From the NCBI RefSeq assembly GCF_014145675.1, contig NZ_JACGZW010000002.1, positions 62,001-126,000 on the forward strand: a DNA stretch of 64,000 nt. The letters run 5' to 3'. The DNA comes from Amycolatopsis dendrobii (lineage in GTDB: Bacteria > Actinomycetota > Actinomycetes > Mycobacteriales > Pseudonocardiaceae). The notes beneath the pieces were generated by a model, which was given only the letters and a program-made list of their open reading frames with translations, did not search any database and was not told where the DNA came from. Positions 1 through 64,000 of the stretch are shown here, piece by piece. The position numbers were made by a program, and so were the translations under genes. Each line of letters begins with the position of its first letter. The first letter of the stretch is position 1.

Positions 1-1496
1 TTGTCCGACAGGTACTCGCGCAGTTCTTCGGCGGTGACCTGCTGGCCCTCCTTCACCACGACGGCGACCAGCGGGCGTTCGTCCCATTTCTCGTCCGGGA
101 TGCCGACGACCGCCGCCTCGGCTACCGCCGGATGGCCCATCACCGCGTTCTCCAGGTCCACCGACGAGATCCACTCGCCGCCGGACTTGATCACGTCCTT
201 GGCGCGGTCGGTCAGGGTCAGGAAGCCGTCCGGGCTGATCTTGCCGACGTCACCGGTGCGCAGCCAGCCGTCGTGGAACTTCTCCGGGTCGATATCGGAC
301 CCGCCGTGGTAAGCACCCGCGATCCACGGACCGGAGACCTCCAGCTCGCCGACCGCCTCGTTGTCCCACGGCAGTTCCTCGCCGTTGTCGCCGATCAGCC
401 GGGCCGCTACGGACGCCGGGAACCGGCCCTGGGTGTAGCGGTAGGCCCAGCGCTCCTCGCCGGTCGCGCTGGCGGGCGGACGTGCGACGCTGCCCAGCGG
501 CGACGTCTCGGTCATGCCCCACGCGTGCAGGATCGGCACGTCGTAGCGCTCCTCGAAGGCGTGCATCAGCGACGGCGGCGCGGCCGACCCGCCGACGACC
601 ACCTCGCGCACGTGGCTGATGTCCTGCGGGTTCGCGTCCAGGTGCGCGAGCAGGCCCTGCCAGATCGTCGGCACCGCGGCGGCGAAGGTCGGCTTCTCCG
701 CGGCCAGCAGCGCGGCGATCGGGGCGGGCTGCAGGAACCGGTCCGGCATCAGCAGCGAGGCCCCGACCATCATCGCCGCGTACGGCAGGCCCCACGACAT
801 CGCGTGGAACATCGGCACGATCGCCAGAGCCAGGTCCTCCTGGGCGAGCCGCATGCTGTCGGTCATGCAGACCTGCATCGAGTGCAGCCAGATCGACCGG
901 TGCGAGTAGACGACGCCCTTCGGGTCGCCCGTGGTGCCGGAGGTGTAACACATCGCGGCCGCGGCCCGCTCGTCGATCTCCGGCCAGTCGAACTCGTCGG
1001 ACTGGCCGGCCAGCAGCACGTCGTAGGAGTGCACGGTGACGCCCTCGGGCGCGGTCAGCGCGGACGCGTCGCCGTTGGCCACGACGACGTGCTTGACCGT
1101 CTTCATCCCCGGCAGGTTGCTCGCCAGCAGCGGCACGAGCGTCCCGTCGACGATGATGACGTGGTCCTCCGCGTGGTTCGCCACGAAGACCAGCTGCTCC
1201 GGGAACAGCCGGATGTTCAGCGTGTGCAGCACCGCGCCCATGGCGGGCACCGCGAGGTAGGCGGCGAGGTGCTCGGCGTTGTTCCACATGAACGTGCCGA
1301 CCCGCTGGTCGCCGGTGACGCCGAGACCGCGCAGCGCGTTCGCGAGCCGGGCGGCGTGCTTGCCGAGCTCCGCGTAGGTCTCCCGGCGGGCTTCTGAACC
1401 GGTCCAGGTGACGACTTCGCTCTTCGCGTGCACCTTCGTGCCGTGGCGCAGCAGCTTCGCGAGCGACAGCTGTCCGTCCTGCATCGTGCTCAACAT
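1..1496 (-). CDS. Long-chain fatty-acid--CoA ligase (partial, C-terminus off window)
   Basis: This is an ANL-superfamily adenylating enzyme that activates a carboxylic acid as acyl-AMP and then acyl-CoA. The translation shows the P-loop YTSGTTGDPKG, the MTET-type adenine motif (AWGMTETSPLGS) and the GWLRTGDVG hinge followed by DRAKDVIKSGGEWIS. The ATG at 1496 is preceded by GGGAG at good spacing; an in-frame ATG at 1484 is the alternative. The gene runs off the left edge inside the C-terminal lid domain, so the catalytic lysine near the C-terminus is not seen. The overall pattern is that of medium/long-chain ligases (FadD type); the chain-length preference cannot be read from sequence. Confidence 0.93.
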   Translation of the reverse strand, partial: MLSTMQDGQLSLAKLLRHGTKVHAKSEVVTWTGSEARRETYAELGKHAARLANALRGLGVTGDQRVGTFMWNNAEHLAAYLAVPAMGAVLHTLNIRLFPEQLVFVANHAEDHVIIVDGTLVPLLASNLPGMKTVKHVVVANGDASALTAPEGVTVHSYDVLLAGQSDEFDWPEIDERAAAAMCYTSGTTGDPKGVVYSHRSIWLHSMQVCMTDSMRLAQEDLALAIVPMFHAMSWGLPYAAMMVGASLLMPDRFLQPAPIAALLAAEKPTFAAAVPTIWQGLLAHLDANPQDISHVREVVVGGSAAPPSLMHAFEERYDVPILHAWGMTETSPLGSVARPPASATGEERWAYRYTQGRFPASVAARLIGDNGEELPWDNEAVGELEVSGPWIAGAYHGGSDIDPEKFHDGWLRTGDVGKISPDGFLTLTDRAKDVIKSGGEWISSVDLENAVMGHPAVAEAAVVGIPDEKWDERPLVAVVVKEGQQVTAEELREYLSD

Positions 1497-1957
1497 GGGT
1501 GACTCCCGTGGTGCTCGTTCGCCGGTGAACTGGGGTGCGCCCGACTCTAATGCGGATCCGCCGGATCGGGCACGAACAAGTTCGGTCACGGCTTGTCGGC
1601 CCTCTCCCGCCATCGGGTGGCGGCCCCGCGCTTTCATGATCCACTTCTGTCGCGATTCCTGTTGCGGGACAAGAAAATGCGTTGTGTTAACTGCGTCGAA
1701 ATACACTCCCGTTCGGGTGAGGTAATGGGGGCGGAAATGAGCCCTTCGAGGCCGTTTTCACAGGTCGCGAGGGGTCCCCTCGCGCAGGTCCGCCGCGCCC
1801 GTCGACGGGTGATAAGTGCGTGTCGGTTGCGCGTACCGCGGGCACGTGGCGTTTACTGGGGCCGTGGTAAGTGACGGCTGGCCAGCGCTTGCAGCTGCAA
1901 GCATCGGCTGAGACCGTCGGCCGCGAAAGCGGAGACCTGAGAGGAAAGGACATTACG
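1497..1957. other. 461-bp intergenic region with a perfect hairpin and candidate mihF promoter
   Basis: No convincing gene lies here. It holds the divergent start regions of the acyl-CoA ligase and mihF. A perfect 9-bp stem around one base (CGCGAGGGG-T-CCCCTCGCG) lies at 1766-1784. A weak promoter-like pair TTGCGC (1827-1832) / TTTACT (1852-1857) with a 19-bp spacer would leave a leader of about 100 nt before mihF. The promoter assignment is tentative. Confidence 0.4.
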
Positions 1958-2269
1958 TTGGCTCTGCCCACGTTGACTCCGGAGCAGCGCGCCGAGGCCC
2001 TCGCCAAGGCGGCAGAGGCTCGTAAGGCGCGCTCGGAGCTGCTCGCTTCGATCAAGTCCGGCAAGGAGAGCATCGAGTCGGTGCTCAAGCAGGCCAAGGA
2101 GAACAAGACCATCGGCAAGACGAAGGTCACGCAGCTCCTCAAGGCGGTGCCCGGCCTCGGTGCGGTCAAGGTCGCCGCGCTGCTCGAGCAGGCGGGGATC
2201 GACCCCGACCGCCGGGCCGCGGGCCTGGGCGAACGGCAGCGCGAAGCGCTGATCGACGCGCTCAAGTAA
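1958..2269 (+). CDS. mihF: Actinobacterial integration host factor (mIHF)
   Basis: A small basic nucleoid-associated protein of 103 residues, the usual length of mIHF, which binds and bends DNA. The helical N-terminus (LTPEQRAEALAKAAEARKARSE), the TIGKTKVTQLLKAVPGLG segment and the helix-two-turn-helix end (GLGERQREAL) are typical. I chose the TTG at 1958 because AGGAAAGGA lies 7 nt upstream and the protein then starts with the conserved (M)ALPTLT. In other actinobacteria mihF normally sits beside gmk in the pyrimidine region; here its neighbours are isochorismate synthase and an acyl-CoA ligase, so this may be a paralogue. Confidence 0.9.
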   Translation: MALPTLTPEQRAEALAKAAEARKARSELLASIKSGKESIESVLKQAKENKTIGKTKVTQLLKAVPGLGAVKVAALLEQAGIDPDRRAAGLGERQREALIDALK

Positions 2270-2360
2270 CGCTGATCCGGCGGCCGCGGGGAAGGTGCGC
2301 GGTGTGTTGCACCGGCGACACTTTCCCCGCGGCGCTCCCGGATCCTGAGACGCTGGTGAA

Positions 2361-3527
2361 GTGACGACCAGTACCGCGCCGGCGACCCCGGCGCAGACCA
2401 CCGTCCGCTACCAGCGTGGCGACTTCTTGTTCGCGACCGCCCGGCGCGCCCTGCTCGCCCGCGGTGCGCTCGGAACCGTCACCGACGCCGACCCACGCCG
2501 CCTCGCCCGCTCGGCAGCCGCCGAGCTGGACCGTTCCGGCGTGCCGCTCGCCGTCGGCGTGCTGCCGTTCGACACCGGACCCGGCGCTGCCTCGCCGGGG
2601 CACCTCGTGCTGCCCCGGACGGTGCATCGCGCCCAGGCCGACGCCGAGACCCCGGCCGTGCCGCCCGCCGCCGACCTGCCCGCTCCGGCGGCCACCCGGC
2701 GGCTTCCCTCCGCCGAAGGCCACCGCGAGAACGTGCGGGCGGCCGTCGCCGCTCTGCGCGACCGTGACCTGCGCAAAGCCGTCCTGGCCCGCGCGCTGGA
2801 GCTGGAATTCGACGCGCCGATCCCGGTCGAGGGGATCGTGCGCAACCTCGCGCGCGGTAACCCGCGCCATTTCACTTACGCCGCCGAACTGCCGGGCGGC
2901 CGCACCCTCGTCGGGGCCACCCCTGAGCTGCTGCTTTCCCGCACGGGCGACTCCGTGTTCACGACCCCGCACGCCGGGTCGATGCCGCGTTCGGCCGATC
3001 CGGAGACCGACCGGGCCAACGGCGAAGCCCTCCTGGCGTCCGCGAAGGACCGGGAAGAGCACGACCTGGTGATCGACTACGTCGTCGAGTCGCTGCGGCC
3101 GTTCTGCCGCAAGCTCGACGTCCCGGCCGGTCCTGAGCTGGTCTCCACGCCCGCCATCTGGCATCTGCGGACGTCCATCACCGGTGAGCTGACGGACCGT
3201 TCGGTGACCGCACTCGACCTCGCCGCCGCGATGCATCCGACGCCGGCGGTCTGCGGCACCCCGACTGTCGCCGCGCGCGACCTGGTCAAGGAACTGGAGC
3301 CGTTCGACCGCGGGTACTACGCGGGCGCGGTCGGCTGGGTCGACGCGGCGGGAGACGGCGAATGGGCCGTCGCGATCCGGTGCGCCGAGGTGGCTGAGAC
3401 GTCGATGCGGCTCTTCGCGGGCGGCGGCATCGTGCCCGCGTCGGATCCGGACACCGAGTACCAGGAGACGATCGCGAAGTTCCGCACGCTGCTCGGCGCG
3501 ATGGGGCTGGACGACAGCGCGTCGTGA
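2361..3527 (+). CDS. dhbC: Isochorismate synthase
   Basis: Converts chorismate to isochorismate, the entry step to 2,3-dihydroxybenzoate/salicylate siderophores or menaquinone. The chorismate-binding fold is clear: lysine in LRKAVLARALE (about residue 139), GATPELLLSR (185-194), GSMPRSAD (206-213), the Mg-binding KDREEHDLVIDYV stretch, AMHPTPAVCGTP and the C-terminal GGGIVPASDPDTEYQET. 388 residues is normal for DhbC/EntC. The start is GTG at 2361 with only a weak purine-rich upstream stretch. It converges on the phosphopantetheinyl transferase gene with a 3-bp gap. No dhbA, dhbB or dhbE is visible here, so the gene cannot be tied to a named siderophore; MenF is an alternative. Confidence 0.92.
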   Translation: MTTSTAPATPAQTTVRYQRGDFLFATARRALLARGALGTVTDADPRRLARSAAAELDRSGVPLAVGVLPFDTGPGAASPGHLVLPRTVHRAQADAETPAVPPAADLPAPAATRRLPSAEGHRENVRAAVAALRDRDLRKAVLARALELEFDAPIPVEGIVRNLARGNPRHFTYAAELPGGRTLVGATPELLLSRTGDSVFTTPHAGSMPRSADPETDRANGEALLASAKDREEHDLVIDYVVESLRPFCRKLDVPAGPELVSTPAIWHLRTSITGELTDRSVTALDLAAAMHPTPAVCGTPTVAARDLVKELEPFDRGYYAGAVGWVDAAGDGEWAVAIRCAEVAETSMRLFAGGGIVPASDPDTEYQETIAKFRTLLGAMGLDDSAS

Positions 3528-3530
3528 GGT

Positions 3531-4220
3531 TTACGGCAGCCAGTGCTCCTCGGTGACGCTCAGGCTGTCCGAGGTCAACGCCGCGACCGCCGCCCGGTGC
3601 CCGTCGGCCGCCTTGAGGTCGGCGAGCCGGGTCCGCGCCGGGTCCAGCGCCTCGTCACCGGACGCGACCAGCTCGGCCGGGGCGTCGTAGCGGGAGAACG
3701 TGATGCTCTGCAGCGGGATCTTCAGGCCCTTGCCGGTGGCCTTCATCACCGCTTCCTTGCGCGTCCAGTAGATGAAGAAGGCCGCCGAACGCTCCTCGTC
3801 CGACAGGCCCGCGACGGCTTCCCGTTCGGCCGGGCTCAGCGCGTACTCGACGAGCGAGGCGTCCGCCTTGCGGCTGGCGGTCTCGACGTCGAGGCCTACT
3901 GGCACGCCGTCAGCGACCGCGAGGCCGATCAGATCGCCCGAATGCGAGATCGACAGCACGAGGTCCGAGCCCGGCACGCGCGGACGGCCGTGCGGTTTGC
4001 CGCAGTCGTCGCAGGTCGCGTCGAAGCGCACGGACTCCGCCGCGTCCCCGAGCCGTTCCGCGACGAGGGTCTTCGCGAGCACCCGGCCGGTCAGGAAGCG
4101 GCGCTGGTCGATTTCGAGCCGGTACGCGTCGTAGCGGCCGCGCTCCAGGTCGTCCAGCAGTTTCAGGTAGCGGTCCTCCGCAGGCAGCGGTTCGGACCAG
4201 CGCACCACGATTTCGGTCAC
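3531..4220 (-). CDS. 4'-phosphopantetheinyl transferase (Sfp type)
   Basis: Transfers the phosphopantetheine arm of CoA to carrier proteins of NRPS, PKS or fatty-acid systems. The diagnostic pieces are LVLSISHSGDLIGLAVA, VGLDVE (Mg-binding Asp/Glu) and the FIYWTRKEAVMKATGKGL helix (WxxKEA...K). Two starts compete: ATG at 4226, which sits only about 2 nt from GGAGG, and GTG at 4220, which is 8 nt from it. I chose the GTG on spacing. About 229 residues is normal for the family. It lies tail to tail with isochorismate synthase, a frequent pairing in catechol siderophore loci, but the carrier-protein partner is not in the window. Confidence 0.9.
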   Translation of the reverse strand: MTEIVVRWSEPLPAEDRYLKLLDDLERGRYDAYRLEIDQRRFLTGRVLAKTLVAERLGDAAESVRFDATCDDCGKPHGRPRVPGSDLVLSISHSGDLIGLAVADGVPVGLDVETASRKADASLVEYALSPAEREAVAGLSDEERSAAFFIYWTRKEAVMKATGKGLKIPLQSITFSRYDAPAELVASGDEALDPARTRLADLKAADGHRAAVAALTSDSLSVTEEHWLP

Positions 4221-4294
4221 CGGCATACCCTCCCTCGTCCGCCTCCGATCTTGCCGGGGTGCGCCGCGGTTTGTCATGCCCCTATCCGCGAACG

Positions 4295-4333
4295 CGGCGA
4301 AGGCCCCCTCGGAGTCCGAGAGGGCCTTCGCGG
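4295..4333 (-). terminator. Strong hairpin terminator
   Basis: A stem of about 15 bp (left arm 4298-4312, right arm 4316-4330, loop AGT, one mismatch) lies just past the stop of the small gene at 4349 and upstream of the phosphopantetheinyl transferase. There is no long U tract, as is usual for actinobacterial terminators. Confidence 0.75.
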
Positions 4334-4348
4334 CGTGGATGACGAGTG

Positions 4349-4669
4349 CTACTTGTTGTTGCGCATTGCGATGGGGACCCCGGCTAGGTCCTCCTCATTG
4401 CAAAGCAGCTTCACATCGTAGTAGGGCGAACCCTGTCGCTCGTCGTAGTCTAGGTGGATCGCGAGGACGTCGAGCGGTTCTCCCAGCCACTCCTGCGCTT
4501 GGCGCAGCCATACTGCACAGCGCTCGAGCGCGCTGGGCAGGTCGTCGTCACGAAACTCGACTGGTCGATACGGCACGTCCTGGACCTGATCGCGCGGGTT
4601 TGAAGGTGCGGGCAGGCCAGGAGAGAGACCCGAGTCGTCCAGTTCGAGTTGGATCGTTTGCTCAGTCAC
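4349..4669 (-). CDS. Hypothetical acidic 106-residue protein, lower GC
   Basis: Not recognised. The product is acidic and proline-containing at the N-terminus, with a helical middle (SALERCAVWLRQAQEWL), a beta-like LDVLAIHLDYDE and a C-terminal NNK. My hand count gives 197 of 321 bases G or C (61 %), clearly below its neighbours. The start is uncertain: I chose the GTG at 4669, but upstream in-frame codons run to 4789 and no clear ribosome site was found. It is followed by a strong terminator and preceded by the TetR gene in the same direction. The composition suggests a transferred or orphan gene. Confidence 0.55.
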   Translation of the reverse strand: MTEQTIQLELDDSGLSPGLPAPSNPRDQVQDVPYRPVEFRDDDLPSALERCAVWLRQAQEWLGEPLDVLAIHLDYDERQGSPYYDVKLLCNEEDLAGVPIAMRNNK

Positions 4670-4715
4670 CCTTCGAGCGTCCCCCACGTTCGCCGTCTGA
4701 GCAAGGCGTATGGCG

Positions 4716-5363
4716 CTAAAAGCCCTCTTGGACAGGCAAGTCCCACACCTGGGCGACCACTTCGAGGCATTGCCGGAGGTCGTGCGCACGCATCGCGACC
4801 GGATGTCCGAGGGCCCGCAATGCCAGCTCCGCGTAGTGCGTGGCCAGGTCTTCGAGCTTGAGCGGGCCCTTCGGCGAATACCACCTGGCCACGCCGCTGC
4901 ACATTTCCAGCAATGCGAGCCGCGTCACGGCCGGTTGTGCGGTGTGGAACACGTTCGCCGCGGTGCCGTCCTCGATCGCCTTCGCCCAGAACTGCTCGTA
5001 TTCGTCCCGCAGCGCGACGACCCGGGCACGCGCCGGAGCCGAAAGCGCGTCGACTTCGTTGTCCACCACCCGGGTTTCGCCCGGCTGGGCGGCATGCGCG
5101 AGGACGTGCAGCGCGACCAGCGTGCGCATCCGGACCACCGGATCGTCGCTGCCCGCGGTGGCCTTCGCCACCGCGTCGATCAGCCGGTGCAGCGAGGTCG
5201 TCATGATCTCGACAAGAAGATCTTCCTTGGTGCCCATGTAGTGGTAGAGCGTCGCCGAAGAAAGTTCGGCTTCCTGGGCCAGATCCCGAATGCCTGTGCC
5301 GTGGAAACCCTTGGTGGCGAACAGTTTCACGGCCGCGGCCCGGACGCGTTCGGCGCTGCTCAT
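4716..5363 (-). CDS. TetR-family transcriptional regulator
   Basis: 215 residues with a classical N-terminal TetR helix-turn-helix (AAAVKLFATKGFHGTGIRDLAQEAELSSATLYHYMGTKEDLLVEIM, shown here only as landmarks at about residues 8-50). The C-terminal ligand domain is of the type found in fatty-acid and acyl-CoA regulators. Its ATG overlaps the TGA of the acyl-CoA ligase (ATGA), so it is the last gene of the 7635-to-4716 operon and is probably translationally coupled. The likely operator is the repeated CGAT tract at 7651-7670 at the head of the operon; this link is inferred. Confidence 0.9.
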   Translation of the reverse strand: MSSAERVRAAAVKLFATKGFHGTGIRDLAQEAELSSATLYHYMGTKEDLLVEIMTTSLHRLIDAVAKATAGSDDPVVRMRTLVALHVLAHAAQPGETRVVDNEVDALSAPARARVVALRDEYEQFWAKAIEDGTAANVFHTAQPAVTRLALLEMCSGVARWYSPKGPLKLEDLATHYAELALRALGHPVAMRAHDLRQCLEVVAQVWDLPVQEGF

Positions 5364-6895
5364 CGCCACTCCCCGGTGCTCCGGTCCCAGGAACCGGCTC
5401 GGAGGTCCGCGACCTTCCTCAGCTCGCCCTTCGCGACGCGTTCGGACGGCGTGCGCGGCAGGTCGTCCGCGAACGTCCAGAACCTCGGCACCTTGAAGTA
5501 CGCCAGTTGCTGTGCGCAGAACTCCGCCAGCTCCTCGGGCGACGGCCGGTTCTCGCCGCACACGACGTACGCCTTCACTTCCTCGCCGCGCAGCTCGTCC
5601 GGCACCGCGAGGACGGCCGCGAGCTGCACTTTCGGATGCTGCAGCAGCGCGCGCTCGACCTCGTCGGCGGAGATGTTCTCGCCGCTGCGCCGGATCATGT
5701 CCTTGGTGCGGCCGAGGTAGTAGACCCGGCCCTCGTCGTCCATCCGGGCGAGGTCGCCGGTGTGGAACCAGCCGCCCGCGAAGGCGCGCGCGGTCGCTTC
5801 GGCATCCTCGTGGTAGCCGTGCATCAACCCGATGCCACGGATCAGCAGTTCGCCGGTTTCCCCGCGAGGCAACGGTTTCCCGTCCTCGCCGGCGATCATC
5901 GCCTCGCGGTCGCGGCTCGGCCGTCCGATGCAGCCGGTGCCCACCGCGGCATCGTGATCGGACTCGGAAACCCGGATGTCCCCGCCGGTCTCGGTCATCC
6001 CGAACGCCTCGTACCACGGCACGCCCCAGCGTTCTTCCAGCTGAGCGTGCAGGTCCGGCGGGATCGCCGACGCGCTGATCGCGCGGACGCGGTGGTTCCG
6101 GTCGTCTGGATGCGGAGGCTGGCGCAGCAGCAGCGTCGGCATCAGGCCGAGGCAGTAGAACCAGGTGACCTCGTGCTCGCGGACCTTCGCCCAGAAAGTG
6201 GACGGGTGGAAGCGGTCCAGTACGACGAGCGTCGCTCCGGCGGCCAGCGCGAGTGCGACGTTCCACTGTGGATCAATGTAGTGGAACGGTTGCGCGGTAA
6301 GCAGAACGTCGTCTTCGCTGACGGCGGGGAAGTCGGTGGCTAGTCCGATCGCGAGCGTGGTCCAGTAACGATGCGGCAGCACGCAGCCCTTCGGCGCGCC
6401 GGTGGTGCCCGAGGTGTACTGGATGTTGACCGGCTGTTCGGCGACCACCGATTCCGGTTCGCAGCGTGTTTCCGACTTCAGCGCGTCCGGCGTGAGGACG
6501 CGTTCCACGGCCGTTTCCGGCGCGATTTTCTCCAGCAGTTCCACGAACTCTTCGGCGGCTACCGCCAGGCGTGCGCCGGAGTGGCGCAGGACGTGTGCGC
6601 CGTCGAATTCGCGGTAGTTGATGTTCACCGGAACCAGAACGGCGCCGAGTTTGGCGAGCGCGAGCCACATGAGCGGGAATTCCGGCTCGTTGCGGAGCAT
6701 CACCGCGACCCGGTCGCCTGCCTGAATGCCTTGGTCCTGGAGCGCTTTCGCCAGGCGTCCGCTGCGGTCGTCGACCTCGGCGAAGGTGAACCGGGCGCCG
6801 GTGCTGTCGAAGATCCACGCGGTGCGCTCCGGCCAGAGCTGCGCGGCGCGCGTGACCAGGGCGACCAGCGTGTCGACGTTCTGCAGCGGAGTCAC
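5360..6895 (-). CDS. Acyl/aryl-CoA ligase (CaiC/FadD-like AMP-forming)
   Basis: 511 residues, full length for the ANL family. It shows YTSGTTGAPKG, YEAFGMTETGG, GWFHTGDLARMDDEG, YLGRTKDMIRRSGENIS and the C-terminal PRTPSERVAKGELR containing the expected catalytic lysine. The start is GTG at 6895, overlapping the enoyl-CoA hydratase TGA by 4 bp. It sits between a crotonase and a TetR gene, so it should activate an acid whose CoA ester is then hydrated. The nearest look is crotonobetaine/carnitine-CoA ligase, but the substrate is not determined. Confidence 0.9.
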   Translation of the reverse strand: MTPLQNVDTLVALVTRAAQLWPERTAWIFDSTGARFTFAEVDDRSGRLAKALQDQGIQAGDRVAVMLRNEPEFPLMWLALAKLGAVLVPVNINYREFDGAHVLRHSGARLAVAAEEFVELLEKIAPETAVERVLTPDALKSETRCEPESVVAEQPVNIQYTSGTTGAPKGCVLPHRYWTTLAIGLATDFPAVSEDDVLLTAQPFHYIDPQWNVALALAAGATLVVLDRFHPSTFWAKVREHEVTWFYCLGLMPTLLLRQPPHPDDRNHRVRAISASAIPPDLHAQLEERWGVPWYEAFGMTETGGDIRVSESDHDAAVGTGCIGRPSRDREAMIAGEDGKPLPRGETGELLIRGIGLMHGYHEDAEATARAFAGGWFHTGDLARMDDEGRVYYLGRTKDMIRRSGENISADEVERALLQHPKVQLAAVLAVPDELRGEEVKAYVVCGENRPSPEELAEFCAQQLAYFKVPRFWTFADDLPRTPSERVAKGELRKVADLRAGSWDRSTGEWR

Positions 6896-7635
6896 GCCCG
6901 GCTCCGGAACGCTTCGGTCGACTCGCGGACGGCGGCCGAGTGCTCGGTGATCAGGGCATGGGTGACCTCGAGTTCCAGCGCTGAATCGAAGGCGTGGTCG
7001 ATCCCGGCGTCCAGCGCCCGCTTCGCCATCGCGGCGGCCTCCGGCGGGTGGTGGGCGATCTTCTCGGCCCAGCCGAGCGCGAGGGGCATCAGCTCGTCCG
7101 CTGGCACGGCGGCGTTGACCAGGCCGAGGTCGTGCGCGCGGCGGCCGTCGAACCGGTCGCCGAGCAGCAGCAGTTCCTTCGCCTTGACCGGTCCGACCAG
7201 CAGCGGGAGCAGTCTCGAGGCGGCACCGGTGACGCTCAGCCCCAGCGACACCTCGGGGAAAGCGAACACCGCGTCCTCGGCGGCCAGGATCAGGTCGCAG
7301 CCCAGCGCGAACTCCGCGCCCGCGCCGATCGCGTACCCGTGGACGGCGGCGATCACCGGCTGACGCAGCGCGCGCAGCCGGCGCGTGACGTCCTGGAGCC
7401 GCTCCAGCCTCGCCCGGGAGTCACCCTCGGGGGTGGGTTCCTTCAGGTCGTGCCCGGCACAGAAGGCGCGGCCGTTGCCCGTGAGCAGGACGACGCGGGC
7501 GGCGCTGTGCGCGACCTCCTCCAGTGCGGTGAGGAAGTCGTCCACCAGCACGGGCGCGACGGCGTTGAGCCGCTCGGGCCGATTCAGCCGGATCTGCGCG
7601 ATGCCGCCCTCGACGGCCAGGTCAACGGTGCTCAT
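6892..7635 (-). CDS. Enoyl-CoA hydratase/isomerase (crotonase family)
   Basis: 247 residues. The crotonase oxyanion-hole region is present: GRAFCAGHDL (about 53-62) and HGYAIGAGAEFALGCDLILA (about 99-118), with FAFPEVSLGLSVTGAASRL following. One of the usual catalytic glutamates may be replaced, so isomerase or another crotonase activity is possible. It is the first gene of the operon. Seven bases before the ATG lies TAGGCT (7643-7648), consistent with a leaderless transcript. Confidence 0.9.
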   Translation of the reverse strand: MSTVDLAVEGGIAQIRLNRPERLNAVAPVLVDDFLTALEEVAHSAARVVLLTGNGRAFCAGHDLKEPTPEGDSRARLERLQDVTRRLRALRQPVIAAVHGYAIGAGAEFALGCDLILAAEDAVFAFPEVSLGLSVTGAASRLLPLLVGPVKAKELLLLGDRFDGRRAHDLGLVNAAVPADELMPLALGWAEKIAHHPPEAAAMAKRALDAGIDHAFDSALELEVTHALITEHSAAVRESTEAFRSRA

Positions 7636-7682
7636 GGAGGGGAGCCTAGACGTTCGATCGATCGATCGATAGTGTCGGAGGC
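7636..7682. promoter_or_regulatory. Divergent leaderless promoters around a CGAT-repeat operator
   Basis: The 47-bp gap between divergent genes contains TAGGCT 7 nt before the crotonase ATG (minus strand) and TAGTGT (7670-7675) 7 nt before the amidohydrolase ATG (plus strand). Both match the actinobacterial TANNNT leaderless -10 element. Between them (7654-7670) is a self-complementary run of TCGA/CGAT repeats. It would cover both promoter spacers and is a natural target for the TetR encoded at the operon end. Confidence 0.6.
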
Positions 7683-9260
7683 ATGCAGGTTGACGCGGTG
7701 TACGAAAACGCCAGGCTGGTCACCGGCGACACCGCGCTGGCGGTGCTGCACGGCCGGATCGTGGCGCTGGGCGACGACGCGCGCGAACTGTCCGCCCGTC
7801 GCCGGGTGGATCTCGGCGGGGGTTTCGTCGCGCCCGGATTCCACGACGCGCACAACCACATGGCCTGGTTCGGCATGGGCCTGGACGACGTGCCGCTCAG
7901 CGACTGCCGCAGCGTCGACGAGATCTACGACGCGGTGGCGCGGCGCGCGGCCGAACTGCCCGCCGGGAGCTGGGTCGTCGGCAGCGGCTACGACCAGAAC
8001 AAACTCGCCGGCGGCGAACACCCCGACCGGCACGGCCTCGACCGCGCCGCCCCCGGCATGCTCGTGCGGCTCAAGCACACGTCCGGCCACATGACGCTGG
8101 TCAACACCGCCGTGCTGGACCGGCTGGACCTCGCGAACGTCCCTGTGGGCGGCGACGTAGTCCAGTCCGCCGACGGCTCGCCGACCGGTCTGCTGCGCGA
8201 GCAGGCGCAGTTGCTGCTGCGCCCGCTGACGTACCCGACGCCGCTCGAATCGGTGGTCCGAGGTCTCGACCGGGCGAGCCGGCAGTACCTGTCGGAGGGC
8301 ATCACGAGCGTCCAGGAAGCCGGAATCGGCGGCGGCCTGGTCGGCGAGACCCCTGCGGAACTGGCCGCGTACCAGCTCGCGCGCGAACGCGGAGTCCTGC
8401 GAGTGCGCGGCACGGTGATGGTCGCCGCGAGTGTCCTGCACGACCTGCCCGACGGCGCAGGCTTCGGACTGGACCTGGGCCTGCGCACCGGCCTCGGCGA
8501 CGAGTGGCTGCGGATCGGCCCGATGAAACTCTTCGCCGACGGTTCGCTGGTCGGCCGCACCTGCGCGATGCACGAACCGTTCGACGGCGAACCGGACAAC
8601 CGCGGCTACTTCCAGGTACCCGAGGACGAGCTGGCGCGCACCATCCGCCAAGCCCACGACGCCGGCTGGCAAATCGCGACCCACGCCATCGGCGACCGGG
8701 CCATCACGGCAGTCCTGGACGCCTACGAAGCCGCCCTGGCCGCCAACCCGCGCCCCGACCACCGGCACCGCATCGAACACTGCGCCGTACTCCCGCCCGC
8801 GGAGCTGACCCGCCTGGCCTCGCTGGGCCTGATCGCCTCCCCGCAAGGCCGGTTCGTGAACGAGCTAGGCGACGGCATGCGCGCGGCTCTCGGCGAAGCG
8901 CGCGTGCCGTGGTGCTACCGCCTCCGCAGCGTCCTGGACGCCGGATGCGTCCTGCCCGCCAGCTCAGACCGCCCCGTCGTCGACGGCGCCCCACTGCTGG
9001 GCCTCGCCGACATGGTCCACCGCCGCACGTCCACCGGCGAACCGTTCGCGGTAGAAGAAGCGCTGACCCCGGCGGAAGCCCTGCGCGCCTACACGTACGG
9101 CTCGGCCTACGCGACCTTCGCGGAGAGCTACCTCGGCACCTTGGACCCAGGCAAGCTCGCGGATTTCGTGGTGCTGTCCGCGGACCCACTGTCCACTGTG
9201 GAGGACGCTCGCGTGCTCGGCACGGTGGTGGGCGGAGAGCTCCGGTACGAGGCCGCGTGA
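7683..9260 (+). CDS. Metal-dependent amidohydrolase (YtcJ-like)
   Basis: 525 residues of the amidohydrolase superfamily, TIM-barrel type with composite N/C beta-sandwich. Landmarks are HDAHNHM (first metal HxH, about residue 55), the GITSVQEAG strand, FADGSLVGRT, HAIGDRA, HRIEHCAVL and SSDRPV. The C-terminal KLADFVVLSADPL is typical. It would hydrolyse an amide or related C-N bond, substrate unknown; YtcJ relatives include formamide amidohydrolases. It is transcribed divergently from the acyl-CoA operon and probably leaderless. The sequence TCCACTGTGG (9192-9201), coding Ser-Thr-Val, is inside the gene. Confidence 0.88.
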   Translation: MQVDAVYENARLVTGDTALAVLHGRIVALGDDARELSARRRVDLGGGFVAPGFHDAHNHMAWFGMGLDDVPLSDCRSVDEIYDAVARRAAELPAGSWVVGSGYDQNKLAGGEHPDRHGLDRAAPGMLVRLKHTSGHMTLVNTAVLDRLDLANVPVGGDVVQSADGSPTGLLREQAQLLLRPLTYPTPLESVVRGLDRASRQYLSEGITSVQEAGIGGGLVGETPAELAAYQLARERGVLRVRGTVMVAASVLHDLPDGAGFGLDLGLRTGLGDEWLRIGPMKLFADGSLVGRTCAMHEPFDGEPDNRGYFQVPEDELARTIRQAHDAGWQIATHAIGDRAITAVLDAYEAALAANPRPDHRHRIEHCAVLPPAELTRLASLGLIASPQGRFVNELGDGMRAALGEARVPWCYRLRSVLDAGCVLPASSDRPVVDGAPLLGLADMVHRRTSTGEPFAVEEALTPAEALRAYTYGSAYATFAESYLGTLDPGKLADFVVLSADPLSTVEDARVLGTVVGGELRYEAA

Positions 9261-9310
9261 TGGGGATGGCGGTGTCGCGGTCGGCTGGCGGGCTGGTTTG
9301 CCTGCCAGTT

Positions 9311-9490
9311 GGCTTGGATGCTCGCCACCGCTTGGCGGCTTGCCCGCGTGCTCCCCGCGGTTCGGCGGCTTGCCCGCGCGCTCCCCGCGGTTCGGCGGCT
9401 TGCCCGCGTGCTCCCCGCGGTTCGGCGAGCAGCTTGCGCGGTCTTCGCTGCCCAGCGGTTGGCGTGCATGCCCGCCACCGCTTGGCCGCT
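9311..9490. repeat. Flanking 30-bp imperfect direct repeat (two copies)
   Basis: Bases 9311-9340 and 9461-9490 match at about 26 of 30 positions (shared core GCCCGCCACCGCTTGG-like with one change). They bracket the tandem array at 9336-9425. The left copy overlaps the start of the array by 5 bp. Confidence 0.7.
9336..9425. repeat. Three tandem copies of a 30-bp unit
   Basis: Units at 9336-9365, 9366-9395 and 9396-9425 begin CGGCTTGCCCGCG and end CTCCCCGCGGTTCGG. The second unit differs by one base (GCGCG for GCGTG). Thirty is a multiple of three, so every frame stays open; on the minus strand it would code RRTAGSTRAS repeats, but nothing else supports translation. Confidence 0.85.
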
Positions 9491-9656
9491 CCCCGGTCGG
9501 CTCACGCGCCTATTCACTTGTCGATTCACCGATCAACCGTCACCAGCTCCTCCCGTCTCGTACCGCTCCGCACCGGCTCCGCCGCGCCGGATTCCTGCTG
9601 CCCTGCTCTGATACCTGCACCGTAGCCGCCACCACCGACAAAAAAAGGGGTGCCCG

Positions 9657-10097
9657 ATGCCCGTTCGCGATGCCGTCTTCGAGGACGTCGAGGAGATCTG
9701 CAGCCTCATCGAGGAACACGCGGTCTACGAGGACAAGCACGACCTCAAACTCGACCGCGCCGAGATGAGCAGCCACCTGTTCGGTCCGGAGCCGAAGGCG
9801 TGGGTGCTGATGTGCACGCCGCCGGGACGTCCGGACGTCGTCGCGGGATTCGCCTTCTGCAGTTGGAATTTCTCCACGTGGGAAGGTCGTCCCGGCATTT
9901 GGCTGGACGATCTGTTCATCCGTCCGGAGCACCGCAGGCACGGGCTGGGCAGGGAACTGCTCGACGCACTCCGCGCCCGCACGACGGGGCGCGTCGAGTG
10001 GGACATGCAGGCTGGAAACGCCAAGGCGGAGGCGTTCTACGCGCAACTCGGCGCGGAGCCGGTGCCGGGCTGGATCCGCTACCGCTGGCGGCCGTGA
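9657..10097 (+). CDS. GNAT N-acetyltransferase (diamine acetyltransferase-like)
   Basis: 146 residues, a single GNAT domain. The acetyl-CoA binding loop is PEHRRHGLGRELL (about 89-101) after the beta strand IWLDDLFI. The downstream AEAFYAQLGAEPV matches the usual Tyr-containing end of the fold. Overall layout (DLF(I/V)xPxxRxxGxG, NxxAxxFYxxLGA) resembles spermidine/spermine-type acetyltransferases, so a polyamine or small amine substrate is plausible but not shown. GGGG sits 6 nt before the ATG. Confidence 0.85.
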   Translation: MPVRDAVFEDVEEICSLIEEHAVYEDKHDLKLDRAEMSSHLFGPEPKAWVLMCTPPGRPDVVAGFAFCSWNFSTWEGRPGIWLDDLFIRPEHRRHGLGRELLDALRARTTGRVEWDMQAGNAKAEAFYAQLGAEPVPGWIRYRWRP

Positions 10098-10287
10098 CCA
10101 GGCGGTCGAGGGACGGGCAGTGGTGAAGAGCCTGATGATCGCGACGGCGGGGAACCGGGGCATGGCCGGGTGTCGCCGGCCGCGCGACGTTCTCCGTGCC
10201 TGAGTACCGCTGACCGGCGCCTCGCGACAAGACCACGCGGCCCGCCGCCAGCGCCCTGACCGGCCGACCCCGGCAGGCTGGGCCCCG

Positions 10288-10300
10288 TATCGTATGCGGC
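10288..10300 (+). promoter_or_regulatory. Leaderless promoter of the DtxR-family gene
   Basis: TATCGT (10288-10293) lies exactly 7 nt before the ATG at 10301, the spacing expected for a leaderless actinobacterial transcript. No Shine-Dalgarno is visible. The remaining part of the preceding gap (10098-10287) shows nothing recognisable. Confidence 0.55.
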
Positions 10301-10984
10301 ATGGGAGATGGTTCCGTCCGGAGGTCGTCGTCGGTCGAGGACTACGTGCGGGTGATTTACGGACTGGTCGAACGGGGCGAGGCGGTCACCAACGCGTCGC
10401 TGGCCGGGCGGCTTGAGGTGAGTCCGTCGTCGGCGTCGGGGATGGTCACGAAGCTTTCGCAGCTCGGCCTGGTCGCGCACGTGCCCTACCGCGGCATCGA
10501 GCTGACCTCGGAGGGGCGGCAGCTCGCGCGGTCGGTGCTGCGCAGGCACCGGCTGATCGAGACGTACCTCGTCTCCGAACTCGGCTACACCTGGGACGAG
10601 GTCCACGCCGAGGCCGACGCGCTGGAGCACGCCGTCTCCGATCGGCTCGTCGACCGGATCGCGGCCAAGCTCGGCAATCCCGTGCGCGATCCGCACGGCG
10701 ACCCCATCCCGGCTCCGGACGGCAGCGTCGAGGAACTTCCGATGCGCATCCTGGACGACCTGCCGCCCGGTGCGGTCGGCGAGATCGTCCGCGTGTGGGA
10801 CACCGACCCGGACCTGCTGCGCTACCTCACCGAGCACGCGATCGGGCTCGGCGAGCGCATCGAGGTCGTCGAGCGGCAACCGTTCGGCGGGCCGATGGTG
10901 GTGAAGGTCGGACAGCCGCCGGACGCCGCCACGCACGCCATCGGCAAGGAGATCGCGCAGGCGTTGTCGGTCACCCTGCGCTGA
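10301..10984 (+). CDS. Metal-dependent transcriptional repressor (DtxR/MntR family)
   Basis: 227 residues. The N-terminal winged helix is clear (SSSVEDYVRVIYGLVERGEAVTNASLAGRL region, about 9-38, then VSPSSASGMVTKLSQLGLVAHVPY). The dimerisation/metal domain shows RRHRLIETYLVSELGYTWDEVHAEADALEHAVSD, with the glutamates and histidines that bind Mn or Fe. A C-terminal FeoA-like SH3 domain (about 150-227) follows. IdeR versus MntR cannot be decided; the position of the cysteine expected in Fe-specific IdeR suggests Mn rather than Fe, but weakly. The neighbouring genes give no target. Confidence 0.9.
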   Translation: MGDGSVRRSSSVEDYVRVIYGLVERGEAVTNASLAGRLEVSPSSASGMVTKLSQLGLVAHVPYRGIELTSEGRQLARSVLRRHRLIETYLVSELGYTWDEVHAEADALEHAVSDRLVDRIAAKLGNPVRDPHGDPIPAPDGSVEELPMRILDDLPPGAVGEIVRVWDTDPDLLRYLTEHAIGLGERIEVVERQPFGGPMVVKVGQPPDAATHAIGKEIAQALSVTLR

Positions 10985-10990
10985 GGGCTC

Positions 10991-11030
10991 GTGAGTGTTC
11001 ACGCCGGTGAGAACCGGCGTAGCCACTCAC
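10991..11030. repeat. 40-bp palindromic repeat element, copy 1
   Basis: Arms GTGAGTG-TTC-ACGCCGGT and ACCGGCGT-AGC-CACTCAC around a GAGA loop form a hairpin with a 3-nt internal loop. It starts 7 bp after the DtxR-family stop codon, so it can act as its terminator. A second copy of the same length and design lies at 27739-27778. Confidence 0.85.
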
Positions 11031-11112
11031 CAGGCCTGCGCTGAGGAGCGTACGCGCGAGTGTCGCTGCCGGGCGGATGTGTGCGGCGGCGAACCCGCCG
11101 ACGATGGTCGGC

Positions 11113-11931
11113 ATGACCACTACCAAGCCGTTCCGCTTCGGCATCGTCGCCGGGTACGCCCCGGATCTGGAGTCCTGGACCGCGCAGGCCCGCCGGATCG
11201 AGGAGCTGGGTCTCGACACGATGTTCGCGACCGACCCGGTCGGCGGGCTCGACCCGTTGACGCTCGTTCCGGCCGCCGCCGCGGTCACCAGCAAGCTCAC
11301 CGTCGGCACCTTCGTGCTGGCCGATCCGTTCCGCGACGCCCGGACCCTCGCGTGGCAGGCCGATTCACTGCATCAGGCGACGGGCGGCCGCTTCCTGCTG
11401 GGGCTGGGCGTCGGCCATCCCGGCGCGGGCAAGCACGCCGCGATGCTGGGCCGCGAGTTCCTTTCGCCGGGTGAACGCGTCGCCCGGTTGGCGGACACCA
11501 TCGAGGTGCTTGCGCAGCGCCCCGAGCGGCCGCGGCTATTGCTCGCGGGTTCCGGGCCCAAAATGCTCGCGCTCGCCGCGCGCACCGCCGACGTCGTGAC
11601 GTTTTCCTGGGGACCGCGCACGACCGAGGACCAGGCTGACTCCATTGTGGACACTTTTCGCTCGTTCGCGGGAAGCCGGGACGTCGAATTGGCGGTGAAC
11701 CTCACCGCGATCGGGGACAAGTCTTCTCCGCAGCTCGCCCGCTACACCGGGGTTGACGTGCCGCAACTGGTCGCGGAGAAAGCTGTCACCGTGCTGCCGG
11801 AAAACCCTGACGCCGCTGGGGAAATGCTTCTCCGCTGGCGAGAGCGGTGGGGGATTTCCTGTGTCACGGTCAATTCCGGCTATGCGGAACCGTTTGCCGC
11901 GATTGCCCGGGCGCTCTCCGCACAAGGGTGA
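11113..11931 (+). CDS. LLM-class flavin-dependent oxidoreductase
   Basis: 272 residues of the luciferase-like monooxygenase fold: FGIVAGYAPDLESW, EELGLDTMFATD, GRFLLGLGVGHPG and LLAGSGPKMLALAARTADVV. The cofactor is FMN or F420; the family in this phylum is often F420-dependent, but sequence alone does not decide. I chose the ATG at 11113 (MTTTKPFRFG); in-frame ATGs at 11104 and 11077 precede it, with no better ribosome site. Neighbours on both sides are unrelated regulators. Confidence 0.85.
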   Translation: MTTTKPFRFGIVAGYAPDLESWTAQARRIEELGLDTMFATDPVGGLDPLTLVPAAAAVTSKLTVGTFVLADPFRDARTLAWQADSLHQATGGRFLLGLGVGHPGAGKHAAMLGREFLSPGERVARLADTIEVLAQRPERPRLLLAGSGPKMLALAARTADVVTFSWGPRTTEDQADSIVDTFRSFAGSRDVELAVNLTAIGDKSSPQLARYTGVDVPQLVAEKAVTVLPENPDAAGEMLLRWRERWGISCVTVNSGYAEPFAAIARALSAQG

Positions 11932-12003
11932 AAGCCCTTCCGATCATGCGTTGTCCGGCCTACGCTCCGAGGTTTCCCAGCGACGTGGTTCGGAGCGTGT
12001 GCG

Positions 12004-12354
12004 ATGACCGGTCAGCGAACACCGACGATCGACCGGGGGAGTACAACAGGGCGGGATCTCGGGCAATTGCTCGAAACCGGCCCCTTCGCCGAAGCGCTGC
12101 GCGCGGCCATCCGGGCCCGCGGGCTCGGCCTTGAACGCATCAGATATCGGCTGCGGGGAAGGGGAACCACGGTCAGTCTCGCGACATTGAGCCACTGGCA
12201 GTCCGGCCGCTGCCGCCCGGAACGCCCGGAATCCTTGCGGGCACTGCGAAATCTCGAGCAGATCCTCGGCGTCCCGGACGGATCGCTGCGCAGGCTGCTC
12301 GGCCCGCCGCGTCCGCGCGGCCAGTTCCATCAGCCGGGCCCGCCGCTCTCCTGA
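12004..12354 (+). CDS. XRE-like helix-turn-helix regulator
   Basis: 116 residues. A helix-turn-helix spans about residues 25-95: ALRAAIRARGLGLERIRYRLRGRG, then TVSLATLSHWQSGRCRPERPES, then LRALRNLEQILGVPDGSLRRLL. This VSxATLSxWQSGRxxPER pattern is shared by actinomycete regulators that usually carry a longer C-terminal region, so this is a short, DNA-binding-only form. No obvious operator or partner gene was found. Confidence 0.75.
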   Translation: MTGQRTPTIDRGSTTGRDLGQLLETGPFAEALRAAIRARGLGLERIRYRLRGRGTTVSLATLSHWQSGRCRPERPESLRALRNLEQILGVPDGSLRRLLGPPRPRGQFHQPGPPLS

Positions 12355-12458
12355 GCGCGCCCGGCCGCGGCGGACGGCGAGCGCGCAAGCGTATCCCGAC
12401 GCTTACGCACCGTCGTCCGCCGCGTTCGCCCGGGCCTGCCCGCGCGGCTTCTGCGGTA

Positions 12459-12514
12459 GTCCGTGAGGGTCCCCTTGGGGGGAATCAGATTCCGTCAAGG
12501 GGCCCTTCACGGAC
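12459..12514. repeat. 56-bp imperfect hairpin
   Basis: Two 27-28 nt arms, GTCCGTGAGGGTCCCCTT... and its partner ending ...AAGGGGCCCTTCACGGAC, pair at about 22 positions with a very small loop. It lies between the XRE gene and the alcohol dehydrogenase, away from both stop and start codons. It may be a terminator or a dispersed palindromic repeat. Confidence 0.7.
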
Positions 12515-12594
12515 CTCCGCGAGGAGCGCGCCGGGCTTGGCGGGGGCGCTTCCCGCGCGGGTGAGCTGAAGCCACTGGCCCGCAAGGCGGCTTC

Positions 12595-12607
12595 TACGAT
12601 CGGACCC
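12595..12607 (+). promoter_or_regulatory. Leaderless promoter of the alcohol dehydrogenase
   Basis: TACGAT (12595-12600) is 7 nt before the ATG at 12608 and there is no Shine-Dalgarno, matching the leaderless pattern seen at several genes in this window. Confidence 0.55.
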
Positions 12608-13663
12608 ATGCGTGCGGTCGTGATCGAAGAGTTCGGCGTGCTTCCCGAAGTGCGGGAAGTACCGGATCCGGTGACCCCCGACGGCGGGGTCGTCATCGAG
12701 GTCGAAGCGACCGGGGTGTGCCGCAGCGATTGGCATACCTGGCAGGGGCACGACGAGGCGGTGCGGCTGCCGCATGTGGCCGGGCATGAGCTCGCGGGGC
12801 GGATCGTCGAGGTCGGTGCGGGCGTCGTGGGCTGGACGAAGGGCGACCGGGTCACCGTCCCGTTCGTGTGCGCGTGCGGTGTCTGTGCCCAGTGCGCCAA
12901 GGGCGACCAGCAGATCTGCGACGACGAGTTCCAGCCCGGCGCGACCCACTGGGGTTCGTTCGCCGAGAAGGTCGCCATCGAGCACGCGCAGACGAACCTG
13001 GTCGCGTTGCCGGACTCGATGTCGTCGGCGGAAGCTGCTGCGCTCGGTTGCCGCTTCGGGACGGCTTTCCGCGCAGTGTTGCGTCAGGGCGGCGTACGCG
13101 CGGGGCAGTGGGTCTCTGTGTACGGCTGTGGCGGCGTAGGCATCTCTGCGGTCCTCTTGGCGACCGCTGCTGGTGCGAAGGTGGTTGCGGTTGACGTCTC
13201 GCCGCAGGCGCGTGCCGCGGCGGAGCGGTCTGGTGCTGTGTTGAGCGTCGACGCCAGCGCGTTTGACGGGCCCGAAGAGTTGGCCGCATACGTCCGTGAG
13301 CGCACTGACGGCGGTGCGCACGTGTCACTGGACTGTCTCGGCTCTCCGGCCACCTGTGCGGCTTCGGTGGGCAGTTTGCGCAAGCGCGGCCGGCACGTGC
13401 AGGCCGGGTTGATGCCGCCCAGCCAGGGAGTGCCGCCGATTCCGATGCATCGGGTGGTCGGCGGAGAGCTGGAAATCGTCGGGATCCACGGCTTGCAGGC
13501 GTACGAGTACCCCGAACTGCTGGGCGTGGTGGAGCGGTCCGGCATCGATCTGGCCGGGTTGATCGGCACCCGCATCGGACTGGACGGGGTGCCAGCGGCG
13601 CTTGCTGCGATGAGTGATCCGGTGCCCGCCCGGGCCGGGGTAACTGTCGTCGAGTTCGGGTGA
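12608..13663 (+). CDS. Zinc-dependent alcohol dehydrogenase
   Basis: 351 residues of the medium-chain dehydrogenase family. The catalytic zinc site is Cys in TGVCRSDWHTW (about 38) and His/Glu in GHELAGRI (about 60). The structural zinc cysteines are in VCACGVCAQCAKGDQQIC (about 87-104). The Rossmann motif is VYGCGGVGISAVLLA. It would oxidise or reduce an alcohol/aldehyde with NAD(P); close relatives include broad-range alcohol dehydrogenases. It stands alone, with a leaderless promoter in front and a hairpin behind. Confidence 0.92.
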   Translation: MRAVVIEEFGVLPEVREVPDPVTPDGGVVIEVEATGVCRSDWHTWQGHDEAVRLPHVAGHELAGRIVEVGAGVVGWTKGDRVTVPFVCACGVCAQCAKGDQQICDDEFQPGATHWGSFAEKVAIEHAQTNLVALPDSMSSAEAAALGCRFGTAFRAVLRQGGVRAGQWVSVYGCGGVGISAVLLATAAGAKVVAVDVSPQARAAAERSGAVLSVDASAFDGPEELAAYVRERTDGGAHVSLDCLGSPATCAASVGSLRKRGRHVQAGLMPPSQGVPPIPMHRVVGGELEIVGIHGLQAYEYPELLGVVERSGIDLAGLIGTRIGLDGVPAALAAMSDPVPARAGVTVVEFG

Positions 13664-13783
13664 CGAATGGTGACCGGCAAACACCCTCGGTGGCGAGTCC
13701 GAGTTGTAGCTGGCCAAGGTCTGGCGGGAGCCGAGGCGGTGTGGAATTCTCCGAAGCTTGGCGGCAAGTGGCGAGGGGAACCC

Positions 13784-13818
13784 GCCGCAGGAGCGCCCGT
13801 CCGGGTGACTCCTGCGGC
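13784..13818 (+). terminator. Hairpin terminator after the alcohol dehydrogenase
   Basis: A perfect 10-bp stem, GCCGCAGGAG (13784-13793) with CTCCTGCGGC (13809-13818), and a 15-nt loop. It lies 120 bp after the dehydrogenase stop and 21 bp before the AlkB-type gene start. Confidence 0.65.
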
Positions 13819-13839
13819 CACCGGCCGCGAGGTGGCGTG

Positions 13840-14463
13840 ATGGAGCTGCTGCCGCGTCCGCGCCGGGAAATCACCCCGGGCGCGGTGCACGTCCCGGATT
13901 GGCTCACCGTTCAAGAACAACGCGACCTCGTCACGGCCTGTCGTGGCTGGCGCGGTTACCGGTCGACCCGGCTGCCGGGCGGCGGCGTGATGTCGGTGCG
14001 CACGGTCTGCCTGGGCTGGCAGTGGCGGCCGTACCGCTACGACCGGCTGCGCGAGGACGGTTCGCCGGTGGAGCCGTTCCCCGACTGGCTGGCCGACCTC
14101 GGCCGCCGCGCGCTCGCCGCCGCCTACGACCGGCCAGCTGAGGACTACCAGCCCGACGTCGCGCTCGTGAACTACTACGACGCCTCCGCGAAAATGGGCA
14201 TGCACCAGGACAAAGACGAGCATTCGACGGAACCGGTGGTCTCGCTGAGCCTCGGCGACGCCTGCGTGTTCCGCTTCGGCAACACCGAGCACCGGAACCG
14301 GCCGTACACCGATGTCGAGCTGCGCTCGGGCGACCTGTTCGTGTTCGGCGGCCCGGCGCGGCTGGCGTTCCACGGCGTGCCGAAAACCCTGCCCGGCACG
14401 GCGGATCCGGATCTTGGCCTGACCGGACGGCTCAATCTGACGCTGCGAGTTTCGGGAATGTGA
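13840..14463 (+). CDS. AlkB-type 2-oxoglutarate/Fe(II)-dependent dioxygenase
   Basis: 207 residues. The iron triad is readable: HQDKDE (HxD, about residues 124-126), and the distal His in RLAFHGVPKT. The 2-oxoglutarate arginine is in the RLNLTLRVS tail (RxNxTxR). NYYDASAKMGMHQDKDEHSTEPVVSLSLGD is the AlkB signature region. It repairs 1-methyladenine and 3-methylcytosine by oxidative demethylation. The ATG at 13840 follows GAGG by 8 nt. It converges on pxpC with a 32-bp coding overlap (14432-14463). Confidence 0.92.
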   Translation: MELLPRPRREITPGAVHVPDWLTVQEQRDLVTACRGWRGYRSTRLPGGGVMSVRTVCLGWQWRPYRYDRLREDGSPVEPFPDWLADLGRRALAAAYDRPAEDYQPDVALVNYYDASAKMGMHQDKDEHSTEPVVSLSLGDACVFRFGNTEHRNRPYTDVELRSGDLFVFGGPARLAFHGVPKTLPGTADPDLGLTGRLNLTLRVSGM

Positions 14464-15307
14464 ATCGGACCCGCTGCCCGGGCCGGAGCTGGGCGGCGAG
14501 ATCCAGGTCGTCCTCGTCGACGACAGCGGCGACGGGATAACCGCCGGTTACCGGATGGTCAGCCAGAAACAAGATCGGCACACCGGAAGGCGGCACCTGG
14601 AGCGCGCCCGGCACGGCGGCTTCGGGGGCTAGTTCGCCGACACGGGCACGGGTCAGCGCGGGGCCGTCCAGCCGGACGCCGACGCGGTCGAGGTCACTGG
14701 TCACGGTGTAGGCACCAGTGAGCAAAGTGGACAGTGCGGACGGGGTGAACCAGTCCAGCCGCGGTCCGGGTTCCAAGCGCAGCAGCGGTTCTTCCGCGAG
14801 TCGGCGCAGCGGGGCGAGATCGACGCAAGGGCTGCGCTGCACCACCGAACCGATCGGCAGCGACATCCCGGCGGCGAGGACCGGCGGGCCGAGTTTGCCC
14901 AGCGTGTCGGTGGCTCGCGCGCCGAGCACCGGCGGGACGTCGAGGCCGCCGCGTACCGCGAGGTAGCTGCGCAGACCGAGCGACGCGACGCCCAGTTCGA
15001 GTTCGTCGCCAGGGCGCAGGACGATCGGTGCACCGACGGCCGCAGCACGTCCACCAGCGCGGATCGGCAGCTGTGCGCCGGTGACCGCGACGACGGTGTG
15101 TTCCGAAACCCGCAGCCGCAGGCCGCCGAGGGTGACCTCCAGTGCCGCGTGCGTTTCCGGGTTGCCGACGAGCCGGTTCGCCAGCTTCAGCGAACCCCGG
15201 TCGGCCGCGCCGGACCGGCCGACGCCGACTGCCGCGTATCCGGGACGGCCGAGGTCTTGCACGGTCGCGAACGGACCGGGCGCGAGGATCTCGATCTTTC
15301 CGGTCAC
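14432..15307 (-). CDS. pxpC: 5-oxoprolinase subunit PxpC (KipA/biotin-dependent carboxyltransferase-like)
   Basis: 291 residues. GPFATVQDLGRPGYAAVGVGRSGAADRGS is the family signature at the N-terminus, and the C-terminal half shows PSGVPILFLADHPVTGGYP. PxpC acts with PxpA and PxpB to hydrolyse 5-oxoproline (pyroglutamate) to glutamate with ATP. Start GTG at 15307 overlaps the pxpB stop by 4 bp (GTGA). It is the last gene of the operon that begins at 18716. Confidence 0.93.
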   Translation of the reverse strand: MTGKIEILAPGPFATVQDLGRPGYAAVGVGRSGAADRGSLKLANRLVGNPETHAALEVTLGGLRLRVSEHTVVAVTGAQLPIRAGGRAAAVGAPIVLRPGDELELGVASLGLRSYLAVRGGLDVPPVLGARATDTLGKLGPPVLAAGMSLPIGSVVQRSPCVDLAPLRRLAEEPLLRLEPGPRLDWFTPSALSTLLTGAYTVTSDLDRVGVRLDGPALTRARVGELAPEAAVPGALQVPPSGVPILFLADHPVTGGYPVAAVVDEDDLDLAAQLRPGQRVRFTFPKLAASD

Positions 15308-15918
15308 CGAATCGCCTCGAACCGCACTCGGGTGCCCGGGACCAGCAGGTTCGGCTGCTCGCGGCCGACATCCCACACCTGGGCGTCGCTATGGCCGAGC
15401 AGGTTCCATCCGCCGGGCGACGGATGCGGGTAGATCGCGCTGTATTCGCCGGCGATCGCGACCGCACCCGCGGGCACGCGCGTGCGCGGCGTGCTGCGAC
15501 GCGGCAGGTGCAGCACCGGATCGAGGCCGGTCAGGTAAGCGAAACCGGGTGCGAAACCACAGAACGCGGCGACGTAGGTGGCTGCCGAATGCCGTTGCAC
15601 GACCTCGGAAACCGACAGCCCGATGGCCTCGGCGACGTCCGCCAGGTCAGCGCCGTCGTAGCGCACCTGCAAGGTGACGGTGTCCGCGGAGCGCTCCGAT
15701 ACGTCCACTGTGGACAGTGAAGCAAGCGAACGTGCCAGTGTGGCCGAATCGGTGCTGGTCCGGTCGAACCGGACCAGCAGGGTGCGTGCGGCGGGCACGA
15801 GTTCGACGACGCCCTCAGGCTGAGCGGCTTCGCAAGCCGCCTGGAACCCGAGTACGTCGTCGACCTCCACCAGCAACGCGGAACGGCCGTAGCGCAACAC
15901 AGTGCTCGGCTGGCTCAT
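15304..15918 (-). CDS. pxpB: 5-oxoprolinase subunit PxpB (KipI/AHS1 family)
   Basis: 204 residues of the carboxyltransferase subdomain C/D family. VQRHSAATYVAAFCGFAPGFAYLTGLDP (about residues 108-135) is diagnostic, and RRSTPRTRVPAGAVAIAGEYSAIYPHPSPGGWNLLG follows. In Bacillus the homologue was first named KipI. The ATG at 15918 overlaps the pxpA stop (ATGA). It contains one of the TCCACTGTGG words (15714-15723), coding STVD in reverse. Confidence 0.93.
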   Translation of the reverse strand: MSQPSTVLRYGRSALLVEVDDVLGFQAACEAAQPEGVVELVPAARTLLVRFDRTSTDSATLARSLASLSTVDVSERSADTVTLQVRYDGADLADVAEAIGLSVSEVVQRHSAATYVAAFCGFAPGFAYLTGLDPVLHLPRRSTPRTRVPAGAVAIAGEYSAIYPHPSPGGWNLLGHSDAQVWDVGREQPNLLVPGTRVRFEAIR

Positions 15919-16664
15919 CCGAACGACCTCAGCACGACGCCGGATTCGGTGAGCAGCTCGCGAATCCGCCGGGCCAGCTCGACCGCGCCGGGCGTATCTC
16001 CGTGAACGCACAGGGAATCCGCCCGCAGCGTGAGCTTGTTCCCCTCGACGTCGACGACTTCGCCGGTGTTCGCCATGGTGAGCGCACGCGCGGCGACTTC
16101 GTCGGCGTCGTGCAGCACCGCGCCTGGCAGTTTGCGCGACACCAGTCGTCCTTCCGGCGTGTACGCGCGGTCGGCGAACGCTTCTGCGTACGCGGGCACG
16201 CCCGCCGCTTGAGCTGCGCGCAGCATTTCGGAATCTGGAGGACACAGCAGTGCCAGATCGGTGTGATAGCGCCGTACGCCTTCGACAAGCGCAGCCGCCT
16301 GCTCCGGATCGACCGCAGCGGTGTTGTAGAGCGCGCCGTGCGCCTTCACGTAACGCACGCAACTGTGCGCCGCGCGCGCGAAGGCGTCGAGAGCGCCGAT
16401 TTGGTACAGCACTTCGTCCGCGAGGTCTTCCGGCGCGATGTCGAGCGCGCGACGGCCGAAGCCGGCCAGGTCGCGGTAGCCGACGTGCGCACCGATGGTG
16501 ACGCCGCGTTCGGCCGCGCGTTCGCACACGCGGCGCATCACGCTCGCGTCGCCCGCGTGAAAGCCGCACGCGACGTTCGCGCTGGTCACGATGTCGAGCA
16601 TGGCTTCGTCGTCGCCCATGGTCCAGGCGCCGAAGCCTTCGCCGAGGTCGCTGTTGAGGTCCAT
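15915..16664 (-). CDS. pxpA: 5-oxoprolinase subunit PxpA (LamB/YcsF family)
   Basis: 249 residues. MDLNSDLGEGFGAW is the canonical N-terminus, with ANVACGFHAGD and TIGAHVGYRDLAGFGRR next. VKAHGALYN, AEAFADRAY and LCVHGDTPGA complete the family pattern. This is the polysaccharide-deacetylase-like subunit of ATP-dependent 5-oxoprolinase. The stop of the hydro-lyase gene is 1 nt upstream of its ATG, so the operon is tightly packed. Confidence 0.94.
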   Translation of the reverse strand: MDLNSDLGEGFGAWTMGDDEAMLDIVTSANVACGFHAGDASVMRRVCERAAERGVTIGAHVGYRDLAGFGRRALDIAPEDLADEVLYQIGALDAFARAAHSCVRYVKAHGALYNTAAVDPEQAAALVEGVRRYHTDLALLCPPDSEMLRAAQAAGVPAYAEAFADRAYTPEGRLVSRKLPGAVLHDADEVAARALTMANTGEVVDVEGNKLTLRADSLCVHGDTPGAVELARRIRELLTESGVVLRSFG

Positions 16665-16665
16665 G

Positions 16666-17460
16666 TCATCCCACCTGGTAATCGCGGTCGGGTCGGTCGG
16701 TCAAGAACATGTACCCGGGGGCGTGCGTGATGGCGAACGGCGGACGCGACGCCATCAGCGCCGCCTGCGGGGTGACGCCGCAGGCCCAGAACACCGGCAC
16801 GTCACCGGGCCGAGCGTCGACCGGATCGCCGAAATCCGGCCGGGCGAGGTCGGCGATGCCCAGCTCAGCCGGGTCTCCGACGTGCACCGGAGCGCCGTGC
16901 ACCGCGGGCATCGCGCCGGTGACGCGCACAGCGTCCCCGATCAGGGTTTCCGGGATTTGCCGCATCGACACCACCATCGGGCCGCTCAGCCGGCCAGCCG
17001 GTTCGCACTGCCGGTTCGTCACGTACATCGAAACGTTGCGGCCCTGCTCCACGTGCCGCAGCGGGATGCCCGCGGCGCGCAGCAACGTCTCGAAACTGAA
17101 GCTGCAGCCGATGGAGAACGCGACCAGGTCACTGCGCCACACCCCGGTGGTGTCGGTGATCTCGCTGGTCAGCGCGCCGTTGTGCCAGACCCGGTAGCGC
17201 GGCAGATCGGTGCGCAGGTCTGCGCCGGGAGCGAGCTTCGTGGTCGGATCGCCGGGTTCGCTGACGTCGAGCACCGGGCACGGTCGCGGGTTGCGGGCGC
17301 AGAACTCGCGGACGTCGTCGGCCCAGTCCGCCGGGACGGCGATCAGGTTCGTCTGGGCATAACCGTCGGCCCAGCCGGTGGTCGGGCGTTCGGTGCCGGC
17401 GCGGAAGAGCGCGCGGGCCTCGGCCGGGGTGAGCGTCGACGGATCGTAGGAAGTGGTCAT
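16666..17460 (-). CDS. Putative hydro-lyase (DUF1445/YcsI family)
   Basis: 264 residues. [62 protein letters not shown] are the family landmarks; the last cysteine-containing block is the most conserved part. YcsI sits in the Bacillus kip/pxp operon too, and relatives include D-glutamate cyclase, which makes 5-oxo-D-proline. A role feeding 5-oxoproline into PxpABC fits the operon but is inferred. ATG at 17460 overlaps the MFS stop by 4 bp. Confidence 0.88.
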
Positions 17461-18716
17461 GCCTCCACCAATTCCTTGCCTCGCGTTTCCGGCAGCCCGA
17501 GCAGTGCTGCCGCGGCGATCGCGTAGCCGACCGCACCGAGCACGATCGCGCCGCCAGCGCCGAGAAAGCCAACCACGGCGGGGAAAGCGGCACCGACCGC
17601 GCGGCCGAAGTTGTAGGTGAAGCCTTGTCCGGTGGCGCGCAGGGCGGTCGGGTACAGCTCGGCGAGGTACGCGCCGAAGCCGCTGAAGATCGCTGAAGTC
17701 GAGAAGCCGAGCGGGAAACTGATCAGCAGCATCAGGCCGTTCGCGCCGTAGGGCAGTTGCACGAACAGCACGATCAGCAGCGCCGAAACGACGGAGAACA
17801 GCAGGAACGTCTTCTTCCGGCCGAGCAGGTCGGTGAGGTAGCCGCCGCAGACGTAGCCGATGAACGCGCCAGGGATCAGCAGCGCGAAGTAGCCGCCGGT
17901 GTTGACCACGGACAGGCCGCGGCTGCTCTGCAGATACTTCGGCATCCAGGTGAACAGCGTGTAGTAACCGCCCTGGACGCCGGTCGCGAGCAGCGCGGCG
18001 AACACCGTGGTGCGCAGGAGTTCCGGCCGGAAAATCCCGGCGAGCGAGCCTTTGACCTTCGCGGAGACGCGGCGCGCGGACGCTTCCGGCGCGTCCTCGA
18101 CACTGCGCCGCACCCACAGCACGAGCAGCGCCGGAATCACGCCGACCCAGAACAGCACGCGCCAGGCGATGTCCTGGTCGAGGACGCTGAACAGCACCGT
18201 GTAGACGATCACCAGCAGGCCCCAGCCGACCGCCCACGCGCTCTGCACGAACGCCACCGTGCGGCCGCGGTACTTGGCCGAGCAGTACTCGGCGACCAGC
18301 GCGGCGCCGACCGCCCATTCGCCGCCGAACCCGAGGCCCTGCAAACCGCGGAAGATCAGCAGCGTTTCGAAGTTGGGCGCGAAACCGCAGAGCACCGTGA
18401 AGATCGTGTACATCGCGATGGTCAGCTGCAGCGTGCGGACGCGGCCGATGCGGTCGGCGAGCACGCCTGCTCCGACGCCGCCGATCGCGGACACGACCAG
18501 CGTGACGGTGCTGAGCAGGCCCGCTTCGCCGGACGTGATGCCGAAGTAGGCGGTGATCGCGGCCAGGCCGAAGGGAAGGGTCTGGTAGTCGAACGAATCG
18601 AGGCCGTAGCCGCCGAACGCGCCGAGGAAGGCGCGGCGGCCCTTGTGGCCGAGCGAGCGATACCAGCCGAACGGGCGGGCCGCGTTCGCGGTGCCGTCGG
18701 CGACGTTGACGTTCAT
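17457..18716 (-). CDS. MFS transporter (first gene of the pxp operon)
   Basis: 419 residues with about 12 hydrophobic segments. Sugar-porter/AAHS-type signatures are visible: [14 protein letters not shown] after TM2 and [14 protein letters not shown] in the second half; the long loop ([15 protein letters not shown]) splits the two halves. The ATG at 18716 has GAGG 6 nt upstream; the in-frame codon at 18728 lacks support. In Bacillus the equivalent position is held by an Nramp-type protein (YcsG), so an MFS carrier here suggests uptake of an organic acid such as 5-oxoproline. The substrate is inferred from context only. Confidence 0.9.
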
Positions 18717-18843
18717 AGGGCACCTCACAAGGGGGACGAACTCATGGTGGCACGAGTCACATGGCCGCTACCGTACGGATCGTTCAACAATTCCACAAGT
18801 CCCTCATTTTATTGTTCACCGTCCGCTGGCTACGCTGGGCGAC
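18717..18843. promoter_or_regulatory. Divergent control region pxp operon / GntR
   Basis: An AT-rich patch (18780-18820) contains partly matched arms GTTCAACAAT (about 18782-18791) and ATTGTTCACC (about 18811-18820), a plausible GntR site. On the plus strand TACGCT (18831-18836) lies 7 nt before GTG 18844, fitting leaderless transcription of the regulator. Confidence 0.5.
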
Positions 18844-19542
18844 GTGGTCACCGACGGAGAGCCGATGGGCCTGGAAGCGGATCGCGGCCTGCTCGGCCGG
18901 ACGAGCACCGCGGAGCGAGTCGCGGGCGTGCTGCGCACGCGCGTTTCCGAGGGGTACTTCCTGCCGGGAGTACGGCTTTCGGAGCAGGACATCGGCAGCG
19001 CGCTCGGGGTCTCGCGGAACACGCTCCGTGAAGCTTTCCGGCTGTTGACTCACGAACGCCTGCTGGTGCACGAGCTGAACCGCGGCGTGTTCGTGCGGGT
19101 GCCGAGCGTCGGGGACGTCCGCGACATCTACCGCGTCCGCAAGATCATCGAATGCGCGGCGGTCCGCGACGTGACCGAGAAGCCGGCGGCATACGAGAAG
19201 ATCGCCAGCACCGTCGCGGACGGCGATCGCGCGGCGAAGCAGGCGCAATGGCAGGACCTGGGTACCGCGAATATCCGTTTCCACGCGGAGCTGGCGGCGC
19301 TCAGCGGCAGCGAGCGCATCGTCGAGCTGATGCAGGCGCTCGCCGCGGAGCTGCGGCTGGTGTTCCACGTGATGGCCGACCCGCGCCGCTTTCACGAGCG
19401 GTATCTGCCGCGGAACCACGAAATCCTGGACGTGCTCGCGACCGGCGACGGGATCGCTGCGGCGGAGATGCTCGCCGGCTACCTCGACGACGCCGAGGCG
19501 CAGCTGGTCGAGGCCTACGCGGAGTTGTCCGGGACCCGCTGA
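18844..19542 (+). CDS. GntR-family transcriptional regulator (FadR/FCD type)
   Basis: 232 residues. An N-terminal winged helix (STAERVAGVLRTRVSEGYFLPGVRLSEQDIG region, then LGVSRNTLREAFRLLTHERLLVHELNRGVFV) is followed by an all-helical FCD effector domain with metal-ligand histidines (IRFHAEL, FHERYLPRNHEIL). I chose GTG 18844 from its leaderless promoter; an ATG at 18865 preceded by GGAG is a good alternative. Its divergent position points to control of the pxp operon in response to a small carboxylate. In Bacillus the same job is done by the IclR-type KipR, so the regulator family has been exchanged. Confidence 0.87.
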   Translation: MVTDGEPMGLEADRGLLGRTSTAERVAGVLRTRVSEGYFLPGVRLSEQDIGSALGVSRNTLREAFRLLTHERLLVHELNRGVFVRVPSVGDVRDIYRVRKIIECAAVRDVTEKPAAYEKIASTVADGDRAAKQAQWQDLGTANIRFHAELAALSGSERIVELMQALAAELRLVFHVMADPRRFHERYLPRNHEILDVLATGDGIAAAEMLAGYLDDAEAQLVEAYAELSGTR

Positions 19543-19840
19543 GCGGTTCGGCCGAAACCGGCCGGTTTGCCCGGGAAGGCAGCGAGAATGGCCGTTCGGC
19601 CCCTCCTGTCACCGGGAAGGCTCCACGGCGCACGCGGCCTGGCTACCTTCGGCAGTGGGCCGCGTGAGCGTGCCGCCCCGGGCGCCGGGACCCCCAGCCG
19701 ACGCGCGGAGGCCGGCCCACGGCCGGGCGGAAGACCTTGGTTCCCGCCCGGCCCACGCGGTGTCCGCGGCGGGCCGTGGCCACCGGGGGGAGGTCACGGC
19801 CCGCCGTCCTTCCTTCGTCCGCAGTGTCCATAGTGGACGA
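19543..19840. other. 298-bp gap between GntR and the glucanase gene
   Basis: Contains no supported gene. A loop-less palindrome AAACCGGCCGGTTT (19555-19568) follows the GntR stop by 12 bp. The terminator of the glucanase gene lies at the right end. Confidence 0.5.
19767..19806 (-). terminator. Terminator of the beta-glucanase gene
   Basis: Stem of 11 bp or more, GGCGGGCCGTG (19768-19778) with CACGGCCCGCC (19795-19805), closing a GC-rich loop. It lies about 35 bp beyond the glucanase stop codon in its reading direction. Confidence 0.7.
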
Positions 19841-21058
19841 CTACTGGTTCACCGACCATTTCTGGTTGACGTTCCCGGTGCACGTCCACAGCTGCAGTTT
19901 CGTCCCGTTGGCCGAACTGACCCCGGCGGCGTCGAGGCACTTGTTCGCGTGCGGGTTGACGATGTCGTGCGCGGCGGTCACGACCCACTGCTGTGCGTCG
20001 CTGTTGTTGCAGTCGTACATCTGGACCGGGGTGCCGTCGGCGGTGCCGGAGTACTTGACGTCCATGCATTTGCCGAGCGCGCGAATGGTCCCGTCGCCGC
20101 CGATCGTCCAGTCCTGCGCGGCGTTGCCGTTGCAGTCGGTGATCTGCAACTGGGTGAAGTTCGCCGGATTGGCCCAGGGCACGTCGACGCATTTGCCGCC
20201 GATGCCGATGATCCGGCCGCTCGACCCGCCGGTGCCGCTCGTGGTCACGTGCACGTAGTCGACGACCAATTGCTGCGGGAATTGCGTGCCGCCGTCCGGA
20301 TCACCGGGCCAGTCGCCGCCGACCGCGAGGTTCAGGATCAGGTAGAAGGGATGGTCGAAGACCCAGCGGTTGCCGTTCAGATCGGCGGGGGTGCGGGTCT
20401 GGTAGGCGTTGCCGTCGACCGACCAGACGATCTTGTTCGGCGACCAGTCGACCGCGTAGGTGTGGAAAGCGTCGGCGAAGACCGGACCGTTGTACGCCGC
20501 GCCGATGCCGCCTGCTCCGGAGTAGCCGGGGCCGTGGATGGTGCCGTGCACGGTGTTCGGCTCGCGGCCGATGTTCTCCATGACGTCGATTTCGCCGTCG
20601 TTAGGCCAGTTTCCGCCGCCGAGCATCCAGAACGCGGGCCACATGCCCTGGCCGCGCGGGATCTTCATCCGGGTTTCGACGTGCCCGTAGGCCTGGCTGA
20701 ATTTGCCGGCGGTGTTGAGCCGGGCGGAGGTGTACTGGCAGGTGCCGTACCAGCAGGTGTGCCCGGAGTTTTCGCGTTTCGCGGTGATCACCAGGTGGCC
20801 CTGGCCATCGAGCGCGCCGTTCGCGGCTCCCGCGGTGTACCACTGGCGTTCGTGGTTGTTTCCGTTGTTGTCGCCGGTTTCGTAGGTCCATTTCGACGCG
20901 TCGGCGGCGGCTCCGGCGGGTCCGTTGAAATCGTCGGTGAAACTGTCGGCGGCCGCCGCGGTGGGCGGGGCCAGTACGGCGGGCGCGGCCTGGAGGCCGA
21001 GCGCCAGCAGCGCGGCCGCGGCGAGTGCGGTTGGGAGACGTCTGAGGAAACTGGGCAT
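19841..21058 (-). CDS. Secreted GH16 beta-1,3-glucanase with ricin-type CBM13
   Basis: 405 residues. A signal peptide is visible (basic start MPSFLRR, then an Ala/Leu-rich core, AxA site near 35-37). The GH16 domain spans about 40-275; the catalytic motif GEIDVMEN carries both glutamates, and MKIPRGQGMWPAFWMLG is typical. A linker (TTSGTGGSSG) leads to a ricin/CBM13 beta-trefoil (about 283-405) with three QxW-type repeats (QDWTIGG, QQWVVTA, QKWSVNQ) and paired cysteines. It should be exported and hydrolyse laminarin-like beta-1,3-glucans. GAGG lies 9 nt before the ATG. Confidence 0.93.
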   Translation of the reverse strand: MPSFLRRLPTALAAAALLALGLQAAPAVLAPPTAAAADSFTDDFNGPAGAAADASKWTYETGDNNGNNHERQWYTAGAANGALDGQGHLVITAKRENSGHTCWYGTCQYTSARLNTAGKFSQAYGHVETRMKIPRGQGMWPAFWMLGGGNWPNDGEIDVMENIGREPNTVHGTIHGPGYSGAGGIGAAYNGPVFADAFHTYAVDWSPNKIVWSVDGNAYQTRTPADLNGNRWVFDHPFYLILNLAVGGDWPGDPDGGTQFPQQLVVDYVHVTTSGTGGSSGRIIGIGGKCVDVPWANPANFTQLQITDCNGNAAQDWTIGGDGTIRALGKCMDVKYSGTADGTPVQMYDCNNSDAQQWVVTAAHDIVNPHANKCLDAAGVSSANGTKLQLWTCTGNVNQKWSVNQ

Positions 21059-21103
21059 GCGTGGTCACCTCGGTTTCGGGGAGGAACCTAAAGCCAGGGA
21101 GTG

Positions 21104-21126
21104 CTTTGTTGTGGCGGGCAACAAAG
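21104..21126 (-). promoter_or_regulatory. Inverted-repeat operator upstream of the glucanase
   Basis: Perfect 8-bp arms CTTTGTTG (21104-21111) and CAACAAAG (21119-21126) with a 7-bp spacer, 46 bp upstream of the glucanase ATG. A short AT-rich palindrome in a GC-rich promoter region is likely a repressor site; the regulator is not identified. Confidence 0.6.
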
Positions 21127-21307
21127 TAGGAGAAGTATGCCTGGTCTGGACCTCTGCGGCAATGGTCACGCTCGGTTCAGCGGGTCACCTGGCCGAGGGT
21201 AAGGCTGTCCCCACCGCGGTGACGCCAGTCGGCACCATGGTTCGCCGGCAGCCGCCGTCCTACGTTCGGAAGTGCCAGCCGAGAACGGACGACGGAGAGA
21301 GGCCGAG

Positions 21308-22036
21308 ATGACGGCGGGGACGGATCTTCGACCACCGCGGGTGCCGCCCGCAGCGGACCGAACGAAACGGGTCGAGCCGAAGAAGCACTGGTGGCGGCGG
21401 CCGTGGGTGGGGCCGTTGGGACTGGTGGTGGTCGCGTTCCTGGCGTATTCGCTGCCGCCGTATCTGGCATTCGATCCGGCGCGGTCACGGGTGCCGTCGA
21501 CGTTCCCCGCGCACTACTTGTTCCTGGTGGGGCACGTGGTGTTCGGATCGGTCGCGATGGTGACCGCGGCGCTGCAGATCTGGCCGTGGATCCGGCGGAA
21601 GTACCCGGTGCTGCACCGCTGCTCCGGCCGCGCGTACGTGTTCGCCGGCGTGCTGCCCTCCGGGCTGCTGGCGTTGACGATCGGCGCGGCGACTCCGTTC
21701 GGGCCGGTGACCCGGGCCAGTGACGTGCTGCTCGCCGTGGTGTGGCTCGGTACGACGTGGGCGGGCTATCGTGCCGCTCGCGAACGCCGGTTCGGCGATC
21801 ACCGGCGCTGGATGGTCCGCAGTTTCGCGCTGACGATGTCGATCATCCTCAACCGGCTGATCGGCCCGATCGCGGCGATCTTCCTGGAACCGCAGCTCGC
21901 CACCACGTTCGGCGGCAGCGAAATCGCGCTGGGGCAGTCGATCGCGGCGCTCGGGGCGTGGGTGAGCTGGACGGTCGCGCTGATCGCGGCGCAGCTGTGG
22001 CTCGACCGGAAGCCGAACCGCCGCGCGAGTGTTTAG
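21308..22036 (+). CDS. DUF2306 membrane protein
   Basis: 242 residues. After a basic, proline-rich cytoplasmic start (to about 33) there are about six or seven membrane segments, beginning WVGPLGLVVVAFLAYSLPPYL and including HYLFLVGHVVFGSVAMVTAALQ. Histidine-containing HYLFLVGH and the PVLHRCSGRAYVFAG and FGDHRRWMVRSFAL motifs are typical of DUF2306, a family of unknown function that resembles haem-binding membrane folds. ATG 21308 is preceded by GGAGAGAGG. It stands alone and is closed by a strong bidirectional hairpin. Confidence 0.82.
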   Translation: MTAGTDLRPPRVPPAADRTKRVEPKKHWWRRPWVGPLGLVVVAFLAYSLPPYLAFDPARSRVPSTFPAHYLFLVGHVVFGSVAMVTAALQIWPWIRRKYPVLHRCSGRAYVFAGVLPSGLLALTIGAATPFGPVTRASDVLLAVVWLGTTWAGYRAARERRFGDHRRWMVRSFALTMSIILNRLIGPIAAIFLEPQLATTFGGSEIALGQSIAALGAWVSWTVALIAAQLWLDRKPNRRASV

Positions 22037-22055
22037 CCCTGGCTGAATAGTTTGT

Positions 22056-22101
22056 CGTCCGCGCCGCCTGCTTGTTAGAAAACCAGCAGGCGGCGCGGAC
22101 G
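22056..22101. terminator. Bidirectional terminator, 17-bp perfect stem
   Basis: Arms at 22056-22072 (CGTCCGCGCCGCCTGCT) and 22085-22101 pair without mismatch around a 12-nt A-rich loop. It sits between the convergent stops of the DUF2306 gene and the acyl-CoA dehydrogenase and can serve both. Confidence 0.9.
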
Positions 22102-22133
22102 CATTCGGTGCGAGGGGTACACCGAATGCCGGC

Positions 22134-23279
22134 TCATCCGCGCCGCTGCAACGACCGCGCGATGATCGTCCGCTGGATCTCGGACGCGCCTTCGTAAATG
22201 CGCGGCGCCCGGACCTCCCGGTAGAGATGCTCCAGCAAATGCCCGCGCCGCAGTGCTCGTGCGCCGTGCAATTGCACCGCTTGATCCACCACATATTGCG
22301 CGGTCTCGGTCGCGAACAACTTCGCCATCGCCGCGCGACCGGCCAGATTCTGCTCGCCCGCGTCGTAAGCGGCTGCTGCGGCGTAGACCAGGAGGCGGCC
22401 GGCTTCCGTTCGCGTGGCCATTTCGGCCAGCGTGTGTGCCACAGTTTGCTGCTTCACCAACGGGCCGCCGAAGGCCTCGCGCGAAGCTGTGTACTCCACG
22501 GTCGCGTCGAGGGCGGCTTGTGCCATGCCGACCGCGAAAGCGCCGACGCTCGGACGGAACAGGTCCAAAGTCCGCATGGCTACGGCGAAACCGCGGTTCT
22601 CCTCGCCGAGCAGTTCGTCGCGATTCACCCGGACGCCGTCGAATACCACCGTGCCGATCGGGTGCGGGCTCACCAAATCCAGGTGTTCGCCGCTGAGTCC
22701 GGCGCGATCGCCGGGGACGACGAAGGCGCTGACGCCGCGTGCTCCGGCGTCGGGAGTCGTGCGGGCGAAGACCGTGTAGAAGTCGGCTTCCGGGGCGTTC
22801 GAGATCCACATTTTCGTGCCGGTGAGCCGCCAGCCGTCGCCGTCTGGTTCGGCGGCGAGTTGCAGCGCGGCGGCGTCGGATCCCGCGTCCGGTTCGGTCA
22901 GTGCGAAAGCGGCGACGGCGTCACCGGCGGCTACGGCGGGGAGCCAGCGTTGGACCTGCTCGTCCAAACCGGACTGAAGTACCGGGTAGCTGCCCAAACC
23001 CTGCAATGCCAAGGCAGTCTCGGCTTCGGTGCTTTGCGTGGCGAGAGCTTCGCGCAGCAAGCACAGGTCGGTCGCGGCGGCTTGCCGGGTCGGCTGTCCG
23101 CTTTCGACCCCGGGGAACAGTCGAGCGAGCAAACCGTGGGCGCCCATGGCCTTGAGCAGTGGACGGTTGACCGCGCCTTCGGCGCCGGCAGCGGCCAGGT
23201 CGACTAGCTGTTCGGCGGCGATTTTCCGGACGGAAGCGGAGTACGCGGTCTGTTCCGGAGTGAAAGCGAAAGCGTTCAT
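22134..23279 (-). CDS. Acyl-CoA dehydrogenase
   Basis: 381 residues with a full ACAD layout: ALTEPDAGSD (FAD/substrate loop, about 128-137), WISNAPEADFYTVFART, LLGEENRGFAVAMRTLDLFRPSVG and the C-terminal YEGASEIQRTIIARSL with the likely catalytic glutamate. It overlaps the upstream monooxygenase gene by 4 bp, so the two are co-translated. In the aminobenzoyl-CoA pathway an acyl-CoA dehydrogenase-like step follows ring reduction, which suits this position, but the substrate is inferred. Confidence 0.92.
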   Translation of the reverse strand: MNAFAFTPEQTAYSASVRKIAAEQLVDLAAAGAEGAVNRPLLKAMGAHGLLARLFPGVESGQPTRQAAATDLCLLREALATQSTEAETALALQGLGSYPVLQSGLDEQVQRWLPAVAAGDAVAAFALTEPDAGSDAAALQLAAEPDGDGWRLTGTKMWISNAPEADFYTVFARTTPDAGARGVSAFVVPGDRAGLSGEHLDLVSPHPIGTVVFDGVRVNRDELLGEENRGFAVAMRTLDLFRPSVGAFAVGMAQAALDATVEYTASREAFGGPLVKQQTVAHTLAEMATRTEAGRLLVYAAAAAYDAGEQNLAGRAAMAKLFATETAQYVVDQAVQLHGARALRRGHLLEHLYREVRAPRIYEGASEIQRTIIARSLQRRG

Positions 23280-25627
23280 CGGGCGTCCTCCGGTCGCCAG
23301 CGGGCATGGGCGGTCTGGTGGCCGCCGGTGCGGACCAGGTCGAGCCGCGGTTCTGGACCGTCGGTGCGGCCGGTTTGCGGCGGGCGTTTGCCCGCTGCCC
23401 ACTGTTTCGGCCACGCCACCGGATACTCCTGCGCGGCGGCCGCGTGCAGGGTCCATTGTGGATTGAACAGGTGGGTGCGGCCGAGTGCGCACAGGTCGGC
23501 CCGGCCCGCCAGGATGAGCGAGTTGACGTCGTCGTAAGAGGAAATCGCGCCGACGGCGATCACCGCGGTGCCATAGCGGCGGCCGACTTCATTGCGGATC
23601 CGGTCGGCGTACGGCGTTTGGTAGCTGCGGCCGAACTTCGGCTTCTCCTCGCTGACCACCTGACCGGTCGACACGTCGATCGCGGCCGCGCCGTGTTCGG
23701 CGAACGCTTGCGCGATGGCGACGGCTTCGTCGGCGTCGTTGCCGCCTTCGAACCAGTCGGTGGCGGAGATCCGGACGGTGAGCGGACGGTCGGCCGGCCA
23801 CACCGCGCGGATCGCGTCGAAGACTTCCAGCGGGAAGCGCAGCCGGTTTTCCGGGGAGCCGCCGTAGGAATCGGTGCGGTGGTTGGTGAGCGGGGACAGG
23901 AACGACGACAACAGATAGCCGTGTGCGCAGTGCAGTTCGAGCAGATCGAACCCGGCGCGTGCGGCAGCTTCCGCGGCCGAGACGAACTGGTCCCGGATCT
24001 CGCCCAGTTCGGCGACGGACAGCTCACGCGGCGTCTGGTTGTTCGGCGAGTACGGCAGCGCGGACGGCGCGCAGACCTCCCAGTTGCCTTCCGGCAGCGG
24101 GTCGTCGATGCCTTCCCACATCAGTTTCGTGGAGCCCTTGCGGCCGGAATGCCCTAGCTGCAACCCGATCTTCGCCGGGGTTTCGCGGTGCACGAACTCG
24201 ACGATCCGCTGCCACGCGGCTTCCTGCCCGGAGGTGTACAGGCCGGGGCAGCCCGGCGTGATCCGGCCTTCGGCGGACACGCAGATCATCTCGGTCATGA
24301 CTATCCCGGCCCCGCCGAGTGCCTTGCTTCCCAAGTGCACCAGGTGGAATTCGCCGGGAACGCCGTCGACCGCGGAGTACATGTCCATCGGCGACACGAT
24401 GATCCGGTTCGGCAATTCGAGCGAACCGATCCGCACCGGCTGGAACATCGGCGGCGCGACGGAAGTGCCGAGCGAATCGGCGAACCACTGGTCCAGCGAG
24501 GCGGCGAATTCCTTGTCCCGCAGCTTCAGGTTGTCGTAGGTGACGCGACGGCTGCGGGTAAGCAGGTTGAACGCGAACTGTTCCGGTTCCTGATGCGTGT
24601 ACTGCGCCAGATTCTCGAACCACTCCAGGCTCGCCTGCGCCGCACGCTGCGTAGAAGCGACCACTGGACGTCGCTCTTCTTCATACGCGGCAAGGGCTTC
24701 CGGAACACTCGGCTGCTCGTGCAGACACGCGGCAAGCGCGAGCGCGTCCTCCATGGCGAGCTTCGTGCCCGATCCGATCGAGAAATGCGCGGTGTGTGCC
24801 GCGTCGCCAAGCAACACGACATTGTCGTGGACCCAGCTTTCGCAGCGGACCGTGCCGAAGGTGGCCCACTTGGAGTTGTTGGCCAGCAACTGATGTCCGT
24901 CGAAAATGTCGCCGCACAGCTCGCGGATCAGCTCGATCGACTTCTCGTCGCTTTCACCCGGGCCGAGTCCGGTCGCGGCGATCGGACCGAACGCCCGCTG
25001 CCACACGTCATCGTGCATCTCGAGGATGAACGTGCTGCCGTCCCGGCCGTACGGATAGCCGTGGACCTGCATGATGCCATGCGGGGTTTCGAGCACGTAG
25101 AACTTGAACGCGTCGAACACGAGGTCGGTGCCGAGCCAGAGGTAGCGGCACTGCCGGGTCTCGACGCTCGGCCGGAACGAATCGGCGAACGCCGTGCGCA
25201 CCGCGGAATTCACCCCGTCCGCCGCGACCACGAGGTCCGAGGAAGCGGCCAGTTCGGCGGGATCCGGCGCGACACTGCGGAATCGGACATCAATGCCCAT
25301 TTCGCGACACCGCTGCTGCAGGATCGCGAGCAGCCGTTTGCGGCTCATCGCGGCGAAGCCGTGCCCGCCCGAAGTTGACACGGTGCCGCGGTAATGCACG
25401 TCGATGTCGTCCCAGCGCGCGAACTCCCGGCTCATCGCCTCGTGCACAGCCGAGTCGGCGTGCTCGATGCCGCCGAGCGTCTCGTCCGAGAAGACGACGC
25501 CGAAGCCGAACGTGTCGTCAGGCGCGTTGCGCTCCCAGACCGTGATCTCGTGGTCCGGGCCGAGTTGTTTCGCGAGCACGGCGAAGTAGAGGCCCGCTGG
25601 CCCGCCGCCGACTACTGAAATCCGCAC
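23276..25627 (-). CDS. Aryl-CoA monooxygenase / Old Yellow Enzyme fusion (2-aminobenzoyl-CoA or salicylyl-CoA type)
   Basis: 783 residues, two enzymes in one chain. Residues 1 to about 385 form a class A flavin hydroxylase: GGGPAGLYFA (FAD), the DGVNSAVR motif and LGDAAHTAHFSIGSGTKLAMEDA. Residues about 395-765 form an Old Yellow Enzyme domain: MFQPVRIGSLELPNRIIVSPM, LELHCAHGYLLSSFLSPLTNHRTDSYGG and LGRTHLFNP. This is the architecture of 2-aminobenzoyl-CoA monooxygenase/reductase, annotated in many actinobacteria as bifunctional salicylyl-CoA 5-hydroxylase/oxidoreductase. It hydroxylates and then reduces the aromatic ring of an aryl-CoA. GTG start; TACCCT lies 7 nt upstream, so probably leaderless. 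Confidence 0.92.
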   Translation of the reverse strand: MRISVVGGGPAGLYFAVLAKQLGPDHEITVWERNAPDDTFGFGVVFSDETLGGIEHADSAVHEAMSREFARWDDIDVHYRGTVSTSGGHGFAAMSRKRLLAILQQRCREMGIDVRFRSVAPDPAELAASSDLVVAADGVNSAVRTAFADSFRPSVETRQCRYLWLGTDLVFDAFKFYVLETPHGIMQVHGYPYGRDGSTFILEMHDDVWQRAFGPIAATGLGPGESDEKSIELIRELCGDIFDGHQLLANNSKWATFGTVRCESWVHDNVVLLGDAAHTAHFSIGSGTKLAMEDALALAACLHEQPSVPEALAAYEEERRPVVASTQRAAQASLEWFENLAQYTHQEPEQFAFNLLTRSRRVTYDNLKLRDKEFAASLDQWFADSLGTSVAPPMFQPVRIGSLELPNRIIVSPMDMYSAVDGVPGEFHLVHLGSKALGGAGIVMTEMICVSAEGRITPGCPGLYTSGQEAAWQRIVEFVHRETPAKIGLQLGHSGRKGSTKLMWEGIDDPLPEGNWEVCAPSALPYSPNNQTPRELSVAELGEIRDQFVSAAEAAARAGFDLLELHCAHGYLLSSFLSPLTNHRTDSYGGSPENRLRFPLEVFDAIRAVWPADRPLTVRISATDWFEGGNDADEAVAIAQAFAEHGAAAIDVSTGQVVSEEKPKFGRSYQTPYADRIRNEVGRRYGTAVIAVGAISSYDDVNSLILAGRADLCALGRTHLFNPQWTLHAAAAQEYPVAWPKQWAAGKRPPQTGRTDGPEPRLDLVRTGGHQTAHARWRPEDAR

Positions 25628-25694
25628 GCGAACCAGGGTATGTCGTCTGTCCTACGGTCGTCAAGAAGACGATAGATGGGTTACGCTCACCGGC
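25628..25694. promoter_or_regulatory. Divergent leaderless promoters with TCGTCT/AGACGA operator
   Basis: TACGCT (25682-25687) is 7 nt before the RidA ATG, and TACCCT on the minus strand is 7 nt before the monooxygenase GTG. Between them TCGTCT (25643-25648) and AGACGA (25667-25672) form an inverted repeat 18 bp apart. PaaX, encoded 380 bp away, is the natural candidate to bind it. Confidence 0.6.
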
Positions 25695-26087
25695 ATGGAG
25701 CGGATCAATCCCCCCGAACTGGGCAAGCCGTCGGGGTTCTCGCACGCGGTGGCGGCGCAGGGCAGGCTGGTGTTCCTCGCCGGACAGACCGCATTGGACG
25801 CGGACAACCGGATCGTCGGCGACGGCGTCGTGGAGCAGTTCGAGCGCGCGCTCGGCAACCTGCTCACCGCGTTGCGCGCGGCCGGCGGCGAACCCGCGGA
25901 CCTGTGCGGCCTGACCGTCTACATCGTCGACATGGACGACTACCAGGCACACGCGCGCGAAATCGGCCGCGTGTGGAAGCGGCTGGTCGGCGCGGATTAC
26001 CCGGCGATGGCGGGCATCGGCGTCAACCGGCTGTGGGACGTCGAGGCGCTGGTGGAAGTGCAGGGCTACGCGGTGGTCAACCGCTGA
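25695..26087 (+). CDS. RidA-family enamine/imine deaminase
   Basis: 130 residues, the usual RidA length. GFSHAVAAQGRLVFLAGQTALD and the trimer-interface LCGLTVYIVDMDDYQAH are typical; the substrate arginine expected near residue 105 is not obvious, so it may belong to a RidA side branch. RidA proteins hydrolyse reactive enamines to ketones plus ammonia. Next to a 2-aminobenzoyl-CoA-type monooxygenase, whose ring-reduced product is an enamine, this role would make direct sense (inference). Its end overlaps the convergent paaX gene by 11 bp. Confidence 0.85.
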   Translation: MERINPPELGKPSGFSHAVAAQGRLVFLAGQTALDADNRIVGDGVVEQFERALGNLLTALRAAGGEPADLCGLTVYIVDMDDYQAHAREIGRVWKRLVGADYPAMAGIGVNRLWDVEALVEVQGYAVVNR

Positions 26088-26925
26088 GCACCTGCCGCAG
26101 GTGCGTGCGGGCGGCTTCCTCGAGCCGGTCGTGCAGCGTGAAGAACACCTCGGCGGCGCGGATGCCGGACCAGCCCTCGGGCAGCAATTCCGCGGGCAAG
26201 CACGGGTCGAGATACGGCATCCGCCGCCAGCCGGTGAGCACGCGCAGGTAGTCGGCGAATGCTTCGTCGGCGGGCGTCGTGCGACGGCGCTGCCACCGGC
26301 GCAGCGCCGCTTCGTGTTCTTCGAGGAACGCCGTGTACAGCTCGTCCAGCTGGTCCAGGTCCCACCATTCGCGCACCTTCTCGCGCGGGTCGCCGAAGGC
26401 GAGGTGCTCGGCGCGGAACAGGTCGGCGTACTCGGCGAGTCCGAGCCGCTCCAGCGTGCCGACGGTGACCTCGTACAGGTGCGCCGGCGCGATCCAGACG
26501 CCTGAGGACGCGGTGCCGAACCCGAGCCTCGACAACTGTGTCCGCAGCACGTGCCGCTTGTGCCGTTCGGCTTCCGGCACCGAAAACACCGCGAGCAGCC
26601 AGCCGTCGGCGAGCTTCGCGCGGTCCCGGCGGAAGATCCGCTCGTCGCCTTCGCGCAGCAAATCCAGTGCGGTACCGGACAATTCGTACCCGGCGGCTCC
26701 GTCGCGGCGCACCGCTTCGAGCACGCCGCGCCGTTTGAGCCGGGAAATCGACGACCGCACGGCGGGTTCGTCGACCCCGACCGCGGCCAGCAAATCGATC
26801 AGCGAGGCGACCGAAAGCCATTCGCCGCCCGCCTGGTGATGCACGCCGTAGACCGACACAATGAGGTGCCTTGGCTGGGTCGCGCGCCCGCCGTCGACGT
26901 CGGCTGCTTCCGGTACGGCCGTCAC
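26077..26925 (-). CDS. paaX: PaaX-family transcriptional regulator
   Basis: 282 residues. The N-terminal winged helix (PRHLIVSVYGVHHQAGGEWLSVASLIDLL, then VRSSISRLKRRGVLEAVRRDGAAGYELS) is followed by the central domain (DGWLLAVFSVPEAERHKRHVLRTQLSRLGFGTASSGVWIAP region) and the PaaX C-terminal helical domain. PaaX proteins repress phenylacetate and other aryl-CoA pathways and are released by the aryl-CoA. Start GTG 26925, with TATGGT 6 nt upstream (leaderless). Its neighbours make the 22134-25627 operon and ridA its likely targets. Confidence 0.9.
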   Translation of the reverse strand: MTAVPEAADVDGGRATQPRHLIVSVYGVHHQAGGEWLSVASLIDLLAAVGVDEPAVRSSISRLKRRGVLEAVRRDGAAGYELSGTALDLLREGDERIFRRDRAKLADGWLLAVFSVPEAERHKRHVLRTQLSRLGFGTASSGVWIAPAHLYEVTVGTLERLGLAEYADLFRAEHLAFGDPREKVREWWDLDQLDELYTAFLEEHEAALRRWQRRRTTPADEAFADYLRVLTGWRRMPYLDPCLPAELLPEGWSGIRAAEVFFTLHDRLEEAARTHLRQVLSG

Positions 26926-26950
26926 CCGATCACCATACAGCGCGGTTCGC

Positions 26951-27042
26951 TGCCAATCCGACTACCGCCAGAGGCGGAGACGGGTTTCCGGCGAGCACAT
27001 CGGCTGCGGACCGTCTCCGCCTGCCTTCCGGTCGGATTGGCA
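26951..27042. repeat. Long two-block inverted repeat (24 paired bases)
   Basis: TGCCAATCCGAC (26951-26962) pairs perfectly with 27031-27042, and AGGCGGAGACGG (26972-26983) pairs perfectly with 27011-27022. The blocks are separated by internal loops of 9 and 8 nt and closed by a 27-nt terminal loop. It lies between divergent genes, so it is not a simple terminator for either. Confidence 0.85.
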
Positions 27043-27070
27043 ACTGGCGAGGGGTAGCATTCCCGGCGCG

Positions 27071-27742
27071 ATGGCGTTTGTGAGCAATGCACCTTTGGTG
27101 AGCCGGCTGACCCGCCGCGGACGGCTGATGGCAAAACGCACCTGCGACCGCCGGGGACATGCCTTCGCGTTCGGCCGGTTCCTTTTCCGCACCCCCACCG
27201 CCTGGGAGTACGCGGCGGCGGTCGCGGGCGGCAGCGATCCGGCCGCGCAGCGCTGGCTCGGCTGGCTTCCCGATTCGGTGGTGGCCGAGCCGATGCGCGG
27301 CGAGGCGCTGCGCGTCATCCCCGGCACCGGACCGGACTGGACCACGCCGGACCCGCATTCGGTGGACGTCGTCGCGATCGATCTCGTGGCGGGCCGCTGC
27401 GCCGGTCTCGTGAGCGTGCACGCCGGCGAGGACGGCGGCCCGGAAACCGGCGGCTATCTCGCGCCGGGGTATCGCGGGCAAGGATTCGGCCGCGACCTGT
27501 TCGCCGCGGGCCTGGTGCTGGCGCATGAGCATCTCGGGCTTTCGCGGGTGCGCGCGGGCGCGGAGGTCGGCAACGTCGCGAGCGGCCGTTCGCTGGAAGC
27601 GGCCGGACTGCGCCGGGTGCCGGGCCCGCCGCAGTACACGCTGCCGGACGGGCGGGCCTGCGAGGCCTGGTGGTATCAGCACGACGCCGCTTGGCCGCGG
27701 AAATGTGCGGGACCGCAGGCGCAGTGGCTAGTCGCCTCGTGA
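27071..27742 (+). CDS. GNAT-family N-acetyltransferase
   Basis: 223 residues. The acetyl-CoA motif is GYLAPGYRGQGFGRDLFAAGL (about residues 139-159; R/Q-x-x-G-x-G). EVGNVASGRSLEAAGLRRV is the second conserved block. The N-terminal 60 residues include FRTPTAWEYAAAVAGGSDPAAQRWLGW. This RimJ/RimL-like layout suggests acetylation of a protein N-terminus or an amine; the substrate is unknown. I chose the ATG at 27071. The palindromic repeat at 27739 overlaps its stop codon. Confidence 0.82.
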   Translation: MAFVSNAPLVSRLTRRGRLMAKRTCDRRGHAFAFGRFLFRTPTAWEYAAAVAGGSDPAAQRWLGWLPDSVVAEPMRGEALRVIPGTGPDWTTPDPHSVDVVAIDLVAGRCAGLVSVHAGEDGGPETGGYLAPGYRGQGFGRDLFAAGLVLAHEHLGLSRVRAGAEVGNVASGRSLEAAGLRRVPGPPQYTLPDGRACEAWWYQHDAAWPRKCAGPQAQWLVAS

Positions 27743-27778
27743 GTGGCAATACCGGTTAGAACCGGCGTTGCCACTCAC
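27739..27778. repeat. 40-bp palindromic repeat element, copy 2
   Basis: Same length and plan as the copy at 10991-11030: outer arm GTGAGTGGCA, inner arm ACCGGT/ACCGG, TAGA loop, right arm ending GCCACTCAC, with two mismatches in the stem. It overlaps the stop codons of both convergent genes (GNAT and MarR) and can terminate both. Confidence 0.88.
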
Positions 27779-28224
27779 GACCCGTACTCCTCATACGCCC
27801 GCAACGTCCTGATCACCACTGCCCGCTCGCCAGGACTCAACGGCGCCAGTGCCGCCTCCCACGCCTTCGCCCCGCGTGCGAGCCACGCGTCCACGGCGGG
27901 CCGCTTGTCCGCGTGGATGCTCACGATGGTGCGCCGCCGGTCGTCCGGGTCCTCGGCGCGCTCCAGCACGCCTTGCCGGGACAGATCGCCGATCATCAGA
28001 CTCGCTGTGGTGGGCGCGATTTCGAGCCGTCCGGCGAGTTCGTTGACCGTCATCGGGCCGTCGAACAACAGGTAGGCCAGCAGGGACAAATGCCGCGGCG
28101 CGAGCGCGACGTCGTCGAGTTCCGGAGGCGGCGGCGTCCGCTTCGCGCGCCCGACGAGACGGGGCATGAGCAGCAGCAGTTCGCGGACCCCGTCCTCGAC
28201 GGTCGGGCCGGATTCGGTGGCCAT
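27775..28224 (-). CDS. MarR-family transcriptional regulator
   Basis: 149 residues with the MarR winged helix: LAYLLFDGPMTVNELAGRLEIAPTTASLMIGDL, then QGVLERAEDPDDRRRTIVSI (the wing, DxRR). It is divergent from the deazaflavin-dependent reductase gene across 86 bp, so it probably controls that gene and itself in response to a small aromatic or oxidant (family knowledge). Confidence 0.9.
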   Translation of the reverse strand: MATESGPTVEDGVRELLLLMPRLVGRAKRTPPPPELDDVALAPRHLSLLAYLLFDGPMTVNELAGRLEIAPTTASLMIGDLSRQGVLERAEDPDDRRRTIVSIHADKRPAVDAWLARGAKAWEAALAPLSPGERAVVIRTLRAYEEYGS

Positions 28225-28248
28225 GCCGCGACAGTACCTGCGCGTGTG

Positions 28249-28278
28249 TTGACAGCCCGATTCGCGCGATCCTAGGTT
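28249..28278 (+). promoter_or_regulatory. Sigma-70-type promoter of the deazaflavin reductase
   Basis: TTGACA (28249-28254), an 18-bp spacer and TAGGTT (28273-28278), about 32 bp before the ATG at 28311, which itself has GGGAG upstream. It faces the MarR gene, which likely binds here. Confidence 0.6.
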
Positions 28279-28310
28279 TGTTGTTACATCATCAATCAGG
28301 GAGTTTTCCG

Positions 28311-28715
28311 ATGTCGGACTGGAACCAGCAGATCATCGACGAGTTCCGCGCGAACGCGGGCAAGGTCGGCGGCATGTTCGAGGGCAAGAACATGGTGCTG
28401 ATCACGCACACCGGCGCGAAAAGCGGCAAACAGCGGGTCAGCCCGCTGGTGTACACCACTGACGGCGACCGGATCGTGATCGTCGCGTCCAAGGGCGGCG
28501 CGGACACCAACCCGGACTGGTACCACAACCTCGTCGCGAACCCGGCCGTCACGGTCGAGATCGGCACCGACAAGTTCCCGGCGAAGGCGAAGCTCGTGAC
28601 CGACCGCGCCGAGCGCGACCGGCTGTACGCCAAGATGGTCGAGCACGCGGAGGGTTTCGCGGAGTACGAGAAGAAGACCGAGCGGCTGATCCCGGTCTTC
28701 GTTCTCGAGCGCTGA
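28311..28715 (+). CDS. Deazaflavin (F420)-dependent nitroreductase-family protein
   Basis: 134 residues, a split-beta-barrel protein of the Ddn/DUF385 family: MVLITHTGAKSGKQRVSPLVYTTDGDRIVIVASKGGADTNPDWYHNLVANP is the canonical block (about 28-80; listed as landmarks). Ddn-type proteins use F420H2 to reduce nitroimidazoles, quinones or enones. Divergent from a MarR gene, which points to an inducible redox response. The physiological substrate is unknown. Confidence 0.88.
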   Translation: MSDWNQQIIDEFRANAGKVGGMFEGKNMVLITHTGAKSGKQRVSPLVYTTDGDRIVIVASKGGADTNPDWYHNLVANPAVTVEIGTDKFPAKAKLVTDRAERDRLYAKMVEHAEGFAEYEKKTERLIPVFVLER

Positions 28716-28716
28716 C

Positions 28717-29859
28717 TCAGTCCAGCGGCTGTCCGTAGACGAAGCTCCGCAACCGTCCAGTCGACATCGGGTCCAGCGGAGCGAACAGCTTGGCGTGCGC
28801 GGCCCGCACGGTCGCCGCGTCCGGTTCGATCATCGACAGCGCGCGCACGGTGTAGCGCGAATCAGCGGTGAAGTCCGGTGCGGATGAGTGCCGGTACGCG
28901 CCGCCGAGCAGATCGATGATCAGCACAGTCGGAACCGGGGCGTCCGGGCCGGCGTGGTCGAGCACAGTGCTCAGCACGTCGTCCCGGAGCTCCGGCAGCA
29001 CGCGGTTGTCGCCGAGGTACGAGTGCGGGTTCGGCGGTTCCGCGGCGATCTTCCCGGAATCGGTGAACGGCATCGTGGTCAGCGTTTCCTGGAGCGGGCC
29101 GAGGGCACGCAGCGGCGCGACGAGCTCGTCTCCGCCAATGCCGGGATAAGCCACGCGGATGTGCGCGATGTGCTTGCCGCGCAACGGTTCCGGCACCATC
29201 GGCAGATTCGGGTACGGCACCATCGCGACCGAGGTGCCGACGGTGTCCGGCAGGTCGAGGGTCCAGTCGCGCCAGGTGCGCAGGACGTCCGGGATCTTGG
29301 CGGTGTCGAAGTACAGTCCGCCGCCGTAAAGCGTGGTCACTGGCACCAGTTCGAACTCCAGCGAGGTCACGATCCCGGCGTCGATCGGACCGGTCGTGCG
29401 CCTGCCGTCGGGACGGACGATCTCGGCGGAGCGGACGCGGTCCGAGGCCAGTCCGAAGTGCCGGCCGAGGAGACCGAAACCGCCGCCGAGGGTGTAGCCG
29501 ACCACGCCGACGCCGGGGGCCGAACCGCTCAGCGGCGCGAGCCCGTGCTCCGCGGCCGCGGTGATGACGCTGCCCCAGGTGGTTCCGGCTTCGACGCGGG
29601 CCGCCTTGCGGTCCGGATCGATGGTCACGCCGGTCATCCGGCGCGTCGAGATCAGCACGCCCTCGGCAGGCGCGCGCAGCCCGTGGCCGGTCGCCTGCAC
29701 GGAAACCGGCAGGTCGCGCTCGGCCGCGAGCCGGACCGCGGCGGCGACGTCGTCCGCGCTGGTGGCGGCGACGACCAGTTGCGGGGTTGAGGTGATGCCG
29801 GTCTGGAACCCGGCGATCTCGTCGCGGTAACCGGCCTGGTCAGGGGTGAACGTCTGCAT
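28717..29859 (-). CDS. FAD-binding oxidoreductase (berberine-bridge/PCMH type), with an apparent internal gap
   Basis: 380 residues, short for the family (usually 440 or more). The FAD-binding PCMH fold is visible: VVAATSADDVAAAVRLAAERDLPVSVQATGHG and GSAPGVGVVGYTLGGGFGLLGR. The segment after VRSAEIVRPDGRRT jumps straight to AGIVTSLEFELVPV. The block that normally lies between (DLFWALRGGGGNFG-like, part of the flavin pocket) is missing in frame. The end YRHSSAPDF...is intact but also lacks a long stretch. The enzyme may be inactive or altered. It is divergent from a LysR gene. Confidence 0.8.
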   Translation of the reverse strand: MQTFTPDQAGYRDEIAGFQTGITSTPQLVVAATSADDVAAAVRLAAERDLPVSVQATGHGLRAPAEGVLISTRRMTGVTIDPDRKAARVEAGTTWGSVITAAAEHGLAPLSGSAPGVGVVGYTLGGGFGLLGRHFGLASDRVRSAEIVRPDGRRTTGPIDAGIVTSLEFELVPVTTLYGGGLYFDTAKIPDVLRTWRDWTLDLPDTVGTSVAMVPYPNLPMVPEPLRGKHIAHIRVAYPGIGGDELVAPLRALGPLQETLTTMPFTDSGKIAAEPPNPHSYLGDNRVLPELRDDVLSTVLDHAGPDAPVPTVLIIDLLGGAYRHSSAPDFTADSRYTVRALSMIEPDAATVRAAHAKLFAPLDPMSTGRLRSFVYGQPLD

Positions 29860-29905
29860 GCCATCAGCGTGCTGGCGTTTCAGTGATAAGTCCAAGAGAT
29901 ACTAG

Positions 29906-29920
29906 TTCCAGCAGCTAGAA
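29906..29920. promoter_or_regulatory. LysR-type operator candidate
   Basis: TTCCAGCAGCTAGAA is an imperfect 15-bp palindrome containing a T-N11-A LysR box, in the 70-bp gap between the divergent oxidoreductase and LysR genes. TAGAAT inside it (29916-29921) lies 8 nt before the LysR ATG and may be its -10 element. Confidence 0.5.
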
Positions 29921-29929
29921 TTACTGGTT

Positions 29930-30805
29930 ATGGAACTGCATCAGCTCGAGTACTTCGTCGCGGTCGCGGAGGAAGCCAACTTCACGCGCGCGGCGGCCCG
30001 GATGCACGTCGCGCAGCCCGGGGTCAGCGCGCAGATCCGGCGACTGGAACGGGAGCTGGGGCAGCCGCTGTTCGACCGGTCCGGGCGCACGGTACGGCTC
30101 ACCGGCGTCGGCGAGGCCGCGCTGCCGCACGCCCGGGCCGCGCTCGCGGCGGTGGCAGCGGTGCGCGAGACGGTCGCCGAGCACGAGGGGCTGGTGCGCG
30201 GGCAGGTGGCGATGGGGATGGTGACTTCTCTTGGACCGGTGGAGCTGCCGGAGTTCCTGGCCGGGTTCGCAGAGCGGTACCCGGGGGTGGAAATCACGCT
30301 CAGCGAAGCGAATTCCGATCTGATGATCGAGGCGTTGCGCGAGGGCCGGATGGACGTCGCGGTGATCGGCCTCGCCGACGGCGTGCCTGCCGGGCTGACC
30401 GCTCAGATCGTGCTCGACGAGGAGCTGGTCGCGGTCACCGCGCCGCGTGACGAATTCGCTGACCGTACTTCGCTCACCCTCGCCGACCTGGCCGAACGGT
30501 CGCTGATCTGCCTGCCGAAGGGCACCGGTATGCGGGGCGTGCTGGATCGCGGGTTCGCCGCGGCCGGGCTGCGTTCGCGGGTGACGATCGAGGCGAGCGA
30601 CCCGAACGTGCTGGCCAAGCTGGCGATGCGCGGCCTCGGGGTGGCGCTGGTCCCGCGATCGCTGGCCCGGTACTACGCCGGGGAACTGCACACCCTGCGG
30701 CTGCGGCCGGAACTGCGCGGGCAGCTGGCGCTGGCGTGGCGGTCCAACGGCCCGGCCGGGCCCGCGGCCCGGGCGCTCATCGAGTTTGCCCAGTCGGCGC
30801 TCTAG
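29930..30805 (+). CDS. LysR-family transcriptional regulator
   Basis: 291 residues. MELHQLEYFVAVAEEANFTRAAARMHVAQPGVSAQIRRLE is the classic N-terminal helix-turn-helix; the co-inducer domain starts near 90 (VAMGMVTSLGPVELPEFLAGF). The divergent FAD oxidoreductase is its expected target. It lies directly upstream of the atropopeptide-like genes in the same direction, but a hairpin (30849-30870) and 200 bp separate them, so a regulatory link to the peptide cluster is only possible. Confidence 0.9.
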   Translation: MELHQLEYFVAVAEEANFTRAAARMHVAQPGVSAQIRRLERELGQPLFDRSGRTVRLTGVGEAALPHARAALAAVAAVRETVAEHEGLVRGQVAMGMVTSLGPVELPEFLAGFAERYPGVEITLSEANSDLMIEALREGRMDVAVIGLADGVPAGLTAQIVLDEELVAVTAPRDEFADRTSLTLADLAERSLICLPKGTGMRGVLDRGFAAAGLRSRVTIEASDPNVLAKLAMRGLGVALVPRSLARYYAGELHTLRLRPELRGQLALAWRSNGPAGPAARALIEFAQSAL

Positions 30806-30848
30806 CGAGCGGCGAAGGATACCCACGCCGCCTCGGACTCGCCAAGGA

Positions 30849-30870
30849 ATTCGGGCCGGAATTCCCGAAT
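30849..30870 (+). terminator. Hairpin after the LysR gene
   Basis: Arms ATTCGGG (30849-30855) and CCCGAAT (30864-30870) with an 8-nt loop, 44 bp after the LysR stop. It would separate LysR transcription from the peptide cluster. The stem is short, so moderate support. Confidence 0.45.
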
Positions 30871-30926
30871 CGACGACCGGGAACTCCCGAACAGAACCGG
30901 TCGAGTGGGCCGTTCAGGTTGTCTTG

Positions 30927-30940
30927 CCGCGAATTCGCGG
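30927..30940 (+). promoter_or_regulatory. Perfect 14-bp palindrome in the peptide-cluster promoter region
   Basis: CCGCGAATTCGCGG lies 69 bp upstream of the precursor start codon. A -10-like TACTGT (30951-30956) follows 10 bp later, so the palindrome would sit over the -35 region. It is a candidate operator for the RiPP-like cluster. Confidence 0.45.
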
Positions 30941-31008
30941 AAATTCGTCGTACTGTCGGAATCGGCCGCGAGCGCGGTCGAAGTTCCGGAGAAGGCGGAG
31001 GTATTTCC

Positions 31009-31086
31009 GTGAAGCTTGTTCGTCTCGTGCGCAAGGCCCTTCCGGGCAAGAGTCTGAAGTCTTATGCCTGGTACGGCTGGATCTGA
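31009..31086 (+). CDS. Atropopeptide-like RiPP precursor peptide (25 residues)
   Basis: A 25-residue peptide from a GTG start with an excellent Shine-Dalgarno (GGAGG, 7 nt upstream). The first about 19 residues are basic (KLVRLVRKALPGKSLKSY) and act as leader; the end is AWYGWI followed directly by the stop codon. Tryptorubin A, the type atropopeptide, is made from a C-terminal AWYIWY core, so the Ala-Trp-Tyr-x-Trp-x pattern and the P450 gene 76 bp downstream point strongly to the same RiPP family. The P450 would cross-link Trp and Tyr side chains and a leader protease elsewhere would release the hexapeptide. Family assignment is from memory of the known core and layout, not a database search. 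Confidence 0.85.
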   Translation: MKLVRLVRKALPGKSLKSYAWYGWI

Positions 31087-31090
31087 CCGT

Positions 31091-31139
31091 CCCGTTAAAC
31101 GGGACCGGCCGGTTTCGGAATTCCCCGGAACCGGCCGGT
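31091..31139 (+). promoter_or_regulatory. Two hairpins between precursor and P450 genes
   Basis: CCCGTT-A-AACGGG (31091-31103) is followed at once by perfect 11-bp arms ACCGGCCGGTT (31104-31114) and AACCGGCCGGT (31129-31139) with a 14-nt loop. Lying between a RiPP precursor and its enzyme, they probably act as a partial terminator or mRNA stabiliser that gives more peptide than enzyme. Confidence 0.7.
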
Positions 31140-31162
31140 TTGCCGCTCAAGAGGAGTTGTGC

Positions 31163-32206
31163 GTGACCATTCCCGCTGAACGGAACAAAGTGCGGCAGGT
31201 GGTATTCGCGCCGCGGATTCAAGAACTGTTCGACCGTTATCGGGGGAAATCCTTCTTTCGGCTGGAACCGGACACTGTCGGCATCGCCGGGGCCGAGTTG
31301 ATGGACGCGCTGCTGCGCAGCAGGCCGCCGAACGCCGAGGAGCGGCCGACGTTCAAGCCGGTGCGCGGCCGGGTGGTCACGCGGCCGGAATCGTCGGCGC
31401 TGATGCGCGCGGTCGGCGCGGACGTGCGTGCCGCGCTCAAAAAGCCGCTCGGCGGGGCCGACCTCGCCGGGACATGGCCCGCCACGGCGCACAACTACCT
31501 GCGTGACCTGGTGTTCGGCCGCGAACAGCGGCGGTTCCGGGTTCTCGTCGACCGCCGGTTGGAGCTGACACCGAAGATCACCTGGGCGGCGGTCGCCACC
31601 GGAGCCGCGCTCTGGGGACGGCCCGCGCCCGAGGTCGCGCTGTCCACTTTGGCGCGGATGGTGCTGGAAGCGGACACCTACGACCAGCGCCGCTTCGCGA
31701 TGTACCTCTACCGGCGCGTGGCCGGTCCGGTCTGCTTCACCGTCGCCGCGCTGGTCACGAACGCCCTGTGGCTCAGTTCGCCGCTGGAGGACGACGTGCC
31801 GACCGAGTACGTGCTCAACGAGGCACTGCGCCTCCTGCCGCCGTCGTGGAACATCCTGCGCGTGCGTTCGCCGGAGTTCACCGAGGTGGACGCCCGGATC
31901 GGCACTGGCGACGACGTCCTGCTGCTGCCGCTGCTCAGCCACCGCGACCCCGAACTGTGGGACGCGCCCGACGAGTTCCGGCCGAGCCGCTGGGCCGCGC
32001 TCGACCCGGACACCCACCCCGGCTACTTCCCGTTCGGGCACAGCAACGAACGCTGCTGGGGACGGCACCTGGTGCTGCCGCTGGCGGAACGCGTCCTCGA
32101 CCTGGTCCGGCGCGACGGTCTGATCGTCGATCCGGCGCAAACGCGGGCCCGGGTGCACCTGGACGGGCTGCTGGAGGTTTCGGACGTGCGGGTCGTACGT
32201 GCCTGA
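31163..32206 (+). CDS. Cytochrome P450, atropopeptide-type tailoring enzyme
   Basis: 347 residues, shorter than the usual 400 because the N-terminal part is reduced. The K-helix ExxR is EALR (220-223). The haem loop is FGHSNERCWG (291-300), with Cys298 as ligand and Ser instead of the usual second Gly. The I-helix region reads RVAGPVCFTVAAL (185-197): AG is kept but the acid-Thr pair of ordinary P450s is missing. GTG start with GAGGAG 6 nt upstream. Directly behind the peptide gene, its likely job is radical C-C and C-N cross-linking of the Trp and Tyr residues in the core. Confidence 0.88.
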   Translation: MTIPAERNKVRQVVFAPRIQELFDRYRGKSFFRLEPDTVGIAGAELMDALLRSRPPNAEERPTFKPVRGRVVTRPESSALMRAVGADVRAALKKPLGGADLAGTWPATAHNYLRDLVFGREQRRFRVLVDRRLELTPKITWAAVATGAALWGRPAPEVALSTLARMVLEADTYDQRRFAMYLYRRVAGPVCFTVAALVTNALWLSSPLEDDVPTEYVLNEALRLLPPSWNILRVRSPEFTEVDARIGTGDDVLLLPLLSHRDPELWDAPDEFRPSRWAALDPDTHPGYFPFGHSNERCWGRHLVLPLAERVLDLVRRDGLIVDPAQTRARVHLDGLLEVSDVRVVRA

Positions 32207-32212
32207 GGGCTC

Positions 32213-32227
32213 TTGACAACGTGTCAA
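32213..32227 (+). promoter_or_regulatory. TTGACA-ACG-TGTCAA inverted repeat
   Basis: Perfect 6-bp arms around ACG, immediately after the P450 stop codon. It contains a -35-like TTGACA and may be an internal operator or a short hairpin ahead of the MpaB-like gene. No -10 was identified. Confidence 0.35.
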
Positions 32228-32248
32228 CGGAGGCGTTCCCCTGGACGG

Positions 32249-33028
32249 ATGCTCCAGGACGGCGTGCTCGGCGTCAGCCTGCTCGCGGGCGGCGCGAACG
32301 TGATCATGCAGCTGGGCCGGCCCGCGGTCGGGTACGGCGTGCTGGAAAGCCGGATCGACTCGGGGAATCTGTTCAAGCATCCGCTGAAACGCACGCGCAC
32401 CACCGTCACCTACCTCGCGGTCGCCGTGCTGGGCACCGACGCGGACCGGGCGGCGTACCGGCGAGCGGTGAATTCGGTGCACGCACACGTGGTCTCGACC
32501 GAGGCGAGTCCGGTGCGGTACCGGGCTTTCGACCGGGAGCTGCAGCTGTGGGTCGCCGCCTGTCTGGCCCATGGCGTCGAGGACGTGCATCGCGTGTTTC
32601 TCGGCCGGCCCGCTCCGGAATCGTGGTACGCCGAGGCCGCGGTGCTGGGCACGACGCTGCAGGTGCGTCCGGAAGACTGGCCGGAGGACTTCGCCGCGTA
32701 CTGGGCGGACGGACTGGCCCAAGTGGACATCGACGACCGGCTCCGCGAGTACCTCACCGCCATCGCGAATCTGGAATTCCTGCCGCGGCCATTCTCGTTC
32801 CTCTTCGGACGGTTCCACCGCTTCGTCACGACCGGCTTCCTGCCGGAAGTGTTCCGCGAGCAGATGCGGCTGCCGTGGTCGGCCGCGCAGCAGCGCCGGT
32901 TCGATCGGCTGATGCGCGGGATCGGCCGAATGGTCGAACCGCTTCCGGTGCGGGCGCGGCGTTTCCCTTATGACGCGTGCCTCGCGGACTTCCGGCGGCG
33001 GTTGCGGAAAGGAAAACCGCTCGTCTAA
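32249..33028 (+). CDS. MpaB/DUF2236-family oxygenase
   Basis: 259 residues. GVSLLAGGANVIMQLGRPAVGYGVLES, HPLKRTRTTVTYLAVAVLGTD, AFDRELQLWVAACLAHGVEDV and FVTTGFLPEVFREQMRLPWS are the DUF2236 landmarks, with the conserved histidines and arginines thought to bind haem b in this family (MpaB, latex-clearing protein). The start is uncertain: ATG 32249 has a GGAGG 15 nt upstream, too far. A different frame beginning GTG 32221 reads STEAFPWTDA, which may be a displaced N-terminus. It could be a second tailoring oxygenase of the peptide cluster or an unrelated neighbour. Confidence 0.82.
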   Translation: MLQDGVLGVSLLAGGANVIMQLGRPAVGYGVLESRIDSGNLFKHPLKRTRTTVTYLAVAVLGTDADRAAYRRAVNSVHAHVVSTEASPVRYRAFDRELQLWVAACLAHGVEDVHRVFLGRPAPESWYAEAAVLGTTLQVRPEDWPEDFAAYWADGLAQVDIDDRLREYLTAIANLEFLPRPFSFLFGRFHRFVTTGFLPEVFREQMRLPWSAAQQRRFDRLMRGIGRMVEPLPVRARRFPYDACLADFRRRLRKGKPLV

Positions 33029-33105
33029 GCGGTTGACCGGACTGCGCCGGTCGGCAAGGGTTGGCGGATGGCCACTGCCGACGTACTTTCTGCCGCGGAG
33101 GCAGC

Positions 33106-34071
33106 ATGAGCAAAGCGGATGAGGTGCGCGAAGGGGTTTCCCTGACCAACCTTGACCAGGAGCTGTTCGCCGACGCCGGGGTGACCAAGCGCGACCTCGT
33201 CGACTACTTCGACGCCGTTTCGGACCGGTTGCTGCCGGTGCTGCGCGATCGTCCGCTGTCGGTGATGCGCGTGCTGCGCGGACAGGACGCGTTCATGCAG
33301 AAGAACCTGCCGAAATACACGCCGGAGTGGGTGCCGCGGGCGAAACTGTGGGCGGAGAGTTCACAACGGACAGTCACCTACGGCCTGTGCAACGACCGCC
33401 GGACGCTGCTGTGGTTCGGCAACCAGCGCGCGGTCGAATTGCATCCCGCGCTGACCCGGGTGGATCCGATCGGCCAGACCGATCTGATCATGGACCTCGA
33501 TCCGCCCGACGGCGCGGACTTCAGCGTCGCGGTGGCGGCGGCTCGGCTGGTGCGGCAGGCGTTGGCCGACGCCGGGCTCGCCGGTGCGTTGAAGACCAGC
33601 GGGTCCAAGGGCGTGCACGTGTTCGTGCCGCTGGTTCCCGGTCTGTCTTTCGAGGACGTCGCGGCGGCGACCCGGGCGGTCGGTGCGCGAGCGGAACGGA
33701 TCGATCCGCGGCTGGCGACCACGGCGTTCATCCGGGAAGACCGGCACGGCAAGGTGTTTCTCGATTCGACCCGTGCGGGAGGGGCGACCGTGGCGGCGGT
33801 TTACAGCCCGCGGATCCGGCCGGGCACACCGGTGTCGTTCCCGGTCCGCTGGGCCGATGCGGACAACGTCACACCGGCGGATTTCACGGTGAAGACCGCG
33901 GTGGAGCTGTTGGGCAACGCTGATCCGTGGGCGGAGGAATTGCCGGAACCGCAGGAACTTCCGGCGGATCTCGTCGCCGAGGGGCACACGATCCCGGTCG
34001 CCCGGGTCGCGGCGATGCACGAGGGCAAACGCCGGGCCCGGGCGCGCCGGGAATCAGGGGAGAGCGAGTAG
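33106..34071 (+). CDS. LigD-type polymerase/primase domain protein (NHEJ)
   Basis: 321 residues of the archaeo-eukaryotic primase-like polymerase family seen as the polymerase domain of DNA ligase D. SLTNLDQELF, VMRVLRGQDAFMQKNLPKYTPEW, the catalytic acids in TDLIMDLDPPDG, and LKTSGSKGVHVFVPL are diagnostic. No ligase or nuclease domain is attached. It would fill gaps at double-strand breaks with Ku and a separate ligase. GGAGG precedes the ATG. It overlaps the convergent methyltransferase gene by 18 bp. Confidence 0.92.
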   Translation: MSKADEVREGVSLTNLDQELFADAGVTKRDLVDYFDAVSDRLLPVLRDRPLSVMRVLRGQDAFMQKNLPKYTPEWVPRAKLWAESSQRTVTYGLCNDRRTLLWFGNQRAVELHPALTRVDPIGQTDLIMDLDPPDGADFSVAVAAARLVRQALADAGLAGALKTSGSKGVHVFVPLVPGLSFEDVAAATRAVGARAERIDPRLATTAFIREDRHGKVFLDSTRAGGATVAAVYSPRIRPGTPVSFPVRWADADNVTPADFTVKTAVELLGNADPWAEELPEPQELPADLVAEGHTIPVARVAAMHEGKRRARARRESGESE

Positions 34072-34791
34072 ATCCTGGTGGTGCACGGTGACCTCGGTGA
34101 TCTGCCGGTCCTCGGGTACCGCCAGGTCGGGTTGCTGTTCTCGTGCCGCGGCGACGAATCCGCGGTACCAGGTGTCGATGAGTTCGCGGTGTTCCGGGCC
34201 GAGCTGCCACGGTGACGGTCTGGTGTGGACGGTCCAGCCGTGCCTTGTGAACTCTGCCGCGGTGAAGGCGGCGGCTTCTGGGCCTAGCTTTCCGGCGCGG
34301 CGTTGGTGGTCGTTGAAGGCGTTGTTGAGTGCTTCGTCCGCTGCGTCCGCCGGCGTGATTCGAGCCGATCCGGTCACGGACAACGTGAACAGTGCCGGGC
34401 TTTGTGCGTCCACACAGGACTTCACTAATCGCTGGATCTCCTCCTTGGCAAGGAGATCCAGCAGCGCGGAAGCTGTCACCAAAGAAGTGCCGGTCAGATT
34501 CAGCCGAGTCGCATCGGCTTGCTCCGTCTCGACGCTGATCCCCGGCGGAAGACTGCGTGCGGCGATCTCGAGCAGCCGCGGGTCCTGGTCGTGCAGAATC
34601 CACCGCTGCGGTTTCGGAAGCCGGCCGGACAGCCACCGTCCCATCGCCCCGGTCCCGCAGCCGAGGTCGCGCACGACCGCCGGGCCGGCCGGGAGCAAGG
34701 CGACCAGATCGGCCGCCCGGGCCGCGGTGTCGGCTGGCTCTCTGAGCCGCAGCCATTCCGGCGCGTAACCGGAAGAGTCCACTGTGGTCAC
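34054..34791 (-). CDS. SAM-dependent methyltransferase
   Basis: 245 residues, class I Rossmann fold. Motif I is [16 protein letters not shown] (about 39-54); [15 protein letters not shown] and [25 protein letters not shown] follow. GTG start overlaps the PTPS-like gene stop by 4 bp. Its operon partners (PTPS-like protein, zinc dehydrogenase) recur together in actinobacteria as an uncharacterised set, so the methyl acceptor may be a pterin-derived or lipid-linked product; that is speculation. One TCCACTGTGG word lies at its start (34778-34787). Confidence 0.87.
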
Positions 34792-35186
34792 AAGGAGCGC
34801 TCGTATCCGGCCGAAGCGGCGTGGGATTCGTGCAGGGTCACTGAAATCTGGGCCAGTCCGCGGGCGTTCTCGCCGAGTTCTCCGGCGTGGATCCGGTCCG
34901 CGAGCCGGTCGGCGATCACCTTGGCGAGGTATTCCGTCGACGTGTTGATCCCGGCGAAATCGGGTTCGTCGTCCAGATTCCGGTAGTTCAGGTCAGCGAG
35001 CACCGCGCCGAGCTGCTGAGTCGCGAGCCCGATGTCGACGACGATGTTGTCCGAGTCCAATTCGGACCGCCGGAACGTCGCGTCGACCACGAACGTCGCG
35101 CCGTGCAAGCGTTGCGCCGGGCCGAAAACCTCGCCGCGGAAACTGTGGGCGACCATGATGTGATCGCGCACGGTGACACTGAACAA
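34788..35186 (-). CDS. 6-pyruvoyl-tetrahydropterin synthase/QueD-like protein with altered zinc motif
   Basis: 132 residues, T-fold protein. The family zinc site is usually one His plus an HGH triplet. Here His14 is in VAHSFRG, but the triplet reads H28-G-A30, so one ligand is replaced by Ala. The acidic active-site end [11 protein letters not shown] is partly kept. TTG start, with GGAG 6 nt upstream. Between a zinc dehydrogenase and a methyltransferase in one operon. Pterin chemistry is possible, but the altered metal site makes a changed reaction likely. Confidence 0.83.
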
Positions 35187-35197
35187 CGCGTTCTCCT

Positions 35198-36172
35198 TTA
35201 CGGGTAGGTGATCCGGTGAGCCAGTCCGCGCAGCGTTCCGTCCGCTAGCCGCGCCGCGACGTCCGGCAGTTCGGCGAAGGTGGATTCGCTGGTGATCAGC
35301 GCGTCGAACGCCGGGTCCGCGAGCAGCCGCAACGCCAGCGCCATCCGGTCGCCGTAACCGCGCCGCGCCGCGCGAGCCGGCGAGACGGTACCGACCTGGC
35401 TGCCGCGCACAGTGAGTCGTCGCGAATGGAAGTTCTCTCCGAGCGGCACTGACACCTGACGGTCGCCGTACCAGCTCAGCTCGACCACCGTGCCCTCGTT
35501 GCCGAGGAGTTCCAGCGAACGCGCGAGCCCGGCGTCGGTCGCGCTGGCGTGCACCACGAGGTCGAGGTCGCCAGTCGCGGTTTCCGGGGCGGTGTAACGG
35601 ATGCCGAACGCGTCCGCGACCTCCGCGCGGTCCGGATCGGGGTCGACGAGCTGGACGTCAACGCCGGGAAACCGGGACAGCAGCCGCGCGACACTGCAGC
35701 CGACCATCCCTGCCCCGACCACTGCGATCCGGTCGCCGACCAGCGGTGCCGCGTCCCAGAGCGCGTTCACCGCGGTCTCGACCGTCCCGGCGAGCACCGC
35801 CCGCGCCGCGGGGACGTCGTCCGGCACCACTGTGACCGCCGACGCGGGCACCACGTACTCGGTCTGATGTGGATAGAGGCAGAACACCGTGCGGCCGGTC
35901 AGCTCCGGCGGTCCGGAAAGGACCTCGCCGACGTTCAGGTAGCCGTACTTGACCGGCCACGGAAAGTCGCCCTCCTGATACGGCGCGCGCATGATGCCGT
36001 GCTGGCTCTCCGGCACCCCGCCGCGCAGCACGAGACTTTCCGTGCCGCGGCTCAACGCCGAAAAACGCGTTCGGACCAGCACTTCGCCGGCTCCCGGAGC
36101 AGCCACCTCGGCCGATCGGAGCTCCCCGCCCGCGGCCGAAGTGAACCAGAAGGCCTGCGCCGCCCGTGTCAA
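35198..36172 (-). CDS. Zinc-binding dehydrogenase (MDR family)
   Basis: 324 residues. The GroES-like half shows [21 protein letters not shown] and the Rossmann half shows [22 protein letters not shown]. The usual catalytic cysteine is replaced (ALSRGTE), so the enzyme resembles the bacteriochlorophyll-C3-type or toluene-like MDR branch that lacks a normal catalytic zinc site. TTG start is supported by GGAGG 6 nt upstream. First gene of the 36172-to-34054 operon, divergent from the CDP-alcohol transferase across 33 bp. Confidence 0.86.
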
Positions 36173-36205
36173 GGTTGTCCTCCGTTGCTGCCGGATCGAG
36201 GAGAA

Positions 36206-36922
36206 ATGGCTGTCTCCACCTGTACACGAACCCCGGCCGAGCTGGGTTCAACGGTCGTCCAGCAGGCCCCCGCGCTGCTGGCGCAACTCGCCCTGCTGAC
36301 CCTGCTGACGGTCACGACCGGCCTCGGCTTGGCCGGCTGGGCAGTCGGCGTGGCGTACCTCCTCGGCCTGTTAGTGCTGCTCACCCAGGGTGCCTGGCGA
36401 ATCCGGGTGTACCGCCTGGGCCCCGCCGATCAGGTGACCCTCGCCCGAGCGGCCCTGATCGGCACCGTGACCGCCCTGGTCGCCGACCGCCTGGGCGGGC
36501 ACCCGGCGCTGACCTTGATCGTCCCCATCGCCGCGGTCGCCCTGGCCCTGGACGCACTCGACGGATACGTCGCCCGCCGCACCGGTACCGTCTCCGCGCT
36601 GGGCGCCCGCTTCGACATGGAAGCGGACGCTTTCCTGATCCTGGTGCTGAGTGTCCTGGCCGCCACCACGGTCGGCCCGTGGGTCCTGGTGATTGGCCTG
36701 ATGCGGTACGCCTTCGTCGCCGCGGCCCGGCTGTGGCCGTGGCTCCGTGCCCCGCTGCGCCCCAGCCGGGCCCGGAAGGCAGTGGCGGCTTTGCAGGGAA
36801 TCGCCCTGACCGCCGCGGTTGCGGGAGTCGCACCGGGGGTCTTGGCGGGTATTTCGGTGGCGATGCTGAGCTGGTCATTCGGCCGCGACGGGTGGTGGCT
36901 GTACCGGAACCGTGCCGCCTAG
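36206..36922 (+). CDS. CDP-alcohol phosphatidyltransferase family membrane protein
   Basis: 238 residues. The full catalytic signature is present: DALDGYVARRTG followed by G and two further aspartates (GARFDMEAD), i.e. DxxDGxxARx8Gx3Dx3D. About six membrane segments surround it, beginning APALLAQLALLTLLTVTTGLG. It transfers a phospho-alcohol from a CDP-linked donor to an acceptor alcohol (phospholipid or related). ATG 36206 lies just after GAGGAG. Its divergent placement next to the dehydrogenase/PTPS/methyltransferase operon suggests a common lipid-linked product. Confidence 0.9.
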   Translation: MAVSTCTRTPAELGSTVVQQAPALLAQLALLTLLTVTTGLGLAGWAVGVAYLLGLLVLLTQGAWRIRVYRLGPADQVTLARAALIGTVTALVADRLGGHPALTLIVPIAAVALALDALDGYVARRTGTVSALGARFDMEADAFLILVLSVLAATTVGPWVLVIGLMRYAFVAAARLWPWLRAPLRPSRARKAVAALQGIALTAAVAGVAPGVLAGISVAMLSWSFGRDGWWLYRNRAA

Positions 36923-37307
36923 GTTCGCGAATTCCGTTGCGGCGATTCTTCTGGCCTCAACGTTTCGGTGTCGGAAACACTGTCGTGGCTCTTGATTTCG
37001 AAGTACGGCACAAGGGCCAGCCGCTTGCCCCGCGCAGTGCCGTCCAAGCGGAACTACTGCAGGTGAAGCGGCTGGCCCCGGGATGCGGTATCGGCCCCCC
37101 TCAGGCTGATTGCCAACCTCCCAATGCCCACCATAGCGGGGTCTGAATAGCACTGCTTAACCCGTCCGTGGGTCACCGGGTCGTATTTCTCTTCGCGGTA
37201 TCTGGCGTCACGTCAATAGTGGACGGAATTGCTCTCGAGCTGCGGATCCGCAGCGATTAGCGATCGCAAAAAGAAACCGTACACGTATCTTGCTGGCCAC
37301 TCCGCGG
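36923..37307. other. 385-bp structured intergenic region, no supported gene
   Basis: Lower in GC than its surroundings. It contains a perfect 13-bp inverted repeat GGGCCAGCCGCTT (37014-37026) / AAGCGGCTGGCCC (37066-37078) with a 39-nt loop that itself holds a GCAGT/ACTGC pair. A perfect 16-bp palindrome GCTGCGGATCCGCAGC lies at 37239-37254. Open frames here have no ribosome site or family match. It may hold a structured RNA or the remains of a mobile element. Confidence 0.5.
37014..37078. repeat. 13-bp perfect inverted repeat with 39-nt loop
   Basis: Arms at 37014-37026 and 37066-37078. It lies 90 bp past the stop of the CDP-alcohol transferase, too far and too widely spaced for an ordinary terminator. 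Confidence 0.7.
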
Positions 37308-38045
37308 TCAAGGACAACGGGGATCGGTGATCCGGTATCCATCCCGCAGCGGTCCGCCAGCGCGGTCAAGCACCGCACGGGCGACCGCGCCGAGCCGAGG
37401 CGCGTCCGGCAAGGCAGTGGCCAGCTGTTCGGCCAGACGGGGATCGTGCTCGCGCAGTTCGCGCCACAGCCATTTGCCGGTGCCTTGCCAATGCTGACCG
37501 GCCAGCAGGGCGAGTTGCGCTGTCTTGGTCAGCACCCGGGCGGCGATGAAGGCGATCTCGGCCGGGTCGTCGGCTCCGGTCAGGTCGTCGAGCTGGTCGG
37601 TGAGTTCGTATCGCTGCGCGTCGAGTTCGCTTGACGTCGCGGCGGCGGGTCCCGCGGCCAGGCGTTGCCGCATCTCGGTTTGCAGCCGGGCACCGAGGCC
37701 GTCGTCGGCCACGAGCGCTCCCTCGGCGATGAGCCGGGGGATGCCTGGCCAGCGGCGGGCCAGATTGTCGGCGCAATAGGCGCGCAAGGTTTCTTCGTCG
37801 TGCACCAGTGCTTCCACAGGCCAGTTTTCCCAGGTGAACGACTGCCGGCGCGGGGCGTCGCGGGGTCCGGTGACCACCACGAGGTCGAGATCGGACGTCG
37901 CCGTGCGCCGGTCGGTCAGCACACTGCCGCCGACGATCACGACCCGGGCGTCCGCGAACAACCGACGGGCGAGCTCGCCGGCGGCGGCGGCCGGCTCGCG
38001 CCTGCGCGGGTCCATCGCTCGGTTCAGTGCCTCAGCCCTTCGCAC
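37308..38045 (-). CDS. Nucleotidyltransferase-domain protein
   Basis: About 245 residues. The catalytic motif of the pol-beta superfamily is clear: GGSVLTDRRTATSDLDLVVV (GGS...DxD, about residues 39-58). The C-terminal half is helical, like kanamycin/streptomycin nucleotidyltransferases. It would transfer a nucleotide to a small molecule or protein; no drug specificity can be claimed. The start is either GTG 38045, overlapping the VOC gene by 14 bp, or ATG 38015. I kept the longer form. Confidence 0.82.
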   Translation of the reverse strand: MRRAEALNRAMDPRRREPAAAAGELARRLFADARVVIVGGSVLTDRRTATSDLDLVVVTGPRDAPRRQSFTWENWPVEALVHDEETLRAYCADNLARRWPGIPRLIAEGALVADDGLGARLQTEMRQRLAAGPAAATSSELDAQRYELTDQLDDLTGADDPAEIAFIAARVLTKTAQLALLAGQHWQGTGKWLWRELREHDPRLAEQLATALPDAPRLGAVARAVLDRAGGPLRDGYRITDPRCP

Positions 38046-38427
38046 TCAACTGCCACGACACGCCCCACCGGTCGTTCACCCAGGCGAACGGGCCGAAGCC
38101 GTAATCGTCGAGCGGCATCAGGGTTCCGCCGCCCTCGCCGAGTGCCTCGTAGGTCCGCTTGAGTTCGTCAGTCGAGTCCACCGTGACGAACAGCGAGGTG
38201 GACGGCGTGAAATCGAAGCCGTGCTGGATGAAGCTGTCGCTGCACCGCACCCGCTGCCCGGCGACGGTGAACTCGGCCATCACGATCGTTCCCTCCGGGC
38301 CGGGGCCGTCGGCGCCGTAGCGCTCCTCGGACAGCACGGAGTCGCCGGGGAACAGCGAGGTGTAGAAGGACATCGCCTCGGCGGCGTCGCGCTTCTGGAA
38401 CATCAGGAACGGGACGAGATCGGTCAT
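38032..38427 (-). CDS. VOC-family protein (PhnB-like)
   Basis: 131 residues of the vicinal-oxygen-chelate fold: LVPFLMFQKRDAAEAMSFYTSLFPGDSVL, then QRVRCSDSFIQHGFDFTPSTSLFV and GFGPFAWVNDRWGVSWQLS. This is the PhnB/3-demethylubiquinone-like branch. It lies directly upstream of the nucleotidyltransferase gene and overlaps it. Function unknown beyond the fold. Confidence 0.88.
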   Translation of the reverse strand: MTDLVPFLMFQKRDAAEAMSFYTSLFPGDSVLSEERYGADGPGPEGTIVMAEFTVAGQRVRCSDSFIQHGFDFTPSTSLFVTVDSTDELKRTYEALGEGGGTLMPLDDYGFGPFAWVNDRWGVSWQLSAKG

Positions 38428-38486
38428 CGGACTGCCCTTTCGCGGGTTGGGTTCAGGTCCGAACGTGGCATTGACAAGAAGTTTTG

Positions 38487-39224
38487 TCAAGCGCGCAGCA
38501 CGACGCACGCGAAGCCGAACGAATGCCGGTAGTCGCGGAGCCACTCGTCGCGGTGGGTGGCCGCGGCGGCGAGGGCTTCGGCCTGGTCTGGGTCTTCCGG
38601 GTGGTCGAGGGCCCACTCGGTGAGGCTGCCGGTCCACGACCATTCGTAGGAGTCCAGTTCGCCGCGGGTGCTGGTGTGGCCGTGGGTCGGCGTCCAGCCG
38701 GCGGAAACCATCTGGTCGAGCAGTTCCGGCAGGTCTGGCAGGTCGCCGAAGATCTCGAGGGCGGCGGGGGTTGGCTCGGCTTCCCAGTAGGCGTCGCCGA
38801 TCAGGGCGCGGCCGCCAGGGCGGACGTGGGTTCGCAGTGCGGCGAGGGTGTCCGTCAACCCGCCGAAGGCGTGGGTAGAGCCGATGCACAGGACGGTGTC
38901 GAACTCGGCTGCGGCGGGGAATTCGGTGGCGGAGCGCTGGTGGAGGGTCAGGCGGTCGGCGACGCCTCGTTCGGTCGCCGCGGAGCGGGCGCGGGCGAGG
39001 GCGAATTCCGAGGTGTCGACGCCGACCGCGCGGAGCTTCGGGTACGCGGTGAGGGCGCGGATGAGCCATTCGGCACCACCGCAGCCCAGGTCCAGGACAA
39101 CAGCGTCCTCGCGCGGGATGCTGCGAGCGAGCAGGCGCTGGACCTCGTCGTCGCTGATCGGGGCGGCGATGGGGTGCCGGGTGTGGGCGAGTGCGGAAAG
39201 TCGTTCACGGTTCACGCGCGCCAC
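38487..39224 (-). CDS. SAM-dependent methyltransferase
   Basis: 245 residues. Motif I is VVLDLGCGGAEWLIRAL (about 42-58), with AVGVDTSEFALARAR, LHQRSATEFPAAAEFDTVLCIGSTHAFG and LRPGG-like VRPGGRALIGDAYWE. Typical of class I small-molecule methyltransferases. GTG at 39224 was chosen; a second GTG at 39215 is possible. There is no clear operon partner; the VOC gene is 59 bp downstream. Confidence 0.88.
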   Translation of the reverse strand: MARVNRERLSALAHTRHPIAAPISDDEVQRLLARSIPREDAVVLDLGCGGAEWLIRALTAYPKLRAVGVDTSEFALARARSAATERGVADRLTLHQRSATEFPAAAEFDTVLCIGSTHAFGGLTDTLAALRTHVRPGGRALIGDAYWEAEPTPAALEIFGDLPDLPELLDQMVSAGWTPTHGHTSTRGELDSYEWSWTGSLTEWALDHPEDPDQAEALAAAATHRDEWLRDYRHSFGFACVVLRA

Positions 39225-39257
39225 GCTGACACGTGCGCGCAGGACCGCGCATCTTGT

Positions 39258-39881
39258 TTACGAGCGGGTGCGCATCGAGGCCGACGGGGCGGTGCCGAGC
39301 ACGCGCGCGGCGACCCAGGCCAGGCCGTCGGCGGTTTCGGCGGGGGTGCCTGAGGGCTGCATGACGTGGCTGAGCACGGTGCGCACGACGAGGTCCATGA
39401 CCACGGTGAGCTGGCCGTCGTCGAGTGGCGGCGCGTAGCCGCGGACCCGGCCGCGCAGGACGGCTTTCGCTTCGGTGAGCAAGGTGCCGGCGCGGGTGGT
39501 CAGCAGTGGCAGGAATTCGTTGTCGGTGCCGTGTGTCGCGGAGGCGATGGCGCGCAGCAGGATGTTGTCGTCGGCCAGTTCGAGCACCGCGCGGACGGCG
39601 TCGTAGATCGCCTCGACCAGGTCGTCCGGATGCCGGTCGAACGCGGTGCTCACGACCGCGAGGAACCGGCGCAGCTCGTGCGAGATCATCGCCTCGGCGA
39701 GCGCGGTTTTCGAGCCGATCTCGTTGTAGACGGTCTGCCTGCTCACCCCGACCAGATCGGCCAAGCGCGCCATGGTGACCGCTGACCAGCCGGATTTCGC
39801 GGTGAGTTCGATGGCGGCGGTGATGATGGGCTGCCGGTACTGGCCGCCCGCGGGCACCGGAAGCACGCTCATGACCGTCAT
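39258..39881 (-). CDS. TetR-family regulator of the alkane operon
   Basis: 207 residues; the helix-turn-helix is at about 19-62 (PIITAAIELTAKSGWSAVTMARLADLVGVSRQTVYNEIGSK landmark region). It follows the ferredoxin reductase gene by 43 bp with its own GGAG ribosome site 5 nt before ATG 39881. In actinobacteria the alkB-rubA-rubB operon commonly ends with a TetR gene (alkU type), and this one fits. The likely operator is the inverted repeat upstream of alkB (42750-42807). Confidence 0.9.
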   Translation of the reverse strand: MTVMSVLPVPAGGQYRQPIITAAIELTAKSGWSAVTMARLADLVGVSRQTVYNEIGSKTALAEAMISHELRRFLAVVSTAFDRHPDDLVEAIYDAVRAVLELADDNILLRAIASATHGTDNEFLPLLTTRAGTLLTEAKAVLRGRVRGYAPPLDDGQLTVVMDLVVRTVLSHVMQPSGTPAETADGLAWVAARVLGTAPSASMRTRS

Positions 39882-39924
39882 CTTATCTCCACCTTCCTCC
39901 CCTCCACCGCCCTCAACCGAGTGG

Positions 39925-41139
39925 CTACGCCACGCAGCGTTCTTTTGTTTCCAGCGCGAAGGCGACTGCCTCGGACCACGGCGCTCGCGCGGCGATCCGT
40001 TTGCGGTACTTCATGATGTCGCGCGGCCGGTCGACGGTGAACGCGCCGACGAGCCGGTCGCCGCGGCGGTACAGCGCGGTGAAGCCGTGCTCCGCCGGGA
40101 CCGCGACGACGACCTCGTCCGCGCGCGGCGTTCCGACGAACTGAATGCGGTGCGAGTACCAATCGGACCAGAAGTACGGCACGGCGCTGAACACCCGGGC
40201 ACTCGCTGGGTCCAGCGCGTGCCGCGCCGCGGCGGCACCCTGCTCGGCCGCGTTCGTCCAGTGTTCCAGCCGCATCAGTTCGCCGTCGAACAGCGCGTTC
40301 GCCACGTGTGCGACGTCTCCGGCCGCATAAACGCCGTGTGCGGCGGCGAGGGTGCCGTCGCAGATGACGCCGCCGTCGCGTTCGTGCAGCAGAAGTCCGC
40401 TGTCGCGCAGCCAGCCGGTGGCCGGGGCCGCGCCGATTCCGGCGACCACGAGGTCGGCTGGGAGGACTTCGCCGGTGGACAGCTGGACGCCGGTCACCGC
40501 ACCGTCCTGCGACGTGAAGCCGGTGACCCTGGTGCCCAGCCGGAGATCGGTGCCTGCCGTGCGATGCAGATCCGCGCAGACCTCGCCGACTTCGGGGCCG
40601 ATCGCGCGGACCAACGGCGTTTCCAGTGTTTCCACAATGGACACTGGCAGGCCGCGTTTGCGTGCGGCTGAAGCGACTTCCGATCCGATGAACCCGGCAC
40701 CGATCACGACTGTCCTAGCACCACTGTCCAATGCGGACCGAATGGCCGCGGCGTCGTCCGCGGTGCGCAGCGAGTGAATGCCGGAGATCTCGTCGGTGCC
40801 GGGGAGAACGCGGGCGGCGGCTCCGGTGGCGATGACAGCCGCGTCGTACGGGACGGTCGTGTCGCCGGTGCGGATCTCCCTGGCGATCGGGTCGAGTCCG
40901 GTCGCGGGAGTGCCCAGCCGGAGTTCGACGCGGAGCTCGCGCAGGTCGTCCGCGCTGAGAAACGGCTCCACCGCAGCCGGTCCGTCCGCCGCGAGGAAGG
41001 CCTTCGACAGCGGCGGCCGGTCGTACGGCAGACGGTCCTCCGCGCCGATCAGCACGATCTTCCCGTCGTATCCGATCCGCCGCGCCGATTCGACCGCTCG
41101 CAGTCCCGCCAGCGACGCGCCCACCACCGCGAGCGTCAT
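39925..41139 (-). CDS. Ferredoxin/rubredoxin reductase (NAD(P)H, FAD)
   Basis: 404 residues of the oxygenase-coupled reductase family. FAD motif TLAVVGASLAGLRAVESARR at the N-terminus, RLPYDRPPLSK, NAD motif TVVIGAGFIGSEVASAARKRG and the second FAD motif GVYAAGDVAHV. It passes electrons from NAD(P)H to the ferredoxin and/or the AlkB-linked rubredoxin. ATG 41139 overlaps the ferredoxin stop (ATGA). Third gene of the alkane operon. Confidence 0.92.
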   Translation of the reverse strand: MTLAVVGASLAGLRAVESARRIGYDGKIVLIGAEDRLPYDRPPLSKAFLAADGPAAVEPFLSADDLRELRVELRLGTPATGLDPIAREIRTGDTTVPYDAAVIATGAAARVLPGTDEISGIHSLRTADDAAAIRSALDSGARTVVIGAGFIGSEVASAARKRGLPVSIVETLETPLVRAIGPEVGEVCADLHRTAGTDLRLGTRVTGFTSQDGAVTGVQLSTGEVLPADLVVAGIGAAPATGWLRDSGLLLHERDGGVICDGTLAAAHGVYAAGDVAHVANALFDGELMRLEHWTNAAEQGAAAARHALDPASARVFSAVPYFWSDWYSHRIQFVGTPRADEVVVAVPAEHGFTALYRRGDRLVGAFTVDRPRDIMKYRKRIAARAPWSEAVAFALETKERCVA

Positions 41140-41327
41140 GACACCAGTTTCAGCGCTAGCACCGGGCAGGCGTCGACCGCCGCGGCGAGATCGGTCCGGT
41201 GCTCCTCGCTGGGGTTGCCGTCGAGCACCACGACCGTGCCCTCGTCGCCCACCTCGAAGAAGTCCGGGGCCATCGCTTCGCACATGCCCAGGCCGTCACA
41301 CTTGTTCAAATCCGCTTCGATCCGCAT
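41136..41327 (-). CDS. [3Fe-4S]-type ferredoxin
   Basis: 63 residues. Cysteines are in KCDGLGMCEAMAPDFF and at DACPVLAL: Cys10, Cys16 and Cys53. The second cysteine of a 4Fe cluster is replaced by Gly, as in [3Fe-4S] ferredoxins that serve P450s in actinomycetes. Here it lies in an alkB operon, with stop and start overlaps on both sides, where a second rubredoxin gene is more usual. Confidence 0.9.
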   Translation of the reverse strand: MRIEADLNKCDGLGMCEAMAPDFFEVGDEGTVVVLDGNPSEEHRTDLAAAVDACPVLALKLVS

Positions 41328-42727
41328 CAGACACTCATCCTTCCGGGAGCAACGAAGTCGACCTTTTCCCTTACGCCGCAGTCGGGACAGCACCAACTGT
41401 CCGGAATGGACGACCACGGCGTACCGGCCGGGAAGCCTTCACGCGGGTCGCCGCGCTGCTCGTCGTACACGTATCCGCAACCGGGGCACATCCCGCCTTC
41501 GCTGGCGTCGCCGCGCACGTCTTCCGGCACGGAAACCGCCTCGTGAGCCGAAGAGCCATACCGGGCAAGGATTTTCTCCCGCTTCGACGGCTGGATGTTC
41601 GCCCGGCTGATGTCGCCGTCGAAGTGGTTGAGCACCCGCTGGTCCATCACTCGCCGCCACAGCGGCGGGAACAGCGCGAGCACGATCATCCCGGCGTACC
41701 CGGTCGGCAGCACCGGAGATTCGGCGAAGTCGCGCAGGGTCTGGTAGCGGCGCGTCGGGTTGGCGTGGTGATCGCTGTGCCGCTGCAGGTGGTACAGCAG
41801 GACGTTCGTCGCGATGTTGTTGGAATTCCAGCTGTGGCTGGGATCCACGCGCTCGTAGCGACGGCGCTCCGGCGGCCCGACCTTCTGACGCAGCATCCCG
41901 TAGTGCTCCATGTAGTTCACGACTTCCAGCAGCGAGAACCCGATCACCGCCTGGATCACCAGGTACGGCAGGATCCCGACACCGAGCCAGGCCACCATCG
42001 CCACCCACAGCACAGCGGACATCAGCCACGCGTTGAGCACGTCATTGCCGATCCGGAACGGATGCTTGTCGCGACGGGCGTAACGCTTGCGCTCCAGTCC
42101 CCACGCGGATTTCAGCGAGCCGAACACCGTACGCGGCCAGAACCGGTAGAAGCTCTCGCCAACACGGCTCGACGCCGGGTCCTCCGGAGTCGCGACGCGC
42201 ACGTGGTGGCCGCGGTTGTGCTCGATGTAGAAGTGCCCGTAGAAGCTTTGCGCCAGCGCGATCTTCGACAGCCAGCGCTCGTGGCTTTCCTTCTTGTGGC
42301 CCAGTTCGTGCGCGGTGTTGATGCCGATCCCGCCGATGCAGCCGATCGAGATCGCCAGCCCGATCTTGTCCGCGACGGACAGTTCGCCGCGGACGATGAG
42401 CCAGAACGCGAAGACGAATCCGACGTACTGGATCGGCAGGAACAGGTAGGTGATCCAGCGGTAGTAGCGGTCCTGTTCGAGCCGTTCGATCACGTCGTCC
42501 GGCGGATTGCTCCGGTCGAGGCCCGCGACCAGGTCGATCGCGGGCACGATCGCCAGGATCACGATCGGCCCGATCCAGAACCAGACGCCCCAGCCGGTCG
42601 CGGCGTGCAGGCCGATCGCGAGGAACGCGAGCGACGGCACGACCAGCCCGATCAGCCACAGGTACCGCTTCTTGTCGGTCCAGCGTTCGGTCGACCCCAG
42701 CGGCACCGTGCCGGTCATCTCGCTCAT
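41327..42727 (-). CDS. alkB: Alkane 1-monooxygenase fused to rubredoxin
   Basis: 466 residues. The membrane di-iron hydroxylase part has the histidine boxes HELGHKKE, EHNRGHH, NYMEHYG and LQRHSDHHA and about six membrane segments. After a linker the last about 65 residues are a rubredoxin: CPGCGYVYDEQRGDP...CCPDCG, with both CxxCG pairs. It hydroxylates the terminal carbon of n-alkanes in the cytoplasmic membrane. AlkB-Rub fusions are known in actinobacteria. AGGAGG lies 6 nt before ATG 42727. First gene of the alkane operon. Confidence 0.95.
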   Translation of the reverse strand: MSEMTGTVPLGSTERWTDKKRYLWLIGLVVPSLAFLAIGLHAATGWGVWFWIGPIVILAIVPAIDLVAGLDRSNPPDDVIERLEQDRYYRWITYLFLPIQYVGFVFAFWLIVRGELSVADKIGLAISIGCIGGIGINTAHELGHKKESHERWLSKIALAQSFYGHFYIEHNRGHHVRVATPEDPASSRVGESFYRFWPRTVFGSLKSAWGLERKRYARRDKHPFRIGNDVLNAWLMSAVLWVAMVAWLGVGILPYLVIQAVIGFSLLEVVNYMEHYGMLRQKVGPPERRRYERVDPSHSWNSNNIATNVLLYHLQRHSDHHANPTRRYQTLRDFAESPVLPTGYAGMIVLALFPPLWRRVMDQRVLNHFDGDISRANIQPSKREKILARYGSSAHEAVSVPEDVRGDASEGGMCPGCGYVYDEQRGDPREGFPAGTPWSSIPDSWCCPDCGVREKVDFVAPGRMSV

Positions 42728-42749
42728 CGCGCCCTCCTCCGTTGGCTGG

Positions 42750-42807
42750 CTTTACATGAAGGTAAGACATGTACACCTCGATTGACAAGAGGGTATGAAA
42801 TGTAAAG
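42750..42807 (-). promoter_or_regulatory. Operator/promoter region of the alkB operon
   Basis: Perfect 8-bp arms CTTTACAT (42750-42757) and ATGTAAAG (42800-42807) lie 42 bp apart, with ACATGT-containing sequence between them, in an AT-rich island just upstream of the alkB ribosome site. A TTGTCA-like -35 is present on the minus strand. The TetR encoded at the operon end is the likely binder. Confidence 0.55.
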
Positions 42808-42851
42808 TCACCACGGCCGGGTGAATCCGCGGACGGGGCCTCGTCCGCGGG

Positions 42852-43727
42852 TCAGTCGGGGACGCGGGCGTGCCGCAGCACCTCGACCACGGGATCCAGC
42901 CGCGTGTCGGCGGTGCGCCGGATCAGGAACGTGGTGAGCGTGGCGACGAGATCGTCGATCGGCAGGACCGCGCATTCGTTCGGATCCAGGGCCAGCGCGG
43001 TCGCGGATTCGACCGGCGCGAGGGTGAAGCTTTTGGTGCTGCGCAGGAAGATCAACAACCCGCTGACGTCGGAGAACTGCGCTTCCGGATCGACCAGCAC
43101 GCCCTTGGCGGCGAGCTGCTCCGCGCGCCGGGAGCCGAGATCCCAGTGCCGCGGGCCCTGCAGATACTGGAATCCGCGCAGATCGGCGAGGGTGAGCGAG
43201 GTCCGGTCAGGAAACCGCGACGCGTCCACGACGGCCCCGAGCGGTTCGCGGTAAAGGACGATGGTCGACAGCCGGTCGTCGGAAGTGCCCAGGTGCGACA
43301 CGGCGAGGTCGAGCGAGTTGCTGAGCAGCGCCGATTCCATTCCGAGCGACGGCATCTGCCGCAGGGTGAACCGGTAGGAGCCGTCGAGCGCGCGGATCGA
43401 TTCGCTGAGCTGGCGGCGGTGCGCGGGGTTGAGCACGTCGGGGATGGCGAGCCGGACGTCGGCGCGCTGGTCGCGGGTGCGCATCCGGACCGGAATGGCG
43501 TCGAAACCCGAAACGACCGATTCGGCGAGCGGCAGCAGCGCTTCGCCGGCCTCGGACAGCCGGGTGTGGTGGGTGGAACGGTCGAACAGCGGTTCCCCCA
43601 GTTCGCGTTCGAGGTCGCGAATGCGCTGGCTGAGCGGCGGAACGGACATGTTCAGCGCCCGCGCCGCACGGGTGAAGTTCAGCTCGCGCGCGACCGCGAG
43701 GAAGTACCGCAGGTGGTGAATCTCCAC
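42852..43727 (-). CDS. LysR-family transcriptional regulator
   Basis: About 291 residues. VEIHHLRYFLAVARELNFTRAARALNMSVPPLSQRIRDLERELG is the N-terminal helix-turn-helix (landmark region 1-44). I chose GTG 43727, which gives the family-typical start; GTG 43745 is also in frame. It is divergent from the CoA-transferase-led catabolic operon at 43857 and probably activates it in response to an acid or its CoA ester. Confidence 0.9.
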   Translation of the reverse strand: MEIHHLRYFLAVARELNFTRAARALNMSVPPLSQRIRDLERELGEPLFDRSTHHTRLSEAGEALLPLAESVVSGFDAIPVRMRTRDQRADVRLAIPDVLNPAHRRQLSESIRALDGSYRFTLRQMPSLGMESALLSNSLDLAVSHLGTSDDRLSTIVLYREPLGAVVDASRFPDRTSLTLADLRGFQYLQGPRHWDLGSRRAEQLAAKGVLVDPEAQFSDVSGLLIFLRSTKSFTLAPVESATALALDPNECAVLPIDDLVATLTTFLIRRTADTRLDPVVEVLRHARVPD

Positions 43728-43750
43728 GCTGAGCAGCGTACCCACGGTGT

Positions 43751-43766
43751 TATCACGGTGGTCATA
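43751..43766. promoter_or_regulatory. LysR box TAT-N10-ATA
   Basis: TATCACGGTGGTCATA between the LysR gene and the CoA-transferase gene, overlapping a direct repeat CACGGTG (43743-43749 and 43754-43760, one DNA turn apart). A likely binding site of the adjacent LysR protein. Confidence 0.45.
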
Positions 43767-43856
43767 CCGATCTGATGCACTCGGTCATTCCCTTCTGGTG
43801 AGCAAGCGCTTAGCGTCTGTGGTGAAGCAAAGATCGTCAACGGGAGGACCGCGAAG

Positions 43857-45023
43857 ATGGATGCCACCGGACCGCTTTCCGGGGTTAAGGTGCTCGACCT
43901 GTCGTCCGCGGTGATGGGCCCGTACGCCACGCAGATCCTCGGCGACTTCGGCGCCGACGTGATCCGGGTCGAACCGCTGCGCGACGTCGCCCGGCACTCG
44001 CCGGCCAACACCGGCCGCACGCCCGGGATGGCCCCGCTGTACATGCAGGTCAACCAGAACAAACGCAGTATCGAACTCGACCTCAAGGACCCCGCCGGCC
44101 GCGAAGACCTCTTCGCCCTGCTCGCCGACGCCGACGTCCTCGTCACCAACATGCGCGCAGCCGCGCTCGACCGGCTCGGCCTCGGCTACGAGCAGCTGCG
44201 CGAACGCTTCCCTCGCCTGGTCTACGCGCACGCGCAGGGTTTCGCGCCCGGCTCGTCGCGCGCCAACCGGCCCGCCTACGACGAGGTCATCCAGGCCACG
44301 TCCGGCCTGGTCAGCTTGCAGGACCGGGCGGGCGGCACACTGCAGTTCGTCCCGACCTTCATCGCCGACAAGACCGCCGCGCTGTACCTGCTCAACGGCG
44401 TGCTCGCCGCGCTCTTCGACCAGCAGCGCACCGGCAAGGGCCAGCAGGTCGAACTCGCGATGGCCGACGCGATGATCGCGGTCAACCTGGTCGAGCACCT
44501 GGCGGGCGACGTCTTCGTCCCAGCCGCCGGTGACGTCGGCAACCCGCTTTCGCTCAGCGACACGCACGCGGCCATGCGCACGGCCGACGGCGGCGCGATC
44601 GCCGCGGTGCCCTACACCAACGACGCCGTGCGGACGCTGCTGATCGGCGCCGGCCTCGAGGACGCCGCGGCCGATCCGGCCTGGGACTCCCCGGTGATCG
44701 ACCGGGAGATTTTCACCGCGGGAGTGGAGAAGGTGCTGGCCAACTCCGCCAGCCGCACCACCGCGGAGTGGGAGGAGTACCTGACCGCCCACGACGTTCC
44801 GTACGCGGTCGTCGTCGACATCGCCGACCTGCCGACCGACCCGTACGTTCAGGAAGTCGGGCTGATCACCGAGCGGGAACACCCGACCGAGGGCACGATC
44901 CGCGTCGTGGAGAGCCCGCTGCATTTCTCGCGGACCCCGGCCGGGTTCCGCAGGCACGCCGAACGCGCCGGAGCGAGCACCGCCGAAGTCGTCGGAGCCG
45001 TACGCACCACTGAAGGGGTTTGA
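43857..45023 (+). CDS. CaiB/BaiF-family CoA-transferase (class III)
   Basis: 388 residues. LSGVKVLDLSSAVMGPYATQILGDFGADVIRVEP is the N-terminal signature; NKRSIELDLKDPAGREDL and PAYDEVIQATSGL (with the likely catalytic Asp) follow. It moves CoA between acyl-CoA and a free acid without ATP. GGGAGG lies upstream of ATG 43857. First gene of a six-gene operon (43857-50606), so it should activate the substrate of the acyl-CoA dehydrogenases that follow. Confidence 0.92.
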   Translation: MDATGPLSGVKVLDLSSAVMGPYATQILGDFGADVIRVEPLRDVARHSPANTGRTPGMAPLYMQVNQNKRSIELDLKDPAGREDLFALLADADVLVTNMRAAALDRLGLGYEQLRERFPRLVYAHAQGFAPGSSRANRPAYDEVIQATSGLVSLQDRAGGTLQFVPTFIADKTAALYLLNGVLAALFDQQRTGKGQQVELAMADAMIAVNLVEHLAGDVFVPAAGDVGNPLSLSDTHAAMRTADGGAIAAVPYTNDAVRTLLIGAGLEDAAADPAWDSPVIDREIFTAGVEKVLANSASRTTAEWEEYLTAHDVPYAVVVDIADLPTDPYVQEVGLITEREHPTEGTIRVVESPLHFSRTPAGFRRHAERAGASTAEVVGAVRTTEGV

Positions 45024-45026
45024 TCG

Positions 45027-46199
45027 ATGGATCTCGAACTGTCTAAAGAGGACCTCGCGTTCCGGGACGGATTGCGGGAGGTGTTCCTCGGCGCGATTCC
45101 AGAGGTTATCCGCAAGCGCAGCGCGCTCGGCCTGATCACGCGCGACGACATCGTCACGAGCCAGCGGATCCTGAACGAGCACGGTCTGGCCGTCCCGCAC
45201 TGGCCGGTCAAGTGGGGCGGTCGCGATTGGACTCCGACGCAATCCCACATTTACGCCTCCGAACTCCAGCGCAACGCGGTGCCGCAGCCGCTCGCCTTCA
45301 ACGCGAGCATGGTCGGCCCGATCATCGCCGAGTTCGGGAGCGAGGAGCAGAAGCAGAAGTTCCTCCCGGCCACCGCGAATCTCGACATCTGGTGGTCGCA
45401 GGGCTTCTCCGAGCCGGAGGCCGGTTCCGACCTCGCCGGGCTGCGCACCACCGCGAAGCGCGACGGCGACCACTACGTCCTCAATGGACAGAAGACCTGG
45501 ACCACGCTCGGCCAGTACGGCGACTGGATGTTCGTGCTCGCGCGGACCAACCCGGACGCGCCGCGCAAACAGCAGGGCCTGTCCTTCCTGCTGCTCGACC
45601 TGAACACGCCGGGCATCGAGCGCCGTCCGATCAAACTGGTCGACGGGTCCGCCGAGGTCAACGAGTTCTTCTTCGACAACGTGGTGATCCCGGCGGAGAA
45701 CCTCGTCGGCGAGGAGAACAAGGGCTGGACGTACGCGAAGTTCCTGCTCGGCAACGAGCGCAACGGCATCGCCCAGGTCGGCACCGGTCAGCGGATCTTC
45801 GCCGACCTCGCCGCCGCGGCCGCCGATCTGCCCACCGAGGACGGTCCGCTCTCCGGCGACGCGGAATTCCGCGCCGCCATGCACACCGCTAAGACCACGC
45901 TGCTCGCGCTGGAGGCGACCCAGATGCGGGTCACCGCCGCCTCGGAAAACGGCCAGCCGAGCCCGGTGTCGTCGCTGCTCAAGATGGAGGGCACGCAGGC
46001 CCTTCAGGCGCTGACGAAGCTGCGCATGCGCGCGGCCGGGTCCGACGGCATGCTGCTGGACACCGAATCGCCGGTGCGCGCCGACGAGGCCGCGGTCGTG
46101 GCCGCGGCGCAGTACCTGAACCAGCGGAAACTGTCGATTTTCGGCGGCTCCAACGAAATCCAGCGCGGCGTCATCGCGAAGACGATCCTCGGTCTGTAA
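45027..46199 (+). CDS. Acyl-CoA dehydrogenase, large/alpha-type partner
   Basis: 390 residues. WWSQGFSEPEAGSDLAGL, NGQKTWTTLGQYGDWMFVLART and the C-terminal IFGGSNEIQRGVIAKTIL show an intact FAD-binding and active-site frame. It is followed 13 bp later by a second, less complete acyl-CoA dehydrogenase gene. Such pairs form alpha2beta2 enzymes in actinobacteria (steroid side-chain FadE pairs are the studied case). Gap to the CoA-transferase is 3 bp. Confidence 0.92.
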   Translation: MDLELSKEDLAFRDGLREVFLGAIPEVIRKRSALGLITRDDIVTSQRILNEHGLAVPHWPVKWGGRDWTPTQSHIYASELQRNAVPQPLAFNASMVGPIIAEFGSEEQKQKFLPATANLDIWWSQGFSEPEAGSDLAGLRTTAKRDGDHYVLNGQKTWTTLGQYGDWMFVLARTNPDAPRKQQGLSFLLLDLNTPGIERRPIKLVDGSAEVNEFFFDNVVIPAENLVGEENKGWTYAKFLLGNERNGIAQVGTGQRIFADLAAAAADLPTEDGPLSGDAEFRAAMHTAKTTLLALEATQMRVTAASENGQPSPVSSLLKMEGTQALQALTKLRMRAAGSDGMLLDTESPVRADEAAVVAAAQYLNQRKLSIFGGSNEIQRGVIAKTILGL

Positions 46200-46212
46200 G
46201 GGACGGCGACTC

Positions 46213-47376
46213 ATGAACCTCGAATTCAACGAAGACCAGAAGCTGCTGTTCGAGACCGTCGACACGGCGGTCGGCCGCGGCTACCCGGCAGGCGGCCGCG
46301 CGGCCGCGACGAGCAGCGAGCTCGGCTGGAACGACCAGGTCTGGAGCACCCTCGGCGAGCTGGGTCTCGCCGGTCTCCCGATCTCCGCGGACCACGACGG
46401 CGCGGGCGCGGGCCCGGTCGAGGTCTACGCGACGCTGGAGGCGATGGGCAAGCACGCGGCGGCCGAACCGCTGCTCGACGGCGTGTTCCTGCCGTCGTGG
46501 ATCATCGCCGAACTGGGCACCGACGACCAGGTCAAGGAGCTGCTGCCGCTGCTCGCCAGCGGCGGCACGACGATCGCGGTCGCGCACGCCGAACCGGGAC
46601 GTCCGTGGGGCGTCGCTCCGTCGGTGTCGGCGAGCGGTTCCGCGCTTTCCGGCACGAAGTCGCCGGTGCGCAACGCCGATCAAGCCGACAAGTTCCTGGT
46701 CACCGCGGTCGACGAGAACGGCCGCACCGGGGTGTACCTGGTCGAGGCGACCGCTGAAGGCATCACTCGCGTGGACGGCCGGGCCGCGGACTGGGGTCAC
46801 ACGTCGCAGGTCGAATTCGCTGGTACGCCTGCGGTTCTCCTCGGCACCTCGGAAGCTGACGTATCGGCCGCGTTGCGTCGCGCGTTCTCGCGGGTGCGAG
46901 TCGCGGTGACCGGCGAGGCGATCGGCCTGATGGAGACCGGGCTCGCGATGACCGTCGAGTACCTCAAGACCCGCAAGCAGTTCGGCGTTCCGCTGGCGGC
47001 GTTCCAGGCGCTCGTGCACCGTGCCGCCGACCTGTACGCGAAGGTCGAGCTGGCCCGTTCGCTGGCGCTGTGGGCCACCGCGACGGTCGAGGCGTACGAC
47101 AACGGCGCCTCCACTGTGGACCTTGATGCCGCGGCTGACGACGCGTTCGTGTTCGTGTGCGACGCGGCGACCGCGACCGCCGAGGAGATCGTCCAGCTGC
47201 ACGGCGGCATCGGAATGACTTACGAATCAGAGGTCGCGCACCACGCGGCGCGCCTCATCGCCATCACGGAGAGTTACGGCGGAGTGAGCGCGGCCCGCCG
47301 CCGCGCGCTAGCGTCGGACGCGTTGCTGACGCCGCCGAGCGCGCTGCTCAACAACGCGGACGCGGTCACCGCCTGA
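46213..47376 (+). CDS. Acyl-CoA dehydrogenase, beta-type partner
   Basis: 387 residues. The fold is clear (YATLEAMGKHAAAEPLLDGVFLPSWI, GLAMTVEYLKTRKQFGVPLAAFQALVHRAADLY, VQLHGGIGMTYESEVAHHAARL), but the GSNEIQR-type end is absent and the central EPDAGSD loop is replaced by HAEPGRPWG. It therefore probably has no complete active site alone and pairs with the preceding dehydrogenase. It carries a TCCACTGTGG word (47110-47119) coding Ser-Thr-Val. Confidence 0.9.
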   Translation: MNLEFNEDQKLLFETVDTAVGRGYPAGGRAAATSSELGWNDQVWSTLGELGLAGLPISADHDGAGAGPVEVYATLEAMGKHAAAEPLLDGVFLPSWIIAELGTDDQVKELLPLLASGGTTIAVAHAEPGRPWGVAPSVSASGSALSGTKSPVRNADQADKFLVTAVDENGRTGVYLVEATAEGITRVDGRAADWGHTSQVEFAGTPAVLLGTSEADVSAALRRAFSRVRVAVTGEAIGLMETGLAMTVEYLKTRKQFGVPLAAFQALVHRAADLYAKVELARSLALWATATVEAYDNGASTVDLDAAADDAFVFVCDAATATAEEIVQLHGGIGMTYESEVAHHAARLIAITESYGGVSAARRRALASDALLTPPSALLNNADAVTA

Positions 47377-47390
47377 GAAAGGAGCGCGCC

Positions 47391-48248
47391 ATGCCGGTCG
47401 TCGCGATCGTCGGCGCAGGGGTCATCGGAGTGTCGTGGGCTCGGCTGTTCGCCGAGGCCGGCTGGACGGTGCGGGTCACTGATCCACGCCCGGACCTGCG
47501 GGAAATCGTCTCTCGCGACCTCGCCGGGCTGCCCGCTACGGCAGTCGCGGACCTCGCGGAAGCCGCCGAAGGCGCCGACTTCGTCCAGGAGTCGGGCCCG
47601 GAGCGGATCGAGCTGAAGCGGGAAATGTTCGCGACGCTCGCCGCCGCCACGCGTGACGACGTGGTACTGGCGTCCTCCTCGTCGTCGCTGTTGCCCTCGG
47701 TGATCGCCGAGGGCAACGCGGCGGCCTCGCGGATCGTCATCGGGCATCCCTTCAACCCGCCGGAGCTGATGCCGCTGGTCGAGGTGGTGCCCGGGGTCTC
47801 GACCTCTTCGGAGACCGTGGCAAAGGCCGTCGAGGTCTATCGCGGGCTGGGCAAGAAGCCGATCACGCTGAAGAAGGAAGTGCCCGGCTTCGTCGGGAAC
47901 CGGCTGCAGAAGGTCTTCAACGACCAGGCGATGTACCTCGTGCAGCAGGGCGTGATTTCCGCGGGCGACCTGGACGAGCTGGTCAAGGCGTCGCTCGGGC
48001 CGCGGTGGGCGACCATCGGGCCGTTCGAGAGCATGCACCTCGGCGGCGGCCCGGACGGGATCCGGCACCTGGTGACTCACGTCGGCTCGCAGATGAAGTT
48101 CGAGATCGGCCGTCCGGACCGGGAACACCTCGATGCGGTGATCGACGAGGTCGAGCAGACCTACGGGGCCGCGGACACCTACGCCGAGCGGGTCGAAGCG
48201 CGCGACAGCCGGACCCGCGCGCTGCTGGACGCGCTGGAGAAGGAATGA
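47391..48248 (+). CDS. 3-hydroxyacyl-CoA dehydrogenase-family protein
   Basis: 285 residues, NAD-binding domain IVGAGVIGVSWARLFAEAGW then IGHPFNPPELMPLVEVVPG and KKEVPGFVGNRLQKVFNDQAMYLVQQG. The length and HPFNPP motif resemble the lambda-crystallin/L-gulonate/carnitine dehydrogenase branch as much as classical FadB, so it may oxidise a hydroxy acid rather than a CoA ester. AAAGGAG precedes the ATG. Confidence 0.9.
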   Translation: MPVVAIVGAGVIGVSWARLFAEAGWTVRVTDPRPDLREIVSRDLAGLPATAVADLAEAAEGADFVQESGPERIELKREMFATLAAATRDDVVLASSSSSLLPSVIAEGNAAASRIVIGHPFNPPELMPLVEVVPGVSTSSETVAKAVEVYRGLGKKPITLKKEVPGFVGNRLQKVFNDQAMYLVQQGVISAGDLDELVKASLGPRWATIGPFESMHLGGGPDGIRHLVTHVGSQMKFEIGRPDREHLDAVIDEVEQTYGAADTYAERVEARDSRTRALLDALEKE

Positions 48249-49726
48249 GCCTCACCGAGCAACTCGAGGCCTCGCTCGCCAACCCTGCGACCACTGACGA
48301 ATACGATCTGCACCAGCCGCTCGCCGACTTGCTGGGTTCGGTCGGCCTGCAAGAATCCGACGCTGGTGGCCAGATTGAGTTCACCGGGGCTGACCCGGTG
48401 CTGCCGGGCGCGCTGCGGCTGGCCGGGGCGACGTCCATCGCGCTGGCGGCGAAATCCGTTGCGGTGGCTAAAATCTGGCAGCTGCGCGGCGGACGCGGGC
48501 AGGACATTTCGATGGACCTGCGGACCGCGCCGCACCGGCTGTGCCCGTTCTACGACAAGAAATGGGAACTGCTCGACGGCTACCCGCAGGGCGATCCGGC
48601 GCGCGTCGATCCCGCCTTTGGCACTGACCGCTTCTACGCCACCGCGGACGGCCGCTGGGTGCACCCGATCAGCCCGTATCCGAAGCTGCGCAACGACGCC
48701 GCCGCGCTCCTCGGCGTTCCTGAGCGGGATGCCGTGGTGCGGCAAGCGATCGCGCAGTGGAACTCGTTCGAGCTGGAGGACGCCGCGGAGGCCGCCGGTG
48801 TCATCATGCCGGTGGTGCGGACGACCGAAGAGCTGATGGCGACCGAGCAGTACCAATCGGTGCTCTCGACGATGCCGCCGGTGATCGTCGAGCGGATCGG
48901 CGATAGCCCGCCGGAGCCATTGCACCCCAACCCTTCCACGCCGCTCGAAGGAATCCGCGCACTCGGCCGGGCGCACATCATCGCGGGTGCCGGCTGTGGC
49001 CGGGCTTTGGCATTGCACGGCGCGGACGTGCTGAACGTGTGGGACCCGGGCGAATACGAACTGCCGCTGCTGTACGCGACGTCCAATGTGGGCGTTCGCT
49101 CCACCCGGCTCGATTTCCGCCGCCCGGCCGATCAAGAGCGAATGCACTGGCTGCTCGCCGGCGCGGACATCTTCTACGCCAACCGCCGCCCCGGATACCT
49201 TGCGCGGCACGGACTCGACGCGGAAACCGCCGCCGAGATCCGGCCCGGAATCATCCACGCCGAGGTGACGCTCAACGGCGGCACCGGCCCGTGGTCCGGA
49301 CGGGTCGGCTTCGACCAGACGGCCGGCTGCCTGTCCGGAGTCATGCTGCTGGAAGGCGAGGGCGGAGTTCCGTCGCTGCCGGCCGTGCCAGTGGTGAATG
49401 ACTACATCACGTCATGGTTCCTGCAACTGGGAATCCTGCGCGCACTCATGCTTCGCGCCGAGTGGGGCGGTTCTTATCGGGTGCAGGTTTCGCTCACGCG
49501 CGTCGCCTTGTGGTTGCTGAGCCTGGGAATCTTCGACAAGGGCTACGCCGCGGAGGTCGCCGGTGTCGCACCAGGGCACGAATACTTCGATCCCGAGACA
49601 TTCACCGCGGACACCCCGCTCGGTCGCTACCGCGGCGTCACCGAACAAATCCGGATGTCCGAGACTCCGGGCTATTACACGAATCCGTTGATCCCGAGGG
49701 GATCGCACCGTCCAGAGTGGAGGTGA
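48245..49726 (+). CDS. Two-domain CaiB-like CoA-transferase
   Basis: 493 residues, longer than the 380-400 of simple class III CoA-transferases. The N-terminal part (about 1-235) lacks the normal opening and looks like a degenerate domain (AAKSVAVAKIWQLRGGRGQDISMDLRTAPHR landmark region). The C-terminal part (about 236-493) has GAGCGRALALHGADVLNVWDP and GPWSGRVGFDQTAGCLSG with an Asp at the expected catalytic place. ATGA overlap with the upstream gene. The duplicated architecture suggests CoA transfer or racemase-type chemistry on the operon intermediate. Confidence 0.82.
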   Translation: MSLTEQLEASLANPATTDEYDLHQPLADLLGSVGLQESDAGGQIEFTGADPVLPGALRLAGATSIALAAKSVAVAKIWQLRGGRGQDISMDLRTAPHRLCPFYDKKWELLDGYPQGDPARVDPAFGTDRFYATADGRWVHPISPYPKLRNDAAALLGVPERDAVVRQAIAQWNSFELEDAAEAAGVIMPVVRTTEELMATEQYQSVLSTMPPVIVERIGDSPPEPLHPNPSTPLEGIRALGRAHIIAGAGCGRALALHGADVLNVWDPGEYELPLLYATSNVGVRSTRLDFRRPADQERMHWLLAGADIFYANRRPGYLARHGLDAETAAEIRPGIIHAEVTLNGGTGPWSGRVGFDQTAGCLSGVMLLEGEGGVPSLPAVPVVNDYITSWFLQLGILRALMLRAEWGGSYRVQVSLTRVALWLLSLGIFDKGYAAEVAGVAPGHEYFDPETFTADTPLGRYRGVTEQIRMSETPGYYTNPLIPRGSHRPEWR

Positions 49727-49727
49727 C

Positions 49728-50606
49728 ATGTTCAGCGAGCTAGTGGTGCTGGGCATTCGCACCGGGACGATTTACCGCGTCGGACTTCCCGACGGGCAGG
49801 TTACCCCGCTGTACAAAGACGCCGGCGTCTCACCGGATGGCGTTGTCGTCGCCGATGGCACTGTTTACTGGACCACCATGGGCATGCCTTCGCGCGACCC
49901 GTCGGTGCCGGGTGAGGCCGGCCTCGACTACTCGGCGCGAAACGGCGGTCTGCACGCGGTTTCCTTCGACGGCACCGGCGCACGCGATGTCGTCCCGAAT
50001 GGAACTCTGACCACCGGGAAACAATTGGCGTACAACGGTTCTCTGTATTGGGGCGACCGGGAAGGCTATCGGATCACCCGGGTCAATCCGGATGGCACGG
50101 GGCTCACGGACCTGATCGTGAACGAGCCGGACGACAGCGGGATGCAGGAATGTGTCGGCGTCACTGTCGACGCTACGCAGCTCTACTGGACGCAGAAGGG
50201 CCCGGCGAAGGGCGGCGTCGGCCGGATTTTCCGTGCTGGACTGGAGATTCCGTCGGGGGAGACCGCACGCGACCGGTCCGACATCGAGACCCTGTGGGAT
50301 CACCTGCCGGAACCGATCGACCTGGAGATCCACGGCGGATACCTGTACTGGACCGACCGCGGCGCGGCCCCGAAGGGCAACACGCTGAACCGAGCACCGA
50401 TTCCCGCCCCGGGGGAGAAAGGCGCCGAGCCCGAGATCCTGGCGAGCGGCTTCACCGAGGCGATCGGCCTGGCGGTGGACGACGAGGTCGCTTACGTGTC
50501 CGACCTCGGCGGCCGGATCACCGCGGTGCCACTGGACGGCGGCGCATCGCGGGTGGTGATCGATATGGGCGAGTTGTTGTCCGGGATCGCCGGGATTCGG
50601 CGTTAA
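49728..50606 (+). CDS. YWTD-type beta-propeller protein (SMP-30/lactonase-like)
   Basis: 292 residues built from repeated blades: VYWTTMG, LYWGDREG, LYWTQKG and LYWTDRG each end a blade, as in LDL-receptor YWTD or SMP-30-like propellers. No signal peptide is visible, so it is cytoplasmic. Lactonase or hydrolase activity is a reasonable guess given the catabolic operon, but no catalytic site can be named. It starts 2 bp after the CoA-transferase stop and overlaps the convergent TetR gene by 4 bp. Confidence 0.8.
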   Translation: MFSELVVLGIRTGTIYRVGLPDGQVTPLYKDAGVSPDGVVVADGTVYWTTMGMPSRDPSVPGEAGLDYSARNGGLHAVSFDGTGARDVVPNGTLTTGKQLAYNGSLYWGDREGYRITRVNPDGTGLTDLIVNEPDDSGMQECVGVTVDATQLYWTQKGPAKGGVGRIFRAGLEIPSGETARDRSDIETLWDHLPEPIDLEIHGGYLYWTDRGAAPKGNTLNRAPIPAPGEKGAEPEILASGFTEAIGLAVDDEVAYVSDLGGRITAVPLDGGASRVVIDMGELLSGIAGIRR

Positions 50607-51202
50607 CGCACCGCGATACCGCGCAAAATCATCTCCAGCATGTGCAGCAAGTGCTCCTGGAGATCAAACGGCGCCGCCTCGCTCTCGATCCATGAGCTGA
50701 GCGTTCCGAAATATGCCGTCGCCAGCAGCAGTCCCGCTTGTGCCGGATCGATATCCGGCCGGATTTCCCCCGTCTCCTGCGCCCGCGCGACGAACGCGCC
50801 GAATTGACGTGCCAGTTCCGGATTGCCGAACACGTTGGTGGAGTGGATCGCCGCGCCCATGCAGGCGACGGTTTCCGCTCGGGAGTCGAGGCTGTTGCGC
50901 GCCAGTTCGATCAGATACCGGCTGAGCACCTCGCGCAGCGGCCGGTCTTCCAGGTTCTCGGCGCGCACCGCGGTCATCGCGCGTTCGCGGCGGCGCAGGC
51001 TCCACTCGTCGAGGAACGCCGTCTTGCGCTGGAAGTGGTTGAACACGGTGGCGCGCGCGGTGTCGGCGCGCTCGGCGATGTCCTCCATCGTCGTGTTCTC
51101 GTAGCCGCGTTCCACGAACAGCTCCACGGCCGCCTGGAACAGCCGGTCGCGGCGTTCGTGTCGCTGCCTGGTCCGCCGATCGCTCGTCGCTTCTGCCGTC
51201 AT
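50603..51202 (-). CDS. TetR-family transcriptional regulator
   Basis: 199 residues; the helix-turn-helix spans about 17-62 (LFQAAVELFVERGYENTTMEDIAERADTARATVFNHFQRK landmark region). Divergent from the FAH-family gene, with a clear operator between (51279-51294). It probably represses that gene pair and itself. Confidence 0.92.
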   Translation of the reverse strand: MTAEATSDRRTRQRHERRDRLFQAAVELFVERGYENTTMEDIAERADTARATVFNHFQRKTAFLDEWSLRRRERAMTAVRAENLEDRPLREVLSRYLIELARNSLDSRAETVACMGAAIHSTNVFGNPELARQFGAFVARAQETGEIRPDIDPAQAGLLLATAYFGTLSSWIESEAAPFDLQEHLLHMLEMILRGIAVR

Positions 51203-51251
51203 GCCTCGCAGTCAACCATCATTTCCGCGCGGCGCCTGCTGAATGGCGCCC

Positions 51252-51294
51252 TTGACGCTACTTACGTCGCGGCATAAATTGGACGCAGGTCCAA
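51252..51294 (+). promoter_or_regulatory. Promoter TTGACG-N17-TAAATT with overlapping TetR operator
   Basis: -35 TTGACG (51252-51257), 17-bp spacer, -10 TAAATT (51275-51280). Perfect 6-bp arms TTGGAC/GTCCAA (51279-51294, 4-bp spacer) begin inside the -10 and cover the start of transcription. Repression by the adjacent TetR is the obvious reading. Confidence 0.75.
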
Positions 51295-51322
51295 ACTTAT
51301 ACTCCAGTTCAAGGAGGCGGCG

Positions 51323-52312
51323 ATGCGGCTGGTCACCTACGAATCCGCGGGCGCGGCCAGGCTCGGTGTGCTGCATGGCGACGTCGTGGTGGATCCGGCG
51401 CGGGTCTTGCGGGCGGCGAAGGCCGGAGCCGAAGCCGCGACCGAGATGGTCGCCTTCTTCGAGGGCGGGGCGGAGGCGCGCGGAAGGGCTGAGCAGGCGC
51501 TTCAGCTCGCCGGCGCAGCGACCGAAAAGGGCGAGGTCTTGGTCGACGAAGGTCGTCCAGCAGTCCTTCCGCGAGAGGAAGTCCGCCTGCTCGCGCCGGT
51601 GCCGAGGCCACGCCGGATCCGCGACTATCTGACCTATACGCAGCACGCCCAGGGCTCTGGCCTCGACGTTCCGCCTGCCTTCGCGGCGATGCCGATCTGC
51701 TACCAGGGCAACGTCGAGACGGTGATCGGGCCCGACGAGCCGTTGCTGTGGCCGTCCTACACCGCGCAGCTCGACTTCGAACTCGAACTGGGGTTCTTCA
51801 CCTCCGGCGGCGGCCGGAACCTCACGCCAGCCGAGGCGGCCGGACGCATTGCCGGGGTCACGATCTTCAACGACGTCAGCGCCCGCGACATCCAGATGTT
51901 CGAGATGAGCATGACCATCGGTCCGTCCAAAGGAAAACACTTCTGCACCGCGATGGGGCCGTGCGTGCTCACGATGGACGAGGTCGACGAATGGGCGGTG
52001 CGGATGACGGCCGCGGTCAACGGTGAGGTCTGGGCATCGGGGTCCACAAAGGACCGCCAGTTCTCGTTCGCGGAAGTGCTCGCATGGGCGTCGCTGGACG
52101 AAGACGTTTATCCCGGCGAATTTTTCGGGCTCGGCACCGTCGGCGGCGGATGCGGGCTGGAACTGGACCGCTGGATCCAGCCGGGCGATGTGGTGGAACT
52201 CGCCGCATCTGGCATCGGTGCGCTGCGGAACCCGGTGGGACCACGGCAGATCGCGCCGGACGGTGCGGGATTGGCTTCGTATCAGGGTGCACCTGAAGTG
52301 CACGTCCGCTAG
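51323..52312 (+). CDS. Fumarylacetoacetate hydrolase-family protein
   Basis: 329 residues. The metal-binding acids are in QLDFELELGFF (about 151-161) and the NDVSARDIQ signature is at about 190. An N-terminal accessory domain (1-75) precedes. FAH-family enzymes cleave C-C bonds of acylpyruvates or decarboxylate/hydrolyse keto-diacids at the end of ring-degradation routes. Followed 9 bp later by the MBL-fold gene in the same operon. Confidence 0.92.
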   Translation: MRLVTYESAGAARLGVLHGDVVVDPARVLRAAKAGAEAATEMVAFFEGGAEARGRAEQALQLAGAATEKGEVLVDEGRPAVLPREEVRLLAPVPRPRRIRDYLTYTQHAQGSGLDVPPAFAAMPICYQGNVETVIGPDEPLLWPSYTAQLDFELELGFFTSGGGRNLTPAEAAGRIAGVTIFNDVSARDIQMFEMSMTIGPSKGKHFCTAMGPCVLTMDEVDEWAVRMTAAVNGEVWASGSTKDRQFSFAEVLAWASLDEDVYPGEFFGLGTVGGGCGLELDRWIQPGDVVELAASGIGALRNPVGPRQIAPDGAGLASYQGAPEVHVR

Positions 52313-52321
52313 GAGGCAGGC

Positions 52322-53263
52322 ATGCCCAACGAAATTCCCTACACCAAAGGACATCACCGGCTCACCGAACACTGTTCGGCCTGGCTGGTCCCGGACGGAA
52401 CCTGGGGCTGGAGCAACGCCGGACTGATCGCTGGCACCGGAGAATCCCTCCTGGTCGACACGCTCTTCGACGTGCCGATGACCCGCGAGCTGCTCGACGG
52501 GCTTCGCGAAACCACAGTGGACAGTCCTATCAAGACAGTCGTGAACACGCACGCGAACGGAGACCACTGGTTCGGCAACGAACTGGTCGCCGACGCCTCC
52601 ATCATCGCGTCCGAAGCCACGGCGGAAGAGATGCGCACCAACGGCCCCGACCTCATGCGCGGCCTGGTGGGTCAGGAAGGCCCGCTGGGCCGCTTCGCCC
52701 AGCACATCCTCCATCCGTTCGACTTCGACTCCATCACCGCGACCCCGGCGACCCGGACGTTCGCCGAGCAGCTGAAGCTCGACATCGGCGGCGTCGCGGT
52801 GGAAATCCGCTGCCTCGGCCCCGCGCACACCGAGGGCGACAGCGTTGTGCTGGTCCCCGACGAGGGCGTGCTCTACGCGGGAGACCTGCTGTTCATCGGC
52901 GGCACCCCGATCACCTGGGCGGGACCGGTGACGAACTGGATCGCCGCCTGCGACGCGATGCTCAAGATGGACGCCGAGTTCGTCGTCCCCGGCCACGGCC
53001 CGGTCACCGACGCCGACGGCATCCGTTCGGTCCGCGATTACCTGCAGTGGGTGCGGGCCGAGGCCGCCGACCGGCACCGCCGGGGGATGACCTCGGAGGA
53101 GGCGATGCGGGACATCTCGCTGGGCCGGTTCGCGGACCTCGACGAACGGGGCCGCCTCGCGCAGAACGTGCTCGCGGTGTACTACGAACTCGACCCGGAG
53201 ATGGAGCGCGTGGACACCCGCGAGGTGTTCCGCCGCATCGCGGAACTGGAAGGGTTCGCGTGA
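52322..53263 (+). CDS. Metallo-beta-lactamase-fold hydrolase
   Basis: 313 residues. The metal motif is HANGDH (in VNTHANGDHWFGNEL, about residue 78-83), a variant of HxHxDH with Asn as the second ligand. Further ligands are in GPAHTEGDSVV and VVPGHGPVTD, plus the Asp of YAGDLLF. It would hydrolyse a thioester, lactone or ester. Same operon as the FAH-family gene. A TCCACTGTGG word lies at 52512-52521 (reverse orientation). Confidence 0.9.
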   Translation: MPNEIPYTKGHHRLTEHCSAWLVPDGTWGWSNAGLIAGTGESLLVDTLFDVPMTRELLDGLRETTVDSPIKTVVNTHANGDHWFGNELVADASIIASEATAEEMRTNGPDLMRGLVGQEGPLGRFAQHILHPFDFDSITATPATRTFAEQLKLDIGGVAVEIRCLGPAHTEGDSVVLVPDEGVLYAGDLLFIGGTPITWAGPVTNWIAACDAMLKMDAEFVVPGHGPVTDADGIRSVRDYLQWVRAEAADRHRRGMTSEEAMRDISLGRFADLDERGRLAQNVLAVYYELDPEMERVDTREVFRRIAELEGFA

Positions 53264-53267
53264 GCCG

Positions 53268-53699
53268 CTAACCCGCCACGGTCAGGATCCCGAGCGCCAG
53301 CAGCACGAGCACTTTCACGGTTTCCGCGGCGAGGTAAACGAAATGCGCGCGGGAGCGCGGCAGCTCCACGCCTTCCGGGGCGGCGAGGACGCGGTCCGTC
53401 CGCCGGTTCAACGCCGGACGGACCGCCCCCAGTTGCCCGATCAGCACCACTGCCGCCACCGCCGCCAGCACCGTCACGGCGGTACCCGGCTGCCCGGCCA
53501 CCACCGTGACCACGACCGCCGCCGCGAGCAGCACCTCGGCGATGTTCAAGGCGCGGAACACGATCCGGCCGATGCCGAGGCCGATCGGGATGGTGACCCC
53601 CGGCGCGCGGAACTTCAGCGGGGCTTCCAGGAACGAGATGGCGAGCACCATCCCGAACCAGACGAACGTGAAGGCGCCAATCAGAGCAATCGCATGCAC
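53268..53699 (-). CDS. Hypothetical four-helix membrane protein
   Basis: 143 residues with about four hydrophobic segments: IALIGAFTFVWFGMVLAISF, ALNIAEVLLAAAVVVTVVAG, TVLAAVAAVVLIGQLGAV and YLAAETVKVLVLLALGILTV. The loop EAPLKFRAPGVTIPIGLGIGRIVFRALN looks conserved. No function recognised. It lies 45 bp downstream of the P450 gene in the same direction and may be co-transcribed. Confidence 0.75.
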   Translation of the reverse strand: MHAIALIGAFTFVWFGMVLAISFLEAPLKFRAPGVTIPIGLGIGRIVFRALNIAEVLLAAAVVVTVVAGQPGTAVTVLAAVAAVVLIGQLGAVRPALNRRTDRVLAAPEGVELPRSRAHFVYLAAETVKVLVLLALGILTVAG

Positions 53700-53744
53700 A
53701 GCTTGGAAAACCTCGATCCCGGTGTTCGGCCCGCCGCTGCCAGG

Positions 53745-54932
53745 CTACTCCCGCCGCCAGGTCACCGGCAGCCGCACCGGACCGTAGATCGACGCGTCGT
53801 GCGGCAGGTCCACCTCGGCGAACGGCACCGCGAGCCGTAGGTCCGGAAACCGCGCGAACAGCCGGAACAACGCGATCCGCATCTCGACCCGCGCCAGCTG
53901 CTGCCCGAGACATTGGTGCACACCGTGGCCGAAGCCGAGCTGCCCGGTCGCCTTGCGCGTGACGTCAAGGCGGTCCGGGTCCGGGAACTTCTCCGGATCC
54001 CGGTTGGCGACCGGAAGCGACATGACGATCGGATCGCCCGCCTTGATCGTCATACCGCCGAGTTCGACGTCTTCGAGCGCGGTGCGGATCGGCCCGATGT
54101 GGATCACGCTGAGGTAGCGCATCAGTTCCTCGACCGTGCCCGCGGTGAGCTCCGGATCGGCCTTGAACTTCGCCAGCTGCTCCGGGTTCTCCAGCAGCGC
54201 CAGCGTGCCGAGCGCGATCATGTTGCGGGTCGTCTCGAATCCGGCGACCAGCAGCATCATGCCGATGTTGGCGAGTTCCTCGTCGGTCAGCTCCCCGCCG
54301 CGGACCAGGTCGGACAGCAGGTCGTCGCCCGGGTTCGCGCGCTTCTCCTCGATCTGCTCGGCGATGAACGCGACGACGCCCTGGGTCGCGTCGATCCGCT
54401 CGGCGATCGGCACGTCCTTCGAGAACATCGTGGTGGTGTAGCCGTCGAACTCGGCACGGCGTTCGTACGGCGCGCCGAGCAACTCGCAGATCACCAGCGA
54501 CGGCACCGGCCGCGCAAACGCTTCCACCAGGTCGACCGGACCGTCCGCGGCGGCCATCGCGTCGAGGTGGGCATCGACGATCTCGGCGACGCGGTCCTCC
54601 AGTGTGCGCATCCGGTGCACGGTGAACGCCCCGGTCAGCAGCTTGCGGTAGCGGTGGTGGTCCGGGTCGTCCATTCCGGTGAACACCCCCGGGTCGGCGG
54701 GCTTCGGCGGCGGCAGCGGGCCGAAATCGAACGGAATCTTCGCCAGTTCCGCGCGTGCGGACATCCGTTTGTCCGCGAGCACCGCCCGTACTTCGTGGTA
54801 CCCGGTGACGAACCAGCCTTGGGTGCCGTCCGGATACGTCAGCGGCTCGACCGGAGCCTGCGTGCGCTGGGCCGGCACCGGATCGAACGGACACGCGCCC
54901 CTTGCGAGCGGGAGTCCTGCCTGACGGGTCAT
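53745..54932 (-). CDS. Cytochrome P450 (CYP105-like)
   Basis: 395 residues. I-helix LLVAGFETTRNMIAL (with the acid-Thr pair), K-helix EELMRYL (ExxR), haem loop FGHGVHQCLGQQLAR. All class I bacterial P450 features are present, in contrast to the short P450 at 31163. ATG 54932 has GGAG 5 nt upstream. It likely hydroxylates a small molecule or xenobiotic; CYP105 resemblance is a judgement by eye. It is divergent from the small monooxygenase gene across a region full of CTAG palindromes. Confidence 0.93.
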   Translation of the reverse strand: MTRQAGLPLARGACPFDPVPAQRTQAPVEPLTYPDGTQGWFVTGYHEVRAVLADKRMSARAELAKIPFDFGPLPPPKPADPGVFTGMDDPDHHRYRKLLTGAFTVHRMRTLEDRVAEIVDAHLDAMAAADGPVDLVEAFARPVPSLVICELLGAPYERRAEFDGYTTTMFSKDVPIAERIDATQGVVAFIAEQIEEKRANPGDDLLSDLVRGGELTDEELANIGMMLLVAGFETTRNMIALGTLALLENPEQLAKFKADPELTAGTVEELMRYLSVIHIGPIRTALEDVELGGMTIKAGDPIVMSLPVANRDPEKFPDPDRLDVTRKATGQLGFGHGVHQCLGQQLARVEMRIALFRLFARFPDLRLAVPFAEVDLPHDASIYGPVRLPVTWRRE

Positions 54933-55039
54933 CGTCGCTCCTTCCCCTCTGAATAGTTCAGAAGGTACACAGCGTTCATAAAGTTGTGAAGACAATGTTG
55001 GAGCTGAACGGCGAGTGGATGGGGAATCACCGGCCTGGC

Positions 55040-55110
55040 CTAGTGCTAGCACTGCTAGACAATCGAGCGGCAGCAGTGCTAGCGTCGAACCAGTATCTAG
55101 CAGCGCTAGA
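55040..55110. promoter_or_regulatory. Cluster of CTAG-centred palindromes
   Basis: AGTGCTAGCACT (55042-55053) is a perfect 12-bp palindrome within CTAGTGCTAGCACTGCTAG; AGTGCTAGC recurs at 55075-55083; TCTAGC-AGC-GCTAGA (55096-55110) is a third inverted repeat. They lie in the 207-bp gap between the divergent P450 and monooxygenase genes and look like multiple binding sites of one regulator. Confidence 0.75.
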
Positions 55111-55139
55111 TTCAGTCGACAGCAAGGAGAAGTGCCGGA

Positions 55140-55490
55140 ATGGCCAAGTTGCAGAGCCTCGACCCGCATACGCCGATGTTCGCTCAGTTCAAGGAGAAGA
55201 CCGGGCAGATCGTCCTCGCCAACACCTTCGTCGTCCCGAAGGAGCGGACTGCCGAGTTCCTGGCGCTATTCCGGAAGCAGGCCGAGTTCATGAGGGCTCA
55301 GCCCGGATTCGTCTCGCTGCGGATGCACCAGGGAACGGCGGGGAGTCAACTGCTGCTGAACGTCGCGGTCTGGGAATCGACCGAGGCGCTCGCCGCGGCG
55401 TTGAGCAACCCCGAATTCCAGCGGGTGGCGGCCGAGTTTCCCGACGACATCGTGTCGTACTCGCACATCTTCGAGGAGATCGCGGTCTAG
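55140..55490 (+). CDS. Antibiotic biosynthesis monooxygenase (ABM)-domain protein
   Basis: 116 residues, one ferredoxin-like ABM domain: IVLANTFVVPKERTAEFLALFRKQAEFMRAQPGFVSLRMHQG and LLLNVAVWESTEALAAALSNPEFQRV. Cofactor-free quinone-forming monooxygenases and haem-degrading enzymes share this fold. AAGGAG lies upstream of ATG 55140. Divergent from the P450, convergent (4-bp overlap) with the TetR gene. Confidence 0.88.
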   Translation: MAKLQSLDPHTPMFAQFKEKTGQIVLANTFVVPKERTAEFLALFRKQAEFMRAQPGFVSLRMHQGTAGSQLLLNVAVWESTEALAAALSNPEFQRVAAEFPDDIVSYSHIFEEIAV

Positions 55491-56086
55491 CTCGCTTCCG
55501 CGGCGTCGAGCGCCGGAACGAGCGGTTCGAGCGTTCGCCGCAGCAGATCCGGCAGCGAGCCGGACACGACCACCAGGCCGTTGCCTGCCGGTTGCGTCCA
55601 CTGCTCCAGTGCGACCCGGACTGCCGCGGCGACGGACGCGGCCAGCACGCGCGCGGTCCGCGGGTCGCCGACCCGGGCCGCGATCACCTCCTGCAGCGGG
55701 TCTTCGAGAGCGGCCGGAGCGTCGAGAAATGCCGTGCGCAGCCCGGGATCCGTGGTGATCAGCAAGAGGGCGTCGCGGCTCTGCCCGCCGGGATCCGTGT
55801 ACTGCTCCGCGATCGCGTCGGGGATCGCCTCGGCCAGCCGGGTGTCCGGCGAGCGCTCGGCGACAGCGGCGGCGATCCGGTTCTCGCGGTCCGCGGTGAC
55901 CGCCGCGACGATCGCTTCCTCGCGGCTGGAGAAGTAGTTGTTGTAAGTCCGCGGCGACACTCCGGCCGCTTCGGCGATGTCGTCGACGCGCACGTTCGCC
56001 GGCCCGTGTTCGATCGCCAGCCGCAGGGCTGCTTCGCGCAAGGCGACCCGAGTGGCCTGCTTCTTCCGTTCGCGCAATCCGGTCAC
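55487..56086 (-). CDS. TetR-family transcriptional regulator
   Basis: 199 residues; helix-turn-helix at about 12-56 (TRVALREAALRLAIEHGPANVRVDDIAEAAGVSPRTYNNYFSSREE landmark region). GTG start at 56086. The perfect 22-bp palindrome at 56120-56141, 34 bp upstream, is its most likely operator and also faces the gene at 56185. Confidence 0.92.
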   Translation of the reverse strand: MTGLRERKKQATRVALREAALRLAIEHGPANVRVDDIAEAAGVSPRTYNNYFSSREEAIVAAVTADRENRIAAAVAERSPDTRLAEAIPDAIAEQYTDPGGQSRDALLLITTDPGLRTAFLDAPAALEDPLQEVIAARVGDPRTARVLAASVAAAVRVALEQWTQPAGNGLVVVSGSLPDLLRRTLEPLVPALDAAEAS

Positions 56087-56119
56087 CCGGTCAGTCTCGC
56101 AGGGTTCATGCGCCTACGC

Positions 56120-56141
56120 AAACTTGCGTGTACGCAAGTTT
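56120..56141. promoter_or_regulatory. Perfect 22-bp TetR operator
   Basis: Arms AAACTTGCGT (56120-56129) and ACGCAAGTTT (56132-56141) around GT. Outer sequences CCTACGCA and TGCGTAGG extend the symmetry with a 3-nt offset. Located between the divergent TetR and TIM-barrel-like genes. Confidence 0.88.
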
Positions 56142-56184
56142 CGTGCGTAGGGTGGGCGGCGTCCCCGAACGAGAGGAAACCGCC

Positions 56185-57189
56185 ATGCGCGGCAAGGGAA
56201 TGACGTACGAGACCGGATTCGTCCGCAATGGACGGTCGTCGAGGGAGAGCTTCGAACCGGAGGTGGTGAAACGCGAACTGGCGATCATCCGCGACGACCT
56301 GCACTGCACCGCGGTGCACGTCGTCGGCGGCGATCCGGATCGGCTGGAGCAGGCCTCGCGGTGGGCCGCCGAACTGGGGCTGGAGGTGTGGTTCTCGCCG
56401 TATCCGCTGGAGCAGTCCCGCGACGAGATGCTCGCCCTTTTCGCCGACTGTGCCACCCGCGCGGAACGGTTGCGCGCCACCGGGGCGAAGGTCGTGTTCG
56501 TCACCGGCGTCGAGCTGAGCGTGATGAACGAAGGCTTCCTGCCGGGCAAGGACACCGCCGAACGCGTCAGCCTGCTGCTCGCCGAACCGGAGGGCCGCGC
56601 CGAACGGCTGGCCGAGGTGGGCAAACGGCTCGACCCGTTCCTCGACACCGCGGTCAAGATCGTGCGGGAACGGTTCCACGGCCCGGTCACCTACGCGTGC
56701 ATCCAGTTCGAGCAGGTGGACTGGAGCCGGTTCGACTTCGTCACGGTGGAGCTCATCCGCTCCGCCGAGGTCGCCGACGTCTTCCAGCAAGGCGTGCGAA
56801 CGCTGGTGGCGCAAGGGAAACCGGTCGCGATCACCGGCTTCGGCACGGCGACCTGGCGCGGATCCGGCGACGTCGCGCCGCGAAGCATGGAAATCGTCGA
56901 GTACGACAAGGACACCGGCGATCCGCTTCGCATCGACGGCGAGTACGAGCGGGACGAAGCCGGACAGGCCGCGTATCTGCGCGAGCTGCTGGAGATCTTC
57001 GACGCGGAGGGAGTGGACAGCGCGTTCGTGTTCCTGTTCGCGCTCTACAACTACCCCGGTGAGCTCGACCTCGCGAGCTTCGGGCTGGTGCGGATGCTGG
57101 AGGTCGGGTCGGGCACGGCGTACCCGGGGCTGAACTGGGAACCGAAGGAGGCGTTCGCGGCGGTCGCCGAGCATTACGCGAAACCTTGA
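56185..57189 (+). CDS. Conserved actinobacterial protein, glycosidase-like TIM barrel, function unknown
   Basis: 334 residues. MRGKGMTYETGF, ELAIIRDDLHCTAVHVVGGD, ASRWAAELGLEVWFSPYP and VVFVTGVELSVMNEGFLPG follow the strand-helix rhythm of a TIM barrel, and ITGFGTATWRG and FLFALYNYPG look like the later strands. Close relatives in actinobacteria are sometimes labelled abortive-infection proteins, a name I cannot verify. GAGAGG precedes ATG 56185. It sits behind a perfect TetR operator, so its expression is controlled by a ligand. Confidence 0.75.
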   Translation: MRGKGMTYETGFVRNGRSSRESFEPEVVKRELAIIRDDLHCTAVHVVGGDPDRLEQASRWAAELGLEVWFSPYPLEQSRDEMLALFADCATRAERLRATGAKVVFVTGVELSVMNEGFLPGKDTAERVSLLLAEPEGRAERLAEVGKRLDPFLDTAVKIVRERFHGPVTYACIQFEQVDWSRFDFVTVELIRSAEVADVFQQGVRTLVAQGKPVAITGFGTATWRGSGDVAPRSMEIVEYDKDTGDPLRIDGEYERDEAGQAAYLRELLEIFDAEGVDSAFVFLFALYNYPGELDLASFGLVRMLEVGSGTAYPGLNWEPKEAFAAVAEHYAKP

Positions 57190-57221
57190 CTCAGCGGGGT
57201 CCGGGCGGGTGAGATCCGGAC

Positions 57222-58535
57222 ATGTCGACGAAGACGAGCGCACTGGGCAACCGGGTCATGGCCAAGGCGGCGGTACGGATCATGCCGCTGCTGATGCTGC
57301 TGTACTTCGTCAACTACCTGGACCGGGTCAACATCGGGTTCGCCGGTCCGAACGGGATGAACAAGGAACTCGGCCTCACCGCGACGGCGTTCGGGCTCGC
57401 GTCCGGGATCTTTTTCATCGGCTACCTGATCCTCGAGGTGCCGAGCAATCTCGCCCTGCACCGGTTCGGCGCGCGCCGCTGGATCGCGCGGATCATGATC
57501 ACCTGGGGCGCGGTGGCCGTCGCGATGGCGTTCGTGCCGAATACCACGACGCTAGTGGTGCTGCGGTTCGTGCTCGGCGTTGCCGAAGCGGGGTTCTTCC
57601 CCGGCATCATTTTGTATCTGACGTACTGGTTCCCGGCGGCGCAGCGGGCGAAGGCGGTCGCGCTGTTCATGTGCGCGGTGCCGGTTTCGAGCGCGATCGG
57701 CTCGACCGTCTCCAGCCTGCTGATCAGCGGCGGGCACGGCATCTTCGGGCTGTCCGGCTGGCGGTTCATGTTCCTCGTCGAAGGCATTCCGGCGATCCTG
57801 CTGGCGGTCGTCACGTGGTTCTGCCTGAGCGACCGGCCGGAAACCGCGAAGTGGCTGTCGGCCGAGGAGCGCGACTGGCTCACCAGCGAACTCGACGCCG
57901 AACGCCGCGCCACGGAAGCCGAACACCACTGGCCGCTGCGGAAAGCGCTCACGCATCCGCGGATCCTGGGGCTGGCTTTCGTGTACTTCGCGGTGGTTTA
58001 CGGCCTGTACGCGCTGGGCTTCTTCCTGCCGACGATCATCGCCGGGTTCGGCGAGGAGTTCGGCACGAAACTCACCGTGTTGCAGGCGGGTTTGGTGAAC
58101 GCGATCCCGTACGTCGCGGGTGCGCTGGTGATGGTCCCGTGGGCGCGCCACGGCGACCGGACCGGGGAACGGACGTGGCACGTCGCGCTGCCGATGCTCG
58201 TCGGCGGCGCGGCGATCCCGGTCGCGCTGTACCTCGGAAACCCTTACGCCACCATGACCGCGGTCACCATCTGCGCGATGGGCGTGTGCGCGGCGCTGCC
58301 GACGTTCTGGGCACTGCCCTCGAACTTCCTGTCCGGCGCGGCGGCCGCGGGCGGGATCGCGTTGATCAACGCGCTGGGCAACCTGAGCGGGTTCGTCGCG
58401 CCGTACGTGACGGGCTGGCTGCGCGACTTGACCGGCACGCAGCGGACCGGTTTGTGGGTGGTCGGCGCGTGCATGGTCGCCGGAGCCGTGCTGGCAGTGG
58501 CGTTGGGGGCGAAGCCACGCGCGTCCCGCCGGTGA
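57222..58535 (+). CDS. MFS transporter (ACS family)
   Basis: 437 residues, about 12 membrane segments. The anion:cation symporter signatures are present: YFVNYLDRVNIGFAGPNGMNKELGLT near the N-terminus, EVPSNLALHRFGARRWIARI, and GVAEAGFFPGIILYLTYWFP. This family imports organic anions such as tartrate, phthalate or hydroxyphenylacetate. It follows the unknown TIM-barrel gene by 32 bp, and a TetR gene begins (in reverse) right after its stop. Confidence 0.92.
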   Translation: MSTKTSALGNRVMAKAAVRIMPLLMLLYFVNYLDRVNIGFAGPNGMNKELGLTATAFGLASGIFFIGYLILEVPSNLALHRFGARRWIARIMITWGAVAVAMAFVPNTTTLVVLRFVLGVAEAGFFPGIILYLTYWFPAAQRAKAVALFMCAVPVSSAIGSTVSSLLISGGHGIFGLSGWRFMFLVEGIPAILLAVVTWFCLSDRPETAKWLSAEERDWLTSELDAERRATEAEHHWPLRKALTHPRILGLAFVYFAVVYGLYALGFFLPTIIAGFGEEFGTKLTVLQAGLVNAIPYVAGALVMVPWARHGDRTGERTWHVALPMLVGGAAIPVALYLGNPYATMTAVTICAMGVCAALPTFWALPSNFLSGAAAAGGIALINALGNLSGFVAPYVTGWLRDLTGTQRTGLWVVGACMVAGAVLAVALGAKPRASRR

Positions 58536-59198
58536 TCAGCCGGCGCGGCGGACCCGGTCGGTCAGCACCTGTACTTCGGTCTCGAACAACGCGTCGGCGT
58601 CGAGGCCCATCGCGGTGAAGCCGCCGCCGATTTCGAGGCTGACAAAGCCATGCAGCCGCGACCACAACGCGACTGCCAGCTGATGGTTCTCGGTGTTCGC
58701 GCGCCGGGCGTCGAGCACTTCCTCGTTGTCATACGGCTTTCCGCCGGTGTCGGGGTCGTGCAACACCCCTAGCACCACGCCCATCAGCCCGCGGGCCGCG
58801 TCGGCGAGCGGTTTGGCGTGCGCGTCGTAGCCGGGGAACGGTGCCTTGAACAGCAATTCGTACCGGTGCGGCTCTTCGCGGGCCCAACCCCGGTAGGCGG
58901 CGGCCAGCAGCCGGATCCGCGCTTCCGCGTCCGGTGCGTCGGTGCCGAGAGCTTGCGCCATGGCCTCGCGGAGGTCGTTGTACGCGTCGATGACCAGGAC
59001 GTTCAGCAGTTCGTCGCGGCTGGAGAAGTAGCGGTACAGCGCCGGGCCGGACACGCCGAGCTGCTTGGCGATGGCGTTGATGGAGATCGCCTGCGCGCCC
59101 CCCGCCGCGAGCTGGTCGAGTGCGGCGGATTTGACCTCCTCGCGCACCTGCTCGCGGAACCGTTCGCGCATCGGTTTGCGGGTGCCTGCTGCGGGCAT
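58536..59198 (-). CDS. TetR-family transcriptional regulator
   Basis: 220 residues. The helix-turn-helix spans about 18-64 (SAALDQLAAGGAQAISINAIAKQLGVSGPALYRYFSSRDELL landmark region); the C-terminal part is of the WHG/TetR_C type. ATG 59198 was chosen because AAGGAGG is 5 nt upstream; the in-frame codon at 59231 lacks one. It abuts the MFS gene end. Confidence 0.9.
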   Translation of the reverse strand: MPAAGTRKPMRERFREQVREEVKSAALDQLAAGGAQAISINAIAKQLGVSGPALYRYFSSRDELLNVLVIDAYNDLREAMAQALGTDAPDAEARIRLLAAAYRGWAREEPHRYELLFKAPFPGYDAHAKPLADAARGLMGVVLGVLHDPDTGGKPYDNEEVLDARRANTENHQLAVALWSRLHGFVSLEIGGGFTAMGLDADALFETEVQVLTDRVRRAG

Positions 59199-59253
59199 CC
59201 CCACCTCCTTGACGACGCCCGACGGTAACATGGCCGATCGTTCGGAAGACCTT

Positions 59254-59886
59254 CTAACTGTTCATCCGGTCTTCGAAGGCTCGCTCGACCTCGTCGCGCT
59301 CGACAGCGGGACCAGGCACTTCGATCGGCCCCTCGGCCGCGAGGCCGTTGAGGAAGTGCGCGATCTGCCGTCTCGCCAGGTGAGTCCAGTCGAGAACGGA
59401 CGCCTTCGGCTGCGTGAGCAGGGTGCTGAACGCGATGAGATCGGTGGCGTTGACCGGACCGCGGATGCTGCCGTCCTCGCGGCCGGTCGCGAGGAAGAAC
59501 TCGAGCCGTCGGTAAATCGACTTCCGGGCCGCTACCGCTTCCGGGGTGACCAGCGGAGGCGCGCCGTGCAGCGGAAGGACGAGCTGGTCGGCGATGTCCA
59601 CGGTGCCTTCGAGGTAGCGGCGGACCTGCTCCAGGCCGGTGCTGTCGTCGTCGATCTGGTCGAGCAGGTTGTTGAGCAGGCCGTACGCGCGGTGCTCCAG
59701 CGCTTGGAGCAACGCGTCGCGGTCGGCGTAGCTGCGATAGAGCGTGCCGATCCCGAGACCGGCCTCGGCGGCGATGGTGGCCAGCGGGACATGCCGGCCT
59801 TCGCGAAGCATCGCCGCGGCAGCCGCGGACAGCAGCCGTTCACGGTTGGCCTCCGCGTCCTTGCGGACCTTGCGCGGGCGGGACAT
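59254..59886 (-). CDS. TetR-family transcriptional regulator
   Basis: 210 residues; helix-turn-helix at about 14-58 (ANRERLLSAAAAAMLREGRHVPLATIAAEAGLGIGTLYRSYADRDALL landmark region). It lies 55 bp upstream of the previous TetR gene in the same direction. The inverted repeat CGGAC/GTCCG at 59942-59957, 56 bp upstream of its start, may be its operator and could also reach the methyltransferase gene. Confidence 0.9.
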   Translation of the reverse strand: MSRPRKVRKDAEANRERLLSAAAAAMLREGRHVPLATIAAEAGLGIGTLYRSYADRDALLQALEHRAYGLLNNLLDQIDDDSTGLEQVRRYLEGTVDIADQLVLPLHGAPPLVTPEAVAARKSIYRRLEFFLATGREDGSIRGPVNATDLIAFSTLLTQPKASVLDWTHLARRQIAHFLNGLAAEGPIEVPGPAVERDEVERAFEDRMNS

Positions 59887-59941
59887 CGGTTCTCCTCGCG
59901 GTGCCTGGACACTGCCCGTCAGCTTAGGCTAGCTTGGATAA

Positions 59942-59957
59942 GCGGACGAAATAGTCC
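59942..59957. promoter_or_regulatory. Candidate TetR operator CGGAC-N6-GTCCG
   Basis: A perfect 5-bp inverted repeat with an AT-rich 6-bp centre (GAAATA), in the gap (59887-60176) between the TetR gene and the O-methyltransferase. No promoter elements were confidently identified. Confidence 0.45.
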
Positions 59958-60176
59958 GGATCTTCTGTCAGGTTGTCTGCTTCCGGATTTCGTTGCCTTG
60001 CAGGGAGAATCGAAGACCGCTCTTCTTCGGTGCGATTGTGTCCACTGTGTACTCCGACCTCGCCGGCGAACGCTTCGACCGGAGCGGGCGATCAGCCGTC
60101 CGGCTGGTTCGCGGAATTCGCCGATACCGCTGTATGCCCGGAAAATCGGTTGACCAGGATGGCAAAGTGGGGTCAC

Positions 60177-61163
60177 GTGAGTGATGACGCGAACCACCTC
60201 CTCCGTGCTGCCAGTCTGGCGACCCCGATGGCGTTGCGAGTCGCGGTAACGCTCGGCTTGCCCGACCGGCTGCGCGCCCCTGGCACCGTCGACGATGTCG
60301 CCGCTGAACTGGATCTCTCGCCGATCGCGCTCGACGTCCTGCTCGGCCACCTGGTCACCCTCGGCGTGGTCGAGCGCACCGACGAGGGCTACCTGACGAC
60401 CGCGTACGGCGCGAATCTCTGTCAGGACAAGGAAAACGGGGTAGCCAACCTCCTGCACCTGGACCGTGCCGCCGGTCGCGCCGAACTCGCTTTCGTCGAG
60501 TTGGCGCACAGCATCCGGACCGGCGAGGCGGCATACTCCCGTCGTTACGGCAAGGATTTCTGGGCCGATCTCGCCGAACAGCCGCATTTGCGGAAGTCCT
60601 TCGACCAGCAGATGACGAACCGGTTCCGCACGGAGATTCCGCAAGTGGTCGCCGGAATAGACTGGTCTTCTTTTGCCACGGTGGTCGACGTCGGCGGCGG
60701 TCGAGGAGATTTGCTCGCCGCGATCCTCGATGCCAATCCGAAATTGCGCGCCCACCTGATCGACCTCGAACCGACCGCGAGCGAGGCCCGCGCTGCCTTC
60801 GCTGCCCGCGGGCTCGCTGACCGGGTCGAGGTCCGCGGCGGCAGCTTCTTCGATCCACTTCCAGCTGGTGCGGATGCCTATGTCCTGGTGGACATCCTGC
60901 ACAACTGGGACGACGAGAACGCTCGCCTCGTCCTGAAGCGGTGCGCGGAGGCGGCAGGACAGTCCGGCCGGATTCTCGCCATCGAAGCGGTCAGCGGAAT
61001 TCACGCGCGCACCGAAATGGACTTGGTCATGCTGGTCCATTTCGGCGGCCGTGAACGACGGGTGGAAGAGTTCCGCACCCTCGCCGATTCGGCAGGTTTG
61101 GTCCTGGAATCGGCCATCCCGTTGACCGACCAGCGAGGTCTCCTGGAATTCCGCGTCGCCTAA
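60177..61163 (+). CDS. O-methyltransferase (plant-caffeate/polyketide type, class I SAM)
   Basis: 328 residues. An N-terminal dimerisation winged helix (AASLATPMALRVAVTLGLPDRL, VAAELDLSPIALDVLLGHLVTLGVVER) is followed by the SAM domain: VVDVGGGRGDLLAAIL, LIDLEPTASEARAAF, GSFFDPLPAGADAYVLVDILHNWDDENARLVLKRC with the catalytic His. Such enzymes methylate phenolic hydroxyls in secondary metabolites. GTG 60177 gives the usual family start; ATG 60159 is possible. There is no biosynthetic cluster nearby. Confidence 0.9.
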   Translation: MSDDANHLLRAASLATPMALRVAVTLGLPDRLRAPGTVDDVAAELDLSPIALDVLLGHLVTLGVVERTDEGYLTTAYGANLCQDKENGVANLLHLDRAAGRAELAFVELAHSIRTGEAAYSRRYGKDFWADLAEQPHLRKSFDQQMTNRFRTEIPQVVAGIDWSSFATVVDVGGGRGDLLAAILDANPKLRAHLIDLEPTASEARAAFAARGLADRVEVRGGSFFDPLPAGADAYVLVDILHNWDDENARLVLKRCAEAAGQSGRILAIEAVSGIHARTEMDLVMLVHFGGRERRVEEFRTLADSAGLVLESAIPLTDQRGLLEFRVA

Positions 61164-61720
61164 CGCGGCGACCGTCCGAGCAACGCGACGAGCCGATCCA
61201 ACGGCGGCGCGTCCTCGGCGACCGGCACTGGCGGCGCGAACGGGCTTCGCTCCGGCGGAAGATCAGCGAGTTTCGCCGTACTGAACGCGATTTCCCGCTC
61301 CACCATGGCGTCGTCGAACTTCGCCTCCTGCCCAGTGGCGCGCGCGAGGTCCCAGCCGTGCACGAGTTCCTCGACGATCCGCAGCTGCACCGCGGCGATC
61401 CCCGGAACCGTCCCGGCTGGGACCTCGACAACCTGTTCCAGCACCCCCGGCTGCCGGAACGCCGCGAGCAGACCGGCAACGGCGTCCCGATAGGCCGCCA
61501 CCGGGTCGTCGCCTAGCGCGTCGAAGGTACGAGGGTCCAGCGAGCCGCCCTCTTCGCCGCGCAGGACGGCGGTGAACAGCCGGTGCCCGAGGACCAGATG
61601 GTTCACCAGTTCGCGGACCGTCCACTCCGGGCACGGCGTCGGCGCGTCCCAGCGAGACACGCCCGCGACCAGCGCGCTGGTGGAATCGAGGACCGCGGCC
61701 AGATCGTCGACAGGGTTCAT
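61160..61720 (-). CDS. TIGR03086-family metal-binding protein (mycothiol-dependent isomerase fold)
   Basis: 186 residues of the DinB/MDMPI fold: TPCPEWTVRELVNHLVLGHRLFTAVL with the first metal His, and VQLRIVEELVHGWDLARATG with the others. Relatives are mycothiol-dependent enzymes such as maleylpyruvate isomerase; the specific reaction is unknown. ATG 61720 follows AAAGG. It overlaps the methyltransferase end by 4 bp and is divergent from the sigma factor gene. Confidence 0.87.
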   Translation of the reverse strand: MNPVDDLAAVLDSTSALVAGVSRWDAPTPCPEWTVRELVNHLVLGHRLFTAVLRGEEGGSLDPRTFDALGDDPVAAYRDAVAGLLAAFRQPGVLEQVVEVPAGTVPGIAAVQLRIVEELVHGWDLARATGQEAKFDDAMVEREIAFSTAKLADLPPERSPFAPPVPVAEDAPPLDRLVALLGRSPR

Positions 61721-61794
61721 CGTTTCGCCTTTCTCAGGGGTCACCAGTACAGACACCGCCCGCCCCGGAAACGGAACGATGGCAGGATGCGAGA

Positions 61795-62754
61795 GTGGGC
61801 CAGGACATCCTCGATCGCGCACGCGCCGGAGACGCGCACGCCTTCCGCGAGCTGGTCGAGCCCTATCGGCACGAGCTGCAAGTGCACTGCTACCGCATCC
61901 TCGGTTCCCTCACCGACGCCGAAGATCTCCTGCAAGAGACCCTCCTCGCCGCCTGGCGCGGGCTGGACGGCTACGCCGGTCGCGCGTCCGTGCGCTCCTG
62001 GCTGTACCGGATCGCCACCAACCGCTGCCTCAACGCCCTCCGCGACGCCGGCCGTCGCGTCCCGGCCGAACCGTCGCCGCCGTTCACCCCGACCGAGCCC
62101 ACGCGCCGTACCGAAGTGACCTGGCTGCAGCCCGCCCCGGACGACCCCGCCACGCAGTACAGCGCCAAGGAAACCTTCGAGTTGGCATTCGTCGCGGCCT
62201 TGCAGAAACTCCCGCCGCGCCAAGCCGCCGTCCTCGTGCTCCGGGACGTGCTCGACTACTCGACCGCCGAGGTCGCCGACCTGCTGGACACCAGCTCCAC
62301 CGCGGTCAAAGGCGCCCTGCAACGTGCGCGAGCCCAGCTGCGGCAGACCGTCGAACCTGCTCCGCCAGCACCGCGCGAACGGGAGATCGCGCAACGGTTC
62401 GCGGACGCGTTCAGCGAGGGCGACGTCGAAGGAGTAGTCGCCCTCCTGACCGACGACGGCTGGCTCGCCATGCCGCCCGCTCCGCATGAGTACGTCGGCC
62501 GCGAAGCCGTCACCGCGTTCCTCACCAGGTTCGGGCAATGGCGCGGCACCCGACGATTCCGACTGCTCCCGACGCGTGCCAACACCCAGCCAGCCTTCGC
62601 CTGCTACCTCACGGAACCCGACGGAACGGTGGGTTATCCCGCCGGAATCCTCGTCCTCGCACCGTGGGGCGACCGAATCCGCACCGTCACGTGGTTCCTC
62701 GAACCCGAGTTGTTCCCGCGCTTCGGCCAGCCCGCGGAGGTGACGGTGTGCTGA
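61795..62754 (+). CDS. ECF-like sigma-70 factor with SnoaL domain (SigG/TIGR02960 type)
   Basis: 319 residues. Region 2 is AFRELVEPYRHELQVHCYRILGSLTDAEDLLQETLLAAWRGL (about 17-58, landmark region). Region 4 is LPPRQAAVLVLRDVLDYSTAEVADLLDTSSTAVKGALQRAR. A C-terminal SnoaL-like domain (about 195-315) is fused, as in SigG-type factors where it modulates activity without an anti-sigma factor. GTG start at 61795, no strong ribosome site. Its end overlaps the ATPase gene by 7 bp. Confidence 0.9.
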   Translation: MGQDILDRARAGDAHAFRELVEPYRHELQVHCYRILGSLTDAEDLLQETLLAAWRGLDGYAGRASVRSWLYRIATNRCLNALRDAGRRVPAEPSPPFTPTEPTRRTEVTWLQPAPDDPATQYSAKETFELAFVAALQKLPPRQAAVLVLRDVLDYSTAEVADLLDTSSTAVKGALQRARAQLRQTVEPAPPAPREREIAQRFADAFSEGDVEGVVALLTDDGWLAMPPAPHEYVGREAVTAFLTRFGQWRGTRRFRLLPTRANTQPAFACYLTEPDGTVGYPAGILVLAPWGDRIRTVTWFLEPELFPRFGQPAEVTVC

Positions 62755-63914
62755 CCACCCTGGCGATCCAGAACTACCGCTCGCTGCGTGACCTGGTGCT
62801 GCCGCTTTCGCAGCTGACCGTGATCGTCGGCGCGAACGGCACCGGCAAGTCCAGCCTGTACCGCGCACTACGCCTGCTAGCCGACGCGGGCCGCAACGGC
62901 GCAGTCGCGGCCCTTGCCGGAGAAGGCGGCCTGCCGTCAACGCTGTGGGCGGGCCCGGAAAAGATCGGCCGCGCCGTCCGCGAGGGCCGGTCACCAGTGC
63001 AACCCTTGCAACGAACCACCGCGGTCGGCCTGCGACTCGGCTATTCCGGCGACGAATTCGGCTACGCCCTGGATTTCGGCCTGCCCGTGCCCAGCCGCGA
63101 GCCCTCTCCAACGGCTTTCAACCTGGACCCGGAATACAAACGCGAATGCGTCTGGCACGGCCCAGTACTGCGCCCGTCCGCGCTGCTGGCCGACCGCTCC
63201 GGTACGAGAGTCCGCATCCGCGACGAGTCCGGGGCCTGGGTCGAAAGCGGCCACTCGATCGCCCTCACCGACAGCATGCTGAGCGAATTCGCCGACCCTC
63301 GCCTCTGCCCGGAACTCCTGATCGTCCGAGACCGAGTCCGCGCGTGGCGGTTCTACGACCACTTCCGCACCGACGCCGACGCCCCAGGGAGGCAAAGCCG
63401 CATCGGCACCCGAACCTGGGCCCTGGACCACGACGGCGGCGACCTGGCCGCGGCCCTGCGCACCATCCAGGAATCCGCCGACGCCGACGCCCTGACCGCC
63501 GCAATCGACGACGCGTTCCCCGGCTCGTCGGTGGAAATAGCCACCACCGACGGCCGCTTCGACCTCCGGTTCCACCAACACGGTCTGCTCCGCCCCCTCA
63601 GCGCCGCCGAACTCTCCGACGGAACCCTGCGCTTCTTGCTGTGGGCCGCGGCTTTGCTCAGCCCGCGCCCGCCGGAGCTGCTGGTGCTGAACGAACCGGA
63701 AACGAGCCTGCACCCGGACCTGCTGCCAGCGCTGGCCGCGTTGATCACCGCTGCGGCGAAGAAAACGCAACTGCTGGTGGTGTCGCACTCCCAGCTGCTG
63801 GTGCGGTTTCTCGAGGACGCTTCGGTTTTGGAGCTGGAGAAGGACTTTGGTGCGACTGTGGTGGCTGGGCAGGGGAGGTTGGACCAACCGGCTTGGCATT
63901 GGCCGAAACGGTGA
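62748..63914 (+). CDS. RecF/ABC-type AAA ATPase
   Basis: 388 residues. Walker A GANGTGKSS (about residues 28-36), ABC signature LSDGTLRFLL, Walker B LLVLNEPETSLHPDLL and the switch histidine in LLVVSHSQLLVRFL. The N-terminal AIQNYRSLRDL is the RecF/SMC-like start. It has no TOPRIM or other effector domain, so it is not a full OLD nuclease. GTG 62748 has GGAGG 7 nt upstream; the overlap with the sigma factor gene implies translational coupling. The role is unknown; DNA-linked stress is the usual guess for the fold. The last 86 bases of the window show no supported gene. Confidence 0.87.
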   Translation: MLTTLAIQNYRSLRDLVLPLSQLTVIVGANGTGKSSLYRALRLLADAGRNGAVAALAGEGGLPSTLWAGPEKIGRAVREGRSPVQPLQRTTAVGLRLGYSGDEFGYALDFGLPVPSREPSPTAFNLDPEYKRECVWHGPVLRPSALLADRSGTRVRIRDESGAWVESGHSIALTDSMLSEFADPRLCPELLIVRDRVRAWRFYDHFRTDADAPGRQSRIGTRTWALDHDGGDLAAALRTIQESADADALTAAIDDAFPGSSVEIATTDGRFDLRFHQHGLLRPLSAAELSDGTLRFLLWAAALLSPRPPELLVLNEPETSLHPDLLPALAALITAAAKKTQLLVVSHSQLLVRFLEDASVLELEKDFGATVVAGQGRLDQPAWHWPKR

Positions 63915-64000
63915 AACCTGGCGTGATGGCGAGAAAACGCTCGCCGGGGTCAGCCCGCAGCCGTCAACCCGCGTCCCGGCACCCGGCGAGCGCACCTTGA

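Follow-up and report, generated by a model that had tools for sequence, protein, structure and literature searches.

A predicted atropopeptide gene pair with the core AWYGWI in Amycolatopsis dendrobii and its relatives

The window, a 64,000-nucleotide stretch of the Amycolatopsis dendrobii genome (contig NZ_JACGZW010000002.1, positions 62,001 to 126,000), carries a short precursor gene followed by a cytochrome P450 gene (Table 1). The layout given in the original prediction was confirmed in the sequence: a tiny gene with a GGAGG site, a peptide ending in AWYGWI and a P450 gene 76 bp downstream. The precursor gene is 78 bases long, and seven bases separate its GGAGG from the GTG start at 31009. 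With the first residue read as M, positions 31009-31086 translate to VKLVRLVRKALPGKSLKSYAWYGWI, the stop following directly after AWYGWI. The P450, whose start lies 76 bases beyond the precursor stop, has both a heme-cysteine motif and an ExxR motif; Cys298 is presumably the heme ligand, as in P450s generally. A P450 search of the same genome gave one match at E ≤ 1e-50, and the DNA search and the precursor model gave one match each. No RiPP cross-linking P450 is named among the best 50 structural matches listed, a result that is uninformative either way. A LysR regulator gene lies upstream of the pair; the downstream neighbours are an MpaB/Lcp oxygenase gene and a LigD primase-polymerase gene.

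Table 1. Features of the precursor–P450 locus (coordinates within the window)
Feature	Coordinates	Strand	Basis
Ribosome-binding site of precursor gene, GGAGG	30997..31001	+	sequence
Precursor gene, 25 residues, GTG start, TGA stop	31009..31086	+	sequence; NCBIfam NF038372
Leader motif KSLK, residues 14-17	31048..31059	+	sequence; motif described in the accessible text of PMC11450843
Predicted core AWYGWI, residues 20-25	31066..31083	+	sequence; identical core in relatives
First spacer hairpin, 7 pairs	31089..31105	+	folding
Second, long spacer hairpin, 13 pairs (one G-U)	31106..31137	+	folding; recurrence; covariation
Ribosome-binding site of P450 gene, GAGGAG	31151..31156	+	sequence
Atropopeptide-type cytochrome P450, 347 residues, GTG start	31163..32206	+	Pfam PF00067; family trees; predicted P450 fold
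Codon of P450 Tyr181, in predicted long helix 173-205	31703..31705	+	residue pairs with kind of core residue 6
Codon of predicted heme-ligand Cys298 in FGHSNERCWG	32054..32056	+	C in 115/115 aligned relatives
MpaB/Lcp-type oxygenase, directly downstream of P450	32213-33028	+	PF09995

Atropopeptides are defined, in the accessible text of PMC11450843, by a class-defining P450, a KSLK motif in the leader and W at core position 2, and also by one or more P450-made cross-links anchored on Trp2. Residues 14-17 of the precursor read KSLK, where a near variant would also have served, and Trp stands at core position 2 (A-W-Y-G-W-I). The P450 beside the precursor is of the class-defining kind as judged by sequence kinship, sharing one family with the P450s of A. 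xylanica, S. clavuligerus, S. varsoviensis and Embleya. Against NF038372 (tryptorubin family RiPP precursor; curated cut-off 33) the peptide reaches 40.4 bits; a whole-genome search with the same model gave the precursor 37.7 bits and matched none of 14 control genomes. Because of the KSLK motif, the Trp at core position 2, the NF038372 score above cut-off and the kinship of the P450, the locus almost certainly belongs to the atropopeptide family, and the same four observations support the atropopeptide-type RiPP locus that had been proposed. Having W at core positions 2 and 5 behind a KSLK leader, the peptide also matches the 'bitryptide' subgroup, described as an xWxxWx core with a KSLK leader (PMC11450843, accessible text). 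The gene pair adds another member to the known atropopeptides and is not a new kind. Two other assignments were rejected: biarylitides have a five-residue precursor (PMC13417212, as far as its available text goes) rather than one of 25 residues, and the model for the aminopyruvatide P450 ApyO (NCBIfam NF050147) matched at 70.9 bits over residues 215-325 only, against a cut-off of 525.

The pairing of peptide and P450 recurs widely. A scan for precursors of this build found one within 400 bases upstream of 114 of 120 distinct related P450 genes. Applied to both strands of whole loci, the scan yielded just two further matches, in L003 and L006, each on the minus strand. With a peptide upstream of 114 of the 120, the pairing is more than chance. 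As an extraction control, two Embleya plasmids yielded TWFIWYS, matching the published ScaA core from another Embleya. Of the 120 genes, 33 are paired with AWYGWI, five with a different core that has Gly4 and 76 with cores of other kinds; for six none was found, namely the broken A. echigonensis locus, L134 and L091-L094. These last four lie in Streptomyces-genus genomes and encode P450s 35-37% identical to that of the window, with no precursor of the same build found upstream. Across 20 Amycolatopsis precursors, chosen for AWYGWI with none dropped, the leader residues are kept and their codons vary, mostly silently; AWYGWI is identical down to the codons, the constancy of the core itself following from the choice of sequences. 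Short frames are common in G+C-rich DNA, but the idea that this one arose by chance next to an unrelated P450 is already refuted by the conserved peptide–P450 pairs, the NF038372 match and the silent leader changes, and we find it scarcely conceivable. An absence of homologous pairs from other genomes had been named as the result that would speak against the locus call; such pairs are common, and the call was not refuted. The companion claim that gene finders usually miss a 78-bp gene held only in part: a curated NCBI model exists, so the gene need not be missed, and one S. clavuligerus plasmid table, itself known to be incomplete, does list no gene at the precursor.

Within the genus, the P450 was found in 25 of 80 Amycolatopsis genomes, A. 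dendrobii included (E ≤ 1e-50), and 55 had none at that threshold. The nearest named loci, with P450s 92-95% identical, are those of A. rubida, A. circi, A. nivea, A. echigonensis and a strain filed as A. orientalis. Twenty of the 25 genomes encode AWYGWI, and AWYNWI, AWYQWI, AWYLWI and AWYIWW occur once each. The remaining genome is that of A. echigonensis (L005, the same record as L016), where TGA replaces the first core Trp codon and the P450 frame is open. Given this stop codon in the core, the pathway is dispensable in A. echigonensis, and one might suspect that the A. dendrobii pair, though intact, is likewise decaying or silent and no longer used. Such disuse is very improbable here, where peptide and P450 are both intact, the identical core persists in those 20 genomes and the leader changes are mostly silent. 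One of the 25 genomes (G070) has a second, distant P450 (L035), 39% identical to that of the window; the peptide 35 bases upstream of it ends in TWIHWS, has KSMR in place of KSLK, and may represent a divergent branch.

Beyond the genus, the P450 occurs in at least 47 of 392 genomes of Streptomyces (genus g28; E ≤ 1e-60), at least 11 of 297 of the window's own family (own genome included; E ≤ 1e-60), at least 39 of 249 of the family to which Streptomyces belongs (E ≤ 1e-100) and at least three of 394 in a class-level draw (own genome included; E ≤ 1e-50). These draws overlap, and the counts are lower bounds because scoring was confined to the few best candidates in each genome. A Nocardia P450 query of 249 genomes of the order returned only the window's own locus at E ≤ 1e-80; named Nocardia proteins nonetheless appear among the P450 relatives in a search of protein collections. 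AWYGWI itself is encoded outside Amycolatopsis at six Streptomyces loci (L038-L043) and six Kitasatospora-like loci (L098-L102, L104), the latter label (for g194) resting on the seven nearest g194 loci, whose P450s share 84-90% identity with a named Kitasatospora protein.

Conservation of the surroundings is narrower. The close Amycolatopsis relatives share one gene order, apart from L018, where the oxygenase is missing next to the pair; in more distant relatives, the flanks examined, most of them 1.5 kb or less, contained none of the four neighbours tested. Since LysR, MpaB and LigD turned up next to the pair in these close relatives only, precursor and P450 are, on this comparison of sequences, what stays together. 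The MpaB/Lcp-type oxygenase (PF09995) follows close behind the P450 on the same strand and could be imagined as a third cluster enzyme that further oxidises the bridged peptide. Its absence beside the pair in L018, and from the mostly short flanks examined in the more distant relatives, makes this improbable.

Phylogenies place the P450 next to enzymes of a known producer. The full tree of 120 rows contains a 39-row clade (SH-aLRT 100) that holds 36 Gly4 cores. A 68-row tree, built from 66 hand-chosen rows of the 120 and two S. varsoviensis proteins (P0094, P0113), groups 41 P450s in one clade with support 100/100. A Gly4 core accompanies 36 of these; the other five are those with AWYNWI and AWYRWV, the broken A. 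echigonensis locus and the two S. varsoviensis proteins. The P450 of the window thus lies in the clade of the varsorubin producer's P450s. Gly4 also occurs outside the clade, as AWYGWY (L071) and AWYGWD (L074), and the Gly4 label changes six times on the full tree and seven times on the 68-row tree. AWYGWI had been presented as a novelty; it proved instead to be the usual core of a clade that spans Amycolatopsis, Streptomyces and Kitasatospora-like genomes. Searches of the main text of papers found none for AWYGWI or WYGWI, and one insect-peptide paper only for AWYGWL/WYGWL; figures and supplements fall outside such a search, and the AtropoFinder files may well list the core.

Among characterised systems, the varsorubins (sva, Streptomyces varsoviensis) are close, sharing the P450 clade, W2, Y3, W5 and an aliphatic residue 6; their core is SWYQWL (PMC11450843, accessible text) rather than AWYGWI, and the S. 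varsoviensis P450s have Phe at position 181, where the window has Tyr. Tryptorubin A/B (AWYIWY) shares the A-W-Y-x-W frame, the KSLK leader and the single P450, but here Gly replaces Ile at position 4 and Ile replaces Tyr at position 6, and all rows with the tryptorubin core fall outside the window's P450 clade on both trees. Amyxirubin/clavorubin, from Amycolatopsis xylanica and S. clavuligerus, resembles the locus in gene layout and, for A. xylanica, in genus; it differs in its core, AWYIWW as read from the sequence, and in its P450s, 57% (A. xylanica) and 56% (S. clavuligerus) identical to that of the window. The A. xylanica P450 (P0125) is, but for its first residues, identical to the L034 P450. 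AWYIWW forms the end of the L034 precursor and is also encoded on the S. clavuligerus plasmid (L095), which fits the statement that clavorubins are another name for amyxirubins (PMC11450843, accessible text). The sequences indicate that the window's core differs from that of amyxirubin. Scabrirubin (Embleya scabrispora, TWFIWYS) shares the KSLK leader and WxxW; it has one C-N bond only, according to the accessible part of PMC11450843, and the Embleya P450s with that core belong to another clade. The kitasatides 1019/1017 (named in the available part of PMC12299652) were rejected as products of such a core, their masses appearing to correspond to SAWYFWY after loss of 2 H and 4 H rather than to AWYGWI. 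Among 323 genomes, the S. tsukubensis P450 (P0114) found its best match at 71% identity.

Taken with these relatives, the locus is probably a minimal, two-gene cluster of the bitryptide type, whose P450 joins Trp2, Tyr3 and Trp5 of AWYGWI in the three-bond pattern. The P450 would bind the leader through the KSLK motif and then oxidatively join the three side chains. By analogy with characterised members, the two Trp would be joined by a C-C bond and Trp2 to Tyr3 by a C-N bond, and Trp5 would close a ring onto a backbone nitrogen, for a net loss of 4 H. General host proteases would release the hexapeptide, or WYGWI after loss of Ala; the ring would enclose Gly4 and exclude Ile6. Most characterised members carry three such bridges, according to the accessible text of PMC11450843. 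The same text gives varsorubin B1 (from SWYQWL) as WYQWL minus 4 H with three bonds, namely one C-C bond between the Trp residues and two C-N bonds, from Trp to Tyr and from Trp to the backbone, and laurentirubin B as WYIWY minus 6 H with four. Our calculations reproduced both masses. The original expectation of 2 H lost per cross-link therefore does not agree with these compounds, in which three bonds cost 4 H and four cost 6 H. The two replacements in the core had been expected to give a differently shaped bridged hexapeptide; of these, the one from Tyr to Ile should leave the bridges as they are, since residue 6 is not part of the bicyclic system in known members (PMC11450843, accessible text).

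The sequence cannot tell how many bonds are formed, since a single core yields three-bond as well as one-bond products with SvaB, and ScaB forms only one C-N bond (both from the available part of PMC11450843). These same precedents, and the flexible loop that Gly4 may provide, speak for a product with only one Trp2-Trp5 bond, of the scabrirubin or varsorubin B2a type, that is, a monocycle minus 2 H. Against this stands Tyr3, the second side-chain bond partner, which is found in all 24 intact precursors of the genus by a scan that did not require it. A P450 of the same clade also makes the three-bond form, if SvaB is one of the S. varsoviensis proteins compared here; it could be either of the two. 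We consider the monocycle somewhat unlikely and favour the three-bond bicycle. As to whether such an enzyme would accept Gly4, ScaB tolerates many changes between the two Trp; Gly is not among the substitutions listed at the equivalent place in the accessible text of PMC12352619, and a WEGY core is accepted. The predicted [M+H]+ of the minus-4-H product is 791.351 for the hexapeptide and 720.314 for the pentapeptide; for a minus-2-H monocycle the values would be 793.367 and 722.330. AWYGWI minus 4 H and varsorubin B1 have the same m/z, 791.3511, because Ala plus Gly equals Gln in mass and Ile equals Leu, so mass alone cannot identify the product.

Two strong hairpins fill the spacer between the genes (31087-31162), which folds at -43.9 kcal/mol (z -4.86), with none of 200 shuffles as good. 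Among the 39 spacers that precede a P450 with 67% identity or more to that of the window, 25 contain a perfect stem of at least 9 pairs, as do 42 of 112 across the family; shuffled means are about 4 to 6.5 pairs. By this measure the spacer in the window counts just 7 pairs (p 0.07) because its long stem contains a G-T pair. A long G+C-rich stem of differing sequence recurs in many relatives. In a set of nine close spacers, 97.4% of cells form the 13-pair helix, and two of its pairs are changed on both sides, a result equalled by 10 to 20 of 500 shuffles; covariation lends the helix moderate support. We infer that the long hairpin may set the peptide-to-enzyme ratio, keeping the precursor above the enzyme. 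Neither a T-tailed terminator nor a sigma-70-like promoter was found in 30780-31200, and Rfam gave no match up to E 1 in 30700-32500. A narrow literature search, itself weak evidence, found no described hairpin in such clusters.

One position of the P450 tracks the end of the core. In 39 of the 40 rows with an aliphatic core residue 6 (Ile, Leu or Val), position 181 is Tyr or Phe, the exception being L033 (AWYLWI) with Gly; where residue 6 is Tyr, Trp or Phe, position 181 is Gly in all 72. The single row with Asp at residue 6 also has Gly, four rows offer no core to compare, and both S. varsoviensis proteins have Phe. The pattern is mostly that of one clade. L032 (AWYQWI, Phe181) lies outside it, and on the 68-row tree the pairing therefore arose at least twice. 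A sign test on 71 rows, with 43 left out, found three independent pairs (two the same way, none opposite, one with no difference; p 0.5), too few for significance. Three named Xanthomonas P450s have Gly at 181, and Pseudomonadota cores such as WALYISY have Ile at the sixth place (PMC12352619, accessible text); such cores may break the rule.

It is possible, though we propose it tentatively, that the AWYGW(I/L/V) clade records a natural specificity switch, in which, at least twice, the aromatic residue 6 was lost and an aromatic residue (Tyr or Phe) gained at P450 position 181 to fill the same space. The clade's product would then be a still undescribed Gly-containing bicycle, with the conserved hairpin setting the ratio of peptide to enzyme.

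In this analysis, a large and conserved set of gene pairs from Amycolatopsis, Streptomyces and Kitasatospora-like genomes, whose usual core is AWYGWI, comes to stand next to the varsorubin-producer enzymes. The analysis also states the mass to expect from this core, together with the reason why mass alone would mislead. If the position-181 pattern holds, it would offer a one-residue handle on the peptides accepted by macrocyclising P450s, which matters for making bridged peptides with these enzymes.
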